From Chloroflexota bacterium (GTDB lineage Bacteria; Chloroflexota; Dehalococcoidia; Lucifugimonadales; JADFKI01), in NCBI GenBank assembly GCA_009840355.1, contig VXNZ01000024.1, forward strand, positions 1 to 41,498: a stretch of 41,498 nucleotides of DNA. The letters are read 5' to 3'. The stretch's first letter is position 1. Every line of letters begins with the position of its first letter. This document shows positions 1 through 41,498 of the stretch, piece after piece. The translations under genes were made by a program, and so were the position numbers. The notes beneath the pieces were generated by a model. That model was not told where the DNA came from, did not search any database, and saw only the letters and a program-made list of their open reading frames with translations.

Positions 1-77
1 ATCATGACTCCGTGTTGAGTATAGGTGTGCGGTCGTTGGTCGGCAACGGGCGGCACAACTGGTCGTGGGCAGGTCAA
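1..77 (-). CDS. Partial: probable S9-family oligopeptidase (prolyl oligopeptidase / oligopeptidase B), N-terminus only
   Basis: On the minus strand a TTG at 77-75 is preceded at 6 nt by the Shine-Dalgarno sequence AAAGGAG (90-84). It opens a frame that runs off the window edge without a stop. The 25 visible residues include PPVADQRPHTYTQHG, which resembles the PPVA..xPHTxTxHG start of S9A oligopeptidases, cytoplasmic serine peptidases that cleave short peptides. The catalytic triad would lie outside the window, so the family call rests on this short stretch alone. It is transcribed divergently from the exporter gene at 436. It could be an unrelated protein or a chance frame. Confidence 0.42.
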   Translation of the reverse strand, partial: MTCPRPVVPPVADQRPHTYTQHGVM

Positions 78-89
78 TGCTGTCTCCTT

Positions 90-435
90 TATTTCTGGTT
101 CCTGTACGTCATGACATACCCGAACTGTCAGTTCTCGTCGAGAGTCAAGTAATCCGAATCAATAGAAGCGATTCCTCAAAGATTACGAGGCAAAGATCTT
201 AGGGCGATCAAGGCATGCGGAGATTCCATTATGCAACAGAAAAAGGCGTTTGGATACAAATACAGCCTTGTAAGAGTACGACACTTTGAGCGTAGTCATC
301 AGGCGAACTCAGCACCGATGGACGGCGGCTTCAAAACCCTTGAACGCGTTGCCCCCATTCGCATCGTAAGAATAAATGCTACTATGAATTGATTCTTGCT
401 TGTATCGTGTCCTGAGTGACTTTTGGTAGCAGTAC
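90..435. other. Intergenic region between the divergent edge gene and the ABC exporter
   Basis: About 345 bases without a supportable gene. It must hold the divergent promoters of the edge gene (minus) and of the exporter at 436 (plus). The only candidate I can point to is an extended -10 (TGC then TACTAT) at 377-385. I see no RNA gene, clear repeat or terminator here. Confidence 0.4.
377..385 (+). promoter_or_regulatory. Candidate extended -10 promoter element of the exporter gene
   Basis: TG-C-TACTAT matches an extended -10 element (5 of 6 bases of TATAAT). It would start transcription near 392, about 44 nt before the GTG at 436. No good -35 is visible, so this is weak. Confidence 0.28.
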
Positions 436-2274
436 GTGATTGAGTTCGACTTTTCGGACGACGCCCTGTCTAACGACGAACACAGCATGGAGCCGCGCCC
501 TGCTAGGGAGACAGTTCCGCGAATCTTTCGTGTTCTCTCCCCCTATTGGCGCATCCTTGCTCTAACTTCGATACTGACTCTGTTCGTCTCGATTCTCTGG
601 CTGATTCCACCCGCCTTACTGGGCAGAATCATTGATGACGGAATTCTGTCAGGCGACACTCGGTTGCTTGCCATTCTTTCTGCCGTCACGGTAGGCGTCG
701 CTTTGACTCTGCTGGCGCTTTCCTTCCTGTCGGACTATCTGCTGTCATTCGCCGCCCTGAAGGTGGTGCGGCGGGTTCATATCATGCTGTTCGAGTCTCT
801 ACAGAATCAGTCGTACGGCTTTTTCGTGCGCACCGACCAGGGCACGATTGTCTCCCGACTGTGGAACGATGCGTTTGGCACTCAGATATTCGTTCATTCG
901 CTGATTCGTAATGCGCTTGGCAGCGTCGTTCTCTTCGCCAGCACGCTGATCTTTATGCTCGTGTGGAACTGGCAGTTAGCGCTCCTGTCCATACCATTCC
1001 TGCCTGTGGTGCTCTGCGTGTCCTTCTTCGTGGGAAGATTGAACCGCAAGTTTACCGAGAGAGTGTTTGCCAAGTACGCCGAGATAATGTCCTTCGCCAC
1101 CAGCAGGCTGAGCATAGACGGATTCATCGTCATCAATGGGTTTGGATACGACAAGTCGGCCGACCTCAAGCGGTTTTCCGACGAGACGGCGGAGTTGATC
1201 AGCCTGTCGGTAAAGCAGGACATGACCCTTCAGGGGGTCAGTACGGTCTTCAATGTTGTTCCAGTGTTCATCACCGCCTTGATATACCTTTACGGCGGCA
1301 CGCAGGTCATAGGCGGCGAAACCATCCTGGGGACGATAGTTGCGTTTGCGACCCTTTCCGTGATGCTTGCCGAGAGGATGTCGGGTATGGCAAGCTTGAT
1401 CGTGACGTTGATTGGTTCACTGGCCCTGTTCGACCGGATCTTCCAATGGATAGACCTTGAGCCCGACGTAAGGGACTTGCCTGGTGCGCAAGACCTAAAG
1501 GACACGCACGGACATATTACATTCGACAATGTGTCATTCGAGTACGAACCCGGCGCTCCCGTGGTCGAGAACCTTTCCTTCGAGATTGACACCGGCGAAC
1601 TGGTCGCACTGGTAGGACCGAGTGGTGCCGGAAAGACCACAGTAACTTACTTGACCCTCAGGTTCTACGATCCTGATGGAGGCAGCATCACGCTGGATGG
1701 ACGTGACCTGCGCGATATTCGACTTGCTTCCCTAAACCGATACACATCCATCGTCCCCCAGGAAAGCGTCATATTTCACGCCACTGTGAAGGACAACCTC
1801 CTGATAGCAAAGCCGGATGCCACCGCAGAAGAGCTCGTCGCAGCTTGCAAAGATGCGCAACTACTTGCACTTGTAACGAGCCTGCCTGAAGGATACCAGA
1901 CCGTTGTGGGAGAGATGGGGTACAGACTCTCCGGCGGCGAGAGGCAGCGGCTGGCGATTGCGAGAGCTATACTGAAGAAGCCGCGCCTTCTCGTCATGGA
2001 TGAACCGACATCCTCGCTCGACTCGATAACCGAACGTGCGATCCGCGACGCTCTCGCTTCCCTGCGGCGTGGCGAAGAAAGGACGACCACCATTGTGATA
2101 GCGCACAGGCTCACAACCATTCTTGCCGCAGACAAGATCCTCGTTTTGGACAGGGGGCGCTTAATCGACTCTGGACGGCATTCGGAACTGCTTGAAAGGT
2201 GCGACCTCTACAGGCGACTGTATGAGGAACAGTTCGCTTCGCAAGCTGCGGAGAATGTAGGGAGCGGTGTCTGA
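436..2274 (+). CDS. ABC transporter, fused permease and ATP-binding protein (exporter type)
   Basis: A type I (MsbA/LmrA-like) ABC exporter half-transporter of 612 aa, which would work as a homodimer or with an unlinked partner in the cytoplasmic membrane. The N-terminal half (about residues 35-310) carries the hydrophobic ABC transmembrane domain. The C-terminal half carries Walker A GPSGAGKT near residue 394, signature LSGGERQR near 498, Walker B LLVMDEPTSSLD near 519 with the catalytic Glu, and the H-loop IAHRLTT near 556. All nucleotide-binding motifs are intact. The start is GTG at 436; an in-frame ATG at 487 is the alternative and neither has a good ribosome binding site. The substrate cannot be told from sequence; lipid, drug or peptide export are all possible. 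It appears to be a single-gene unit, since 328 bp separate it from the importer downstream. Confidence 0.9.
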   Translation: MIEFDFSDDALSNDEHSMEPRPARETVPRIFRVLSPYWRILALTSILTLFVSILWLIPPALLGRIIDDGILSGDTRLLAILSAVTVGVALTLLALSFLSDYLLSFAALKVVRRVHIMLFESLQNQSYGFFVRTDQGTIVSRLWNDAFGTQIFVHSLIRNALGSVVLFASTLIFMLVWNWQLALLSIPFLPVVLCVSFFVGRLNRKFTERVFAKYAEIMSFATSRLSIDGFIVINGFGYDKSADLKRFSDETAELISLSVKQDMTLQGVSTVFNVVPVFITALIYLYGGTQVIGGETILGTIVAFATLSVMLAERMSGMASLIVTLIGSLALFDRIFQWIDLEPDVRDLPGAQDLKDTHGHITFDNVSFEYEPGAPVVENLSFEIDTGELVALVGPSGAGKTTVTYLTLRFYDPDGGSITLDGRDLRDIRLASLNRYTSIVPQESVIFHATVKDNLLIAKPDATAEELVAACKDAQLLALVTSLPEGYQTVVGEMGYRLSGGERQRLAIARAILKKPRLLVMDEPTSSLDSITERAIRDALASLRRGEERTTTIVIAHRLTTILAADKILVLDRGRLIDSGRHSELLERCDLYRRLYEEQFASQAAENVGSGV

Positions 2275-2602
2275 GTGGGTGGCCACCATCGTCAGAAAGC
2301 ACCTGCGTGCCCCCGTAATCGTGGAAGGAAATAGATACAAACCTAGCCGCGCTGCCTACCGTGGAGCACATGGTCTATGCAATTCGCCGGAGCGCCGCGA
2401 TCAGCCAAAATTCATCTGTACCCAGACACTGGATAACTGTGCTTGCCACGCACAGACGGCTTGACACTTATGTAAAGATGGGATAGGTTTCTTCGCATCG
2501 CGAACACCATCATGGCTCCAACTTCTGTTTCACCAATCAATTACCTGCTAATCTCTGTATTGCGGCTATAAGTCAGTATATTTAGGTGGGAAAGGAAGTG
2601 CC
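2275..2602 (+). other. Intergenic region upstream of the importer operon
   Basis: 328 bases. A frame of 65 codons at 2267-2464 overlaps the exporter stop but has no recognisable family and no good ribosome binding site, so I do not call it. The stretch contains a consensus -35 at 2461 (separate entry). It probably serves as leader and promoter region for the substrate-binding protein gene. Confidence 0.45.
2461..2489 (+). promoter_or_regulatory. Candidate sigma-70 promoter of the importer operon
   Basis: A perfect -35 TTGACA (2461-2466) is followed after 17 nt by TAGGTT (2484-2489), a poor -10 (3 of 6). The predicted start near 2496 would leave a leader of about 107 nt before the ATG at 2603. 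The exact -35 is the main support. Confidence 0.35.
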
Positions 2603-4504
2603 ATGATCTGGTTGGGCGAAAAGTTGAGCGTCAGATATTTCCTAGTATTCGTCGTGTGTGGGATGGTTTTGCTAGCGTTTGGGTGCGCCAGTCAGTCCGA
2701 GCCGGAAGTAGCCGTGCCTGCGCCAACCGCACCCGCCGCTGCGGCGCCAGCCGTTGCCGCGCCTACCGCTGCCCCCGCTGCCCCCGCGCCTGCGCCCACC
2801 ACTCCGCCGCCATCTAAGCAGCCGGAAGGCGAGCTGGTAGTCGGAGTTCCATTGCTGCATCCTCTAGTGCAGTTGCAGGAGAAGGATGCGAACGGGACGG
2901 TTGGCGGACCAGGCACTGACTTCCAGATTTATGAGGGTATCTTCCGCGCGCAGTTCACAGAGCCGGGCGTCATCCCATCTCAAGAGGAGTACGAGCCGGA
3001 GATTGCCGAGTCGTGGGAGATTGCGCCGGACCTCAACAGTGCCACGCTGAACATACGCAAGGGCATTATGTGGCATAACGATTGGGGTGAGTTGAAGGCT
3101 GAGGATGTAGTCTTCACCTACAACAACTCGTTCAAGGCTGGATCGGTGAGCAACGCGGGCGAGCAGCTTTCGCCGGGCCACAGGGCAGGCTGGGAAGTCA
3201 TTGATGAGTACACCGCCAAGATGAATGTAGTTCCCGGCGAGTTCAGCCCGACTTGGGGAGTGCTGCATGGAGGGCTTGGCTGGGACTCCACTTTTGGAAT
3301 GACCTGTAAGCACTGCTTTGACGAGATGGGCGAGAGCGAGTTGATATCCACTCCGATTGGCACGGGACCTTATGCAGCCAGAAAGTGGGTAGGCAATGAT
3401 GAAGTTGAGGGCGAGGCGCTAATCGACCACTGGCGAATTGTGCCCAACATCAAGACGCTGAGAGTGTTCGAGATGCCCGAGGACGCGACGAGAGAAGCCG
3501 CCATCCGCACGGGCGAGGTAGATATTACCAAGATTTCCGTCAAGAAGGTCGCGGGAATCATTGATGATACTAATGGCGTTGCCGTTCCAATGGGCTTGCC
3601 AAATCCGAACACTATCTATTTCTCCGGAAACTATTGGGCTAAGATATGCCCTGAGTGCGAAGAGATGGACCTGCTAAAGGAGCCTAGGCCGGGCTTCCTG
3701 CCGGATGATGAGCATCCGTGGATTGGCAACCCGTTCGCAGAGGGCTGCGACTACGACGCAATGTTCTCGTCCGTGCCGCCGCCGGACGGCTCGGTCTGCC
3801 CTGAGATGGAAGGACCGCGCAAGGTGCGCTGGGCTATGTCTATGGCGATAGACCGACAGGCTATCGTGGACAATGTTATGGATGGCTTCAGCGATGTGGC
3901 ATATACGGCAATGCATACGCAGTTCCCGCCGGGAGACCCGAATTTCCAGGAAGAGTGGACCGTGCCTTTCGACCCTGAGATGGCGCGTGAGTATCTTGCC
4001 GAGGCGGGCTTTCCGGACGGATTCTCAGTAGTGTTCTGGGCGACTGAGAGCGTGCCGAACACATGGGATCCGGAACTTGCGGACGCGGTAGCTGAGATGT
4101 GGCGCGAGCACCTGAACTTGGATGTTACCGTCGATAAATCACCGTATGCCTCGCGCAGACCGGAGACGGTAACGAAAGAGATGGATGTGCCTTGGTTGCA
4201 CGGCTGGGGTTTGCCGCCCGGCGGAACGAAAGCGCCGTTCTTCTGCCCGACTCCGGGACACTTGGGAGGCGCAGAACTTCCGGCTGTGGTCTGCGATGTG
4301 AACTACGAGAACGACATAGAGCCGAACTTGGAGAAGCGCGTTCAGAACAGCATATATTTCCAAGACTACATGGCGTACTGGCACATCAACGCTGCCGTGG
4401 CAACGGTAAAGAGTTTCTGGGTGCAATTGCCGGAAGTTAAGGAGTGGCATCCTTACTGGGGCAGCAGCTTCAACAACCCGGCTACCGTAGTTATCGACAA
4501 GTAA
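2603..4504 (+). CDS. ABC importer substrate-binding lipoprotein (SBP_bac_5, peptide/nickel family)
   Basis: The 633-aa receptor of a peptide-type ABC importer, predicted to be lipid-anchored outside the cytoplasmic membrane. A hydrophobic signal segment (residues 12-27) ends in the lipobox A-F-G-C with Cys28 as the lipidated residue. An Ala/Pro-rich tether of about 35 residues follows, then a family-5 domain. Landmarks are the YEGIF..., APDLNSATLNIRKGIMWHNDWG and EDVVFTYN segments, typical of DppA/OppA proteins. The ATG at 2603 has AAGGAAG just upstream. Unusually for the family it carries two CxxC motifs (CKHC and CPEC) and several further Cys. The two permeases follow on the same strand. 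The ligand could be a peptide, opine, sugar or metal complex and cannot be chosen from sequence. Confidence 0.9.
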   Translation: MIWLGEKLSVRYFLVFVVCGMVLLAFGCASQSEPEVAVPAPTAPAAAAPAVAAPTAAPAAPAPAPTTPPPSKQPEGELVVGVPLLHPLVQLQEKDANGTVGGPGTDFQIYEGIFRAQFTEPGVIPSQEEYEPEIAESWEIAPDLNSATLNIRKGIMWHNDWGELKAEDVVFTYNNSFKAGSVSNAGEQLSPGHRAGWEVIDEYTAKMNVVPGEFSPTWGVLHGGLGWDSTFGMTCKHCFDEMGESELISTPIGTGPYAARKWVGNDEVEGEALIDHWRIVPNIKTLRVFEMPEDATREAAIRTGEVDITKISVKKVAGIIDDTNGVAVPMGLPNPNTIYFSGNYWAKICPECEEMDLLKEPRPGFLPDDEHPWIGNPFAEGCDYDAMFSSVPPPDGSVCPEMEGPRKVRWAMSMAIDRQAIVDNVMDGFSDVAYTAMHTQFPPGDPNFQEEWTVPFDPEMAREYLAEAGFPDGFSVVFWATESVPNTWDPELADAVAEMWREHLNLDVTVDKSPYASRRPETVTKEMDVPWLHGWGLPPGGTKAPFFCPTPGHLGGAELPAVVCDVNYENDIEPNLEKRVQNSIYFQDYMAYWHINAAVATVKSFWVQLPEVKEWHPYWGSSFNNPATVVIDK

Positions 4505-4513
4505 TGTTCTTTC

Positions 4514-4558
4514 CCATGCGCCCGGCGCAGTGATACATTCTGCAATCCGGGCGCATGG
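4514..4558 (+). promoter_or_regulatory. Intergenic hairpin between receptor gene and first permease gene
   Basis: A perfect 12-bp inverted repeat (4514-4525 with 4547-4558) encloses a 21-nt loop that contains a further small GCAG/CTGC stem. No T-run follows, so it is not a classical terminator. In importer operons such hairpins commonly protect the receptor part of the mRNA or attenuate transcription into the permease genes, which would fit the need for excess receptor. The function is inferred. Confidence 0.5.
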
Positions 4559-4643
4559 AATTGGTTAATTCTCCCTCATCTCGCACCTCCTCTTTGACGG
4601 GTGTGGGTGATTGCATTGACCTAATCCCTATCGACCGGCAGGT

Positions 4644-5570
4644 GTGATGCAAAGGCTCATCCTTCGGAAACTGGCTGCAATAGTGGTCGTGCTGTTCGGG
4701 CTGACCCTCCTGGTATTTTCGCTGTCGCACGCGACCGGCGACCCACGTTACCTGTACATGACTCAGTACACGCGGACGACCTCTGAAGCGTGGGAGGCGC
4801 AGGGTAAGGCGATGGGGCTGGACAAGCCTCTGATAGTGCAGTACGTCATCTGGGTTGGCAACGCCGTGCGCGGCGACTTCGGCGATTCGGTCTATTACCA
4901 GCGCAATTCGCTTGAGATGATACTGGAGGCGCTGCCAGCCACTTTGCAGCTTTCCGGTATATCGTTCTTGTTCGCCATCGCTCTCGGGATGCCGCTTGGC
5001 GTCTTGTCAGCGGTCAAGAGGAGCACAGTCTGGGACTATCTGGGGCGCAGTTTCGCGTTGCTTGGGCAGTCTGTGCCGCCGTTTTGGATAGCGATTGTGC
5101 TGGTGCTGATATTTAGCGTGCAACTGGAGTGGCTTCCAACCTCTCGCAGGGGGGACTGGCCGCACTATGTACTGCCGGTAGCGACGCTGGGATGGCTCCC
5201 GGCGGCAGGGCTGTTGCGCCTGACTCGCTCTTCTATGTTGGAGGTGCTGGACAGCGAGTACGTAAAGCTGGCTAAGGCGAAAGGAGTTAGCTCGCTGAGT
5301 ATAGTATGGAAACATGCCTTCAGAAACGCGCTAATTGCGCCGTTGACCTTCGCCATGATATTGCTGGCGGGATTTATGACCGGCACAGTAGTGGTAGAGA
5401 CGGTCTTCGCGTGGCCCGGCATAGGCAGGCTGGCGGTGAATGCGGCGCTGAATACGGACTTCCCGCTTGTAACGGGGCTTGCACTGGTATTCGGCGTAGT
5501 ATTTTTGATCGCAAGCCTCTTCGCGGACATTCTGTACGGCATACTAGACCCAAGAATTCGCTATGAATGA
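4644..5570 (+). CDS. ABC importer permease, DppB/OppB type
   Basis: The first of two integral-membrane permease subunits of the peptide-type importer (308 aa). The N-terminus (ILRKLAAIVVVLFGLTLLVFSLSHATGDP) is characteristic of DppB-like proteins. Further hydrophobic segments follow, and the cytoplasmic EAA loop appears near residues 205-235 (EYVKLAKAKGVSSLSIVWKH). The C-terminus DILYGILDPRIRYE is also typical. The start may be GTG at 4644 or the adjacent ATG at 4647. Its end overlaps the next permease gene by 8 bp, so the two are translationally coupled. It would pair with the following permease to form the channel that receives cargo from the lipoprotein receptor. Confidence 0.92.
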   Translation: MMQRLILRKLAAIVVVLFGLTLLVFSLSHATGDPRYLYMTQYTRTTSEAWEAQGKAMGLDKPLIVQYVIWVGNAVRGDFGDSVYYQRNSLEMILEALPATLQLSGISFLFAIALGMPLGVLSAVKRSTVWDYLGRSFALLGQSVPPFWIAIVLVLIFSVQLEWLPTSRRGDWPHYVLPVATLGWLPAAGLLRLTRSSMLEVLDSEYVKLAKAKGVSSLSIVWKHAFRNALIAPLTFAMILLAGFMTGTVVVETVFAWPGIGRLAVNAALNTDFPLVTGLALVFGVVFLIASLFADILYGILDPRIRYE

Positions 5571-6465
5571 GCAGCAAGTCGGAGCCGACAGTCCCGAGTT
5601 CAAGATTGAAGGCGGGCGGATATCCAAAGCCTATCAATCGTTCAGGCGGTGGCCGTTCATCCCCGTCGCCATCGCTGTGTCCCTGGTCGTGGTGGCTGTA
5701 TTCGCGGAGTTGGTTGCACCGCACGACCCGCTCGAAGGGGACACTTACGACAGGAACGAACCTCCGGTGTGGGCAGAGGAGGGCAGCCCAGATTTCTTGC
5801 TCGGTACAGACCATATAGGTCGGGACATACTGAGTCGCATGATTTTCGGCGCGCGTGTGTCGCTCATCGTCGCCGTAACCGTGCTGATAGCGGGCGCGGC
5901 TCTGGGAACTCTCGTGGGGCTGGTCGCAGGGTACATGGGCGGCTTGGTAGATGAAGCGCTGATGCGGCTGGTCGATTTCGTGTTCGCGCTGCCCTTCATC
6001 GTGGTTGCGTTAGTTGCGTCGGTCGTTTGGGGGGCGAGCCTAGAGCTTGTTATCATCTTGCTGTCGCTATTCACCTGGGCGCCGTTCGCGCGGCAAGTGA
6101 GGGCGGAATCATTGCAACTCAAGACTATGGACTACGTGGCGCTGGCTAGAGTCGCGGGTGCGTCCGGCTTTCGCATTACTGTGCGGCATATTCTGCCGGG
6201 AGTGGTAAATACTGTGATGGTGCTGTCCTCGCTTCAGGTTGGTTCGCTGATTCTCACGGAGTCGGTACTCAGTTTCCTTGGAGTGGGAATACCCCCGCCG
6301 CAGCCGTCATGGGGCAGTATGGTGTCGGAAGGCAGGCAGTATATTTCTACGGCGTGGTGGATTTCCTTTTTCCCGGGATTCGCCATCCTGCTGATAGTAT
6401 TCTCGATGAACTTCTTCGGCGACTGGTTGCGCGATAAGTTGGATCCTCGGCTGAGGCAGATATAG
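5563..6465 (+). CDS. ABC importer permease, DppC/OppC type
   Basis: The second permease of the importer (300 aa). An N-terminal hydrophobic helix (about residues 30-50) is followed by the external segment with the DppC-type sequence LLGTDHIGRDILSRMIFGARVSL. The core membrane domain follows, with the EAA loop around residues 190-215 (DYVALARVAGASGFRITVRHILP). The C-terminus NFFGDWLRDKLDPRLRQI is a family hallmark. The ATG at 5563 lies inside the end of the preceding gene (8-bp overlap). No ATPase gene follows; the next gene is a lipoprotein of another family, so the ATPases must be encoded elsewhere. Confidence 0.92.
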   Translation: MNEQQVGADSPEFKIEGGRISKAYQSFRRWPFIPVAIAVSLVVVAVFAELVAPHDPLEGDTYDRNEPPVWAEEGSPDFLLGTDHIGRDILSRMIFGARVSLIVAVTVLIAGAALGTLVGLVAGYMGGLVDEALMRLVDFVFALPFIVVALVASVVWGASLELVIILLSLFTWAPFARQVRAESLQLKTMDYVALARVAGASGFRITVRHILPGVVNTVMVLSSLQVGSLILTESVLSFLGVGIPPPQPSWGSMVSEGRQYISTAWWISFFPGFAILLIVFSMNFFGDWLRDKLDPRLRQI

Positions 6466-6521
6466 CGCGTCTGCGTCCGGCTTGGCGGTCGGTTTTCGGC
6501 AGCGGGCTAAGGGGGTATGCC

Positions 6522-8726
6522 GTGGTTCGGCAGACGCTTAGGACAACGCGGATTACCTGTATCTGGCTCATCCTACTAGCGATGCTGTCTGTGATTGCCT
6601 GCTCGGAAGAGCTTGAGCCGCTTTCTCCTCGACCAGCGCCCCCTGCTCTCCCCAGCGCGACTTCCATACCAAAGGCGGCGGTCATAGTCGCGCCCAGTCC
6701 CCAGAGCAAATCTCAGGAGGGCGCGAAGCGAGAGGAAGAGGAAGCACCTGACATAACACCGTTCATCAATGTGGCGTCGCAGTTTCTCAGGGACGGACAT
6801 GAAGTGAACAACTATCGCCCCGCCGTTGTGGTATTCGACTATGACCGTGATGGCGACAGTGATCTGTACATTACCTCGAACAAAGGGAATGGCAACCTGC
6901 TGTATCGCAATGAAGGGAACGGCAACTTCAACGATATGGCACAGGACGTGGGCGCGGCGCTTTCGCAGAGCAATAGCAGCGGTGCGGTTGCGTGCGACTT
7001 GAACAACGACGGTTACCAGGACCTGTATGTTGGAGCGCGAGGGATAATTGGCGATGGGTTAGACTTCAGGTCTGCGATGGACGACGGGCAGGACGCGGCG
7101 CAGCTTCGTGATGCGATTCAGGATCATCTTCTGCTGAACAACGGGGATGGCAGCTTCACCGACATCACGGAGGCAGCATTCGGCGATGCTGTGAACCTGC
7201 GCTCGGCATCGAGTATCGCGTGCGCCGACATAGACGGTGACGGCTGGCTGGATATCTATGTGGGCAATGCCGTTGACGAAGACTGGTTCATGTTCGACCA
7301 GCCATCTCATCCGGGCCACTACAACCGTCTTTATCGCAACAACGGAGACCTGACTTTCGAGGAAATATCAGAGTCGGCGGGCGTTGAGGGGGGTGAGATA
7401 ATGCTGCGGTATGAAGACGGCTCCCCTATCATGTTTGAAGACGAGGAGACGAGCGCCGAGTATGAAGGATACGACCCGAATATCAAGGATACCAACGGCA
7501 ATCGGGTCGCAGACCCTTCCGGGCGCACACACGCGGTGCTGTTCTTCGATTATGACGATGACGGGGACCAAGACCTATGGGCGGCAAATGACGGGCATCG
7601 CCCTTATGTCTTTCGCAACGACTCTACTGCCGGAGATGTTCGTTTCACGCCCGTTGCCAAAGCTATGGGAATAGATAAATCCGGCAATTGGATGGGCTTT
7701 GCGGTCGGCGATTATGACGGAGACGTGGATCTGGATGTATTCATCCCCAATGTAGGTTATCATCTTCGCTTGCTCGCCCCGCAGCAGGAGCCGGGAGGCG
7801 ACTGTAAGTACACGGAGAGATTTGAGTGGGGAACATGCCTGCATTACATGCTTCGGAACGACGGAACGAGAAAGGACGCTAGTCTGGGTGTGTTGGGCGT
7901 ATTTCCGGATGTAGTATCCGATACAAGAGTGGAGCCAAGTCCTTTGATGCCTCCGCGCTCGCTGGACAAAAAGCGTATCCATCCCGACTGGGAAGCGCCC
8001 ACAGGTCTCGGCGCCTACGATTTCGGCTACGGCACGACCTTCTTCGATTACGACAACGACGGGCATCAGGACTTGTACTGGCTCGGCTCTGAGGGTCCTC
8101 CGGGGAACTCTTCGTTTCCGGCAGCGGGGCGAATGCTGAAGGGGGACGGCGCCGGGGGCTTTGAGGACATCACGGTGAGGGCGCACCTGTTGGACATTCG
8201 TGATGTTGACTACTCGATTCTTGACGTTGACGACCCGGACTTCAACGCGGACAAGCAGCGCATCAGCAACAGGTTCCACTTGAATGGTAAGGGGCTCGCG
8301 CATGGCGACCTGAATGGTGACGGCTACCTTGACCTGATTGGAACGAACAGCAGCGGACCAAGATGGGATGATCGGACGGGGAAGTGGATACCTGAATTGG
8401 GACCGATATTTGTGTGGCTCAACGGCGGTGGCGACAATCACTGGATCACGCTATTACTGAAAGGGCGCATGGGCGTGGATGGCACGGGCAGCAACGCTGA
8501 CGCCGTTGGAGCGCGGGTGTATCTGGTCTCGGGAGGGCGCACGCAGGTGCAGGAAGTACGCACGGGATCGAGTTATTTGTCGATGGATAGCATTGCGCTG
8601 GAGTTTGGGTTAGGCTCTGCGGCATTGGCTGACGAAATCAGGGTGCGTTGGCCTAGCGGGAGAACACAGGTGATCGATGATGTGCCCGCAGATCAGGTTG
8701 TTCAGATAGTTGAACCCGAATCCTGA
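6522..8726 (+). CDS. FG-GAP/VCBS repeat lipoprotein with C-terminal ASPIC/UnbV domain (CRTAC1-like)
   Basis: A predicted surface lipoprotein of 734 aa. The signal segment (residues 11-26) ends in lipobox V-I-A-C with Cys27. A charged, Pro-rich linker leads to a beta-propeller made of at least seven repeats with Ca-binding-type loops: DYDRDGDSDLY, DLNNDGYQDLY, DIDGDGWLDIY, DYDDDGDQDLW, DYDGDVDLDVF, DYDNDGHQDLY and DLNGDGYLDLI. The last 90 residues form an ASPIC/UnbV module (VGARVYLVSGGRTQVQEV ... IRVRWPSGRTQVIDDV). Such proteins are extracellular and calcium-binding, and are thought to act in adhesion or binding; a precise role is unknown. The GTG start at 6522 has AAGGGGG six bases upstream. 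It lies 56 bp after the second permease and may be co-transcribed with the importer. Confidence 0.88.
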   Translation: MVRQTLRTTRITCIWLILLAMLSVIACSEELEPLSPRPAPPALPSATSIPKAAVIVAPSPQSKSQEGAKREEEEAPDITPFINVASQFLRDGHEVNNYRPAVVVFDYDRDGDSDLYITSNKGNGNLLYRNEGNGNFNDMAQDVGAALSQSNSSGAVACDLNNDGYQDLYVGARGIIGDGLDFRSAMDDGQDAAQLRDAIQDHLLLNNGDGSFTDITEAAFGDAVNLRSASSIACADIDGDGWLDIYVGNAVDEDWFMFDQPSHPGHYNRLYRNNGDLTFEEISESAGVEGGEIMLRYEDGSPIMFEDEETSAEYEGYDPNIKDTNGNRVADPSGRTHAVLFFDYDDDGDQDLWAANDGHRPYVFRNDSTAGDVRFTPVAKAMGIDKSGNWMGFAVGDYDGDVDLDVFIPNVGYHLRLLAPQQEPGGDCKYTERFEWGTCLHYMLRNDGTRKDASLGVLGVFPDVVSDTRVEPSPLMPPRSLDKKRIHPDWEAPTGLGAYDFGYGTTFFDYDNDGHQDLYWLGSEGPPGNSSFPAAGRMLKGDGAGGFEDITVRAHLLDIRDVDYSILDVDDPDFNADKQRISNRFHLNGKGLAHGDLNGDGYLDLIGTNSSGPRWDDRTGKWIPELGPIFVWLNGGGDNHWITLLLKGRMGVDGTGSNADAVGARVYLVSGGRTQVQEVRTGSSYLSMDSIALEFGLGSAALADEIRVRWPSGRTQVIDDVPADQVVQIVEPES

Positions 8727-8910
8727 TAGTTTCTTCCTTTACGCGCGCGGTTGGTGGTCATTCCCGCCATTCATCCCGCTCATTCTGCACTGGGCATCAT
8801 TCGTTCTGCCGTTCACCTTTTGTGCTGTAAGCGTGCTGTCAATCGGCATCTTCTACTTGCCAGCCGCAATTGCAACGCTCGTGGTGGCGATTGCAAGGGG
8901 AAGGGACTAA
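8710..8910 (+). CDS. Possible small membrane protein (unrecognised)
   Basis: A 66-codon frame starting with TTG at 8710 inside the end of the preceding lipoprotein gene (17-bp overlap). It has two long hydrophobic stretches (roughly residues 18-36 and 37-60) and a basic C-terminus ARGRD, so it would make a two-helix membrane protein if translated. I recognise no family and there is no clear ribosome binding site. It may be a chance frame; it is listed because it occupies most of an otherwise empty 348-bp gap. Confidence 0.25.
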   Translation: MNPNPDSFFLYARGWWSFPPFIPLILHWASFVLPFTFCAVSVLSIGIFYLPAAIATLVVAIARGRD

Positions 8911-8976
8911 CGAGAATCTCAAGTCGCCACAGAAGTCTTGTGCCAGCCTTCTTGTCATCACGCGCGGCAAATGGAA

Positions 8977-9002
8977 AGAGGGCGGTCAGGAGACCGCCCT
9001 CT
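8977..9002 (-). terminator. Hairpin terminator at the end of the exporter operon
   Basis: A perfect 11-bp stem (8977-8987 with 8992-9002) with loop AGGA. On the minus strand it is followed only by a short T-rich stretch (CTCTTTCC). It lies between the convergent gene ends at 8726/8910 and 9075, so it could stop transcripts from either side, although the T-run is weak. Confidence 0.5.
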
Positions 9003-9025
9003 AAATGTGTCCGGCATTGAGTGTG

Positions 9026-9059
9026 CCACTATCGCACCGACATTGGGGTGCGATAGTGG
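9026..9059. terminator. Second hairpin downstream of the exporter operon
   Basis: A perfect 13-bp inverted repeat (9026-9038 with 9047-9059) with an 8-nt loop, 15 bp past the stop of the minus-strand ABC gene and 23 bp from the other hairpin. There is no T-run on either strand. It is probably a transcript-end stabilising or Rho-assisted structure; calling it a terminator is inference from its position. Confidence 0.4.
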
Positions 9060-9074
9060 TGCAAGCAGACTATT

Positions 9075-10982
9075 CTACTTATCCGCCGCCTCTTCGGTTA
9101 CTTCTTCCATGGCGGCGTAGTTCATGCTGTAGAGGTGCGCGTACAAGCCGTTTTGTTCCATTAGCGAGTCGTGGTTGCCCACTTCTACGATTTCACCTTG
9201 GTTCAGCACAACTATTTTGTCCGCGCCGCGTATGGTGGACAGACGGTGCGCTATGACGATTGCCGTGCGTCCCTTTAGCAGCCGTTGCAACGCCTGCTGG
9301 ATTAGCATCTCGGTGTAACTGTCGATGTTCGCCGTCGCCTCGTCCAAGATTAGGATGCGCGGGTCTGCAACGATTGCGCGCGCAAAGCTCAGCAGCTGCC
9401 GCTGTCCGAGGCTCAGGTTAACGCCGCGCTCCGCTAAGTAGGTGTCGTAGCCGAAGTCCATCTGCATGATGATGTCGTGGACGCCGACCGCTTTCGCCGC
9501 CTCTATCATGTGCTCGTCGCTGGCGCCCGGATGGTTGTACTTGATGTTATCGCGCACCGTGCCGGAGAACAGGAACGGCTCTTGCAGCACCATGCTCATC
9601 TGACCGGCGAGCGAGCTGCGCGTAACATCGCGAATGTCGTAGCCGTCCACGAGTATCGCGCCCTTTTCGCGCGGCACATCGTAGAACCGCGAGATAAGAG
9701 ACACGAGCGTGGTCTTGCCCGCGCCCGTTGGTCCCACGACCGCGACCGTCTCGCCCGGGTTGATGTGCAGCGTCATGTGCTTCAGCACATCCGGCATCTC
9801 GCTCGCGCTGCCGTTTATACCGTTCGTCTGCGCGTTCTCCCTGTCCAGCCCGACAATCGCCTCGCTCGCCGCGTAGCTGAAGCTGAGGTCTTTCAGCTCC
9901 ACATCGCCCTTCAGGCGCGGCAATTTGCCCGCGTTTGGTCTGTCCACGAGGTCAGGCTCGACATCCAATAGCTCGAATATGCGCGCGCCGGACGCCATCG
10001 AACGCTGTAACTGCGTGTACTGCATCGTCAGGTTGCGAATCGGGTCGAAGAAGCGCTGAATGTACATGACGAACGCTATCAACACTCCGATAGCGATCTC
10101 GTTGCCCTGCACCATGCTCGACCCGAAGAATACCGCCAGCACGATAGCCAGCGCAGTCAGAATATCCACCGCGGGCAGCAGGCTTGAAGACAGCTTGCCT
10201 GCCCACAGGTTAGCGTTCAGGTGTTCCGTATTCTTCTCGTCGAACTGTTCCAGGTTGCGCGGCTGACGGTTCAGCGCTTGCACCACGCGCACGCCCGTTA
10301 TATTCTCGTTCAGCGCACCATTGACTATCGAAATGGCGGTGCGGATTCGCAGGAACGCCTTCACCGCGAACGGCTGCCAGATTGCCATTGTCAGCGCCAG
10401 TATTGGCAGCACCGCCATCGTTATCAGGCCGAGCTTCAGATTCAGTATCAGCAGCATCACGACGATCCCGCCCAGGCTCAGCAGGTCGGCAGCCGTCATA
10501 ATGACCACGGTCATAAGCTCCTGGAGCTGCCACACATCCCCCTGCACCCGCGACATAATGCGTCCCACTTCCGTCTTGTCATAGTACGAAAGTGATAGCT
10601 TCTGCAGGTGCCCGAACATGGCGCGCCGCAAGTCGTACAGCATTCCCAGGCCAACCTTCGCCATGAACAACTGCTGGAAGAAGTTCGCCGCCATTCCGCC
10701 CAGCGCGACCGCTATGAACACGCCGCCCATCACGAGCAGCCCCCGGAAGTCCCCCTGCTTTATGTATCCGTCAATGCCCCGACCCAGAAGGAACGGGATA
10801 GCCACCTGCGATCCTACATACACCAGCATAGACAGAAACGCCAGGAGCGCAAACAATCTGTACGGGCGTACATAAGGCATCAGCCGCATTATCACCCGCT
10901 TGTCATAAACGCGCCCAAAGGTCTCGCCGTCAACCTCTCTGGAGCTGCTTCTACCGCTGAACGCGCCGCCGCTCATCATCAT
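9075..10982 (-). CDS. ABC exporter subunit with consensus catalytic Glu (heterodimer partner B)
   Basis: A 635-aa type I ABC exporter half, with membrane domain at about residues 30-330 and ATPase domain at 370-620. Motifs seen are Walker A GPTGAGKTT, Q-loop VLQEPFLF, Walker B ILILDEATANID with the catalytic Glu, and H-loop IAHRLST. The ABC signature is altered to LSLGQRQ (usual LSGGQ). Its upstream partner has Asp in place of the catalytic Glu. This is the pattern known from heterodimeric exporters such as TM287/288, where one ATP site is degenerate. The ATG at 10982 overlaps the partner's stop by 4 bp (ATGA), showing translational coupling. Two hairpins follow its stop. The substrate is unknown; drug or lipid export is typical. 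Confidence 0.92.
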   Translation of the reverse strand: MMMSGGAFSGRSSSREVDGETFGRVYDKRVIMRLMPYVRPYRLFALLAFLSMLVYVGSQVAIPFLLGRGIDGYIKQGDFRGLLVMGGVFIAVALGGMAANFFQQLFMAKVGLGMLYDLRRAMFGHLQKLSLSYYDKTEVGRIMSRVQGDVWQLQELMTVVIMTAADLLSLGGIVVMLLILNLKLGLITMAVLPILALTMAIWQPFAVKAFLRIRTAISIVNGALNENITGVRVVQALNRQPRNLEQFDEKNTEHLNANLWAGKLSSSLLPAVDILTALAIVLAVFFGSSMVQGNEIAIGVLIAFVMYIQRFFDPIRNLTMQYTQLQRSMASGARIFELLDVEPDLVDRPNAGKLPRLKGDVELKDLSFSYAASEAIVGLDRENAQTNGINGSASEMPDVLKHMTLHINPGETVAVVGPTGAGKTTLVSLISRFYDVPREKGAILVDGYDIRDVTRSSLAGQMSMVLQEPFLFSGTVRDNIKYNHPGASDEHMIEAAKAVGVHDIIMQMDFGYDTYLAERGVNLSLGQRQLLSFARAIVADPRILILDEATANIDSYTEMLIQQALQRLLKGRTAIVIAHRLSTIRGADKIVVLNQGEIVEVGNHDSLMEQNGLYAHLYSMNYAAMEEVTEEAADK

Positions 10983-12802
10983 ATTGTCACGGCCTCCTTT
11001 GCGCTTGCCGCCTGGCCGGTGCTCGAAAACTCGTCGCCCACATCGATGTCCCTCATGACATCCTCCTGCGGCCTCAGCTGCAATTCGTAGATCTCGTGGT
11101 ACCTGCCGCCCAACGCGAGCAAATCCTGGTGCGTTCCTCGCTCGACTATCTCACCCTTATCCATCACGATAATCTCGTCCGCGCGGTGCACCGTGCTCAG
11201 CCTGTGCGCGATGATAAGCGTCGTCCTGCCCTTCATAACCTCTTCCATAGCCTGTCGGATGAGATCTTCCGTATTAGCGTCAACGCTGGATGTGGAATCG
11301 TCAAGCACCAGTATCGGTGGGTCGAGCAGCACTGCCCGCGCGATGGACATTCGCTGCCGCTGACCGCCGGAAAGGTTGACGCCCCGCTCGCCGAGTTCGG
11401 TATCGTACCCGCCGTCAAGCGCCGATATGAAGTTATGCAACTGCGCTATCTTCGCCGCCTGTATCACATCTTCAAGCGGAGCATCCTCGCGGCCATACGC
11501 GATGTTCTCGCGCAAGCCCGTGCCGAATAGGAACACGTCCTGCTGCACTATACCGATGTTGTGTCGCAGCGATTTCAGCGTGGTATCCCGGATGTCCATT
11601 CCGTCTATGGTGATGCGTCCCGAGTCCACGTCGTAGAAGCGCGGCAATAGGTTTGCCACCGAACTCTTGCCGCTGCCGGGAGGTCCCAACAGTGCGACAA
11701 CCTTGCCCGGTTCTGCCTCGAAGTTGATGTTGTTCAGCACGGGCTTGCCCTCTTCGTAGCTGAATCTCACATCCTCGAAGCGCACATGACCCTTCACGCG
11801 CCCAAGCTCCTTGGCGTCAGCCTTCTCCGCCACTTCGGATTCGGTGTCCAGTATCTCGAACAGCCTCTGGCCGCCCGACGCCGCCCTCGCGTACGCATTC
11901 ACCAGAAAGCCCGACATCCGCACCGGCATCGCCAAAATCTGCATATAGAAGACGAAAGCCGAAAGCTGTTCGATACTCAGGTCACCGTTGATATACCGCC
12001 AGCCACCAAACAGAAGTATGATCGCCAGACCCATCTGGAAAGAAAACAGCGTGAACGCGTTGTTTGCGGCACGTAGTCTCTCCGCGCTCAGGAAGGCGAC
12101 CGAAACCTCTTCGCTCTTATCGTTATACTTCTGGTTCTCGAAGTCCTCGGACGCGAACGCCTTCACCACGCGCTGCCCCGTCAGATTCTCCTGGAGGACG
12201 GTGTTCAGGTCCGCCATCATATCCTGAATCTTCAGCCAGGCTTCTCTTAGCCTCAGCCTCACGACCCCCGAAAACACCATCACCAAAGGCACGAAGCCGA
12301 TGCTCGCCAGACCGAGCTGCCAGTCCATTCTTACCAGAATGATGGAGACTACTACGAACAGCGCCATAAAATACGGAGTCCGGACGATGCCCATGTTGAC
12401 GAACATGCGGATGTTCTCCACATCCGTAATTGCCCGCGACATCACCTGGCCCGTGTGGTTCTTGTCGTGAAAACCGAAACTCAGGTGCTGCACATGGTCG
12501 TACAGCTTGTTGCGGAGGTCGTATGACACGTACTGCGACACCGCCTCGCCAAAGTAGTTCTGAAAGAAAGACAGCCCGCCCCGGATAATGCTCAGACCGA
12601 TGATGACTCCGACAATTATCAGAAGGTTCCGAAGAGGAACCCCGCCCTCCGTTAGCATATCCTCGATCTGCCCGATCGCCTGACCGAACACATACGGTAG
12701 GATCAAATATGCGGTTGTCGCACCTATCATCGCAATGTACGCGGCAGCCATCTCCCGCTTGCGACTGAACGCCATTTTCACAATTCGCCAGATTACCTGC
12801 AT
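10979..12802 (-). CDS. ABC exporter subunit with degenerate Walker B (heterodimer partner A)
   Basis: The first gene of the two-gene exporter operon: membrane domain followed by ATPase domain, 607 aa from the ATG at 12802. That ATG has GGAG five bases upstream and fits family N-termini better than the in-frame GTG at 12856, which would add 18 residues. Motifs are Walker A GPPGSGKSS, signature LSGGQRQRMS, Walker B ILVLDDSTSSVD and H-loop IAHRLST. The residue after the Walker B Asp is Asp, not the catalytic Glu, so this subunit supplies a weakly hydrolysing site. Paired with the LSLGQ signature of the next gene it forms the degenerate composite site of a heterodimer. An extended -10 promoter lies at 12897-12905. 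Confidence 0.92.
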   Translation of the reverse strand: MQVIWRIVKMAFSRKREMAAAYIAMIGATTAYLILPYVFGQAIGQIEDMLTEGGVPLRNLLIIVGVIIGLSIIRGGLSFFQNYFGEAVSQYVSYDLRNKLYDHVQHLSFGFHDKNHTGQVMSRAITDVENIRMFVNMGIVRTPYFMALFVVVSIILVRMDWQLGLASIGFVPLVMVFSGVVRLRLREAWLKIQDMMADLNTVLQENLTGQRVVKAFASEDFENQKYNDKSEEVSVAFLSAERLRAANNAFTLFSFQMGLAIILLFGGWRYINGDLSIEQLSAFVFYMQILAMPVRMSGFLVNAYARAASGGQRLFEILDTESEVAEKADAKELGRVKGHVRFEDVRFSYEEGKPVLNNINFEAEPGKVVALLGPPGSGKSSVANLLPRFYDVDSGRITIDGMDIRDTTLKSLRHNIGIVQQDVFLFGTGLRENIAYGREDAPLEDVIQAAKIAQLHNFISALDGGYDTELGERGVNLSGGQRQRMSIARAVLLDPPILVLDDSTSSVDANTEDLIRQAMEEVMKGRTTLIIAHRLSTVHRADEIIVMDKGEIVERGTHQDLLALGGRYHEIYELQLRPQEDVMRDIDVGDEFSSTGQAASAKEAVTI

Positions 12803-12896
12803 AAGCGCTCCAGTCCCTCCTCTGATTCGCGCTGCGGCGGCATATACAACCCTCACGCCGCCCGTTCACTATCCCTCCAACCATCTTCGACAAATA

Positions 12897-12905
12897 ATTG
12901 TACCA
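12897..12905 (-). promoter_or_regulatory. Extended -10 promoter of the heterodimeric exporter operon
   Basis: On the minus strand TG-G-TACAAT reads as an extended -10 (5 of 6). It would start transcription near 12890, about 88 nt before the ATG at 12802. A TTACCA about 19 nt upstream is a poor -35. Confidence 0.42.
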
Positions 12906-13041
12906 CTTGCAGCGTCCATTATGGTAACTAATTCTGAATGCAGGGTGAAGGGAAATGGACATTCGCATTCATGTGCGGGATAGAAAGGACGGGTTTGGGA
13001 GCAATGAAGTGCGGCAATGAATGGCAATGAAGAAGGAAGAA

Positions 13042-13566
13042 CTACCGCAAGCCGTAGCCTCGCCGGAAGACTTGCCTATGCGCGCCGGAGCAGATGAAAA
13101 CCACGACCGCCGGAATATAGACCGCCGTGTTCATCAGCGCATGGAATATGACGCCGTCGAAGTGTGCGCCGACTAATCCGGGCGTTCCCTGTAAGCCGGA
13201 GTTGAAGAACTGTACCAGTCGCGCCGAATGTTCGACCATGTGGTAGCCTTGCAATACGACCGTACCGACTAGAATCGCGCCGAGCATCTTATCCTGCCTG
13301 CACATGCGCTTGCCGAAGTTGAGCCAGCCCAGCGTTACGAATATCAGCGCGGCTAGGTACATCAGGTTGAAGGTGAAGTGGACCTGCTCCAAGTCGAGCG
13401 CGCCTATCAGCCCGTGCGCGTACGAATAATCCAGCACGAACTTCTGATAGATCTGCGCGATATGCTCAACCATGTGCAGCGTCTGTATCGCGACCGTCGC
13501 CACGAACATCCAGAGGAACTGCCGAAATGGGCTTGCGCGCAACTCCGAAATCGAAAGCATATCCAT
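13042..13566 (-). CDS. Small multi-pass membrane protein with duplicated HMVEH motif (unrecognised)
   Basis: A protein of 174 aa with about four hydrophobic segments (residues roughly 16-40, 62-85, 95-115 and 140-162). The motif Q-x-x-HMVEH-x-A-x-x-x-Q occurs twice, in the first helix (QTLHMVEHIAQIYQ) and in the third (QGYHMVEHSARLVQ). This looks like an internal duplication placing four His and two Glu in the membrane. Further His are near residues 60 and 142. Such residues could bind heme or a metal, but I know no established function. The start is taken as ATG 13566, with TTG 13572 and ATG 13560 as alternatives. A near-consensus promoter lies immediately upstream and the leader is two copies of an 11-bp repeat. 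Confidence 0.75.
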   Translation of the reverse strand: MDMLSISELRASPFRQFLWMFVATVAIQTLHMVEHIAQIYQKFVLDYSYAHGLIGALDLEQVHFTFNLMYLAALIFVTLGWLNFGKRMCRQDKMLGAILVGTVVLQGYHMVEHSARLVQFFNSGLQGTPGLVGAHFDGVIFHALMNTAVYIPAVVVFICSGAHRQVFRRGYGLR

Positions 13567-13567
13567 T

Positions 13568-13589
13568 CCCAAGTGTTGCCCAAGTGTTG
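13568..13589 (-). repeat. Tandem 11-bp direct repeat forming the leader of the HMVEH gene
   Basis: CCCAAGTGTTG (plus-strand reading) occurs twice without a gap, at 13568-13578 and 13579-13589. It fills almost the whole space between the predicted transcription start (about 13588) and the start codon. It may be an operator or only a small duplication. Confidence 0.7.
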
Positions 13590-13594
13590 ATTGG

Positions 13595-13623
13595 ATTACA
13601 CTTAATCTACACTATGCTGTCAA
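13595..13623 (-). promoter_or_regulatory. Strong sigma-70 promoter of the HMVEH membrane protein gene
   Basis: On the minus strand TTGACA (13623-13618), a 17-bp spacer and TGTAAT (13600-13595) form a near-consensus promoter. It predicts transcription from about 13588, giving a leader of about 22 nt. Confidence 0.72.
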
Positions 13624-13945
13624 GCCCATTCCACTGATTTGCGCGAAAATTGCCGCAGTTTCGTACAAATTGCGTCTTTCGCCAAGAAAAGAATCCCCGA
13701 TATTAGGGACTCACCGTCAATTCCGCCTATGGGATGACAGAAGGCTTGAACAATGTGAGGAATGAGAGGTGCTACCCACCATGCCTAGAAATCGCTAGGT
13801 TCCGTTGACATTTCACAATTGCGTCCCGTCATTCTTGCGGAAGCAGGAATCTAGCGCTTGCAAGCGGCGTCAATATGACAAAGACTGCTACATTTAAGAT
13901 TTTGCATTCTCGTTTCCACGTGAATGCCCCCACTGTCAACAAAAC
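13624..13945. other. Intergenic region between the HMVEH gene promoter and the DUF5667 gene
   Basis: About 320 bases. Both neighbours are on the minus strand. I see no gene, RNA or clear terminator hairpin here. Confidence 0.4.
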
Positions 13946-14872
13946 CTAGTGCCGATTGCCAGTCCCGCCGCCGCGCGAATGCCAGTCAACAGGATGATGC
14001 CCCTTAGACACCGGCACGCTGTAGTAACCGTAGTACCCGCTGATCGTACCTGCGCCGTCGTCGGCGAGCGCGATGATGATTATCTTGTAGCCCATGTCGG
14101 ACTGGTGCATCAGCCGCCATACGCGCTGTTTGTGCGGCTCCGGCACCTGTTCCACGACCGCGGTCAGCTGCCCTTTCACATACGCTTCATCGTTGCTAAG
14201 CCGCTGCCTCAGTGCGTCCACGCTCGCCTTGTGCTTGTGATGGGCGGGTGCCGGCGGCATCTCTATGAAGTGCAATGGCAGCACGACGCCGATGTGGTTC
14301 GCGGACTCGTTCAAATGGCGCTGTAACCGAAACGCGACTACTTCCGCCTCGTGGATGCGTCCTCTGACAATCAACTCGCGCATTTCCCTGCCGCGTTCGC
14401 GCGCCAACTTCGCTTGCACCTCTGCCTTGCGCTCAGCCGAGCGTGCGATAATGCGCTCTTCGACACTCTCGCGCATCGTCTTGACCGGATACAACGCTTC
14501 GCCCGGGAGGCTGTCCGCTGATGCGACAGTGGTGCCGCCCGCCGCCACGACGGTCAGGAAGACGACCGCGAAAGCCGCCAGTATTGGCGTGGACAGCGGC
14601 CGCCACGACAGTCTGGGCAACTGCCAGCGCCAGCGACTTCGCTGCTTGCCTTCTGCCAACGCAGCCTGCATACGCGCCATACCGCGCGCTCGTGCCGCAT
14701 CGCTTGGCGTCGCCGTGTGTGCGATGCGGATCGTCTCTTGGCTCGTCCGCAGCAGCGGAGCTAGCTCGTCCGCATGCTCCGGATACCGCGCCAAGCACTC
14801 CACGATGCTCTCGCCGGCGGCAAGTCTCGCTAAGCAGTCGTCCAATATATTGTCAAAGTGAGAGTCCTTCAT
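13946..14872 (-). CDS. DUF5667 membrane protein, putative partner (anti-sigma-like) of the ECF sigma factor
   Basis: A protein of 308 aa. An N-terminal cytoplasmic helical part (residues 1-60, with LDDCLARLAAGESIVECLARYPEHADELAPLL) is typical of proteins co-encoded with Chloroflexota and actinobacterial ECF sigma factors. One membrane segment follows at about residues 97-115. The outer part begins SADSLPGEALYPVKTMRESVEERI, the DUF5667 hallmark, and continues as charged helices to a Gly/His-rich end. It lies 74 bp downstream of the sigma gene on the same strand. By position and topology it may hold the sigma factor at the membrane, but no zinc-type anti-sigma HxxxCxxC motif is visible, so that role is inferred. 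A dispersed palindrome occupies the gap between the two genes. Confidence 0.78.
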   Translation of the reverse strand: MKDSHFDNILDDCLARLAAGESIVECLARYPEHADELAPLLRTSQETIRIAHTATPSDAARARGMARMQAALAEGKQRSRWRWQLPRLSWRPLSTPILAAFAVVFLTVVAAGGTTVASADSLPGEALYPVKTMRESVEERIIARSAERKAEVQAKLARERGREMRELIVRGRIHEAEVVAFRLQRHLNESANHIGVVLPLHFIEMPPAPAHHKHKASVDALRQRLSNDEAYVKGQLTAVVEQVPEPHKQRVWRLMHQSDMGYKIIIIALADDGAGTISGYYGYYSVPVSKGHHPVDWHSRGGGTGNRH

Positions 14873-14904
14873 CTCATTCCTCTGACATTCCAGTCACTTA
14901 GTCC

Positions 14905-14938
14905 ATTCCCCAAAGGGGGAAGGTTAGGATAAGGGCAA
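14905..14938 (+). repeat. Dispersed intergenic palindrome, copy 1
   Basis: The core CCCCAAAGGGGGAAGG followed by TTAGGATAAGGG belongs to the family described under findings. It lies between the ECF sigma gene and the DUF5667 gene. Confidence 0.6.
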
Positions 14939-14946
14939 TTTGCCTC

Positions 14947-15552
14947 TTACCCTTCCGAACACCGCAACGCCACAGCCGGTCGCCCTTCCACCTCTGAACA
15001 CAGCGTCCGGCGCAGTTTCTTCAGTCCCGCGTGCTGCAATGCCTTCACCGCGTTGTCCTTCTTGCCCATCGCTTTCGCAGTTTCTGCGACCGACAGTCCG
15101 GCGGCGAATCTAAGTGTGATGGCTTCTCGCTGCAGGTCAGTTAGGCTTTCCATCGCCTTGTGCACATCGCCCATCGTCAACTCCAAGTCCATTCGCGCGT
15201 CCGCATCGAAGGTCGTGGCTTCCAACAGTGGTGGCGCATTTTCCAGCGGCACGGTCTGTCGCCTGCCGTTCCTGCGGTAAAAGTCCACGACCAAGTTGTG
15301 CGCTATCCTGAACAGCCAAGAACTGAACGGATAGCCCTTCCACTTGAAGCGATGGATAGACTCGATCATTCGCACAAACACTTCTGCCGTTATGTCTTCG
15401 GCGTCCGCAGCACTTCCCGTGCGGAACGAGACATAGCGGAATATCGAATCGTAGTACTGCTCATACAACGCGGAAAACGCCGCAGCGCCGCCCGCCTGCG
15501 CTTGCTTCACCAGCAGCGCAATGTCGTCTTGAACCTGTATCGGAGCTTGCAT
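14947..15552 (-). CDS. ECF-type RNA polymerase sigma factor (sigma-70 family)
   Basis: An alternative sigma factor of 201 aa from ATG 15552, or 218 aa from ATG 15603. Sigma region 2 is clear (FSALYEQYYDSIFRYV ... DAEDITAEVFVRM ... SSWLFRIAHNLVVDFYRR), recognising the -10 and binding core polymerase. Region 4 follows after a short linker (LTDLQREAITLRFAAGLSVAETAKAMGKK ... VKALQHAGLKKL), a helix-turn-helix that reads the -35. A perfect TATAAT at 15595-15590 lies between the two candidate starts. If it is a promoter the shorter protein is right. The gene is followed by the DUF5667 membrane protein, and the two probably form a signalling pair. The signal is unknown. Confidence 0.9.
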   Translation of the reverse strand: MQAPIQVQDDIALLVKQAQAGGAAAFSALYEQYYDSIFRYVSFRTGSAADAEDITAEVFVRMIESIHRFKWKGYPFSSWLFRIAHNLVVDFYRRNGRRQTVPLENAPPLLEATTFDADARMDLELTMGDVHKAMESLTDLQREAITLRFAAGLSVAETAKAMGKKDNAVKALQHAGLKKLRRTLCSEVEGRPAVALRCSEG

Positions 15553-15589
15553 CGATGTCTTTCTCACGCGGAATTCGATCTCGCCAACC

Positions 15590-15595
15590 ATTATA
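15590..15595 (-). promoter_or_regulatory. Candidate -10 (TATAAT) for the sigma factor operon
   Basis: An exact TATAAT lies 38 nt before the ATG at 15552, inside the longer version of the frame. No matching -35 of the TTGACA type is found 16-18 nt upstream, so the promoter could be a special or autoregulated type, or chance. Confidence 0.3.
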
Positions 15596-15698
15596 ACGCC
15601 CATCGCCGGATTTGGTTAGCACTCGAATCCCGAAGTGGTAAAGTCCCCAACCCAAAGCAAATTCTGAACCTGCAAATCTCTTTCCGACCGGCGCTCAA

Positions 15699-15728
15699 CT
15701 GACACACCCGCTAACTTCCTGATAGAAT
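15699..15728 (+). promoter_or_regulatory. Sigma-70 promoter upstream of the GNAT gene
   Basis: CTGACA (15699-15704), an 18-bp spacer and TAGAAT (15723-15728), each 5 of 6 to consensus. The start would be near 15735, about 65-100 nt before the candidate start codons. Confidence 0.5.
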
Positions 15729-15835
15729 GCCGCCATTCAATCTCAAACCAATAGCAAGTTACCCCATCCATTAGCGAACTACTACATGCGAGCCACCCGT
15801 TGAGCGCCGTCCAAGACTTGCCGCAAACCGACAAG

Positions 15836-16489
15836 ATGCCCTACGCGCTGCGTCCGATGCACGAACGCGATCTCGAGCAGGCGTCCGAGGTAGAGCGGGA
15901 CGCGTTCCCCACGCTGTTCCCTCCGACATCTTTTCGCCGCGAGCTGAAGAATCGTCTCGCGCGCTACCTGATTGCGTGGCGTCTTGAAGACCCGCCGGAG
16001 CTGGTGGCGCAATTTGAACGGCAAGCTAAGTCAAACAGAAACAGGGGACTATGGCATCGCGCAGCGGCGAGCATCTGGCGCGGCCGTCCAGTCGCGTGGC
16101 AGCCGGGTCAGCAGTACATCGTCGGCTTTCTCGGCGTGTGGTATATGCCCGACGACGCGCACATCGTGTCGGTCGGCGTGCGCAACGACTATCGCGGGTT
16201 GGGCATAGGAGAACTGCTGCTCATTGGTGCGATAGAGCAGGCGCAACAGCGCAGACGGCACATCGTCACGCTCGAAGTGCGCGTGTCCAACCATGTCGCG
16301 CAGAATCTGTATAAGAAATACGGCTTTGAGACGACTGGCATTCGCAAGGCCTACTACTCGGACAATCGCGAAGACGCGCTAATTATGACCGTGTCGTCTA
16401 TCCATACCCTGGAGTATCGCCAAGAACTGCGCCGCCTGACAGCGGAGCACCGCAAGCGTTGGGGCAGCGCAGAGCGCATCCTGTCGTAA
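15836..16489 (+). CDS. GNAT-family N-acetyltransferase (RimI-like)
   Basis: A predicted acetyl-CoA-dependent N-acetyltransferase, 217 aa from ATG 15836; a TTG at 15800 would add 12 residues. The N-terminus begins the fold with YALRPMHERDLEQASEVERDAFP. The acetyl-CoA pyrophosphate-binding motif is near the middle (VRNDYRGLGIGELLL), followed by LEVRVSNHVAQNLYKKYGFETTGIRKAYY, which is typical of RimI-type enzymes that acetylate protein N-termini such as ribosomal protein S18. A central insert (about residues 50-95) is longer than in RimI, so another amine or peptide substrate is possible. It stands alone with its own promoter. Confidence 0.85.
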   Translation: MPYALRPMHERDLEQASEVERDAFPTLFPPTSFRRELKNRLARYLIAWRLEDPPELVAQFERQAKSNRNRGLWHRAAASIWRGRPVAWQPGQQYIVGFLGVWYMPDDAHIVSVGVRNDYRGLGIGELLLIGAIEQAQQRRRHIVTLEVRVSNHVAQNLYKKYGFETTGIRKAYYSDNREDALIMTVSSIHTLEYRQELRRLTAEHRKRWGSAERILS

Positions 16490-16615
16490 TGCGCAAAGTC
16501 GTCGGCGCAAAATCGAATCTTTCGAGAGTGCATCTTATTTTCACAGTTAGGAGATAAGATAGGCGTTCCGATAATGACGAGTGCCGGGGTCGGACGGATT
16601 GAACTAGGAGAAAGA

Positions 16616-17746
16616 ATGTCGCTGCTGGTAAAAATCGGAGTATTCCTGACGGCAATCTTGCTGGTCGTGAGCATGCTTGCGCCGCTGCTTACGCCGTTCT
16701 TCCAAGAGCAGGTCATCCCGCGTTTCGGCGGCAACGCGCCTGAAGAGCCGGCGGCGATCAACGGCGAGGCGATGTGGCAGCCGCGAATCATCGAGCCGCG
16801 CTACGACATCATCACTGTGCTTGGGTTCGACGCTATCCCTTCCATCAACAATCCCGAATTCGTGAGCGCGACTGAAGCCGAAGAGTGGATGGCGGAAGAC
16901 GAGCAGGTCATCGGCTTGTCCATCAACGGCGACCATCGTGCGTATTCCATCCCATTGCTTAGCCGACACGAAATCGTCAACGACACGGTTGGCGGCAAGC
17001 CCGTCGCCGTAACATGGTGACCGCTGTGCTACTCGGCTATAGTCTATAGCCGCGAAATCAATGGCAACGAGCACACATTCGGCGTCTCCGGCAAGCTCAT
17101 TATGAACGCGCTGGTGATGTACGACCACCAGACCGAGACGCTATGGAGCCAATTCTTAAGCAAGGCAGTTGACGGCGTTTTGACCGACACCGAATTGGAA
17201 GTCGTGCCCGCAACGCAGACCGGCTGGCAGGCGTGGCGGGAGTTGCACCCGGACACGAGGGTGCTCGACAAGGGAGGCGCCTACCGAGTCGATTCGTACA
17301 CGCACTACTATGAGAACGACAGGGCGGGAATACACGGGCAATTCAACCCGGACGACCGCCTGCATCCAAAGGCGCTCGTGCTGGGCGTGAACATCGACGG
17401 CAAGCAGAAGGCGTATCCGTTCGGCGCGCTGACGGCACAGCAGGTGGTCAACGACACCGTCGCGGACAACGATGTGCTGATATTCTTCGACGCGGCAACC
17501 GGCACCGCGCTCGCATTTGACCGCAGCCCTGGCGACACGTCGCTCACATTCCGCATGGAAGGCGAACCCGCAGGCGCGCGTACAACGCTAGTCGATGAGC
17601 AGACCGGCAGCACATGGACCGCCTTCACCGGTAGCGCAACAGACGGCGAGCTGAAGGGCAGTCGCCTTCAGCGCGTCCCATCACACCTATCCTTCTGGTT
17701 CGCCTGGAGCGACTGGAACCCCCACACCGAAATCTACGCGCAGTAA
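16616..17746 (+). CDS. DUF3179 domain protein, predicted selenoprotein with in-frame UGA (Sec135)
   Basis: A membrane-anchored extracytoplasmic protein of 376 aa. The ATG at 16616 is chosen because AGGAG stands 5 nt upstream; an in-frame ATG at 16574 lacks one. Residues 4-28 are a hydrophobic anchor. The frame is continuous across a single TGA at 17018-17020: the preceding codons read KPVAVTW and the following ones PLCYSAIVYSR. DUF3179 proteins have a C-P-L-C motif at this point, so the TGA replaces the first Cys, giving U-P-L-C. The remainder (MNALVMYDHQTETLWSQF, GVNIDGKQKAYPFGAL, SHLSFWFAWSDWNPHTEIYAQ) matches the rest of the family. A hairpin starting 13 nt after the TGA looks like a SECIS element. 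The family's function is not established; UxxC suggests thiol redox chemistry or metal binding outside the membrane. The alternative is a nonsense mutation at a Cys codon. Confidence 0.8.
17021..17054 (+). promoter_or_regulatory. Predicted bacterial SECIS element for UGA 17018-17020
   Basis: A perfect 8-bp stem, CGGCTATA (17034-17041) with TATAGCCG (17045-17052), closes on the loop GUC (17042-17044). The loop lies 21 nt after the UGA, inside the 16-37 nt distance used for bacterial SECIS searches, and begins with G as required. The tip A-GUC-U resembles the GGUCU tip of the E. coli fdhF element. It would bind SelB with Sec-tRNA during translation. Confidence 0.7.
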
Positions 17747-17844
17747 TGCGCAGAACGTTATTCCCTATGTGAGAAGGTTACGCAGGAGGGTAATGCGTAC
17801 GCGAAACATCTACCGCATCTAACATCACCCCCTTGAATCATTAA

Positions 17845-18225
17845 TTACTCCGGCAGCCGCGTCGATTGCCACGCAACCATCTGCCAGCCGGCGTCGCCGT
17901 TAACATAGACATCGGTGAAGCGCAGCGAGAATGTCAGGTCGTTTCCGCCTGAAGTAACCTCAACATCCGCTTCGCCATTAACGATAGCGGCGTCTCCGCA
18001 GGCGCGCACCACTACATTTCGCGCCGCCATCTTTCGATAGTTCAGATTGCCGTTGCCGATGGATTCCAGCATGCTCGCCTTCGTGTCCACCGCCGAGCTG
18101 GTGTGCACGTATGTCATATCGTCCGCGAGTATGCGTCCTAGCGTATCCACATCGCCCGCGACCATCGCGCGCATCCGCTCGCCGTCCAGCGCCTCAATCG
18201 TCTCTTTCACATTGTTATCCGACAT
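17845..18225 (-). CDS. NTF2-like / DUF4440-type protein
   Basis: A cytoplasmic protein of 126 aa with the cone-shaped NTF2-like fold signature. It has an N-terminal helix pair (ETIEALDGERMRAMVAGDVDTLGRILADDMTYVHTSS), a central helix with SMLESIGNG, and beta strands ending FTDVYVNGDAGWQMVAWQST. This is the DUF4440/SnoaL-like pattern. Members include small enzymes (isomerases, dehydratases) and ligand-binding proteins, so no specific reaction can be assigned. ATG 18225 has GGAG nearby (the reverse complement of 18230-18235 reads AAGGAG). It is divergent from the alpha/beta hydrolase gene; a 14-bp palindrome lies between them. Confidence 0.85.
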   Translation of the reverse strand: MSDNNVKETIEALDGERMRAMVAGDVDTLGRILADDMTYVHTSSAVDTKASMLESIGNGNLNYRKMAARNVVVRACGDAAIVNGEADVEVTSGGNDLTFSLRFTDVYVNGDAGWQMVAWQSTRLPE

Positions 18226-18282
18226 TCCATTCTCCTTTGCTGATATTCGCTACCCTGCGTGACTGACTTGCAATAGCTCATA

Positions 18283-18296
18283 TCTCATCGATGAGA
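18283..18296. promoter_or_regulatory. 14-bp perfect palindrome in a divergent intergenic region
   Basis: TCTCATCGATGAGA reads the same on both strands. It lies between the divergent NTF2-like and hydrolase genes, upstream of the hydrolase promoter. It could be an operator for a dimeric regulator; no regulator gene is adjacent. Confidence 0.3.
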
Positions 18297-18337
18297 GTAG
18301 GCCAGGGGATAGGCATGATCGCCGCATCTGCCCAAAC

Positions 18338-18367
18338 TTGCCCGCCATAGTCAACGCAGATTATACT
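18338..18367 (+). promoter_or_regulatory. Sigma-70 promoter of the alpha/beta hydrolase gene
   Basis: TTGCCC (18338-18343, 4 of 6), an 18-bp spacer and TATACT (18362-18367, 5 of 6). The start would be near 18374, about 28 nt before the ATG. Confidence 0.5.
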
Positions 18368-18401
18368 TGCGCGCATCAATAGGCGAAAGGGGTATCGCAA
18401 A

Positions 18402-19238
18402 ATGCCAAAGGCTGAGGTAAACGGAATCAAACTCTACTACGAAATCACAGGGGAGGGATTTCCGCTCGTGCTCGCGCACGAATTCGCGGGCGACTTCCGA
18501 TCGTGGGAGCCACAGGTGCGCTACTTCTCGCGCCGCTACCGCGTAATCACCTACAATGCCAGAGGCTATCCGCCATCGGATGTGCCGGCGGACGAGGACG
18601 CCTATACGCAAGAGTCGGAAGTAGAAGACCTGCGCGGCTTGATGGAGCATCTGGGCATCGACAAGGCGCACATCTGCGGTCTGTCCATGGGCGGTGCGCT
18701 TGCGCTGAACTTCGGGCTGGCACACCCGGACTTGGCAGAGTCGCTCATCATCGCTGCCGCCGGCAGTGGATCGACCGACGTCGAGGGGTGGCGCGAGAGC
18801 GTGTTCGCCAACTCGCGCGCGATGCAAGAACGCGGCATGGTGGCGATGACCGATTACTCGCAGGGCGAGACGCGCGTGCAACTGCGGCGCAAAGACCCGC
18901 GTGGTTACCGCGAGTTCACCGACCAGTTCTTGTCGCACTCCAGCCTTGGTTCGGCACTTACATTTCGTGGTGTACAGGGCAAGCGCCCGCCAATATTCGC
19001 GCTCGAAGAGCAAATGCGCGCGCTCACAGTGCCCACGCTAATCATGCTCGGCGATGAAGACGATCCGTGTGTAGAGCCAAGCATCTTCATGAAGCGCTGC
19101 ATCCCGTCGTCAGGATTGGTGATGTTCCCGCAATCCGGCCACGCTATCAACCTGGAAGAGCCGGACCTATTCAACCGCACCTTGCAAGACTTCCTAACCG
19201 CAGTCGAAACCGGCAACTGGGCAGCCCGCGAAGTCTAA
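18402..19238 (+). CDS. Alpha/beta hydrolase
   Basis: A cytoplasmic alpha/beta-fold hydrolase of 278 aa. The oxyanion region is LVLAHEFAGDFRSWEPQ near residue 25. The nucleophile elbow GLSMGG has Ser95. The acid is probably the Asp in LGDEDDPCVEPS near residue 228, and the catalytic His is in FPQSGHAINLEEP near residue 250. Sequence style resembles 3-oxoadipate enol-lactonase and related C-C or ester hydrolases, but the substrate cannot be assigned. The ATG at 18402 follows AAAGGGG. It is a single-gene unit with its own promoter, divergent from the NTF2-like gene. Confidence 0.9.
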   Translation: MPKAEVNGIKLYYEITGEGFPLVLAHEFAGDFRSWEPQVRYFSRRYRVITYNARGYPPSDVPADEDAYTQESEVEDLRGLMEHLGIDKAHICGLSMGGALALNFGLAHPDLAESLIIAAAGSGSTDVEGWRESVFANSRAMQERGMVAMTDYSQGETRVQLRRKDPRGYREFTDQFLSHSSLGSALTFRGVQGKRPPIFALEEQMRALTVPTLIMLGDEDDPCVEPSIFMKRCIPSSGLVMFPQSGHAINLEEPDLFNRTLQDFLTAVETGNWAAREV

Positions 19239-19307
19239 TGCTATCGCAATTGCCTATTGGGCGATACCGGCGCAAAAATCACTAAACCGTCGCTTTCGAC
19301 AAGCCTA

Positions 19308-19952
19308 TCATTCCAAAGTTGCCACGCTAAACACCACGTGGAACGGCCTGCAGTAGATTACCACGCTGCCATACCCCTCGCCGTCTTCGCCGTCCGGCAG
19401 GAAGTAGTTCTGATTGCCTTCGTTGCCCTTTAGCTTGCCCAGCCCGAGGTAGCCCTGTACATCGTCGCGACCCTGCGGATTGGCGTTCGGCACTAGCAGC
19501 ACGTGCAATTCGGGTCCATTCGTAACACGGAAATCTTCCAAGCGCAGCACATGCATGCCTTCCGCGCTGCGGTAGATGGTCGCTGTGCCGCTGCCCTTGT
19601 GGAAGCTATCCGCGTCTCGGAAATTGCCCGTCTTGACCTTTACCACAGACGCATCCATCATGGACGAATTGTCTGGCATCGCCATCTCCGCCGGCACGCG
19701 CTCGTCGTACTTCTCGAACTCGCCCGCGGCGTCGCGCATCATCGTTTCCGCGTCCGCCATCGTCTCGACCATCACCGTCTCGCCGCTGTCCATAACCACC
19801 TCGGCGGGCAGCACAGCGTTCGCCGCGAGCGGAAAGTCTTCGTTTACAGTAGTGGTGATGAACAGCGGCGACAGCAGCCACCAAGCCAGCGCGAGCGCCG
19901 GTATGCCGAAGATTACAACTGCGCCAATTATTATGCGCTTGCGAGTGAACAT
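19308..19952 (-). CDS. DM13 domain protein, membrane-anchored
   Basis: A protein of 214 aa with an N-terminal signal anchor (residues 6-30, IIIGAVVIFGIPALALAWWLL) and a Met/Asp/Glu-rich linker (about 45-105). A C-terminal DM13 domain (about 108-214) starts GNFRDADSFHKGSGTATIYRS and ends YGSVVIYCRPFHVVFSVATLE. The single Cys in IYCRPF is the conserved DM13 cysteine, proposed in the literature to serve a redox role in extracellular domains. It is oriented outward from the membrane. ATG 19952 follows a region without a strong ribosome binding site. It stands alone, about 1.6 kb from the DUF3179 gene. Confidence 0.88.
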   Translation of the reverse strand: MFTRKRIIIGAVVIFGIPALALAWWLLSPLFITTTVNEDFPLAANAVLPAEVVMDSGETVMVETMADAETMMRDAAGEFEKYDERVPAEMAMPDNSSMMDASVVKVKTGNFRDADSFHKGSGTATIYRSAEGMHVLRLEDFRVTNGPELHVLLVPNANPQGRDDVQGYLGLGKLKGNEGNQNYFLPDGEDGEGYGSVVIYCRPFHVVFSVATLE

Positions 19953-20045
19953 CTGAACCTCAGCACTTTTCCGAATTTGGATTTAATGTGGCATTGATAT
20001 GGATAAAAGATTGCCACCGGACTTAAATGGAAGTCGGTGTGTAGG

Positions 20046-20079
20046 TCTCCTCCCCATCAGGGGAAGGCTAGGAAGCAGG
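20046..20079 (+). repeat. Dispersed intergenic palindrome, copy 2
   Basis: TCCCCATCAGGGGAAGGCTAGG, between the DM13 gene start and the thyX end. Confidence 0.55.
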
Positions 20080-20141
20080 CAAGAGCGCCAAACATCACAG
20101 CGACCTTCTTACAATACAATAATAGCATGCCATCACCCAAT

Positions 20142-20969
20142 CTACACCTTTGAATACTCCGGCGTCGCCGTCTTCGAGCCATCCGGCAGCGTGTCCACCG
20201 CGAAGTCGCCGAATAGCAGCGGCGCTTCCGCTTGCAGGATTTCCAGCACCATTATGGCAACCCTGCGTATTTCCACATCGGCATACGGGCTGGCGCGCAT
20301 TTCGATGAAGTGTCGCCACGCCCGCACATTGCCGGTTACGAAAATCTTCGTCTCGGTGGCGTTGGGCAGCACTGCGCGCGCCGCTTGTCTGATAGCCTTG
20401 CGATGATCCGTCGCCAACTCGAACTTCTCACGCGGAATGGCGGTCTCCAGCGCCTCGACGAGCGCCGCATAACTCGTCGCCGCGCGCTCGATAGCCTCAT
20501 CAAATGCAAGCTTGACGGATTCGTCCGCCGCATCGTTAATCGCTGGTGGCGCAACGAATCTGCCCGCGCTCTCATCGACATACCGTTGGCTGCGCTGGCT
20601 GTATGCGAACCCGGCGCGGTGGCGCACAAGCTCGTGCGTTAGTGAGCGCGACACGCCCGTGAACACAAAGCCATAGTTGATGTGCTCGAACACGCTGCCG
20701 TCCTTGGAACGAAGCAGGTTGTTGATGAAGTCACTTATGTCTCTTCTGCCCCTGCCGTAGCTCATATAGCACAGCCGCGCCGAAATTTCGGCAATCGCGG
20801 CGGATTCGTCGTTGCCCGCGCGGATGCTGTCCGGAATACCCGGCACGCCCTCGTCATCAAGAAACGCCGCGACCTGTTCCCATACTACCGACGGCTTGGA
20901 AACCAGAAATACCTTTGGCTCTCCAATAGTTGCGCTCAAATCCCTGCCATCCTTGATAGCGGTGGGCAT
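20142..20969 (-). CDS. thyX: FAD-dependent thymidylate synthase
   Basis: Flavin-dependent thymidylate synthase: makes dTMP from dUMP using methylene-tetrahydrofolate and NADPH. It replaces ThyA in many bacteria and acts as a cytoplasmic homotetramer. It is 275 aa from ATG 20969. The frame opens further upstream at GTG 21008, but that extension runs into a dispersed palindrome, so the inner ATG is preferred. Seen are the FEHINYGFVFTGVSRSLTHELVRHR region and the ThyX motif RHRAGFAYSQRSQRY near residues 120-134. The motif is RHR-x8-SQR rather than the usual RHR-x7-SxR. The dUMP/FAD-binding C-terminal part (DHRKAIRQAARAVLPNATETKIFVTGNVRAWRHFIEMR) is also clear. It is a single gene on the minus strand. 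Confidence 0.93.
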   Translation of the reverse strand: MPTAIKDGRDLSATIGEPKVFLVSKPSVVWEQVAAFLDDEGVPGIPDSIRAGNDESAAIAEISARLCYMSYGRGRRDISDFINNLLRSKDGSVFEHINYGFVFTGVSRSLTHELVRHRAGFAYSQRSQRYVDESAGRFVAPPAINDAADESVKLAFDEAIERAATSYAALVEALETAIPREKFELATDHRKAIRQAARAVLPNATETKIFVTGNVRAWRHFIEMRASPYADVEIRRVAIMVLEILQAEAPLLFGDFAVDTLPDGSKTATPEYSKV

Positions 20970-21008
20970 ATTTTTGCCGTTCCTGCTGTCCAGCCTAGTC
21001 CCTTTCAC

Positions 21009-21040
21009 TTCGATGGGGGAAGGTTGGGATAGTGAGGTGA
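21009..21040 (+). repeat. Dispersed intergenic palindrome, copy 3
   Basis: CGATGGGGGAAGGTTGGGAT followed by AGTGAGG, just upstream of thyX; it argues against the longer GTG start of that gene. Confidence 0.55.
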
Positions 21041-21145
21041 ACGCAGATGAACGAAATTGCTGCCTAACCGCAATCTTAAGTTATACGCTCAGCTTATCTT
21101 GTGAGTAGCATAACCTGAAAGCTAGCCAAAGTCCCACAATTGCGC

Positions 21146-21180
21146 AAAAAGCCGGCGGGAGAATCAATCCACCCGCCGGC
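21146..21180 (-). terminator. Rho-independent terminator of the dehydrogenase-complex operon
   Basis: A 9-bp GC-rich stem (GCCGGCGGG 21151-21159 with CCCGCCGGC 21172-21180) with a 12-nt loop. On the minus strand five T residues follow directly. It sits 44 bp past the stop of the E2 gene. Confidence 0.82.
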
Positions 21181-21223
21181 GAGTTATCGGTAAAGGTTGC
21201 GGTCTCCCGCAGTCACAGGGACA

Positions 21224-22684
21224 TTACAGAATAAGACTCAGCGGATTTTCCAGCCGTTGCTTCACATCAATCAGGAACTGAGCACCTTCTGCGCCGTCCA
21301 CTACGCGGTGATCGGCGGAGATGGTTGCGTTCATCGTCTGGCGAATGACGATATCGTCATCGCGGACGACAGGACGCTTCGCGACCGTGCCTACCGCGAG
21401 AATCGCAGTCTGGGGCGGCTGGATTATCGCCACGAATGTACTTACATCGAACATGCCCAAATTGCTAATGCCGAATGTGCCGCCCGTGTACTCGTCAGGA
21501 CGCAGGGCACCGTTCTGCGAGCGGTCGGCGAGGTCTTTGCTCGCCTGCGCTATCTCCCGCAGCGACATCCGCTCGCAGCCCATTATCGCGGGCATCAGCA
21601 AGCCCTCTTCAATCGCCATCGCAATGCCGATGTTGACGCTGTCGTTCGGCCGAATAACATCGCCGTCGAGGTAGGCGTTGAACTTAGGATACTGCTTCAG
21701 CGCATCGGCGCACGCCTTGACAATCAGGTCGTTCACCGTAACCCGCACGCCCTCACCTTCAAGCGACTTGTTAATCTGCTGGCGCAGACTCATCGCCTCA
21801 GTCATATCGACCTCGGAGGTTACATAGAAGTGCGGCTTTTCTTGCTTGCTGCGCACCGTAACGCGCGCAATCTGCTGCCGCATCCGCGACAACGCCATGC
21901 CATCGCTTTCGGCTGTCGACGGTTCCGGCTCGACTTCTTCGACTGCCTCGGCTACCGGCTCTGAGGCAGCCTCTTCTTCAACATCATCATCAGGCGTCTC
22001 GACGACTGCTGCTGCCTCTTCCTCAACGACTTCCTCTTCGACAGGCGCTTCGACTTCAGCAACGGCTTCGACGACTTCCGGCTCCTGTTCTTCTACGACC
22101 TCAGGCTCTACCGGCTCCGGCTCTTCGTAGTTGAGCACATCGTCCTTGACGATGCGACCGCCGGGTCCCGTTCCCACGACCTTGCTGATGTCGATGCCGC
22201 GCTCGCCTGCGATGCGCCGCGCGATCGGGGATGCGCGCAATGGTGCTGATGGCGCCGGCGGCTGGGCGGGTTCGGGTGTAGACTCCGGCTCGGACGTTTC
22301 TTCGACCACGCCGGTACTGGCGGCTGGCATGGGAATTGCGCCGCTAGACGCGTTGTCCGGCTCATCGGCGGACGTGTCGTCGCCAGCCGGTTCGTCCGCC
22401 GCGCCATCTTCCGGCGCAGCGGCAGGAGCGCTTGCGGGCGCTTCGTCCTGCGCGCCTATGACGGCGATCGGCTCGCCAACGGGCACGGTCGTCCCTGCGG
22501 GAACGATGATGCTGTGCAGCACGCCATCCGCATACGACTCGAACTCTACGACTGCTTTGTCGGTCTCGATTTCGGCGATGGGTTCGCCGTTTGCCACCGC
22601 GTCTCCCTCACCCTTCAGCCATCGCAGGACCGTCCCTTCCTGCATGTCGTAGCCCATCTGTGGCATTGTCAGTTCTGTTGCCAA
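21224..22684 (-). CDS. pdhC: Dihydrolipoamide acyltransferase (E2) of 2-oxoacid dehydrogenase complex
   Basis: The core E2 subunit, which moves the acyl group from lipoate to CoA (486 aa). A single lipoyl domain (1-78) has the lipoyl-lysine Lys43 in IETDKA. A long Ala/Pro/acidic linker is followed by a peripheral-subunit-binding domain (about 150-190, ASPIARRIAGERGIDISKVVGTGPGGRI) and a very acidic Glu/Val linker. The catalytic domain (about 260-486) has ISADHRVVDGAEGAQF with the active-site His and Asp. The start is TTG 22684, supported by AGGGGG seven bases upstream and by the family N-terminus MATELTMPQMGYDM. It is the last gene of the cluster, 298 bp from pdhB, and is followed by the terminator. 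A pyruvate rather than branched-chain substrate is inferred. Confidence 0.9.
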   Translation of the reverse strand: MATELTMPQMGYDMQEGTVLRWLKGEGDAVANGEPIAEIETDKAVVEFESYADGVLHSIIVPAGTTVPVGEPIAVIGAQDEAPASAPAAAPEDGAADEPAGDDTSADEPDNASSGAIPMPAASTGVVEETSEPESTPEPAQPPAPSAPLRASPIARRIAGERGIDISKVVGTGPGGRIVKDDVLNYEEPEPVEPEVVEEQEPEVVEAVAEVEAPVEEEVVEEEAAAVVETPDDDVEEEAASEPVAEAVEEVEPEPSTAESDGMALSRMRQQIARVTVRSKQEKPHFYVTSEVDMTEAMSLRQQINKSLEGEGVRVTVNDLIVKACADALKQYPKFNAYLDGDVIRPNDSVNIGIAMAIEEGLLMPAIMGCERMSLREIAQASKDLADRSQNGALRPDEYTGGTFGISNLGMFDVSTFVAIIQPPQTAILAVGTVAKRPVVRDDDIVIRQTMNATISADHRVVDGAEGAQFLIDVKQRLENPLSLIL

Positions 22685-22887
22685 TCCAAACCCCCTATTG
22701 CAAGCAAATCACATAATTAAGTTAAGCGTGTGAAGGATAAAGCGCAAGGTTTTACTAGGCTATGCATTGCGTATTTGCTTGCATACTACGCTGCTGAAAC
22801 ATAGAAAAAGCGCGACAAATAATGTACCTAATCTTTGACGAAGGTTCGCTTTGAATTGCGCGCACCCTAATGCTCTCTGCCTCCATC

Positions 22888-22914
22888 ATAACCTTCTCTC
22901 AGAGGGGGATGGGA
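22888..22914 (-). repeat. Dispersed intergenic palindrome, copy 4
   Basis: Minus-orientation copy (TCCCATCCCCCTCTGAGAGA, then AGGTTA) between pdhB and pdhC; diverged. Confidence 0.45.
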
Positions 22915-22982
22915 CTTCTGGCAGGCACACATCGTCGCTTGAAGTAGCAGGATTGCGCCAAGTCAAATCACGCCGCGGACTA

Positions 22983-23957
22983 CTAAATGCCGTAGCTATC
23001 GTTAAGCGCTTGCAGGACGCGTTCCGCGGTCGGGATCGTGGCGGCTTCTAGCGTGCCGTTGTATGGCGCGGGCACATCTACGCCGCCTACGCGCGCGACA
23101 GGTCCGTCTAGGTCGTCAAATGCTTCTTCTTGTATCGTGCTGGTAACCTCGCCGCTGAAGCCGCCGGTGCGCCAAGTCTCTTCGACCACGACGACTCTGT
23201 TCGTCTTGCGGACGGACTGCAATACGGTGTCCTTGTCCCACGGTCGCAGTGTGCGCAAGTCGATGACTTCCGCTTGCCTGCCGCGCTCTTCCAGCATCGC
23301 CGCCGCCTGCAGAGCGATATGCGTCATGCGTGAGTACGCGACAATCGTAACATCGTCGCCCGATCGCTTGATGTCCGCTTTGCCGAACGGGATTTCGTAC
23401 CAGTCGTCCGGCACATCGCCGCGCGTGCCGTACAGCAGCGAGTGCTCTGCGAACAGAATCGGATTGCCGTCCTTCATCGCGGTGCGGAACAGGCCAAGCG
23501 CGTCATATGGCGTCGCAGGCACCACGACCTTGAGCCCCGGCACGGAGGCGTACCAGTTCTCGAAGCTCTGCGAGTGCGTCGCCGCCAACTGCCCGCCACC
23601 GCCGGTTACGGTGCGAATTACCAGGGGCACGGTGAATTGTCCGTCCGACATATAGCGCAGCTTGGCGGCATGGTTGACTATCTGGTCGATGGCGACAAGG
23701 CTGAAGTTGATGGTCATAAGTTCGACGATCGGCTTCAGGCCTGCCAGCGCCGAGCCGACGCCAGCGCCGACGATTACGGACTCGGATATGGGCGTGTCCA
23801 TAACGCGCTCTGGCCCAAATTCGTCGAGGAAGCCACGTGTTACGGCATAAGCGCCGCCGTACGCGCCGATGTCCTCTCCCATGATAAACACCCGGTCGTC
23901 TTCTAGAGCTTCGCGCAGCCCCTTTGCGACGGCCTCCCGGAGAATCATCTCAGCCAT
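22983..23957 (-). CDS. pdhB: 2-oxoacid (pyruvate) dehydrogenase E1 component, beta subunit
   Basis: The beta chain of the thiamine-diphosphate-dependent E1 heterotetramer, 324 aa, the family's usual length. It has the N-terminal EALREALEDDRVFIMGEDIG-type start, AVTRGFLDEFGPERVMDTPISE, and the substrate/cofactor region VRTVTGGGGQLAATHSQSFENWYASVPGLKVVVPATPYDA. The transketolase C-terminal domain has EVIDLRTLRPWDKDTV and VVVEETWRTGGF. ATG 23957 lies 14 bp after the alpha-subunit gene, so the two are co-expressed. With pdhA it decarboxylates the oxoacid and transfers the acyl group to E2. Acetoin or branched-chain oxoacid dehydrogenase are alternatives with the same architecture. Confidence 0.92.
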   Translation of the reverse strand: MAEMILREAVAKGLREALEDDRVFIMGEDIGAYGGAYAVTRGFLDEFGPERVMDTPISESVIVGAGVGSALAGLKPIVELMTINFSLVAIDQIVNHAAKLRYMSDGQFTVPLVIRTVTGGGGQLAATHSQSFENWYASVPGLKVVVPATPYDALGLFRTAMKDGNPILFAEHSLLYGTRGDVPDDWYEIPFGKADIKRSGDDVTIVAYSRMTHIALQAAAMLEERGRQAEVIDLRTLRPWDKDTVLQSVRKTNRVVVVEETWRTGGFSGEVTSTIQEEAFDDLDGPVARVGGVDVPAPYNGTLEAATIPTAERVLQALNDSYGI

Positions 23958-23971
23958 ATCCTACTCCAGAA

Positions 23972-24940
23972 TTATGCGTAAACGTTTCTGTACATCGCGT
24001 CCAGTTCGGGCGCGGGACTGTCCTCGGCAAACTGCACGGCATCGCTGATTTCCGCCTCAACCTTCGCGTTGATCTCCGCAAGCTCGCCATCATCCACGAC
24101 CTCGAATTGCAGCATGAAGTTCTTCAGGCTCTCTATCGGATCTTTGATGCCTAACTCTTCCGCTTCGTCGCGCTCGCGATACATTGTCGGGTCCGCCATA
24201 GAATGCCCGCGGTATCGGTAGCACATCGCTTCGATGAAGCGGGGACCACCGTCCTTTCGCATGGACTTAACAGTCTCGCTGACGCATTCATTCATGCCCA
24301 ACACATCCATGCCGTTAATCTGCACGCCGGGTATGTCGTACGCGGCTGCGGCTTCGTAGATATGCCTGCCGCCGGCGCGCGATCGATCGACGTGTGTGCC
24401 CATGCCGTAGAGGTTGTTTTCCAGCAGGAACAGAACGGGGAGCTTCCACACGGACGCCAGATTGAGCGTCTCGTGGAACTCCCCCTGGTTCACGGCGCCG
24501 TCGCCGAAGAAGCACACGGTAATGCGGTCTTCTTTGCGATACTTGCTCGCAAGCGCGAGACCCGCAGCGATTGGCATCTGCCCCGCTACGATGGCGTGCC
24601 CGCCCATGAAGTGCTTTTCGGAGTCGAACAGGTGCATCGAGCCGCCCTTGCCGCCGCTGCTGCCCGTCGCCTTGCCGCACAGCTCCGCCATGGCTATCTT
24701 CGTGTCCATGCCCTTGGCGATGGCGTGCCCGTGGTCGCGGTAATGCCCGATAACATAGTCGTCCGGGCGAAGTGCCGCCATAGTGCCGACCGCGATCGCT
24801 TCTTCGCCTATGTAGAGGTGCAGGAAGCCGCGAATCTTGCCCTGCATGTAAAGGCGTCCGCATGCTTCCTCGAATCGTCTAATCAACAGCATCTGCCTGT
24901 AGAACTCGGCTAACTGCTGCTTGTTCAGTGTCGATTCCAC
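23972..24940 (-). CDS. pdhA: 2-oxoacid (pyruvate) dehydrogenase E1 component, alpha subunit
   Basis: The alpha chain of E1 (322 aa). Seen are FYRQMLLIRRFEEACGRLYMQGKIRGFLHLYIGEEA at the N-terminus, the conserved HYRDHGHAIAKG and GGKGGSMHLF segments, and the thiamine-diphosphate motif GDGAVNQGEFHETLNLA running to ENNLYGMGT. MCYRYRGHSMADP follows near residue 270, with the phosphorylation-loop-like RGHS. The short N-terminus and GGKGGSMH fit the pyruvate/acetoin type better than the branched-chain type. ATG 24940; 237 bp separate it from the E3 gene upstream on the same strand. Confidence 0.92.
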   Translation of the reverse strand: MESTLNKQQLAEFYRQMLLIRRFEEACGRLYMQGKIRGFLHLYIGEEAIAVGTMAALRPDDYVIGHYRDHGHAIAKGMDTKIAMAELCGKATGSSGGKGGSMHLFDSEKHFMGGHAIVAGQMPIAAGLALASKYRKEDRITVCFFGDGAVNQGEFHETLNLASVWKLPVLFLLENNLYGMGTHVDRSRAGGRHIYEAAAAYDIPGVQINGMDVLGMNECVSETVKSMRKDGGPRFIEAMCYRYRGHSMADPTMYRERDEAEELGIKDPIESLKNFMLQFEVVDDGELAEINAKVEAEISDAVQFAEDSPAPELDAMYRNVYA

Positions 24941-25117
24941 TTTGGCTTTTCACCTCATCGTCTATCGGCGTATCTAAAGCGTAATTCTGGTGTGCAATCT
25001 TGGTTGTTTGGCTGTGTCTCGGCTGTATATTGTACTTGTGCAGACTGACAAGTGTCGCTGCTGCCTAATTCTAAACGCCTAAATGTTATGGCTAGGCATA
25101 ATCTCCATTCATATTGT

Positions 25118-25153
25118 TCCTTTCCCGCTGATAGCGGCAGGGTAGGATGGCAG
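25118..25153 (+). repeat. Dispersed intergenic palindrome, copy 5
   Basis: CCCGCTGATAGCGGCAGGG then TAGGATGG, between the E3 gene end and pdhA. Confidence 0.5.
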
Positions 25154-25177
25154 TGAACTGAATTATGCCCGCATCTG

Positions 25178-26563
25178 CTATATGTGAATGGCTTCGCCTT
25201 CGGCTGCGAGCGCCGCTTCCTTAATCGTTTCGGATATGGTCGGGTGCGGATGCACTAACCAGCCGAGCTCGGTGGTTGTGCCTTCGAGCAGGCGCGATAG
25301 CCCGACTTCGCCCAGCAACTCGGTCGCCTCCGGGCCTATCATATGCGCGCCTAGCAGTTCGCCAACTTCGCTATCGACGATGAGCTTCACCATCCCGCTC
25401 ACCTCGCCCATAGCGAGAGCCTTGCCGCTCGCCGCCATCGGGAATCTGCCGACATTGTACGAATATCCGCTGTCCGCCGCCTGTTGCTCGGTCAAGCCGA
25501 AACTGGCAATCTGTGGGCGGCAGTATGTCGCGCGCGGCATAAGGGTGTAGTCCAGCGGCATAGGGTTCATGCCCGCAATCGCCTCGACAGCGGTTACGCC
25601 CTGCGCGGACGCCACATGCGCCAGCGGCAGCTTGCCCGTTACATCGCCGATAGCATACACGCCCGGCGCATTCGTCCGCATTTTGTCGTCAACGGGGATG
25701 AACCCGCGCTCGACATTGACGCCAGCCGCCTCAAGTCCAATACCGTCAGAATTGCCTTGCACGCCAATCGCTACCAACACTTTGTCGCACTCTATCTCGC
25801 TGTTCGCGCCGTCTGCATCGGTTACCGTAACGGTAGCAACGCCATCGTTGACGACAACGCTCTTTACCATTGCGCCTGTCTTGTAGCCGATGCCGCGCCG
25901 CCGGAATGCGCGTTCGAGGTGCTGGCTGATTTCTTCGTCTTCAAGCGGAACTAGGCGTGGCAGCATTTCGACAATCGTAACTTCCGCGCCGTAAGAATGG
26001 TAGATGTCCGCGAACTCCGCGCCGATTGCGCCGCCGCCCACGATGACCACGCGATCAGGCACTTCGCGCAACACAATGGCTTCGCGCGAAGTTAGCACGG
26101 TCTCGCCGTCAACGGGAATGTTTGGGATGTGCCGCGCGCGCGCGCCGGTCGCGACTATGATGTGGTCCGCGCTGATGGCGCGTTCTGCGCCGTCGATAGA
26201 TACGGTGGTGCCGCCGCGCAGCGCACCGCGACCGCTGATGTGCTCCACGTTGTTCTTTCGCAGCAGCGAGCCTACGCCGCCGGTCAAGCGCCTGACGACC
26301 TGCCTGCTGCGGTCGATCGCCTTGCCATAGTCATAGCTAATATTGCCGGTGGTGATGCCGTACTTGTCGGCTTCCTTTACGAGGTTGAGCACTTCCGCAT
26401 TTCGCAGCAATGCCTTGCTGGGGATGCAGCCCCAATTCAGGCACACGCCGCCGACATTGTCATCTTCGATGACCGCCGCGCTCATGCCGAGCTGCCCAGC
26501 CCTTATCGCCGCGACATACCCGCCGGGCCCAGCGCCGATAACAACCACATCATAGTCTGCCAA
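25178..26563 (-). CDS. lpdA: Dihydrolipoyl dehydrogenase (E3)
   Basis: A flavoprotein that reoxidises dihydrolipoamide with NAD+ (461 aa, usual length). The FAD-binding GAGPGGYVAAIRAGQLG is at residues 10-26. The redox disulfide is Cys41/Cys46 in GGVCLNWGCIPSK. The NAD-binding segment VVIVGGGAIGAEFADIYHSYG is near 170, and the second FAD segment GVYAIGDVTGKLPLAHVASAQG near 305. The C-terminal HPHPTISETIKEAAL carries the catalytic His and Glu. The start is TTG 26563. It is the first gene of the four-gene cluster and serves the pyruvate complex; it may also serve glycine cleavage or other oxoacid complexes. Confidence 0.95.
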   Translation of the reverse strand: MADYDVVVIGAGPGGYVAAIRAGQLGMSAAVIEDDNVGGVCLNWGCIPSKALLRNAEVLNLVKEADKYGITTGNISYDYGKAIDRSRQVVRRLTGGVGSLLRKNNVEHISGRGALRGGTTVSIDGAERAISADHIIVATGARARHIPNIPVDGETVLTSREAIVLREVPDRVVIVGGGAIGAEFADIYHSYGAEVTIVEMLPRLVPLEDEEISQHLERAFRRRGIGYKTGAMVKSVVVNDGVATVTVTDADGANSEIECDKVLVAIGVQGNSDGIGLEAAGVNVERGFIPVDDKMRTNAPGVYAIGDVTGKLPLAHVASAQGVTAVEAIAGMNPMPLDYTLMPRATYCRPQIASFGLTEQQAADSGYSYNVGRFPMAASGKALAMGEVSGMVKLIVDSEVGELLGAHMIGPEATELLGEVGLSRLLEGTTTELGWLVHPHPTISETIKEAALAAEGEAIHI

Positions 26564-26724
26564 TCAAACACCTCGATAGAGAAGCCTTGAAGAGGCGACT
26601 TCGCGCAAGCAAAGCCTCTCGAATACCAATCAAGTGTCTATTCTACACTATCCGCGATACTTCAATAAAGCGTGAGACAGCACGCCAATTCCGCAATTCG
26701 GCACAAATGCGGATTCTAGGCTTT

Positions 26725-26800
26725 GTCAAATAGGATGGACAGGATAGACGGAGCCAAGAAACGCACTCCACGTCCTATCCATGCTGCCCATCCTGTTAAA
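26725..26800. repeat. Second dispersed repeat (GGATGGACAGGAT type), copy A
   Basis: An imperfect inverted repeat: TAGGATGGACAGGATAG near 26730 and CTATCC...CCCATCCTGTTAAA near 26775-26800. The right arm recurs at 30161-30207. It lies just upstream of the tRNA promoter. Confidence 0.55.
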
Positions 26801-26807
26801 CCAAATC

Positions 26808-26836
26808 TTGACACTTGCAGTCGCGGACATTAACAT
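26808..26836 (+). promoter_or_regulatory. Promoter of the tRNA-Phe / tRNA-Gly operon
   Basis: Perfect -35 TTGACA (26808-26813), a 17-bp spacer and TAACAT (26831-26836, 4 of 6). It predicts a start around 26843, four bases before the mature 5' end of tRNA-Phe. Confidence 0.72.
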
Positions 26837-26844
26837 TATTGGAC

Positions 26845-26922
<78 letters not shown>

Positions 26923-26930
26923 CAGTGTAA

Positions 26931-27007
26931 GCGGAAGTAGCTCAGGTTGGTAGAGCACATCCTTGCCAAGGATGAGGTCGCGGGTTCGAACCCCGTCTTC
27001 CGCTCCA
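26931..27007 (+). tRNA. tRNA-Gly (GCC)
   Basis: A full cloverleaf of 77 nt with encoded CCA (27005-27007), 8 nt after tRNA-Phe and surely in the same transcript. The acceptor stem is GCGGAAG with CTTCCGC. The anticodon stem CATCC/GGATG has loop TTGCCAA, giving anticodon GCC. The T arm has loop TTCGAAC and the discriminator base is T. Confidence 0.97.
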
Positions 27008-27062
27008 ATTCTCACCCTCCCATCCTTGTTCTGTCCGCGCCCCTGTTTGCCCGACTTTCGCG

Positions 27063-27737
27063 CTAATCTTCGTATGTCGCGCCGCGCAGGTGCGCGGTGT
27101 CGTTGATGCAGATGGGAAACCAACCCTCTCGATTGAAGCGGAAACGCGAGACGGATGTGTTTTCCATGACCATCTTCCAGATGAACTGTTCGTCAAAGCC
27201 CAGGATGTAGTGCAGGATGCAGCGGGTTGCAATGCCATGCCCCACTATGGCTATTCGCAAAGACTGTGGGCTGTCGTCGAACTCGGAGTTGTAAAGGATT
27301 TCATCTTCAAGCCAGTTGGCGCAGCGGCGCTGCACCATGCGGTACGATTCGCCTTGTGGAGGGACAAAATGGCTCGCCTTCGTCCGCATATACGCGACCA
27401 ATTCAGGCGTCATCAACTCCTCCGTACGTATGCCCCTCCAGCCGGTTGTCCTCTGCTCGACAATGGCATCTACCCGCGTGAAATCCCTGTTCGGTTCCCC
27501 CATCGCGTCAAGCATCGTCTGAGTAGTCTGCACGGTGCGAATAAGGCTGGAGCTGTACACCTTGTCAAAGTTAACACCGTCTTGCCTAAGCCTTTCTCCT
27601 AGAAGGCGCGCCTGAACGAAGCCTTTGCTTGTAAGCGAAGAATCAGGGTCCAAAGATGTCCGATCCCCCAAGGCATTTGATTCAGACTCCCCGTGTCTTA
27701 TGAAGTAGATTTCGCAGTCGAAGTTTTCGTGTATCAA
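27063..27737 (-). CDS. Histidine phosphatase family protein (phosphoglycerate mutase-like)
   Basis: A cytoplasmic phosphatase or mutase of the histidine phosphatase superfamily, 224 aa. The start is set at TTG 27737 because AGGAGG lies 9 nt upstream and the frame then begins just before the catalytic strand. The longer frame from ATG 27815 overlaps a TATGAT that may itself be the -10 of the gene. The catalytic motif is IYFIRHGESESNA with the phospho-accepting His. The second His is in IAIVGHGIATRCILHYIL, and VYSSSLIRTVQTTQTM supplies an Arg. A substrate such as phosphoglycerate, alpha-ribazole phosphate or a sugar phosphate cannot be chosen. It is convergent with the tRNA operon. Confidence 0.88.
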   Translation of the reverse strand: MIHENFDCEIYFIRHGESESNALGDRTSLDPDSSLTSKGFVQARLLGERLRQDGVNFDKVYSSSLIRTVQTTQTMLDAMGEPNRDFTRVDAIVEQRTTGWRGIRTEELMTPELVAYMRTKASHFVPPQGESYRMVQRRCANWLEDEILYNSEFDDSPQSLRIAIVGHGIATRCILHYILGFDEQFIWKMVMENTSVSRFRFNREGWFPICINDTAHLRGATYED

Positions 27738-28046
27738 GGTGGTGTTCCTCCTGAGTTTGTTATCTTGGCAGCCGATTGTGAGAAACTTTTCAAACATGCG
27801 CCGATAAGGTATCATAATTCGCGCGGTTCAAACCGCAACGGACGGTTAAGCGATATTAGCCTTTTGTTAAAGAACCTGCGTTGTCAATGCGCGATTTGCT
27901 CTCTTGCAAGAATACCGCGCAGCGAACGCAGGCCGGCATCCGCCATTCCGGTTTGACCTTCTATCGACGGCTTACAAACTGCAATTATCGGCAAACAGAC
28001 GGCAAAAAGAAAGCAATAATCCTAACCAACATACGGAGGTAGATAC

Positions 28047-28970
28047 ATGGGAAACCGCTTAGAAGGCAAGACAGCGGTTGTCACCGGAGCGGGACGCGGC
28101 ATCGGCAGGGCGACCGCTTTGCTGCTCGCCAAAGAAGGCGCGTCCGTCGTGGTCAACGACCTCGGCTGTGATGTTGACGGCAGCGGCTCTTCGCAAGCAC
28201 CCGCCGACAGCACGGTAGCGGCAATACAAGAAGCAGGCGGCAACGCCGTCGCCAACTACGACAATGTGGCTGAAATGGACGGCGGCGAGTCGGTCATTCG
28301 CGCAGCCGTGGATAACTTTGGACAAGTAGATGTCCTAGTCAACAGCGTCGGCGTGCTGCAAGACCGCATGATATATCGAATGTCCCCTGAAGATTGGGAT
28401 CGCGTCATCCGATATAATGTCAAGGGCACTTTCGCACCGACGAAGTTCGCCGCGATTCTCTTCCGGCAGCAGCGCAGCGGGCGTGTGGTGAACTTCACAT
28501 CCGACGCCGGTCTGGGCGACATCGGGCGCTCGAACTACGCGGCGGCATCCGAGGCGATTATCGGCCTGACCCGCACAGTGGGCAGAGACCTCGGGCGCTA
28601 CGGCGTAACCTGCAACGCGATTTCCCCACTGGTGGAGACGCGCTTGTTCCCCGGCTCCGTCGAAGAGTTCCGTGTGGCGCAGGGTCCATCCCCGTCGCCG
28701 GCAGAGCGCGCGGGTATAGGGCAGTCGCCGGCCGTCTCCGACTGGGAAGGCGAAGGCAGCGAGGACGACCCCGCCAATGTCGCGCCGCTGGCTGTGTATC
28801 TGTCCACCTACGCAGCGCCGAATGTGAACTGCAATGTGTTCGGCGTGCGCGGCGGCAGCATTTACCTGTATTCCAACCCCGAAATCGCGAACGCCATCCA
28901 CAAGTGGGGCACATTCACGATGGAGGAAATGGACGAGCTATTCCCCAAGATATTCGGCAAGGGCCTCTAG
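28047..28970 (+). CDS. Short-chain dehydrogenase/reductase homologue lacking the catalytic Lys
   Basis: A Rossmann-fold SDR protein of 307 aa. The cofactor motif TGAGRGIG is at 14-21, and VVVNDLG near 37 suggests NAD(H) preference and similarity to the dehydrogenase part of peroxisomal multifunctional enzyme type 2. The catalytic region reads NFTSDAGLGDIGRSNYAAAS: Ser152 and Tyr164 are present, but position 168, the Lys of the YxxxK motif, is Ser. This should cripple normal SDR catalysis, so it may be a regulatory or structural partner of the next gene, which has the same length, the same Y164 position and an intact Lys. The start ATG 28047 has GGAGGT six bases upstream. The C-terminal extension (about 240-307) is shared by both copies. 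Confidence 0.88.
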   Translation: MGNRLEGKTAVVTGAGRGIGRATALLLAKEGASVVVNDLGCDVDGSGSSQAPADSTVAAIQEAGGNAVANYDNVAEMDGGESVIRAAVDNFGQVDVLVNSVGVLQDRMIYRMSPEDWDRVIRYNVKGTFAPTKFAAILFRQQRSGRVVNFTSDAGLGDIGRSNYAAASEAIIGLTRTVGRDLGRYGVTCNAISPLVETRLFPGSVEEFRVAQGPSPSPAERAGIGQSPAVSDWEGEGSEDDPANVAPLAVYLSTYAAPNVNCNVFGVRGGSIYLYSNPEIANAIHKWGTFTMEEMDELFPKIFGKGL

Positions 28971-29018
28971 CCCACGGCTTTGGCAAACCAATACTGCAAT
29001 CACAGAAAGGAAACAAGC

Positions 29019-29972
29019 ATGGGCAAGAGACTTGAAGGGCGAGTGGCAATCGTTACTGGTGCCGGGCGTGGCATCGGTCGCAGCGTTGCGATGCTTCTTG
29101 CCGACGAAGGCGCATCCGTGGTCGTGAACGACCTCGGCGGCGGCGTTGACGGCGTGGGCGGTTCTGACGCACCCGCATCTCAGGTCGTAGCGGAAATCGA
29201 ATCGCGCGGCGGCACGGCAGTCGCCAACTTCGACTCGGTGGCAGACTACGATTCGGCAGGCAAGATTGTGCAAGCGGCAATCGACAACTTCGGCCGCTTG
29301 GATGTGGTGAACCATGTAGCGGGCATCCTGCGAGACCGCATGGTGTTCAATATGACAGAGGAAGAGTGGGACGGCGTGTTGCAAGTCCACCTCTACGGCG
29401 CATACAACATGGTGCGCAATGCCGTGCCTCACATGATAAATCAGGGCTACGGCAGGCTAGTGCTGTTCTCGTCCGGCTCAGGCATGGGCGCGTCCGGACA
29501 GGCGAACTACGCAGCCGCGAAGGAGGGCATGGTCGGCTTCGCCCGGGCGCTTTCGCGTGAGCTGAACGAACATGGCATTCTGGTGAACGCCGTGTATCCG
29601 GGCGGTGCGACCCGAATGACGGAGACCATCCCGGAGAGCACACAGCAGCTTAGGCAGACCCAGCGCCAAGCCGCAGCCGCAGCAGCTGGCGCGAGCCAGG
29701 CGACGCAAGGCGCCCCGATTATGGGTCCCCCTGAAGCGCGAGCTCCGGAAAACAACGCTCCGAAAGCAGTCTATCTGTCGTCCGAGAACTGCCAGATAAC
29801 CGGGCAGGTCATCGGCACGAGCGGCTGGCCCGCGACGCTATACTCGCCGCGCCATGTAATCCGCAGCATCCACAAGAACAGCCGCTGGACGCTCGACGAA
29901 CTAGACGAGCTAGTTCCCATTTCGCTAGCAAACGGCCTGGTCAATCCAGTCCCACCCACCCCACCAAGATAA
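29019..29972 (+). CDS. Short-chain dehydrogenase/reductase, catalytically complete paralogue
   Basis: An SDR of 317 aa from ATG 29019, with AAAGGAAA just upstream; the frame opens earlier at TTG 28980 without support. It has TGAGRGIG at the N-terminus, VVVNDLGGGVDG, the central HVAGILRDRMVFNM segment (usual NNAG replaced by NHVAG), and an intact Ser-Tyr-Lys set in LFSSGSGMGASGQANYAAAK (Tyr164, Lys168). It resembles 3-hydroxyacyl-CoA or 3-oxoacyl reductases of the multifunctional-enzyme-2 group. An Ala/Gln-rich insert (about 210-240) precedes the C-terminal part, which matches that of the preceding gene (SIHKNSRWTLDELDEL against AIHKWGTFTMEEMDEL). It starts 48 bp after the first SDR and a terminator follows, so the two form an operon. 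The likely role is lipid or steroid-like substrate oxidation. Confidence 0.9.
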   Translation: MGKRLEGRVAIVTGAGRGIGRSVAMLLADEGASVVVNDLGGGVDGVGGSDAPASQVVAEIESRGGTAVANFDSVADYDSAGKIVQAAIDNFGRLDVVNHVAGILRDRMVFNMTEEEWDGVLQVHLYGAYNMVRNAVPHMINQGYGRLVLFSSGSGMGASGQANYAAAKEGMVGFARALSRELNEHGILVNAVYPGGATRMTETIPESTQQLRQTQRQAAAAAAGASQATQGAPIMGPPEARAPENNAPKAVYLSSENCQITGQVIGTSGWPATLYSPRHVIRSIHKNSRWTLDELDELVPISLANGLVNPVPPTPPR

Positions 29973-30004
29973 TAGGGCAGGGTAGGGCGCAAGCAGCAAA
30001 AACA

Positions 30005-30043
30005 ACGGGAGCGGCGATCATTCGTCGCTCCCGTTCTGCTTTT
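30005..30043 (+). terminator. Rho-independent terminator of the SDR operon
   Basis: A 13-bp stem (30005-30017 with 30022-30034, one G-U pair) with loop TCAT, followed by TCTGCTTTT. It is 32 bp past the stop of the second SDR gene. Confidence 0.72.
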
Positions 30044-30126
30044 CGCGCCACAGTCCCGTCCTCTTATCCCATATCCTCTTATCCATTAAAGGACATACGC
30101 ATTGCCGAACTCACAAGTCTCTTCCT

Positions 30127-30156
30127 CTCTTGATGGGGGAAGGCTAGGATGGAAGC
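30127..30156 (+). repeat. Dispersed intergenic palindrome, copy 6
   Basis: CTTGATGGGGGAAGG then CTAGGATGGAAG, the clearest copy of the family, between the SDR terminator and the CvpA-like gene. Confidence 0.6.
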
Positions 30157-30160
30157 ACAA

Positions 30161-30207
30161 TCCTATCCATACTATCCATCCTGCCCACCCTGAAAATCCT
30201 GTTAAAT
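30161..30207. repeat. Second dispersed repeat, copy B
   Basis: TCCTATCCAT, ATCCATCCTGCCCA and ATCCTGTTAAA match the right arm of the copy at 26771-26800. It lies directly upstream of the CvpA-like gene. Confidence 0.55.
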
Positions 30208-30214
30208 ATGGTAT

Positions 30215-30222
30215 GGTAAAAT
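30215..30222 (+). promoter_or_regulatory. Extended -10 element immediately before the CvpA-like gene
   Basis: An extended -10 reading TGG-TAAAAT ends only 8 nt before the ATG at 30231. The transcript would start at or next to the start codon, implying a leaderless mRNA. No ribosome binding site precedes the ATG, which agrees. Confidence 0.38.
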
Positions 30223-30230
30223 CGTAAGCG

Positions 30231-30809
30231 ATGAATTGGCTTGATGTTGTACTAATCGGAATTGTGGTAATCGGCGCGCTGCGAGGATACCGCATAGGGT
30301 TGCTTGGCGCGTTGGTCAATGTCGCCGCGCTGGTCTTGGCAGCGCTCATCGCGAGCCAGGTCGTTTACGGACTAGGCTTGGTGGGGAACGGTTATTTCCG
30401 GCTGTCCGCTTCCGTCATCGTCGTCATATACTGGCTCATCGGCGCGGTTACGGTCGTAGTCATCCAGTATGCTTGGAACATCCTGCGCAGAGCGTTGGGC
30501 ATCGTCACACTCGGCGCGTCGTCTCTGGTTGACCGCGTGGGCGGGCTGCTGCTTGGAGTCGCGTTGGGTGGCATGCTCGCGGCAATCATCGTGCTGGGAC
30601 TCGCCAGGCTCACCTATGATTTGCCGCTGGAAAGCACGAACATAGCCGGCGCGGTGCTGAATGTGCGAGAAGGCTTGGAGAGCACGCTTGCGGAGTCCGT
30701 CGTCGTAAGACTTTTCATCACGATAGCGGACGACCTGCCGTACGATGCATTCGGATTGATAACGCAAGGCTTCGAGCAAGCGTTAGAATTAGTAGAGAGA
30801 AGAATCTAA
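30231..30809 (+). CDS. CvpA family membrane protein
   Basis: An integral membrane protein of 192 aa with four to five hydrophobic segments (about residues 3-20, 26-50, 55-82, 100-126). The N-terminus MNWLDVVLIGIVVIGALRGYRIGLLG carries the CvpA hallmark: a short first helix followed by a G-x-x-x-G-L turn. In E. coli CvpA is needed for colicin V production, and homologues are linked to envelope stress and biofilm traits; the molecular activity is unknown. No ribosome binding site is visible. The next gene, an HNH nuclease, is 88 bp downstream on the same strand. Confidence 0.82.
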   Translation: MNWLDVVLIGIVVIGALRGYRIGLLGALVNVAALVLAALIASQVVYGLGLVGNGYFRLSASVIVVIYWLIGAVTVVVIQYAWNILRRALGIVTLGASSLVDRVGGLLLGVALGGMLAAIIVLGLARLTYDLPLESTNIAGAVLNVREGLESTLAESVVVRLFITIADDLPYDAFGLITQGFEQALELVERRI

Positions 30810-30897
30810 GCGCGAGCAGACGAATATACGATCAAACGACCATACAACACCGACCACGCACGGACCAGAACACCACGAATTCGGAGCGGGGCTGATA

Positions 30898-31407
30898 ATG
30901 TCGATAAACAAGCCTGTCCTGGTGCTCAACCAGAATTATCAACCGCTGAATGTGTGCAACGCGCGGCGCGCGATAGTGCTGCTCGGACGCGGCAAGGCGG
31001 AAGCCCTAATCGACGCGGACGAGCACATCGCCACGGTGTCGCGGCGCGTGCCGATCCCGTCCGTCATAAGGCTTATCTATATGGTCAAGCGCCCGGTCGT
31101 GCGCCGCAGGATGTCGCGCCGCGCGGTGTTCTACCGCGACGGCTTCCGTTGCCAATACTGCGGCAAAGAGTCGAAAAATCTAACGCTCGACCACATCATC
31201 CCGCGCTCTCGTAAGGGTCCTCACGTCTGGGAAAATGTGGTAAGCGCGTGCATTCCCTGCAACCATCGCAAAGCAGGCTTTACGCCGCGCGAGGCAAACA
31301 TGCGCCTGCTAACCAAGCCCGCCGCGCCGCGCCCAAACCCATACTACATCTTCCACCACCGCCACATCGAAGACGAATGGCGGCAATTTATGCCATGGCT
31401 GGAGTGA
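30898..31407 (+). CDS. HNH endonuclease family protein
   Basis: A protein of 169 aa. The N-terminus (VLVLNQNYQPLNVCNARRAIVLLGRGKAEAL) and the C-terminal HNH domain form a widespread stand-alone family. The domain has the zinc-binding pairs CQYC (about residue 84) and CIPC (about 119), with the metal/catalytic segment LDHIIPRSRKGPHVWENVVSACIPCNHRKA. It is predicted to nick or cut DNA with a divalent metal ion. No methylase or toxin partner lies beside it, and the family is often found as a chromosomal housekeeping gene of unknown biological role. The ATG at 30898 has GGAG upstream. Confidence 0.9.
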   Translation: MSINKPVLVLNQNYQPLNVCNARRAIVLLGRGKAEALIDADEHIATVSRRVPIPSVIRLIYMVKRPVVRRRMSRRAVFYRDGFRCQYCGKESKNLTLDHIIPRSRKGPHVWENVVSACIPCNHRKAGFTPREANMRLLTKPAAPRPNPYYIFHHRHIEDEWRQFMPWLE

Positions 31408-31412
31408 TCTCA

Positions 31413-31577
31413 ATGGTCATATTCAGCGTAGAAGTAATTTTTCGCAACTGGCAAATCCGCTTCCTGCCTGCCGAAGAGCGCGGCAGCGAAGTTGTGCTTG
31501 ACGCCCTTGGCGATACCGGCGTGTCCGAGCTATGCCTATCCGCCAACACAGTTCACGCATATACGACTGGGTTGTAG
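31413..31577 (+). CDS. Possible small ORF after the HNH gene (unrecognised)
   Basis: 54 codons starting with ATG 31413, with GGAG eight bases upstream and 5 bp after the HNH stop. It begins MVIFSVEVIFRNWQIRFLP and has a mixed charged sequence with no family I recognise. Its end overlaps the end of the convergent ATPase gene by 25 bp. The ribosome binding site is the only positive evidence. Confidence 0.25.
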   Translation: MVIFSVEVIFRNWQIRFLPAEERGSEVVLDALGDTGVSELCLSANTVHAYTTGL

Positions 31578-32530
31578 CACGCCAGCCGGTGATTAGGCTC
31601 CACCTCCACCAGCGGCGGGATGGGCATGGTGCGGCACTGGGTTGTTGCCTTGCTGCATCGCTCTAGGAACGGGCACCTGTCGGGCGCGTCTATCATCTTG
31701 GGCGGCGCGCCGCGGATAGGGTTTAGAGCCTGCTGCCCTGTGTCCAAGCGTGGTATCGCTTGGAACAAGCCCCATGTGTACGGGTGCAACGGCTTGGCGA
31801 ACAGCGCCTTCGTGTCAGTGTATTCCACGACTGAGCCGCCGTACATCACCGCGACCGTCTCCGTCATCTGCGCTATCACACCTAAATCGTGCGTGATGAG
31901 CATGATCGCGGAGTGGTTCTCCTCGCGCAGCTGGCTGAGGCGGTGCAGAATTTCCGCTTGCAGCGTTACATCAAGGTTTGAGGTCGGCTCGTCGGCGATT
32001 AGCACCTTCGGCTTTAACGCGACGCCTATTGCCATCAGCACGCGCTGCGCCATACCGCCGCTCAGCTGGAACGGGTAGCGATTGAGCATATTCTTGGCGT
32101 CCGGTATGCCCATTTGCCCCAGCAGATCGATCGCGAGATTGCGCGCGCGCCTGCGTCCCATGTCCGTGTGTTCCAAGACGATTTCTTCGACTTGCTTGCC
32201 GATTGGAATGACAGGGTTGAGCGCCGCGCCGGCGTCCTGGAAGATTAGCGAAATCTCCTTGCCGCGGATGTGCCGTATTTCTTCGGGCGTCATCCTCAAC
32301 AGTTCCTGCCCGTTGTAGGTGATGCTGCCCTTGACGATTTCGCCGGGGAACGGCACGAGCTGCAGTATGGAAAGCGCGGTAACCGTCTTTCCGGAGCCGC
32401 TCTCGCCCACGACTCCGAGGATGGAGTCTTCTTTCAATGTGAGCGAAACACCGTTGACCGCCCTATTCACGCCTTCCTTCGTGCTGAAGTAGGTGTGCAG
32501 GTCTCTTATTTCGAGGAGATTTGCAGGCAT
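31553..32530 (-). CDS. Peptide/nickel-type ABC transporter ATP-binding protein (DppD/OppD family), orphan
   Basis: A cytoplasmic ATPase of 325 aa that drives peptide-type importers. Seen are LHTYFSTKEGVNRAVNGVSLTL at the N-terminus, Walker A GESGSGKT near 41, the Q-loop LIFQDAGAALNP, signature LSGGMAQRV near 158, Walker B VLIADEPTSNLD and H-loop ITHDLG. The C-terminal oligopeptide-ATPase domain has CPFLERCSKATTQC...C, the four-Cys set that can hold a 4Fe-4S cluster in DppD. The canonical GGMRQR is GGMAQR here. DppD proteins normally pair with a DppF and with two permeases, none of which is adjacent. It could serve the ATPase-less importer at 2603-6465, but the DppF partner must lie elsewhere. 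Confidence 0.92.
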   Translation of the reverse strand: MPANLLEIRDLHTYFSTKEGVNRAVNGVSLTLKEDSILGVVGESGSGKTVTALSILQLVPFPGEIVKGSITYNGQELLRMTPEEIRHIRGKEISLIFQDAGAALNPVIPIGKQVEEIVLEHTDMGRRRARNLAIDLLGQMGIPDAKNMLNRYPFQLSGGMAQRVLMAIGVALKPKVLIADEPTSNLDVTLQAEILHRLSQLREENHSAIMLITHDLGVIAQMTETVAVMYGGSVVEYTDTKALFAKPLHPYTWGLFQAIPRLDTGQQALNPIRGAPPKMIDAPDRCPFLERCSKATTQCRTMPIPPLVEVEPNHRLACYNPVVYA

Positions 32531-32653
32531 GGCATATCGTTCGTGGTGGCTGCGTATATGGTTATGGGACGGCTATTGCAGCGTAATTAACGGCGGCGCA
32601 ATCAATAATGAACGCGTTGACGATCGTGATGTCCGCCGTCTATGCCAGCGCCG

Positions 32654-33319
32654 TTACACTCGTGCGAGCGCGGGGACGGCGTCGCGCAACGAAATTGCGC
32701 TGCACCTGCCCGCCTTTATCTCGGTGATGAGATCGTCAATGTCGCGTATCGGCTGCTGAAAGCGCGTCGCGTAGTTGCCGACTTCCTTGATGGCATGGGC
32801 GTCGCTGGCGCCGGTGGTGTGCATGCTGAACCAGTCCGCGATGTCGCTGGCGAAGTGGTTTTCCTCGTCCGTGCCTCGTCCGTTGAAGATTTCCACGGCA
32901 TCAACCAAGCTGAAGACATGGTTGCGGCAAGCCCGTTCCAGCATCTCTTGGTACGCCTCCTCGCTGGTGTGCGCCTGCTTGCGATAGAAACGGCGGTACG
33001 GATGCGCCACCACCATCGCGCCGCCCACCTCGTCCACCAGTTCGCGCACATACGCCGCCTTGTGCATGCCGAAGATGTACTCTGACAAGCCATATACCAA
33101 GATATGCCCCTCCTCGGTCGTAACCTCGCAGCCGGCGAGCACAAGGAAGTCGTGCTTGCGCGTTAGGGCTTCTACGTCTTTGGGTTCCCAGAACCTGTCG
33201 TGGTCGGTGATGCATATACCGTCAAGACCGAAGCGCTTCGAATTGGTAATAAGTTCTTCAGGAGAATGAAATGCGTCGTCCGAAGTTGGGAAGGTGTGCG
33301 TGTGAATGTCTATAAGCAA
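32654..33319 (-). CDS. PHP domain metal-dependent phosphoesterase
   Basis: A PHP-fold hydrolase of 221 aa from TTG 33319; the frame extends to GTG 33373 but that reaches into a dispersed palindrome. Metal ligands are seen in order: IDIHTHTF at the N-terminus, ITDHDRF near 35, GCEVTTEEGHILVYG near 65, VVAHPYRR near 105, DAVEIFNGRG near 145, and TGASDAH near 175. This is the full trinuclear PHP set, so an active enzyme is expected. The family hydrolyses phosphoesters such as nucleotides, sugar phosphates or nucleic acid ends; this stand-alone type resembles YciV-like proteins. It is 123 bp upstream of the orphan ATPase on the same strand. Confidence 0.88.
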   Translation of the reverse strand: MLIDIHTHTFPTSDDAFHSPEELITNSKRFGLDGICITDHDRFWEPKDVEALTRKHDFLVLAGCEVTTEEGHILVYGLSEYIFGMHKAAYVRELVDEVGGAMVVAHPYRRFYRKQAHTSEEAYQEMLERACRNHVFSLVDAVEIFNGRGTDEENHFASDIADWFSMHTTGASDAHAIKEVGNYATRFQQPIRDIDDLITEIKAGRCSAISLRDAVPALARV

Positions 33320-33383
33320 GTGGAAAGTCCGCCGTGAGGTTCTAATCGCGAAGGTGAGAGTGGCCCAATTCACTCTCCACCGT

Positions 33384-33410
33384 AACCTTCCCTCATCAAG
33401 AGGGAAGGGA
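33384..33410 (-). repeat. Dispersed intergenic palindrome, copy 7
   Basis: AACCTTCCCTCATCAAGAGG then GAAGGGA, minus orientation, upstream of the PHP gene. Confidence 0.6.
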
Positions 33411-33556
33411 CATTATAACGTCTGCCCAAGTCTGCCACTGGTATAGCGCAAAGTCAAGGCAGCTACGCCGTTATTGAGCCTAGTATCTTCTGCGATAACG
33501 TGAGGACTGTCAAGCGCGGCTATGGCACTGATGGCGCAGTCAATTCCCTTTAATCA

Positions 33557-34447
33557 CTATCGCCCCAACGCATTGATGAGCGCCCTGATGTGTTCCGGCG
33601 TTGTGCCGCAGCAACCGCCAAGTATATTCACGCCGACATCGTGCGCCATCACCTTGAACCGCTCTGCCATATATTCCGGCGACTCCGGATATACAATCTC
33701 GCCGTTGATGGGCGCCGGTATGCCCGCGTTGGAGTGAATTAGCAGGTAGCCGTCCGTAGCCGCGCGCAGCTCACGGGCGAGTTCGATCATCACGTCGATG
33801 CCGTTGCCGCAGTTCGCGCCCACAATGTCCGCGCCCGCTTCTTGCAGCTTGCTGACCGCGTCCGCCGGCTTCGACCCCATCATCGTGAAGAATCCGCGCG
33901 GTCCCTTGTCGAAGAACATCGTGGACATCACCACGAGATCGGTGTTCTCCTTCGCTGCGCGCACCGCGATGACCGCTTCGTTGATGTCGATCATCGTCTC
34001 GATATTCACCGCGTCCACGCCGCCGTCCGCGAGTGCGACAATCTGCTCGACGAATACTTCGTATGCCTGTTCTTCAGTCAGCGGATTGTCTCGCAGCGGG
34101 TCGTTCAGCACCTCGCCGGTCGGTCCAACCGACCCCACGACAAAGCATCCGTCAGGCGCTTGACTGCGGGCGAGTTCCGCGCCCAGCCTGTTGAACTCGG
34201 CAGCCCTGTCCGCAAAGCCATAATGACTCTGTCGCAGGCTTGTGCCGCCGAATGTGTTCGTCAGCACCATGTCAGACCCGGCATCGAAGTACGCTTTCGC
34301 CATGCCTTGCACCACATCTGGGTGGCTGACATTCCACTCTTCAGGATCACCGTCTTCCAGCCCGTGTTGCTGCAAGTAGCTGCCCGTTGCACCGTCTGAG
34401 ACTAACAGATCGCCTTTTGCAAGCCGCTGCAAAATCGTGTCCGCCAT
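33557..34447 (-). CDS. Homocysteine S-methyltransferase family protein
   Basis: A zinc-dependent methyltransferase of 296 aa from ATG 34447, with AGAGGA nearby; the preceding TTG at 34453 is less likely. The N-terminus LVSDGATGSYLQQHGLEDG, the PDVVQGMAKAYFDAGSDMVLTNTFGG segment and GSVGPTGEVL are typical. The three zinc Cys are in GANCGNG (near 205) and GGCCGTT (near 282). It transfers a methyl group from a donor such as betaine, S-methylmethionine or a corrinoid protein to homocysteine or a related thiol. The length matches single-domain enzymes or the corrinoid-system MtbB/MtgB helpers rather than full MetH. It is downstream of the PF13769-type gene, 61 bp apart, in the same orientation. 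Confidence 0.9.
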   Translation of the reverse strand: MADTILQRLAKGDLLVSDGATGSYLQQHGLEDGDPEEWNVSHPDVVQGMAKAYFDAGSDMVLTNTFGGTSLRQSHYGFADRAAEFNRLGAELARSQAPDGCFVVGSVGPTGEVLNDPLRDNPLTEEQAYEVFVEQIVALADGGVDAVNIETMIDINEAVIAVRAAKENTDLVVMSTMFFDKGPRGFFTMMGSKPADAVSKLQEAGADIVGANCGNGIDVMIELARELRAATDGYLLIHSNAGIPAPINGEIVYPESPEYMAERFKVMAHDVGVNILGGCCGTTPEHIRALINALGR

Positions 34448-34508
34448 ATTCAATATCCTCTACGTCTTACATCTTGCTTATATCGGTCATTTCGACATTT
34501 CGCCGGAA

Positions 34509-34853
34509 TCACTCGTCGAGCCAGTGATTAATCGCACCTGGCATAGCGTCTCGCTGACCGGCATTCTGCAAATCGCGTATTCGTGCCACGAAGTCCGCCG
34601 GAAAGTTCGTATTAAACCGCGCCGCGACCGAGTCCGCCGCTTCCTGTGCCGTGCCGCTCACATCAGCAAAGTCGTGCCATTCCCACGCCATCAGGTAATC
34701 GTCGCTGCCCATACTCCCGTCGAACATGGCAATCGCATCCACGCCTTGTTGAAAGCGAGCATCGAGAGGCACGCTAACCGGCGGCGCGCCGGCTTCGACC
34801 GCCTGTACCTGCACCGGAATCTCCTTCCAGTACATCACCCTAACCTTAACCAT
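34509..34853 (-). CDS. PF13769-type ('virulence factor') small protein
   Basis: A soluble protein of 114 aa. The opening VKVRVMYWKEIPVQVQA, then PLDARFQQGVDAIAM and GSDDYLMAWEW, matches my recollection of the Pfam family PF13769, labelled virulence factor although its function is unknown. In other bacteria such genes often sit beside folate- and corrinoid-dependent methyl-transfer genes. Here it lies 61 bp upstream of a homocysteine methyltransferase gene, consistent with a one-carbon role. The name should not be taken as evidence of pathogenicity. The family call is from memory of the motif. Confidence 0.68.
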   Translation of the reverse strand: MVKVRVMYWKEIPVQVQAVEAGAPPVSVPLDARFQQGVDAIAMFDGSMGSDDYLMAWEWHDFADVSGTAQEAADSVAARFNTNFPADFVARIRDLQNAGQRDAMPGAINHWLDE

Positions 34854-34942
34854 ACACCGCCCTCAACCAGTATAAGCGAATTATATTCTTGCGAAGAGAC
34901 ACAAGGCATCAAACTCATGCCCGCATGTCCATCATCGCCCGC

Positions 34943-36154
34943 CTAGAACAGCCCGTCCGTCCCCGGCTCCATACCCATGAAATACCGTCCAGCCGTATCA
35001 TAATGTGTAAGCCGGCCTTGCACCTGCTGATTGATGACATGCACATCTTGGAAGCGCCGCTGCACCGGATTGCTTTCGAATATCGCGGACGAGCCGCACA
35101 GCGTATATGCGATGTCCACCACATCGGCAGCCTTGCGATTGGCGTGCGTGCTGGCGAGTCGCATGTGTATTCGCTGGCTCATCGTCAATGGTTCGCCTGC
35201 CGCGACAGATTGCCACACCGCGCCGGCGGATTCACGCAGGAACGCCCGCGCCGAGTGCCAGATAGCCTCTGCCTCGCCGACCTGCCGCTGCGTCGTGGAC
35301 CAGTCTCGCAGCAATGGTGTCTCCGCTGACATATTGCCTGGCACCTTGCGATTCGCAAGTTCCTTAGCCGCGTCCAAGCCCGCCCTTGCAGCACCAAGCG
35401 CCACCGTGGCGAAGCCCGACGCGAATAGCAGCGATGTCGGTATCTGATAGACCGGTCCGTCTTCTCGCGGCGCTGCCGACGGGTCGTATGTGCGGTGCTT
35501 GGGGATGAACAACTCGTCCGCCTCGAAGCCCCAGCTCGCCGTGCCGCGCAGACCGTTCACCTGCCAGTTGTTCACCATATCCACTTCCGCCTTCGGGATC
35601 AGCAGGATACGCATTTCTTCGCGCGGCACAGCGCCGCCTGCACTCGCGCCGGAGCCGTCTGCGCTGACGATTGGCGTCAGAGCGGCGATCCAGGTCGCGT
35701 GGTCGCTGCCGCTGCTGAAGTTCCATCGCCCGCTTAAGCTAAACCCGCCGTCAACCTCGACAGCCCGCGACCGCGACATGGGCGGTCCGTTCGTAATCAC
35801 GGCGCGCGGGTTGCCGTATATCTCTTCGCGCGTCTTGTCGTTCATCCGTGTGGAGTTTGTGGCGAAGACGTTGTTCTGGTTCATAGACCATCCCACGCTA
35901 CCGTCCGCCTCGGCGAATATCTGCACGATGCGAAGAAAATCAGGGTGGTCGAGTTGCGCGCCGCCGAGATTGCGCGGCATCAGCAGGCGAAAAAAGCCGG
36001 CGTCCGCAATTTCGTCGGACACATCGGTTGGTATCTTGCGCTCTTCGTTGATGCGGCCAGTGTTCGCCGCCACAAGCGCCGCCAACTCCCGCGCCTTCTC
36101 GATGTACTTTTCGCTGTTCCGCTCTTTCGAAATCATCGTATCGCCGAACTCCAT
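34943..36154 (-). CDS. Acyl-CoA dehydrogenase-family flavoprotein (HsaA/DszC-like monooxygenase group)
   Basis: A protein of 403 aa. The N-terminal helical domain has EADGSVGWSMNQNNVFATNS. The central beta domain has VDGGFSLSGRWNFSSGSDHATWIAAL and VNGLRGTASWGFEADELFIP, and the C-terminal helical domain has HMRLASTHANRKAADVVDIAYTLCGSSAIFESNPVQRRFQDVHVINQQVQ. The pattern SGxWxFxSG with the WxxxG(L)RGTxS strand is that of group D flavin-dependent monooxygenases such as HsaA and DszC more than true acyl-CoA dehydrogenases. These use reduced flavin and oxygen on aromatic or sulfur compounds; a separate flavin reductase would be needed and none is adjacent. ATG 36154. Confidence 0.86.
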   Translation of the reverse strand: MEFGDTMISKERNSEKYIEKARELAALVAANTGRINEERKIPTDVSDEIADAGFFRLLMPRNLGGAQLDHPDFLRIVQIFAEADGSVGWSMNQNNVFATNSTRMNDKTREEIYGNPRAVITNGPPMSRSRAVEVDGGFSLSGRWNFSSGSDHATWIAALTPIVSADGSGASAGGAVPREEMRILLIPKAEVDMVNNWQVNGLRGTASWGFEADELFIPKHRTYDPSAAPREDGPVYQIPTSLLFASGFATVALGAARAGLDAAKELANRKVPGNMSAETPLLRDWSTTQRQVGEAEAIWHSARAFLRESAGAVWQSVAAGEPLTMSQRIHMRLASTHANRKAADVVDIAYTLCGSSAIFESNPVQRRFQDVHVINQQVQGRLTHYDTAGRYFMGMEPGTDGLF

Positions 36155-36233
36155 TCATCAGGACTAGCCGCCGTAATTGTCAGCCTATACATACCATCCG
36201 CCCGCAACCGTTCATTGTGCTATTCGCGACCAA

Positions 36234-37214
36234 TTATATCCCCAGCAACGCCTCGACATTCTTGTACAGAATCGCTTCCTTCTCGTCTTCCGTCAGGCTT
36301 TCCAGTCCCATAAGCCACGACACGGGCCAGTCGATTGCCATGTCGAAGGGCCAATCAGTGCCGAACAACACGCGTTCCACGCCCACGAGGTCTATCAGCA
36401 TTCGGAGCGCCCGTTCGTCGTGCGTGAGGCAGTCGTAGTAGAAATCGCTCAGGTATTCGCTCGGCGGCTTGACGATGTGCTCGCGCGCCTCGGAACGTAC
36501 TTGCCAGCCCCTGTCCATCCGACCGATACCGTAGCATACATATCCACCCGCGTGCGACAGGCATATTCGCAAGTCGGGATGCCTGTCCATCACGCCGCCG
36601 AACACGAACGCCGCGAATGTTACCGTGCGGTCGGCGAGATTGCCGATCGTGTTGGGGAGGTGATACTTTGAGGAACGCGGGCTTACGATTGTAGGCCCTC
36701 CTTGGTGAATCAGCAGCACCGCGCCGATTTGCTCCGCTGCCGCCCACAGCGGCTCGAACTCCGGGTCGTCGTAGGTCTTGCCGTTCACATGGTCGCCAAT
36801 CATCGCGCCCTTCAGCCCAAGTTTCACGACCGAGCGTTCTAACTCTGCCACGGAAGCGGCGACATCCTGCATCGGCAGATTCGCCAAGCCGGCGAAGCGC
36901 GTGGGATGGTCCTTCGTCAGCTGCGAGACATAATCGTTCGCCTCGCGCGACATTGCCGCTACGGTAGCGGCGTCCTTGTCGTAATTGTAGAAGTACGCGT
37001 TGGTTGACAGAACATGCACATCCACGCCGATGGAATCCATGTCCGCCAGCCGCTCTTCCGGCGTCCACGCAGTTCTGGGATTGTAGTTAAGCATCCCGCC
37101 GGCGTCATGCATCGTGCCGTACCAGTCTTCGCCTTTTCCCGCAGCCCGCACGAACCCTTCCGGCGAAATATGCGCGTGTATGTCTATGCTTCTGGTCAAC
37201 TCAACATCTCCCAT
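36234..37214 (-). CDS. Amidohydrolase family protein (ACMSD-like decarboxylase/hydrolase)
   Basis: A metal-dependent TIM-barrel enzyme of 326 aa in the amidohydrolase-2 family. Metal ligands seen are IDIHAHISPEGF (HxH, N-terminus), LIHQGGPT near 170, LSHAGGYVCYGIGR near 223, and the Asp in LFGTDWPFDM near 285. Sequence style is that of 2-amino-3-carboxymuconate-6-semialdehyde decarboxylase and gamma-resorcylate decarboxylase relatives, which usually carry out non-oxidative decarboxylation in aromatic breakdown. It lies 79 bp upstream of the flavoprotein gene on the same strand; together they could form a small aromatic-degradation unit, though no substrate can be named. Confidence 0.9.
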   Translation of the reverse strand: MGDVELTRSIDIHAHISPEGFVRAAGKGEDWYGTMHDAGGMLNYNPRTAWTPEERLADMDSIGVDVHVLSTNAYFYNYDKDAATVAAMSREANDYVSQLTKDHPTRFAGLANLPMQDVAASVAELERSVVKLGLKGAMIGDHVNGKTYDDPEFEPLWAAAEQIGAVLLIHQGGPTIVSPRSSKYHLPNTIGNLADRTVTFAAFVFGGVMDRHPDLRICLSHAGGYVCYGIGRMDRGWQVRSEAREHIVKPPSEYLSDFYYDCLTHDERALRMLIDLVGVERVLFGTDWPFDMAIDWPVSWLMGLESLTEDEKEAILYKNVEALLGI

Positions 37215-37258
37215 CCAGTGTTGGGCATAATTATTGGGGATAATCGCCGTTCATTTTG

Positions 37259-37294
37259 TCCCTTCCCCCTTGATGCGGTAACGTTAGGATGGGC
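37259..37294 (+). repeat. Dispersed intergenic palindrome, copy 8
   Basis: CCTTCCCCCTTGATG with ACGTTAGGATGGG, upstream of the amidohydrolase gene. Confidence 0.52.
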
Positions 37295-37397
37295 GTGATT
37301 TGAACATTGCCCGCCGCTATTCCATCGGCAATGATCCCGTCAATGAGCACGATTACTGCTGATACAGTCTGTGTCGACATATATCGGCAAATTCCCA

Positions 37398-37700
37398 CTA
37401 CTGCGTTTCAGTCAGCGCGGGCTTGAGATACTCGTCCCACGGGTCCCTAGTTCCGGCGTCCCGTATGCCATTCACCAAGTCAGCGACTTGCCTGCCGTGC
37501 CGTGCCGCGATGTCGTCCGCCGTATCGTCGCCGCACAGAGCCACGAGCGCCGTCCGCAGTGCGTCCACATACTCGACCGTCTCGAGCAGCGCGGCTTCCT
37601 TGTCCCGACGAGACTTGATGCCTTCCAGCCTTTCGAGCCAGTCGATTCCGCGCTCTACTTCGTCGAAATCGTCATCGCTGAACTTCACAGTAGTAGTCAT
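37398..37700 (-). CDS. Small soluble protein (unrecognised)
   Basis: A protein of 100 aa from ATG 37700, chosen because GGAGGG stands 9 nt upstream; another ATG at 37709 directly abuts that site. It is charged and mostly helical by eye (DDDFDEVERGIDWLERLEGIKSRRDKEAALLETVEYVDALRTALVAL). No Cys cluster, membrane segment or DNA-binding motif is evident. I do not recognise the family. It is 183 bp upstream of the amidohydrolase gene on the same strand. A competing plus-strand frame overlaps it but has no ribosome binding site. Confidence 0.55.
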   Translation of the reverse strand: MTTTVKFSDDDFDEVERGIDWLERLEGIKSRRDKEAALLETVEYVDALRTALVALCGDDTADDIAARHGRQVADLVNGIRDAGTRDPWDEYLKPALTETQ

Positions 37701-37914
37701 GCCCGACATCCCTCCAATTGACTGCCTTTATGCTCTCGCCAGCATCCCATCCGTTGCCGAATTGTACCACATGTCTTTTCACACTCATGGGCAGGTTAGG
37801 AGGAGGACAAGTACGATAATCATCGCTCATGAGCCGCCACGCCCTGACTTGCCGCATTCACCCGCACGGCTTATTATGTAACATCGCTAATAGACAGTAA
37901 GGGGGGGTGCCATC

Positions 37915-38586
37915 ATGATGAAAACAAGCAATACCCTACGGGTGGCGGATGTTCTGGAACGCTACGGAAGCTGTCTTGAACTCGTGCCGATGGACCCGAA
38001 CTTCAAGAATATAAGCGTTGGACTGTATGTGAAGAACGACATCTGCACGGTGTGGACATTCAGTGGCAAGCGGGGCGTAGAGGCGCGCATCGAACAGATA
38101 CGCGATCAACTTGTCGCGCTTGGCGGCATGGAAGCGGTATCGGGCACCTACAATCAGGCGCGCTTCGCGTGTGGCTTTCTTCATGAACGACCGATGAAAT
38201 TCCTGATGACACAGGCAGTGGGCAAGGCGCCGGACTACGCGCCACCGCAGGGCGATATGACCATTCGAGACTCACGCTCGCCGCTGACGATTAAGGTGTC
38301 AGGCAGCCAGCGAGACGACGCTTATGTATATTCCGTGTCCGTAGAGGGAGACGCCCCTAGGCCTGCCGTGCGGTTGCGAATGGTCGTTGCGGGCTTTCTG
38401 CGCTACGGCGAGATGCAAAAGGTCGGCGACACCGAAGTCGTATTCCCTTGCGGCAGTCGCCACGACGAGCTAATGCGCCTGCTGCTGCCATACTCGCGCA
38501 ACATTTCCAGCGTGGAAGGCATGATGGCAGCCGAAGCATTGCGAGGGCAGATGACGACAGGAACGCTGGGCTTCTCGCAGACCTAG
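37915..38586 (+). CDS. Hypothetical protein (unrecognised, 223 aa)
   Basis: I do not recognise the family. The N-terminal part (residues 8-70, TLRVADVLERYGSCLELVPM...GLYVKNDICTVWTFSGKRGVEARIEQIRDQLVALGG) looks like a compact alpha/beta domain. A second part (about 85-190) contains beta strands with SRSPLTIKVSGSQRDDAYVYSVSVEG. No signal peptide, membrane segment or metal motif is visible. The start is well supported: a G-rich ribosome binding site (AAGGGGGGG) precedes the ATG by 9 nt. It lies 36 bp upstream of the DUF4268 gene and may be co-transcribed with the toxin-antitoxin-like genes. Confidence 0.7.
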   Translation: MMKTSNTLRVADVLERYGSCLELVPMDPNFKNISVGLYVKNDICTVWTFSGKRGVEARIEQIRDQLVALGGMEAVSGTYNQARFACGFLHERPMKFLMTQAVGKAPDYAPPQGDMTIRDSRSPLTIKVSGSQRDDAYVYSVSVEGDAPRPAVRLRMVVAGFLRYGEMQKVGDTEVVFPCGSRHDELMRLLLPYSRNISSVEGMMAAEALRGQMTTGTLGFSQT

Positions 38587-38622
38587 GCGGACTGGCATGA
38601 ATGGAGGGGATAAAGGGTTGAG

Positions 38623-39594
38623 ATGACGACGGCGCAGGAATTGGGGACGATTGAGAAGGTGGACATAAGGCAGGTGTGGCCGACCGAACCTGGCCACTTC
38701 ACGCCCTGGCTTGGCGAGAATCTGGACAAACTGGGTGCTGAAATAGGCTTGGATTTGGAATTAGTAGAGACTGAGGCGCAAGTAGGTCCGTTCAGGCTTG
38801 ATGTGAGAGCGCAAGACGCAAACATCAGGGGCGAAGTCATAATTGAGAACCAGTTCGGGCACACAGACCACTCTCACCTTGGTCAACTACTGACTTATGC
38901 GAGCGGGTTTGACGCAGGCGTAGTCGTGTGGATTGCAGAGAACTTCCGCGACGAGCATAGGGAGGCATTGGACTATCTGAACCATCGAACTGGCGAAGAT
39001 ACGCAGTTTTTTGGTGTTGAAGTGGAGCTTTGGAAGATTGATGGCTCTCGCCCCGCAGTCAACTTCAAGATGGTAGCCTTCCCTAACGAATGGTCACCGA
39101 ATAGGAGATTAGGTACGATACCTGCATCGGGGCGAGGAGAGCAATATAGGGAGTTTTATCAGACTCTTATAGACACAATGAGGGATGTGCATAAATTTAC
39201 GAATAGGAAGAAAGCAGGGACTAGAGCCTACTGCACTTTCCCCACAGGACAGACAGGATTTAGTTACACTCCCTATCTCACCACAAGCAACATGAACAGA
39301 GCAAGAGTTGAGCTATATCTCAACGGCGATAGCAACAAGAACAAGACATACTTTGACCTGTTAGTGAGCGATAGAGACGACATTGAGTCTGAACTTGGGG
39401 AACTTCTGTGGGAGCGATTGGACGATAAGAAAGCGTGTCGTATATCAATTGCACGCCAAGGAAGCATTGACGACGACGAAGAGGCGCTCGAAGAAATTCG
39501 GGAGTGGATGGTTGATCGGCTGCTGAAGTTCAAGGAAGTGTTTGGACCTAGGTTGGCGGAGTTGGCGGATGAACCGACAGAGAGGGCGTTATGA
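38623..39594 (+). CDS. DUF4268 domain protein with nuclease-like N-terminal domain
   Basis: A protein of 323 aa. The N-terminal part (about 25-130) reads GPFRLDVRAQ...GEVIIENQFGHTDHSHLGQLLTYASGFDAGVVVWIAENFRDEHREALDYLN. The Asp, then E-x-N-Q after about 15 residues, is arranged like a PD-(D/E)xK restriction-nuclease core. The C-terminal part (about 165-315, REFYQTLIDTMRDVHKFTNRKK ... EWMVDRLLKFKEVFGPRLAEL) is the DUF4268 domain. Such proteins are often found in defence or mobile regions; the activity is not established. ATG 38623. Its stop overlaps the next gene by 4 bp. Base use in 38750-39550 is noticeably richer in A/T than its neighbours, suggesting transfer. Confidence 0.82.
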   Translation: MTTAQELGTIEKVDIRQVWPTEPGHFTPWLGENLDKLGAEIGLDLELVETEAQVGPFRLDVRAQDANIRGEVIIENQFGHTDHSHLGQLLTYASGFDAGVVVWIAENFRDEHREALDYLNHRTGEDTQFFGVEVELWKIDGSRPAVNFKMVAFPNEWSPNRRLGTIPASGRGEQYREFYQTLIDTMRDVHKFTNRKKAGTRAYCTFPTGQTGFSYTPYLTTSNMNRARVELYLNGDSNKNKTYFDLLVSDRDDIESELGELLWERLDDKKACRISIARQGSIDDDEEALEEIREWMVDRLLKFKEVFGPRLAELADEPTERAL

Positions 39595-40061
39595 CGCAGT
39601 CGATTACAACTGAGGCGAGAGAAGGCGTTATGGACTCAGGCAAAGCCTGCCGCCCGCCCGTTGACCTCGCCGATGTGCCGAATGACGGTCCACTTTTCGA
39701 AGGGACTGATGTGCCGGTGCAGTACATGTTTGCCTATTTGGACGAGGGCTACAACCCGTACACCTTCCTGAAATACTTCCCGTCGGTGGACATGGTGCAG
39801 GCTGTTGTGGCGATTAGGGCAAGGGAGCATGTCAACGCTGACGACATCATTCACAGTGAACGGGAGAGGATGAGCGGAACTCCGGTGTTCAAGGGGTCGC
39901 GAGTTCCCGTTAGAACGCTGTTCAACTATATATCGTATGGCTACTCTATTGACGGATTTCTTGCGATGTTCCCGACTGTCGAGCGTGAGCAGGCGCTCAA
40001 AGCCCTTGGAATAGCAAGTGACGCCTTGGAAAGCATCGCTTATGAAGCTGCTGCTCAATGA
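39591..40061 (+). CDS. Double DUF433 protein, putative antitoxin
   Basis: A protein of 156 aa containing two DUF433 helix-turn-helix-like units in tandem. The first is about 28-75 (PLFEGTDVPVQYMFAYLDEGYNPYTFLKYFPSVDMVQAVVAI) and the second about 94-145 (PVFKGSRVPVRTLFNYISYGYSIDGFLAMFPTVEREQALKAL). Single DUF433 proteins of about 75 aa are the usual partners of DUF5615 (PIN-like) proteins in predicted toxin-antitoxin pairs, where they should act as antitoxin and DNA-binding repressor. Fusion of two units could let one chain act as a built-in dimer. The ATG at 39591 overlaps the DUF4268 stop (ATGA); an inner ATG at 39630 is possible. The DUF5615 gene starts inside its end. Confidence 0.85.
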   Translation: MTQSITTEAREGVMDSGKACRPPVDLADVPNDGPLFEGTDVPVQYMFAYLDEGYNPYTFLKYFPSVDMVQAVVAIRAREHVNADDIIHSERERMSGTPVFKGSRVPVRTLFNYISYGYSIDGFLAMFPTVEREQALKALGIASDALESIAYEAAAQ

Positions 40062-40365
40062 GAACATGCCGCATGCCTTTCGGCATGACATACCGGGGCA
40101 TGATGTGCGAACAGCCGACTATATGGGGTGGAAGGGCAGAGTCAATGGTGAGTTGCTTGCTCTAGAAAGGGATGAATTCGATGTGATTATCACTCTCGAC
40201 AAGAGCATGGAAAATCAGCAAAATCTGACTGAAGACGATGTTGGTCTAATGGTTATCAGGGCTGGAACGGATGACATAAATGTGCTGAGGACACTCATAC
40301 CCTGGATACTGGAGGGTCTGAATACTATCAGGCGCGGCGAAATCGTCCGCATATTTCCATTGTAA
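40042..40365 (+). CDS. DUF5615 PIN-like protein, putative toxin
   Basis: A protein of 107 aa from ATG 40042, overlapping the antitoxin gene by 20 bp. It has the family hallmarks LLLNENMPHAFRHDIPGHDVRTADYMGWKGRVNGELLAL, EFDVIITLDKSMENQQNL and VIRAGTDDINVLRTLIPWILEGL. The acidic residues are the Asn/Glu after LLL (usually Asp-Glu; here N-E) and the Asp in TLDK. The family is related to Mut7-C/PIN RNases and is predicted to be the toxin of DUF433-DUF5615 pairs. The Asn in the first acidic position may lower metal binding. The frame could also start at GTG 40018. Confidence 0.85.
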   Translation: MKLLLNENMPHAFRHDIPGHDVRTADYMGWKGRVNGELLALERDEFDVIITLDKSMENQQNLTEDDVGLMVIRAGTDDINVLRTLIPWILEGLNTIRRGEIVRIFPL

Positions 40366-40399
40366 TAGACTAATCGAAATCTAATGAGGAGACCCCACA

Positions 40400-41434
40400 A
40401 TGCCATTTACCGAAACCATGACGCCGCGAGAGCGGGTGATGAACGCGCTTGCGGGCTTGCCTGTCGATCGCACGCCCGTCGCCAATCCGACAAATGTGGC
40501 GACTGTTGAACTTATGGACTTGGTGGACGCGCCGTTCCCGGACGCCTGCCGCGATCCCGAACTCGCCGCTCGTCTCGCAGCCACCGGCTACACCGAACTC
40601 GGCTTCGACGCCGTAATGCCGTACTTCACCATCATCCAAGAATCAGCCGCGCTCGGCTGCGAGATGCAGTGGGAAGAAAAGGACAACTGGCCCACCGTGC
40701 GAATGGTCAACCCGATATGGAAGGGTTTGGACGACATTCACATCCCGAAGGGCTTCTTGGAGCATCCGGACAACCTCACCATAACGCGCTCTATTGGCCT
40801 ACTGAAGGAAGAATTCGGCGACGAAGTTGCGATTATCGGCAAGACGATGGGACCGTGGACGCTCGCGTACCATGTGTTCGGCGTGGAAACCTTCCTGCTG
40901 ATGACCGTCGACGACCCTGACATGACTGTGCGCTGCTTGGACGCACTGAAGGAAATCTCCGTGCTGTTCGGGCAAGCGCAGATAGACGCAGGCGCAGACG
41001 CGCTCACGTTCCCTGACCACGCCACCGGCGATCTGGTCAGCGGCGAATACTACCACCGCTTCCTGCTGGAGATACACAAGGAGATGGAAGAGCGGCTGGA
41101 TGCACCGCTGATTTTGCACATCTGCGGCAACACACTTGACAGGATGCCGTGGATAGCGCAGACGGGTATGGCGGCGTTCCACTTTGATTCCAAGAACGAC
41201 CCACACGCGGCGATGGAAGCGGTGGACGGCGGAATCAATCTGGTGGGGAACATCAACAATCCTGAAACTCTGTACGCGCGCGGTCCCGCCGAAGTGCGCG
41301 AAGAGGTGCATCGCTGCCTGGACGCCGGTGTACAGCTGGTCGCGCCGGAATGCGCGATCCCGCTGGCGACTAAGCTGGAGAACCTGCTGGAGATTCCACG
41401 CGCGGTGAAGGAGTGGCACGCCGCCCATGACTAA
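40400..41434 (+). CDS. Uroporphyrinogen decarboxylase family protein, MtaA/CmuA-type methyltransferase
   Basis: A TIM-barrel protein of 344 aa. The N-terminus MTPRERVMNALAGLPVDRTPV and the core GPWTLAYHVFGVETFLLM...FGQAQIDAGADALTFPDHATGDLVSGEYYHRFLLEIHKEM are those of MtaA/MtbA methylcobamide:CoM-type methyltransferases. Zinc ligands are visible as HICG near 234 and the Cys in APECAIPL near 315, which heme-biosynthetic HemE lacks. Members move methyl groups between a corrinoid protein and a thiol or folate; the acceptor here is unknown, since CoM is not expected in this bacterium. ATG 40400 follows GAGGAG by 8 nt. No corrinoid protein gene is in the window. Confidence 0.9.
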   Translation: MPFTETMTPRERVMNALAGLPVDRTPVANPTNVATVELMDLVDAPFPDACRDPELAARLAATGYTELGFDAVMPYFTIIQESAALGCEMQWEEKDNWPTVRMVNPIWKGLDDIHIPKGFLEHPDNLTITRSIGLLKEEFGDEVAIIGKTMGPWTLAYHVFGVETFLLMTVDDPDMTVRCLDALKEISVLFGQAQIDAGADALTFPDHATGDLVSGEYYHRFLLEIHKEMEERLDAPLILHICGNTLDRMPWIAQTGMAAFHFDSKNDPHAAMEAVDGGINLVGNINNPETLYARGPAEVREEVHRCLDAGVQLVAPECAIPLATKLENLLEIPRAVKEWHAAHD

Positions 41435-41443
41435 TATTTCAAG

Positions 41444-41477
41444 GGGCAGGTGAGGGGAAAGGGCAGGTGAGGGGAAA
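41444..41477 (+). repeat. Tandem 17-bp direct repeat at the window end
   Basis: GGGCAGGTGAGGGGAAA occurs twice in a row (41444-41460, 41461-41477), just after the MtaA-type gene. It resembles the GGGxAGGTxAGG part of the dispersed palindromes. Confidence 0.75.
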
Positions 41478-41498
41478 GGCAACGAATGATAACTGCCC

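Follow-up and report, generated by a model that had tools for sequence, protein, structure and literature searches.

The gene at positions 16616-17746 of the window, which is the whole 41,498-nucleotide stretch analysed here, very probably encodes a membrane-anchored, selenocysteine (Sec)-containing DUF3179 protein, in which an in-frame UGA is decoded under the direction of a SECIS element and residues Sec135 and Cys138 act together in a redox mechanism. DUF3179 already figures in published selenoprotein tables (PMC9312934 and PMC13188914), so the gene is a new member of a known family, and the suggestion in the preliminary description that the family may be undescribed has to be withdrawn. 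The features discussed below are collected in Table 1.

Table 1. Positions and supporting evidence of the features at the DUF3179 locus (window coordinates)
Feature	Position	Strand	Details	Evidence
GNAT acetyltransferase gene	15800..16489	+	directly upstream of DUF3179	synteny kept in relatives
Ribosome-binding site AGGAGA	16606..16611	+	precedes ATG at 16616	sequence
DUF3179 selenoprotein gene	16616..17746	+	376 codons including one Sec-UGA, TAA stop	translation, Pfam match, UGA-containing orthologue
Predicted N-terminal transmembrane/signal-anchor helix	16622..16690	+	codons 3-25	AlphaFold2 model
First beta-domain copy (predicted)	16904..17227	+	residues 97-204, with U-P-L-C	AlphaFold2 model, structure comparison, hhalign
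Sec-UGA	17018..17020	+	residue 135, in-frame	translation, homologue alignment, tree
Partner Cys138 codon	17027..17029	+		homologue alignments
SECIS stem-loop	17034..17052	+	7 bp, 5-nt loop	covariation, folding, covariance model
Second beta-domain copy (predicted)	17375..17716	+	residues 254-367, redox pair lost	structure comparison, hhalign

The reading frame and the conservation of its UGA

Translated with TGA as Sec (U), the frame yields 376 residues with a single internal TGA, ends at TAA, and places residue 135 in the context KPVAVTW-U-PLC-YSAIVYSR. The DUF3179 profile (Pfam PF11376) matched the joined protein end to end (profile positions 2-292 of 292) with 317 bits and an E-value of 1.5e-94, above the Pfam gathering score of 27 bits, and together with the translation this confirmed the earlier proposal that one TGA is the sole break in the gene; a search of NCBIfam with the protein returned no family. 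The remaining two frames across the gene contain 15 and 9 stops. When both strands of the window were scanned, four TGAs had 100 or more open codons to either side, and by inspection a recognisable domain was joined only at 17018-17020.

Orthologues with an internal TGA were found in a search of 60 related genomes, down to approximately 50% identity, and a genome of the same genus carries a UGA-containing orthologue that is 95% identical. The TGAs of the relatives share one alignment column, at which the remaining members have a Cys codon; the placement of Sec at the first Cys of a CxxC motif, put forward in the preliminary description, is borne out by this alignment, with homologues of both kinds present. 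A tree of 137 sequences, 73 with Sec (TGA) and 64 with Cys at the motif column, contains at least 10 changes between the two states, 8 of which are forced by well-supported branches. In a scan of named genomes, the Sec form occurred in MAGs labelled Chloroflexota, Tectomicrobia, Nitrospinota, Poribacteria, Acidobacteria, Methylomirabilota, and Bacillota, and Cys forms occurred, for example, in Thaumarchaeota, a halophilic archaeon, Bacteroidetes, and Actinobacteria. The motif takes the forms U-P-L-C, U-T-L-C, U-P-I-C, U-I-K-C, and, once, U-P-L-A, and Cys138 is kept in all aligned homologues but one, from a distant MAG (L115), which has Ala.

Whenever a gene is intact apart from a single stop in its frame, a nonsense mutation, and thus a pseudogene, or a misread TGC or TGT has to be suspected. 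However, dozens of genomes, each assembled separately and together spanning several phyla, have TGA at this column, dN/dS against the closest relative is equally low upstream (0.05) and downstream (0.07) of the UGA, and the covarying SECIS described below is found only in the TGA genes. On these sequence comparisons, a pseudogene or sequencing error may be regarded as already refuted by cross-genome conservation and retains practically no probability, and the view of UGA 17018 as an amino-acid codon under selection is strongly supported.

Several members of the family deserve a separate mention. The genome that contains the window encodes two further DUF3179 proteins, one with a UGA and the motif U-T-L-C that belongs to a separate Sec clade (L049, G000:C56:73981-74910) and one of the Cys type (L053, G000:C17:63052-64017). 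The U-P-L-A gene of the Bacillota MAG (L115:4256-4303) has kept Sec and a well-paired SECIS stem and has lost the partner Cys. Two divergent genes with the motif U-I-K-C (L078 and L084) pair on a long branch of the tree, and one Sec-type gene (L026, G050:C34) is split into two frames near residue 167, a break that may represent a frameshift, decay, or an assembly error.

SECIS element and selenocysteine machinery

The SECIS stem-loop starts 13 nt 3' of the UGA and conforms to the published bSECIS limits, which call for a loop of 3-9 nt with a G within its first two positions, a stem of 4-16 bp, a spacing of 16-37 nt, and an MFE of -7.5 or lower. The folding energy of the single sequence is unremarkable (z of -1.0), so the case for the element rests on covariation. 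Two-sided, compensatory changes were observed in six of the seven stem pairs (60 cells), and 85.7% of cells were paired, whereas shuffles gave 66.4% and slid controls no more than 47.8%. The covariation score was 0.414, compared with 0.119 in shuffled and at most 0.094 in slid alignments. The G at +22 after the UGA is invariant across the Sec genes. Sec genes form on average 6.0 of the 7 stem pairs, compared with 3.1 in Cys genes, and synonymous recoding of the Sec genes gave a mean of 3.9 of 7 pairs (maximum 4.3 in 1000 draws; own gene, 0.4%). At the level of sequence, the stem-loop is absent from the Cys homologues and is destroyed by synonymous recoding. A covariance model applied to loci mostly outside its training set separated the two types: every match of 41 bits or more was a Sec gene and no Cys gene exceeded 37 bits, the divergent Sec gene L115 (28.5 bits) being the exception to this separation; an Rfam search of the region returned no SECIS family match.

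The genes selA, selB, selD, and selC (tRNA-Sec), which the preliminary description had named as the ones to look for, are all present in the window's own genome: a tRNA-Sec with a UCA anticodon (66.4 bits), selB (342 bits), selA (531 bits), and selD (389 bits; L043, G000:C14:129387-130307). The last of these carries an in-frame UGA, so the selenophosphate synthetase of this genome is likely a selenoprotein itself. Six of the 60 related genomes are without both tRNA-Sec and an above-cut-off selB; four of these have no UGA-type DUF3179, two of the four (G037 and G048) carrying the Cys type only. The other two (G007 and G053) are fragmented MAGs that carry UGA-type DUF3179, and MAG incompleteness most simply explains why tRNA-Sec and selB were not detected in them.

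Reassigned UGA occurs in some bacteria, and the codon could in principle be read as another amino acid through code reassignment or stop read-through. This is extremely improbable in view of the complete Sec machinery and the SECIS, of the many other genes here that end in TGA, as observed in the preliminary description, of the window scan, which revealed no other credible in-frame TGA, and of the motif column, which is held strictly by TGA or Cys codons. As for Sec itself, since the UGA is kept by selection, the SECIS lies just downstream, and the full machinery is encoded, SelB would deliver Sec-tRNA at UGA 17018.

Protein architecture, gene linkage, and proposed mechanism

The AlphaFold2 model (mean pLDDT of 90) predicts a helix at residues 3-25 followed by an all-beta body. 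This hydrophobic N-terminal helix agrees with the exported and anchored protein envisaged in the preliminary description, and many homologues have a hydrophobic stretch upstream of the domain, with a lipobox-like motif in some. The two halves of the body constitute an internal duplication (hhalign probability of 99.9%, 122 columns, 29% identity), with the U/C redox pair in the first copy only and lost from the second. In the model, Sec135 lies at the end of a beta-strand, before a tight turn that contains Cys138.

Rieske folds are the best structural match of both halves (Z up to 8.6 and 8.5), and for the N-terminal half all the matches shown are Rieske proteins or Rieske-domain proteins, which raises the question of a Rieske-type iron-sulfur protein with the UxxC as part of an altered cluster site. 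Nevertheless, a Z near 8 may reflect a shared arrangement only, and the CxH...CxxH cluster ligands are not conserved in the alignments, in which conserved Cys/Sec residues are confined to the two motif positions and an invariant His is absent. No match emerged when profiles were compared with those of Rieske proteins from relatives, or when solved structures were searched by sequence. Given the weak Foldseek E-values, the absent ligands, and the profiles that do not match, the similarity is one of fold and not of Rieske membership; an iron-sulfur protein of this type is very improbable, and the halves of DUF3179 are predicted to adopt a Rieske-like beta fold without cluster ligands, as a resemblance only. 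The UxxC is not claimed to replace the Rieske cluster loop, since the order of the strands points to an adjacent hairpin instead. As a separate observation, three related genomes (G010, G013, and G014) gave 37-59 Rieske-domain matches each, compared with 0-5 in the other genomes searched, which suggests a large expansion of Rieske oxygenases in them.

The neighbours at the window's own locus are the GNAT acetyltransferase, which has no clear functional tie to DUF3179, an ECF sigma factor, a SnoaL/DUF4440 protein, and an alpha/beta hydrolase; a search for an electron donor at this locus found no thioredoxin among them. A membrane-anchored protein with a Cys-containing DM13 'electron transfer' domain is encoded 1.6 kb from DUF3179 (19308-19952, minus strand). 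In other clades, a TlpA-type thioredoxin adjoins DUF3179 in some relatives, of both the Sec (L201, L203, and L205) and the Cys type (L144, L155, L202, and L204), and the thioredoxin-like domains of these linked neighbours were confirmed by Pfam. In places, a CcdA/DsbD-like membrane protein is also present beside the pair; the CcdA-like neighbour scored under the Pfam cut-off, and a DsbD_TM search of relatives gave mostly weak matches. Among the best 17 TlpA-like matches in relatives, five lie within 3 kb of DUF3179, compared with 0.12 expected, a linkage that is weaker as independent evidence because the query was chosen as a DUF3179 neighbour and the cases share ancestry.

The Sec-Cys pair could also be a metal-binding site, for instance in copper or mercury handling, instead of a redox-cycling one. 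CxxC and UxxC pairs can bind soft metals, and Sec is listed in a mercuric-reductase-like and a mercury-transport family (table in PMC9312934). However, the alignments contain no further invariant Cys or His that would complete such a site, and the genes linked in some relatives encode thioredoxin-like proteins, not metal proteins, which makes metal binding rather unlikely. Judged by its motif and by gene linkage, the DUF3179 protein is most likely a membrane-anchored extracytoplasmic thiol/selenol oxidoreductase.

In the mechanism proposed for this oxidoreductase, the N-terminal helix would hold the protein on the outer face of the cytoplasmic membrane, and the first of the tandem beta domains would display Sec135-Pro-Leu-Cys138 at the end of a beta-strand. 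Sec135 would attack the substrate, which may be a disulfide, a peroxide, or another oxidised compound, and Cys138 would resolve the intermediate as a selenenylsulfide. An extracytoplasmic TlpA-type thioredoxin could then re-reduce the Sec135/Cys138 pair and would itself be fed by a CcdA/DsbD-type membrane protein; the TlpA-type thioredoxin is only suggested as electron donor, by the linkage in some relatives and not at the window's own locus. A more general scheme, in which DUF3179 represents a class of selenoenzymes that use a duplicated beta domain of Rieske-like type instead of a thioredoxin fold and that, in Chloroflexota and other little-known phyla, stand at the end of an extracytoplasmic TlpA/CcdA electron relay, is speculative and on balance doubtful.

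Comparison with known systems

The published tables list DUF3179 with the motif UxxC/T, and PMC9312934, in its table, credits the selenoprotein to the Olavius algarvensis symbiont study of Zhang and Gladyshev (2007). A DUF3179 protein predicted in the cytoplasmic membrane has also been tabulated among the genes of two Idiomarina strains. The gene described here shares with the published family the Pfam assignment, Sec as the first residue of the CxxC motif, and the existence of Cys homologues; whereas the credited study, as cited there, concerned a symbiotic deltaproteobacterium, the present genes are from Chloroflexota, with several paralogues per genome. What is added is the breadth of the Sec form in Chloroflexota and six other phyla with at least eight Sec/Cys switches, the internal duplication with the redox pair in the first copy only and its predicted Rieske-like fold, and the presence of TlpA-type thioredoxin genes beside DUF3179 in some relatives. 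A selenoprotein family known mainly from table entries is thus shown to be common and multicopy in uncultured Dehalococcoidia and related bacteria, in which ordinary gene calling would split the gene at the UGA, and the switches, the SECIS covariation, and the clues from fold and linkage together lead to a testable idea of its role.

The element resembles the bacterial SECIS of the Escherichia coli fdhF type in being a stem-loop just 3' of the UGA whose loop carries G-U close to its beginning, and differs in the surrounding coding sequence, in having a stem sequence of its own, and in its lack of an Rfam match. Rieske-fold proteins (PF00355) give the best structural matches for both halves, but DUF3179 shares neither their cluster ligands nor any sequence-profile similarity. 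With the thioredoxin-fold UxxC selenoproteins (Trx-like, DsbA-like, and Prx-like), DUF3179 has in common the UxxC redox motif and, probably, thiol/selenol chemistry; in contrast to them, it is predicted to carry this motif on an all-beta duplicated domain instead of a thioredoxin fold.
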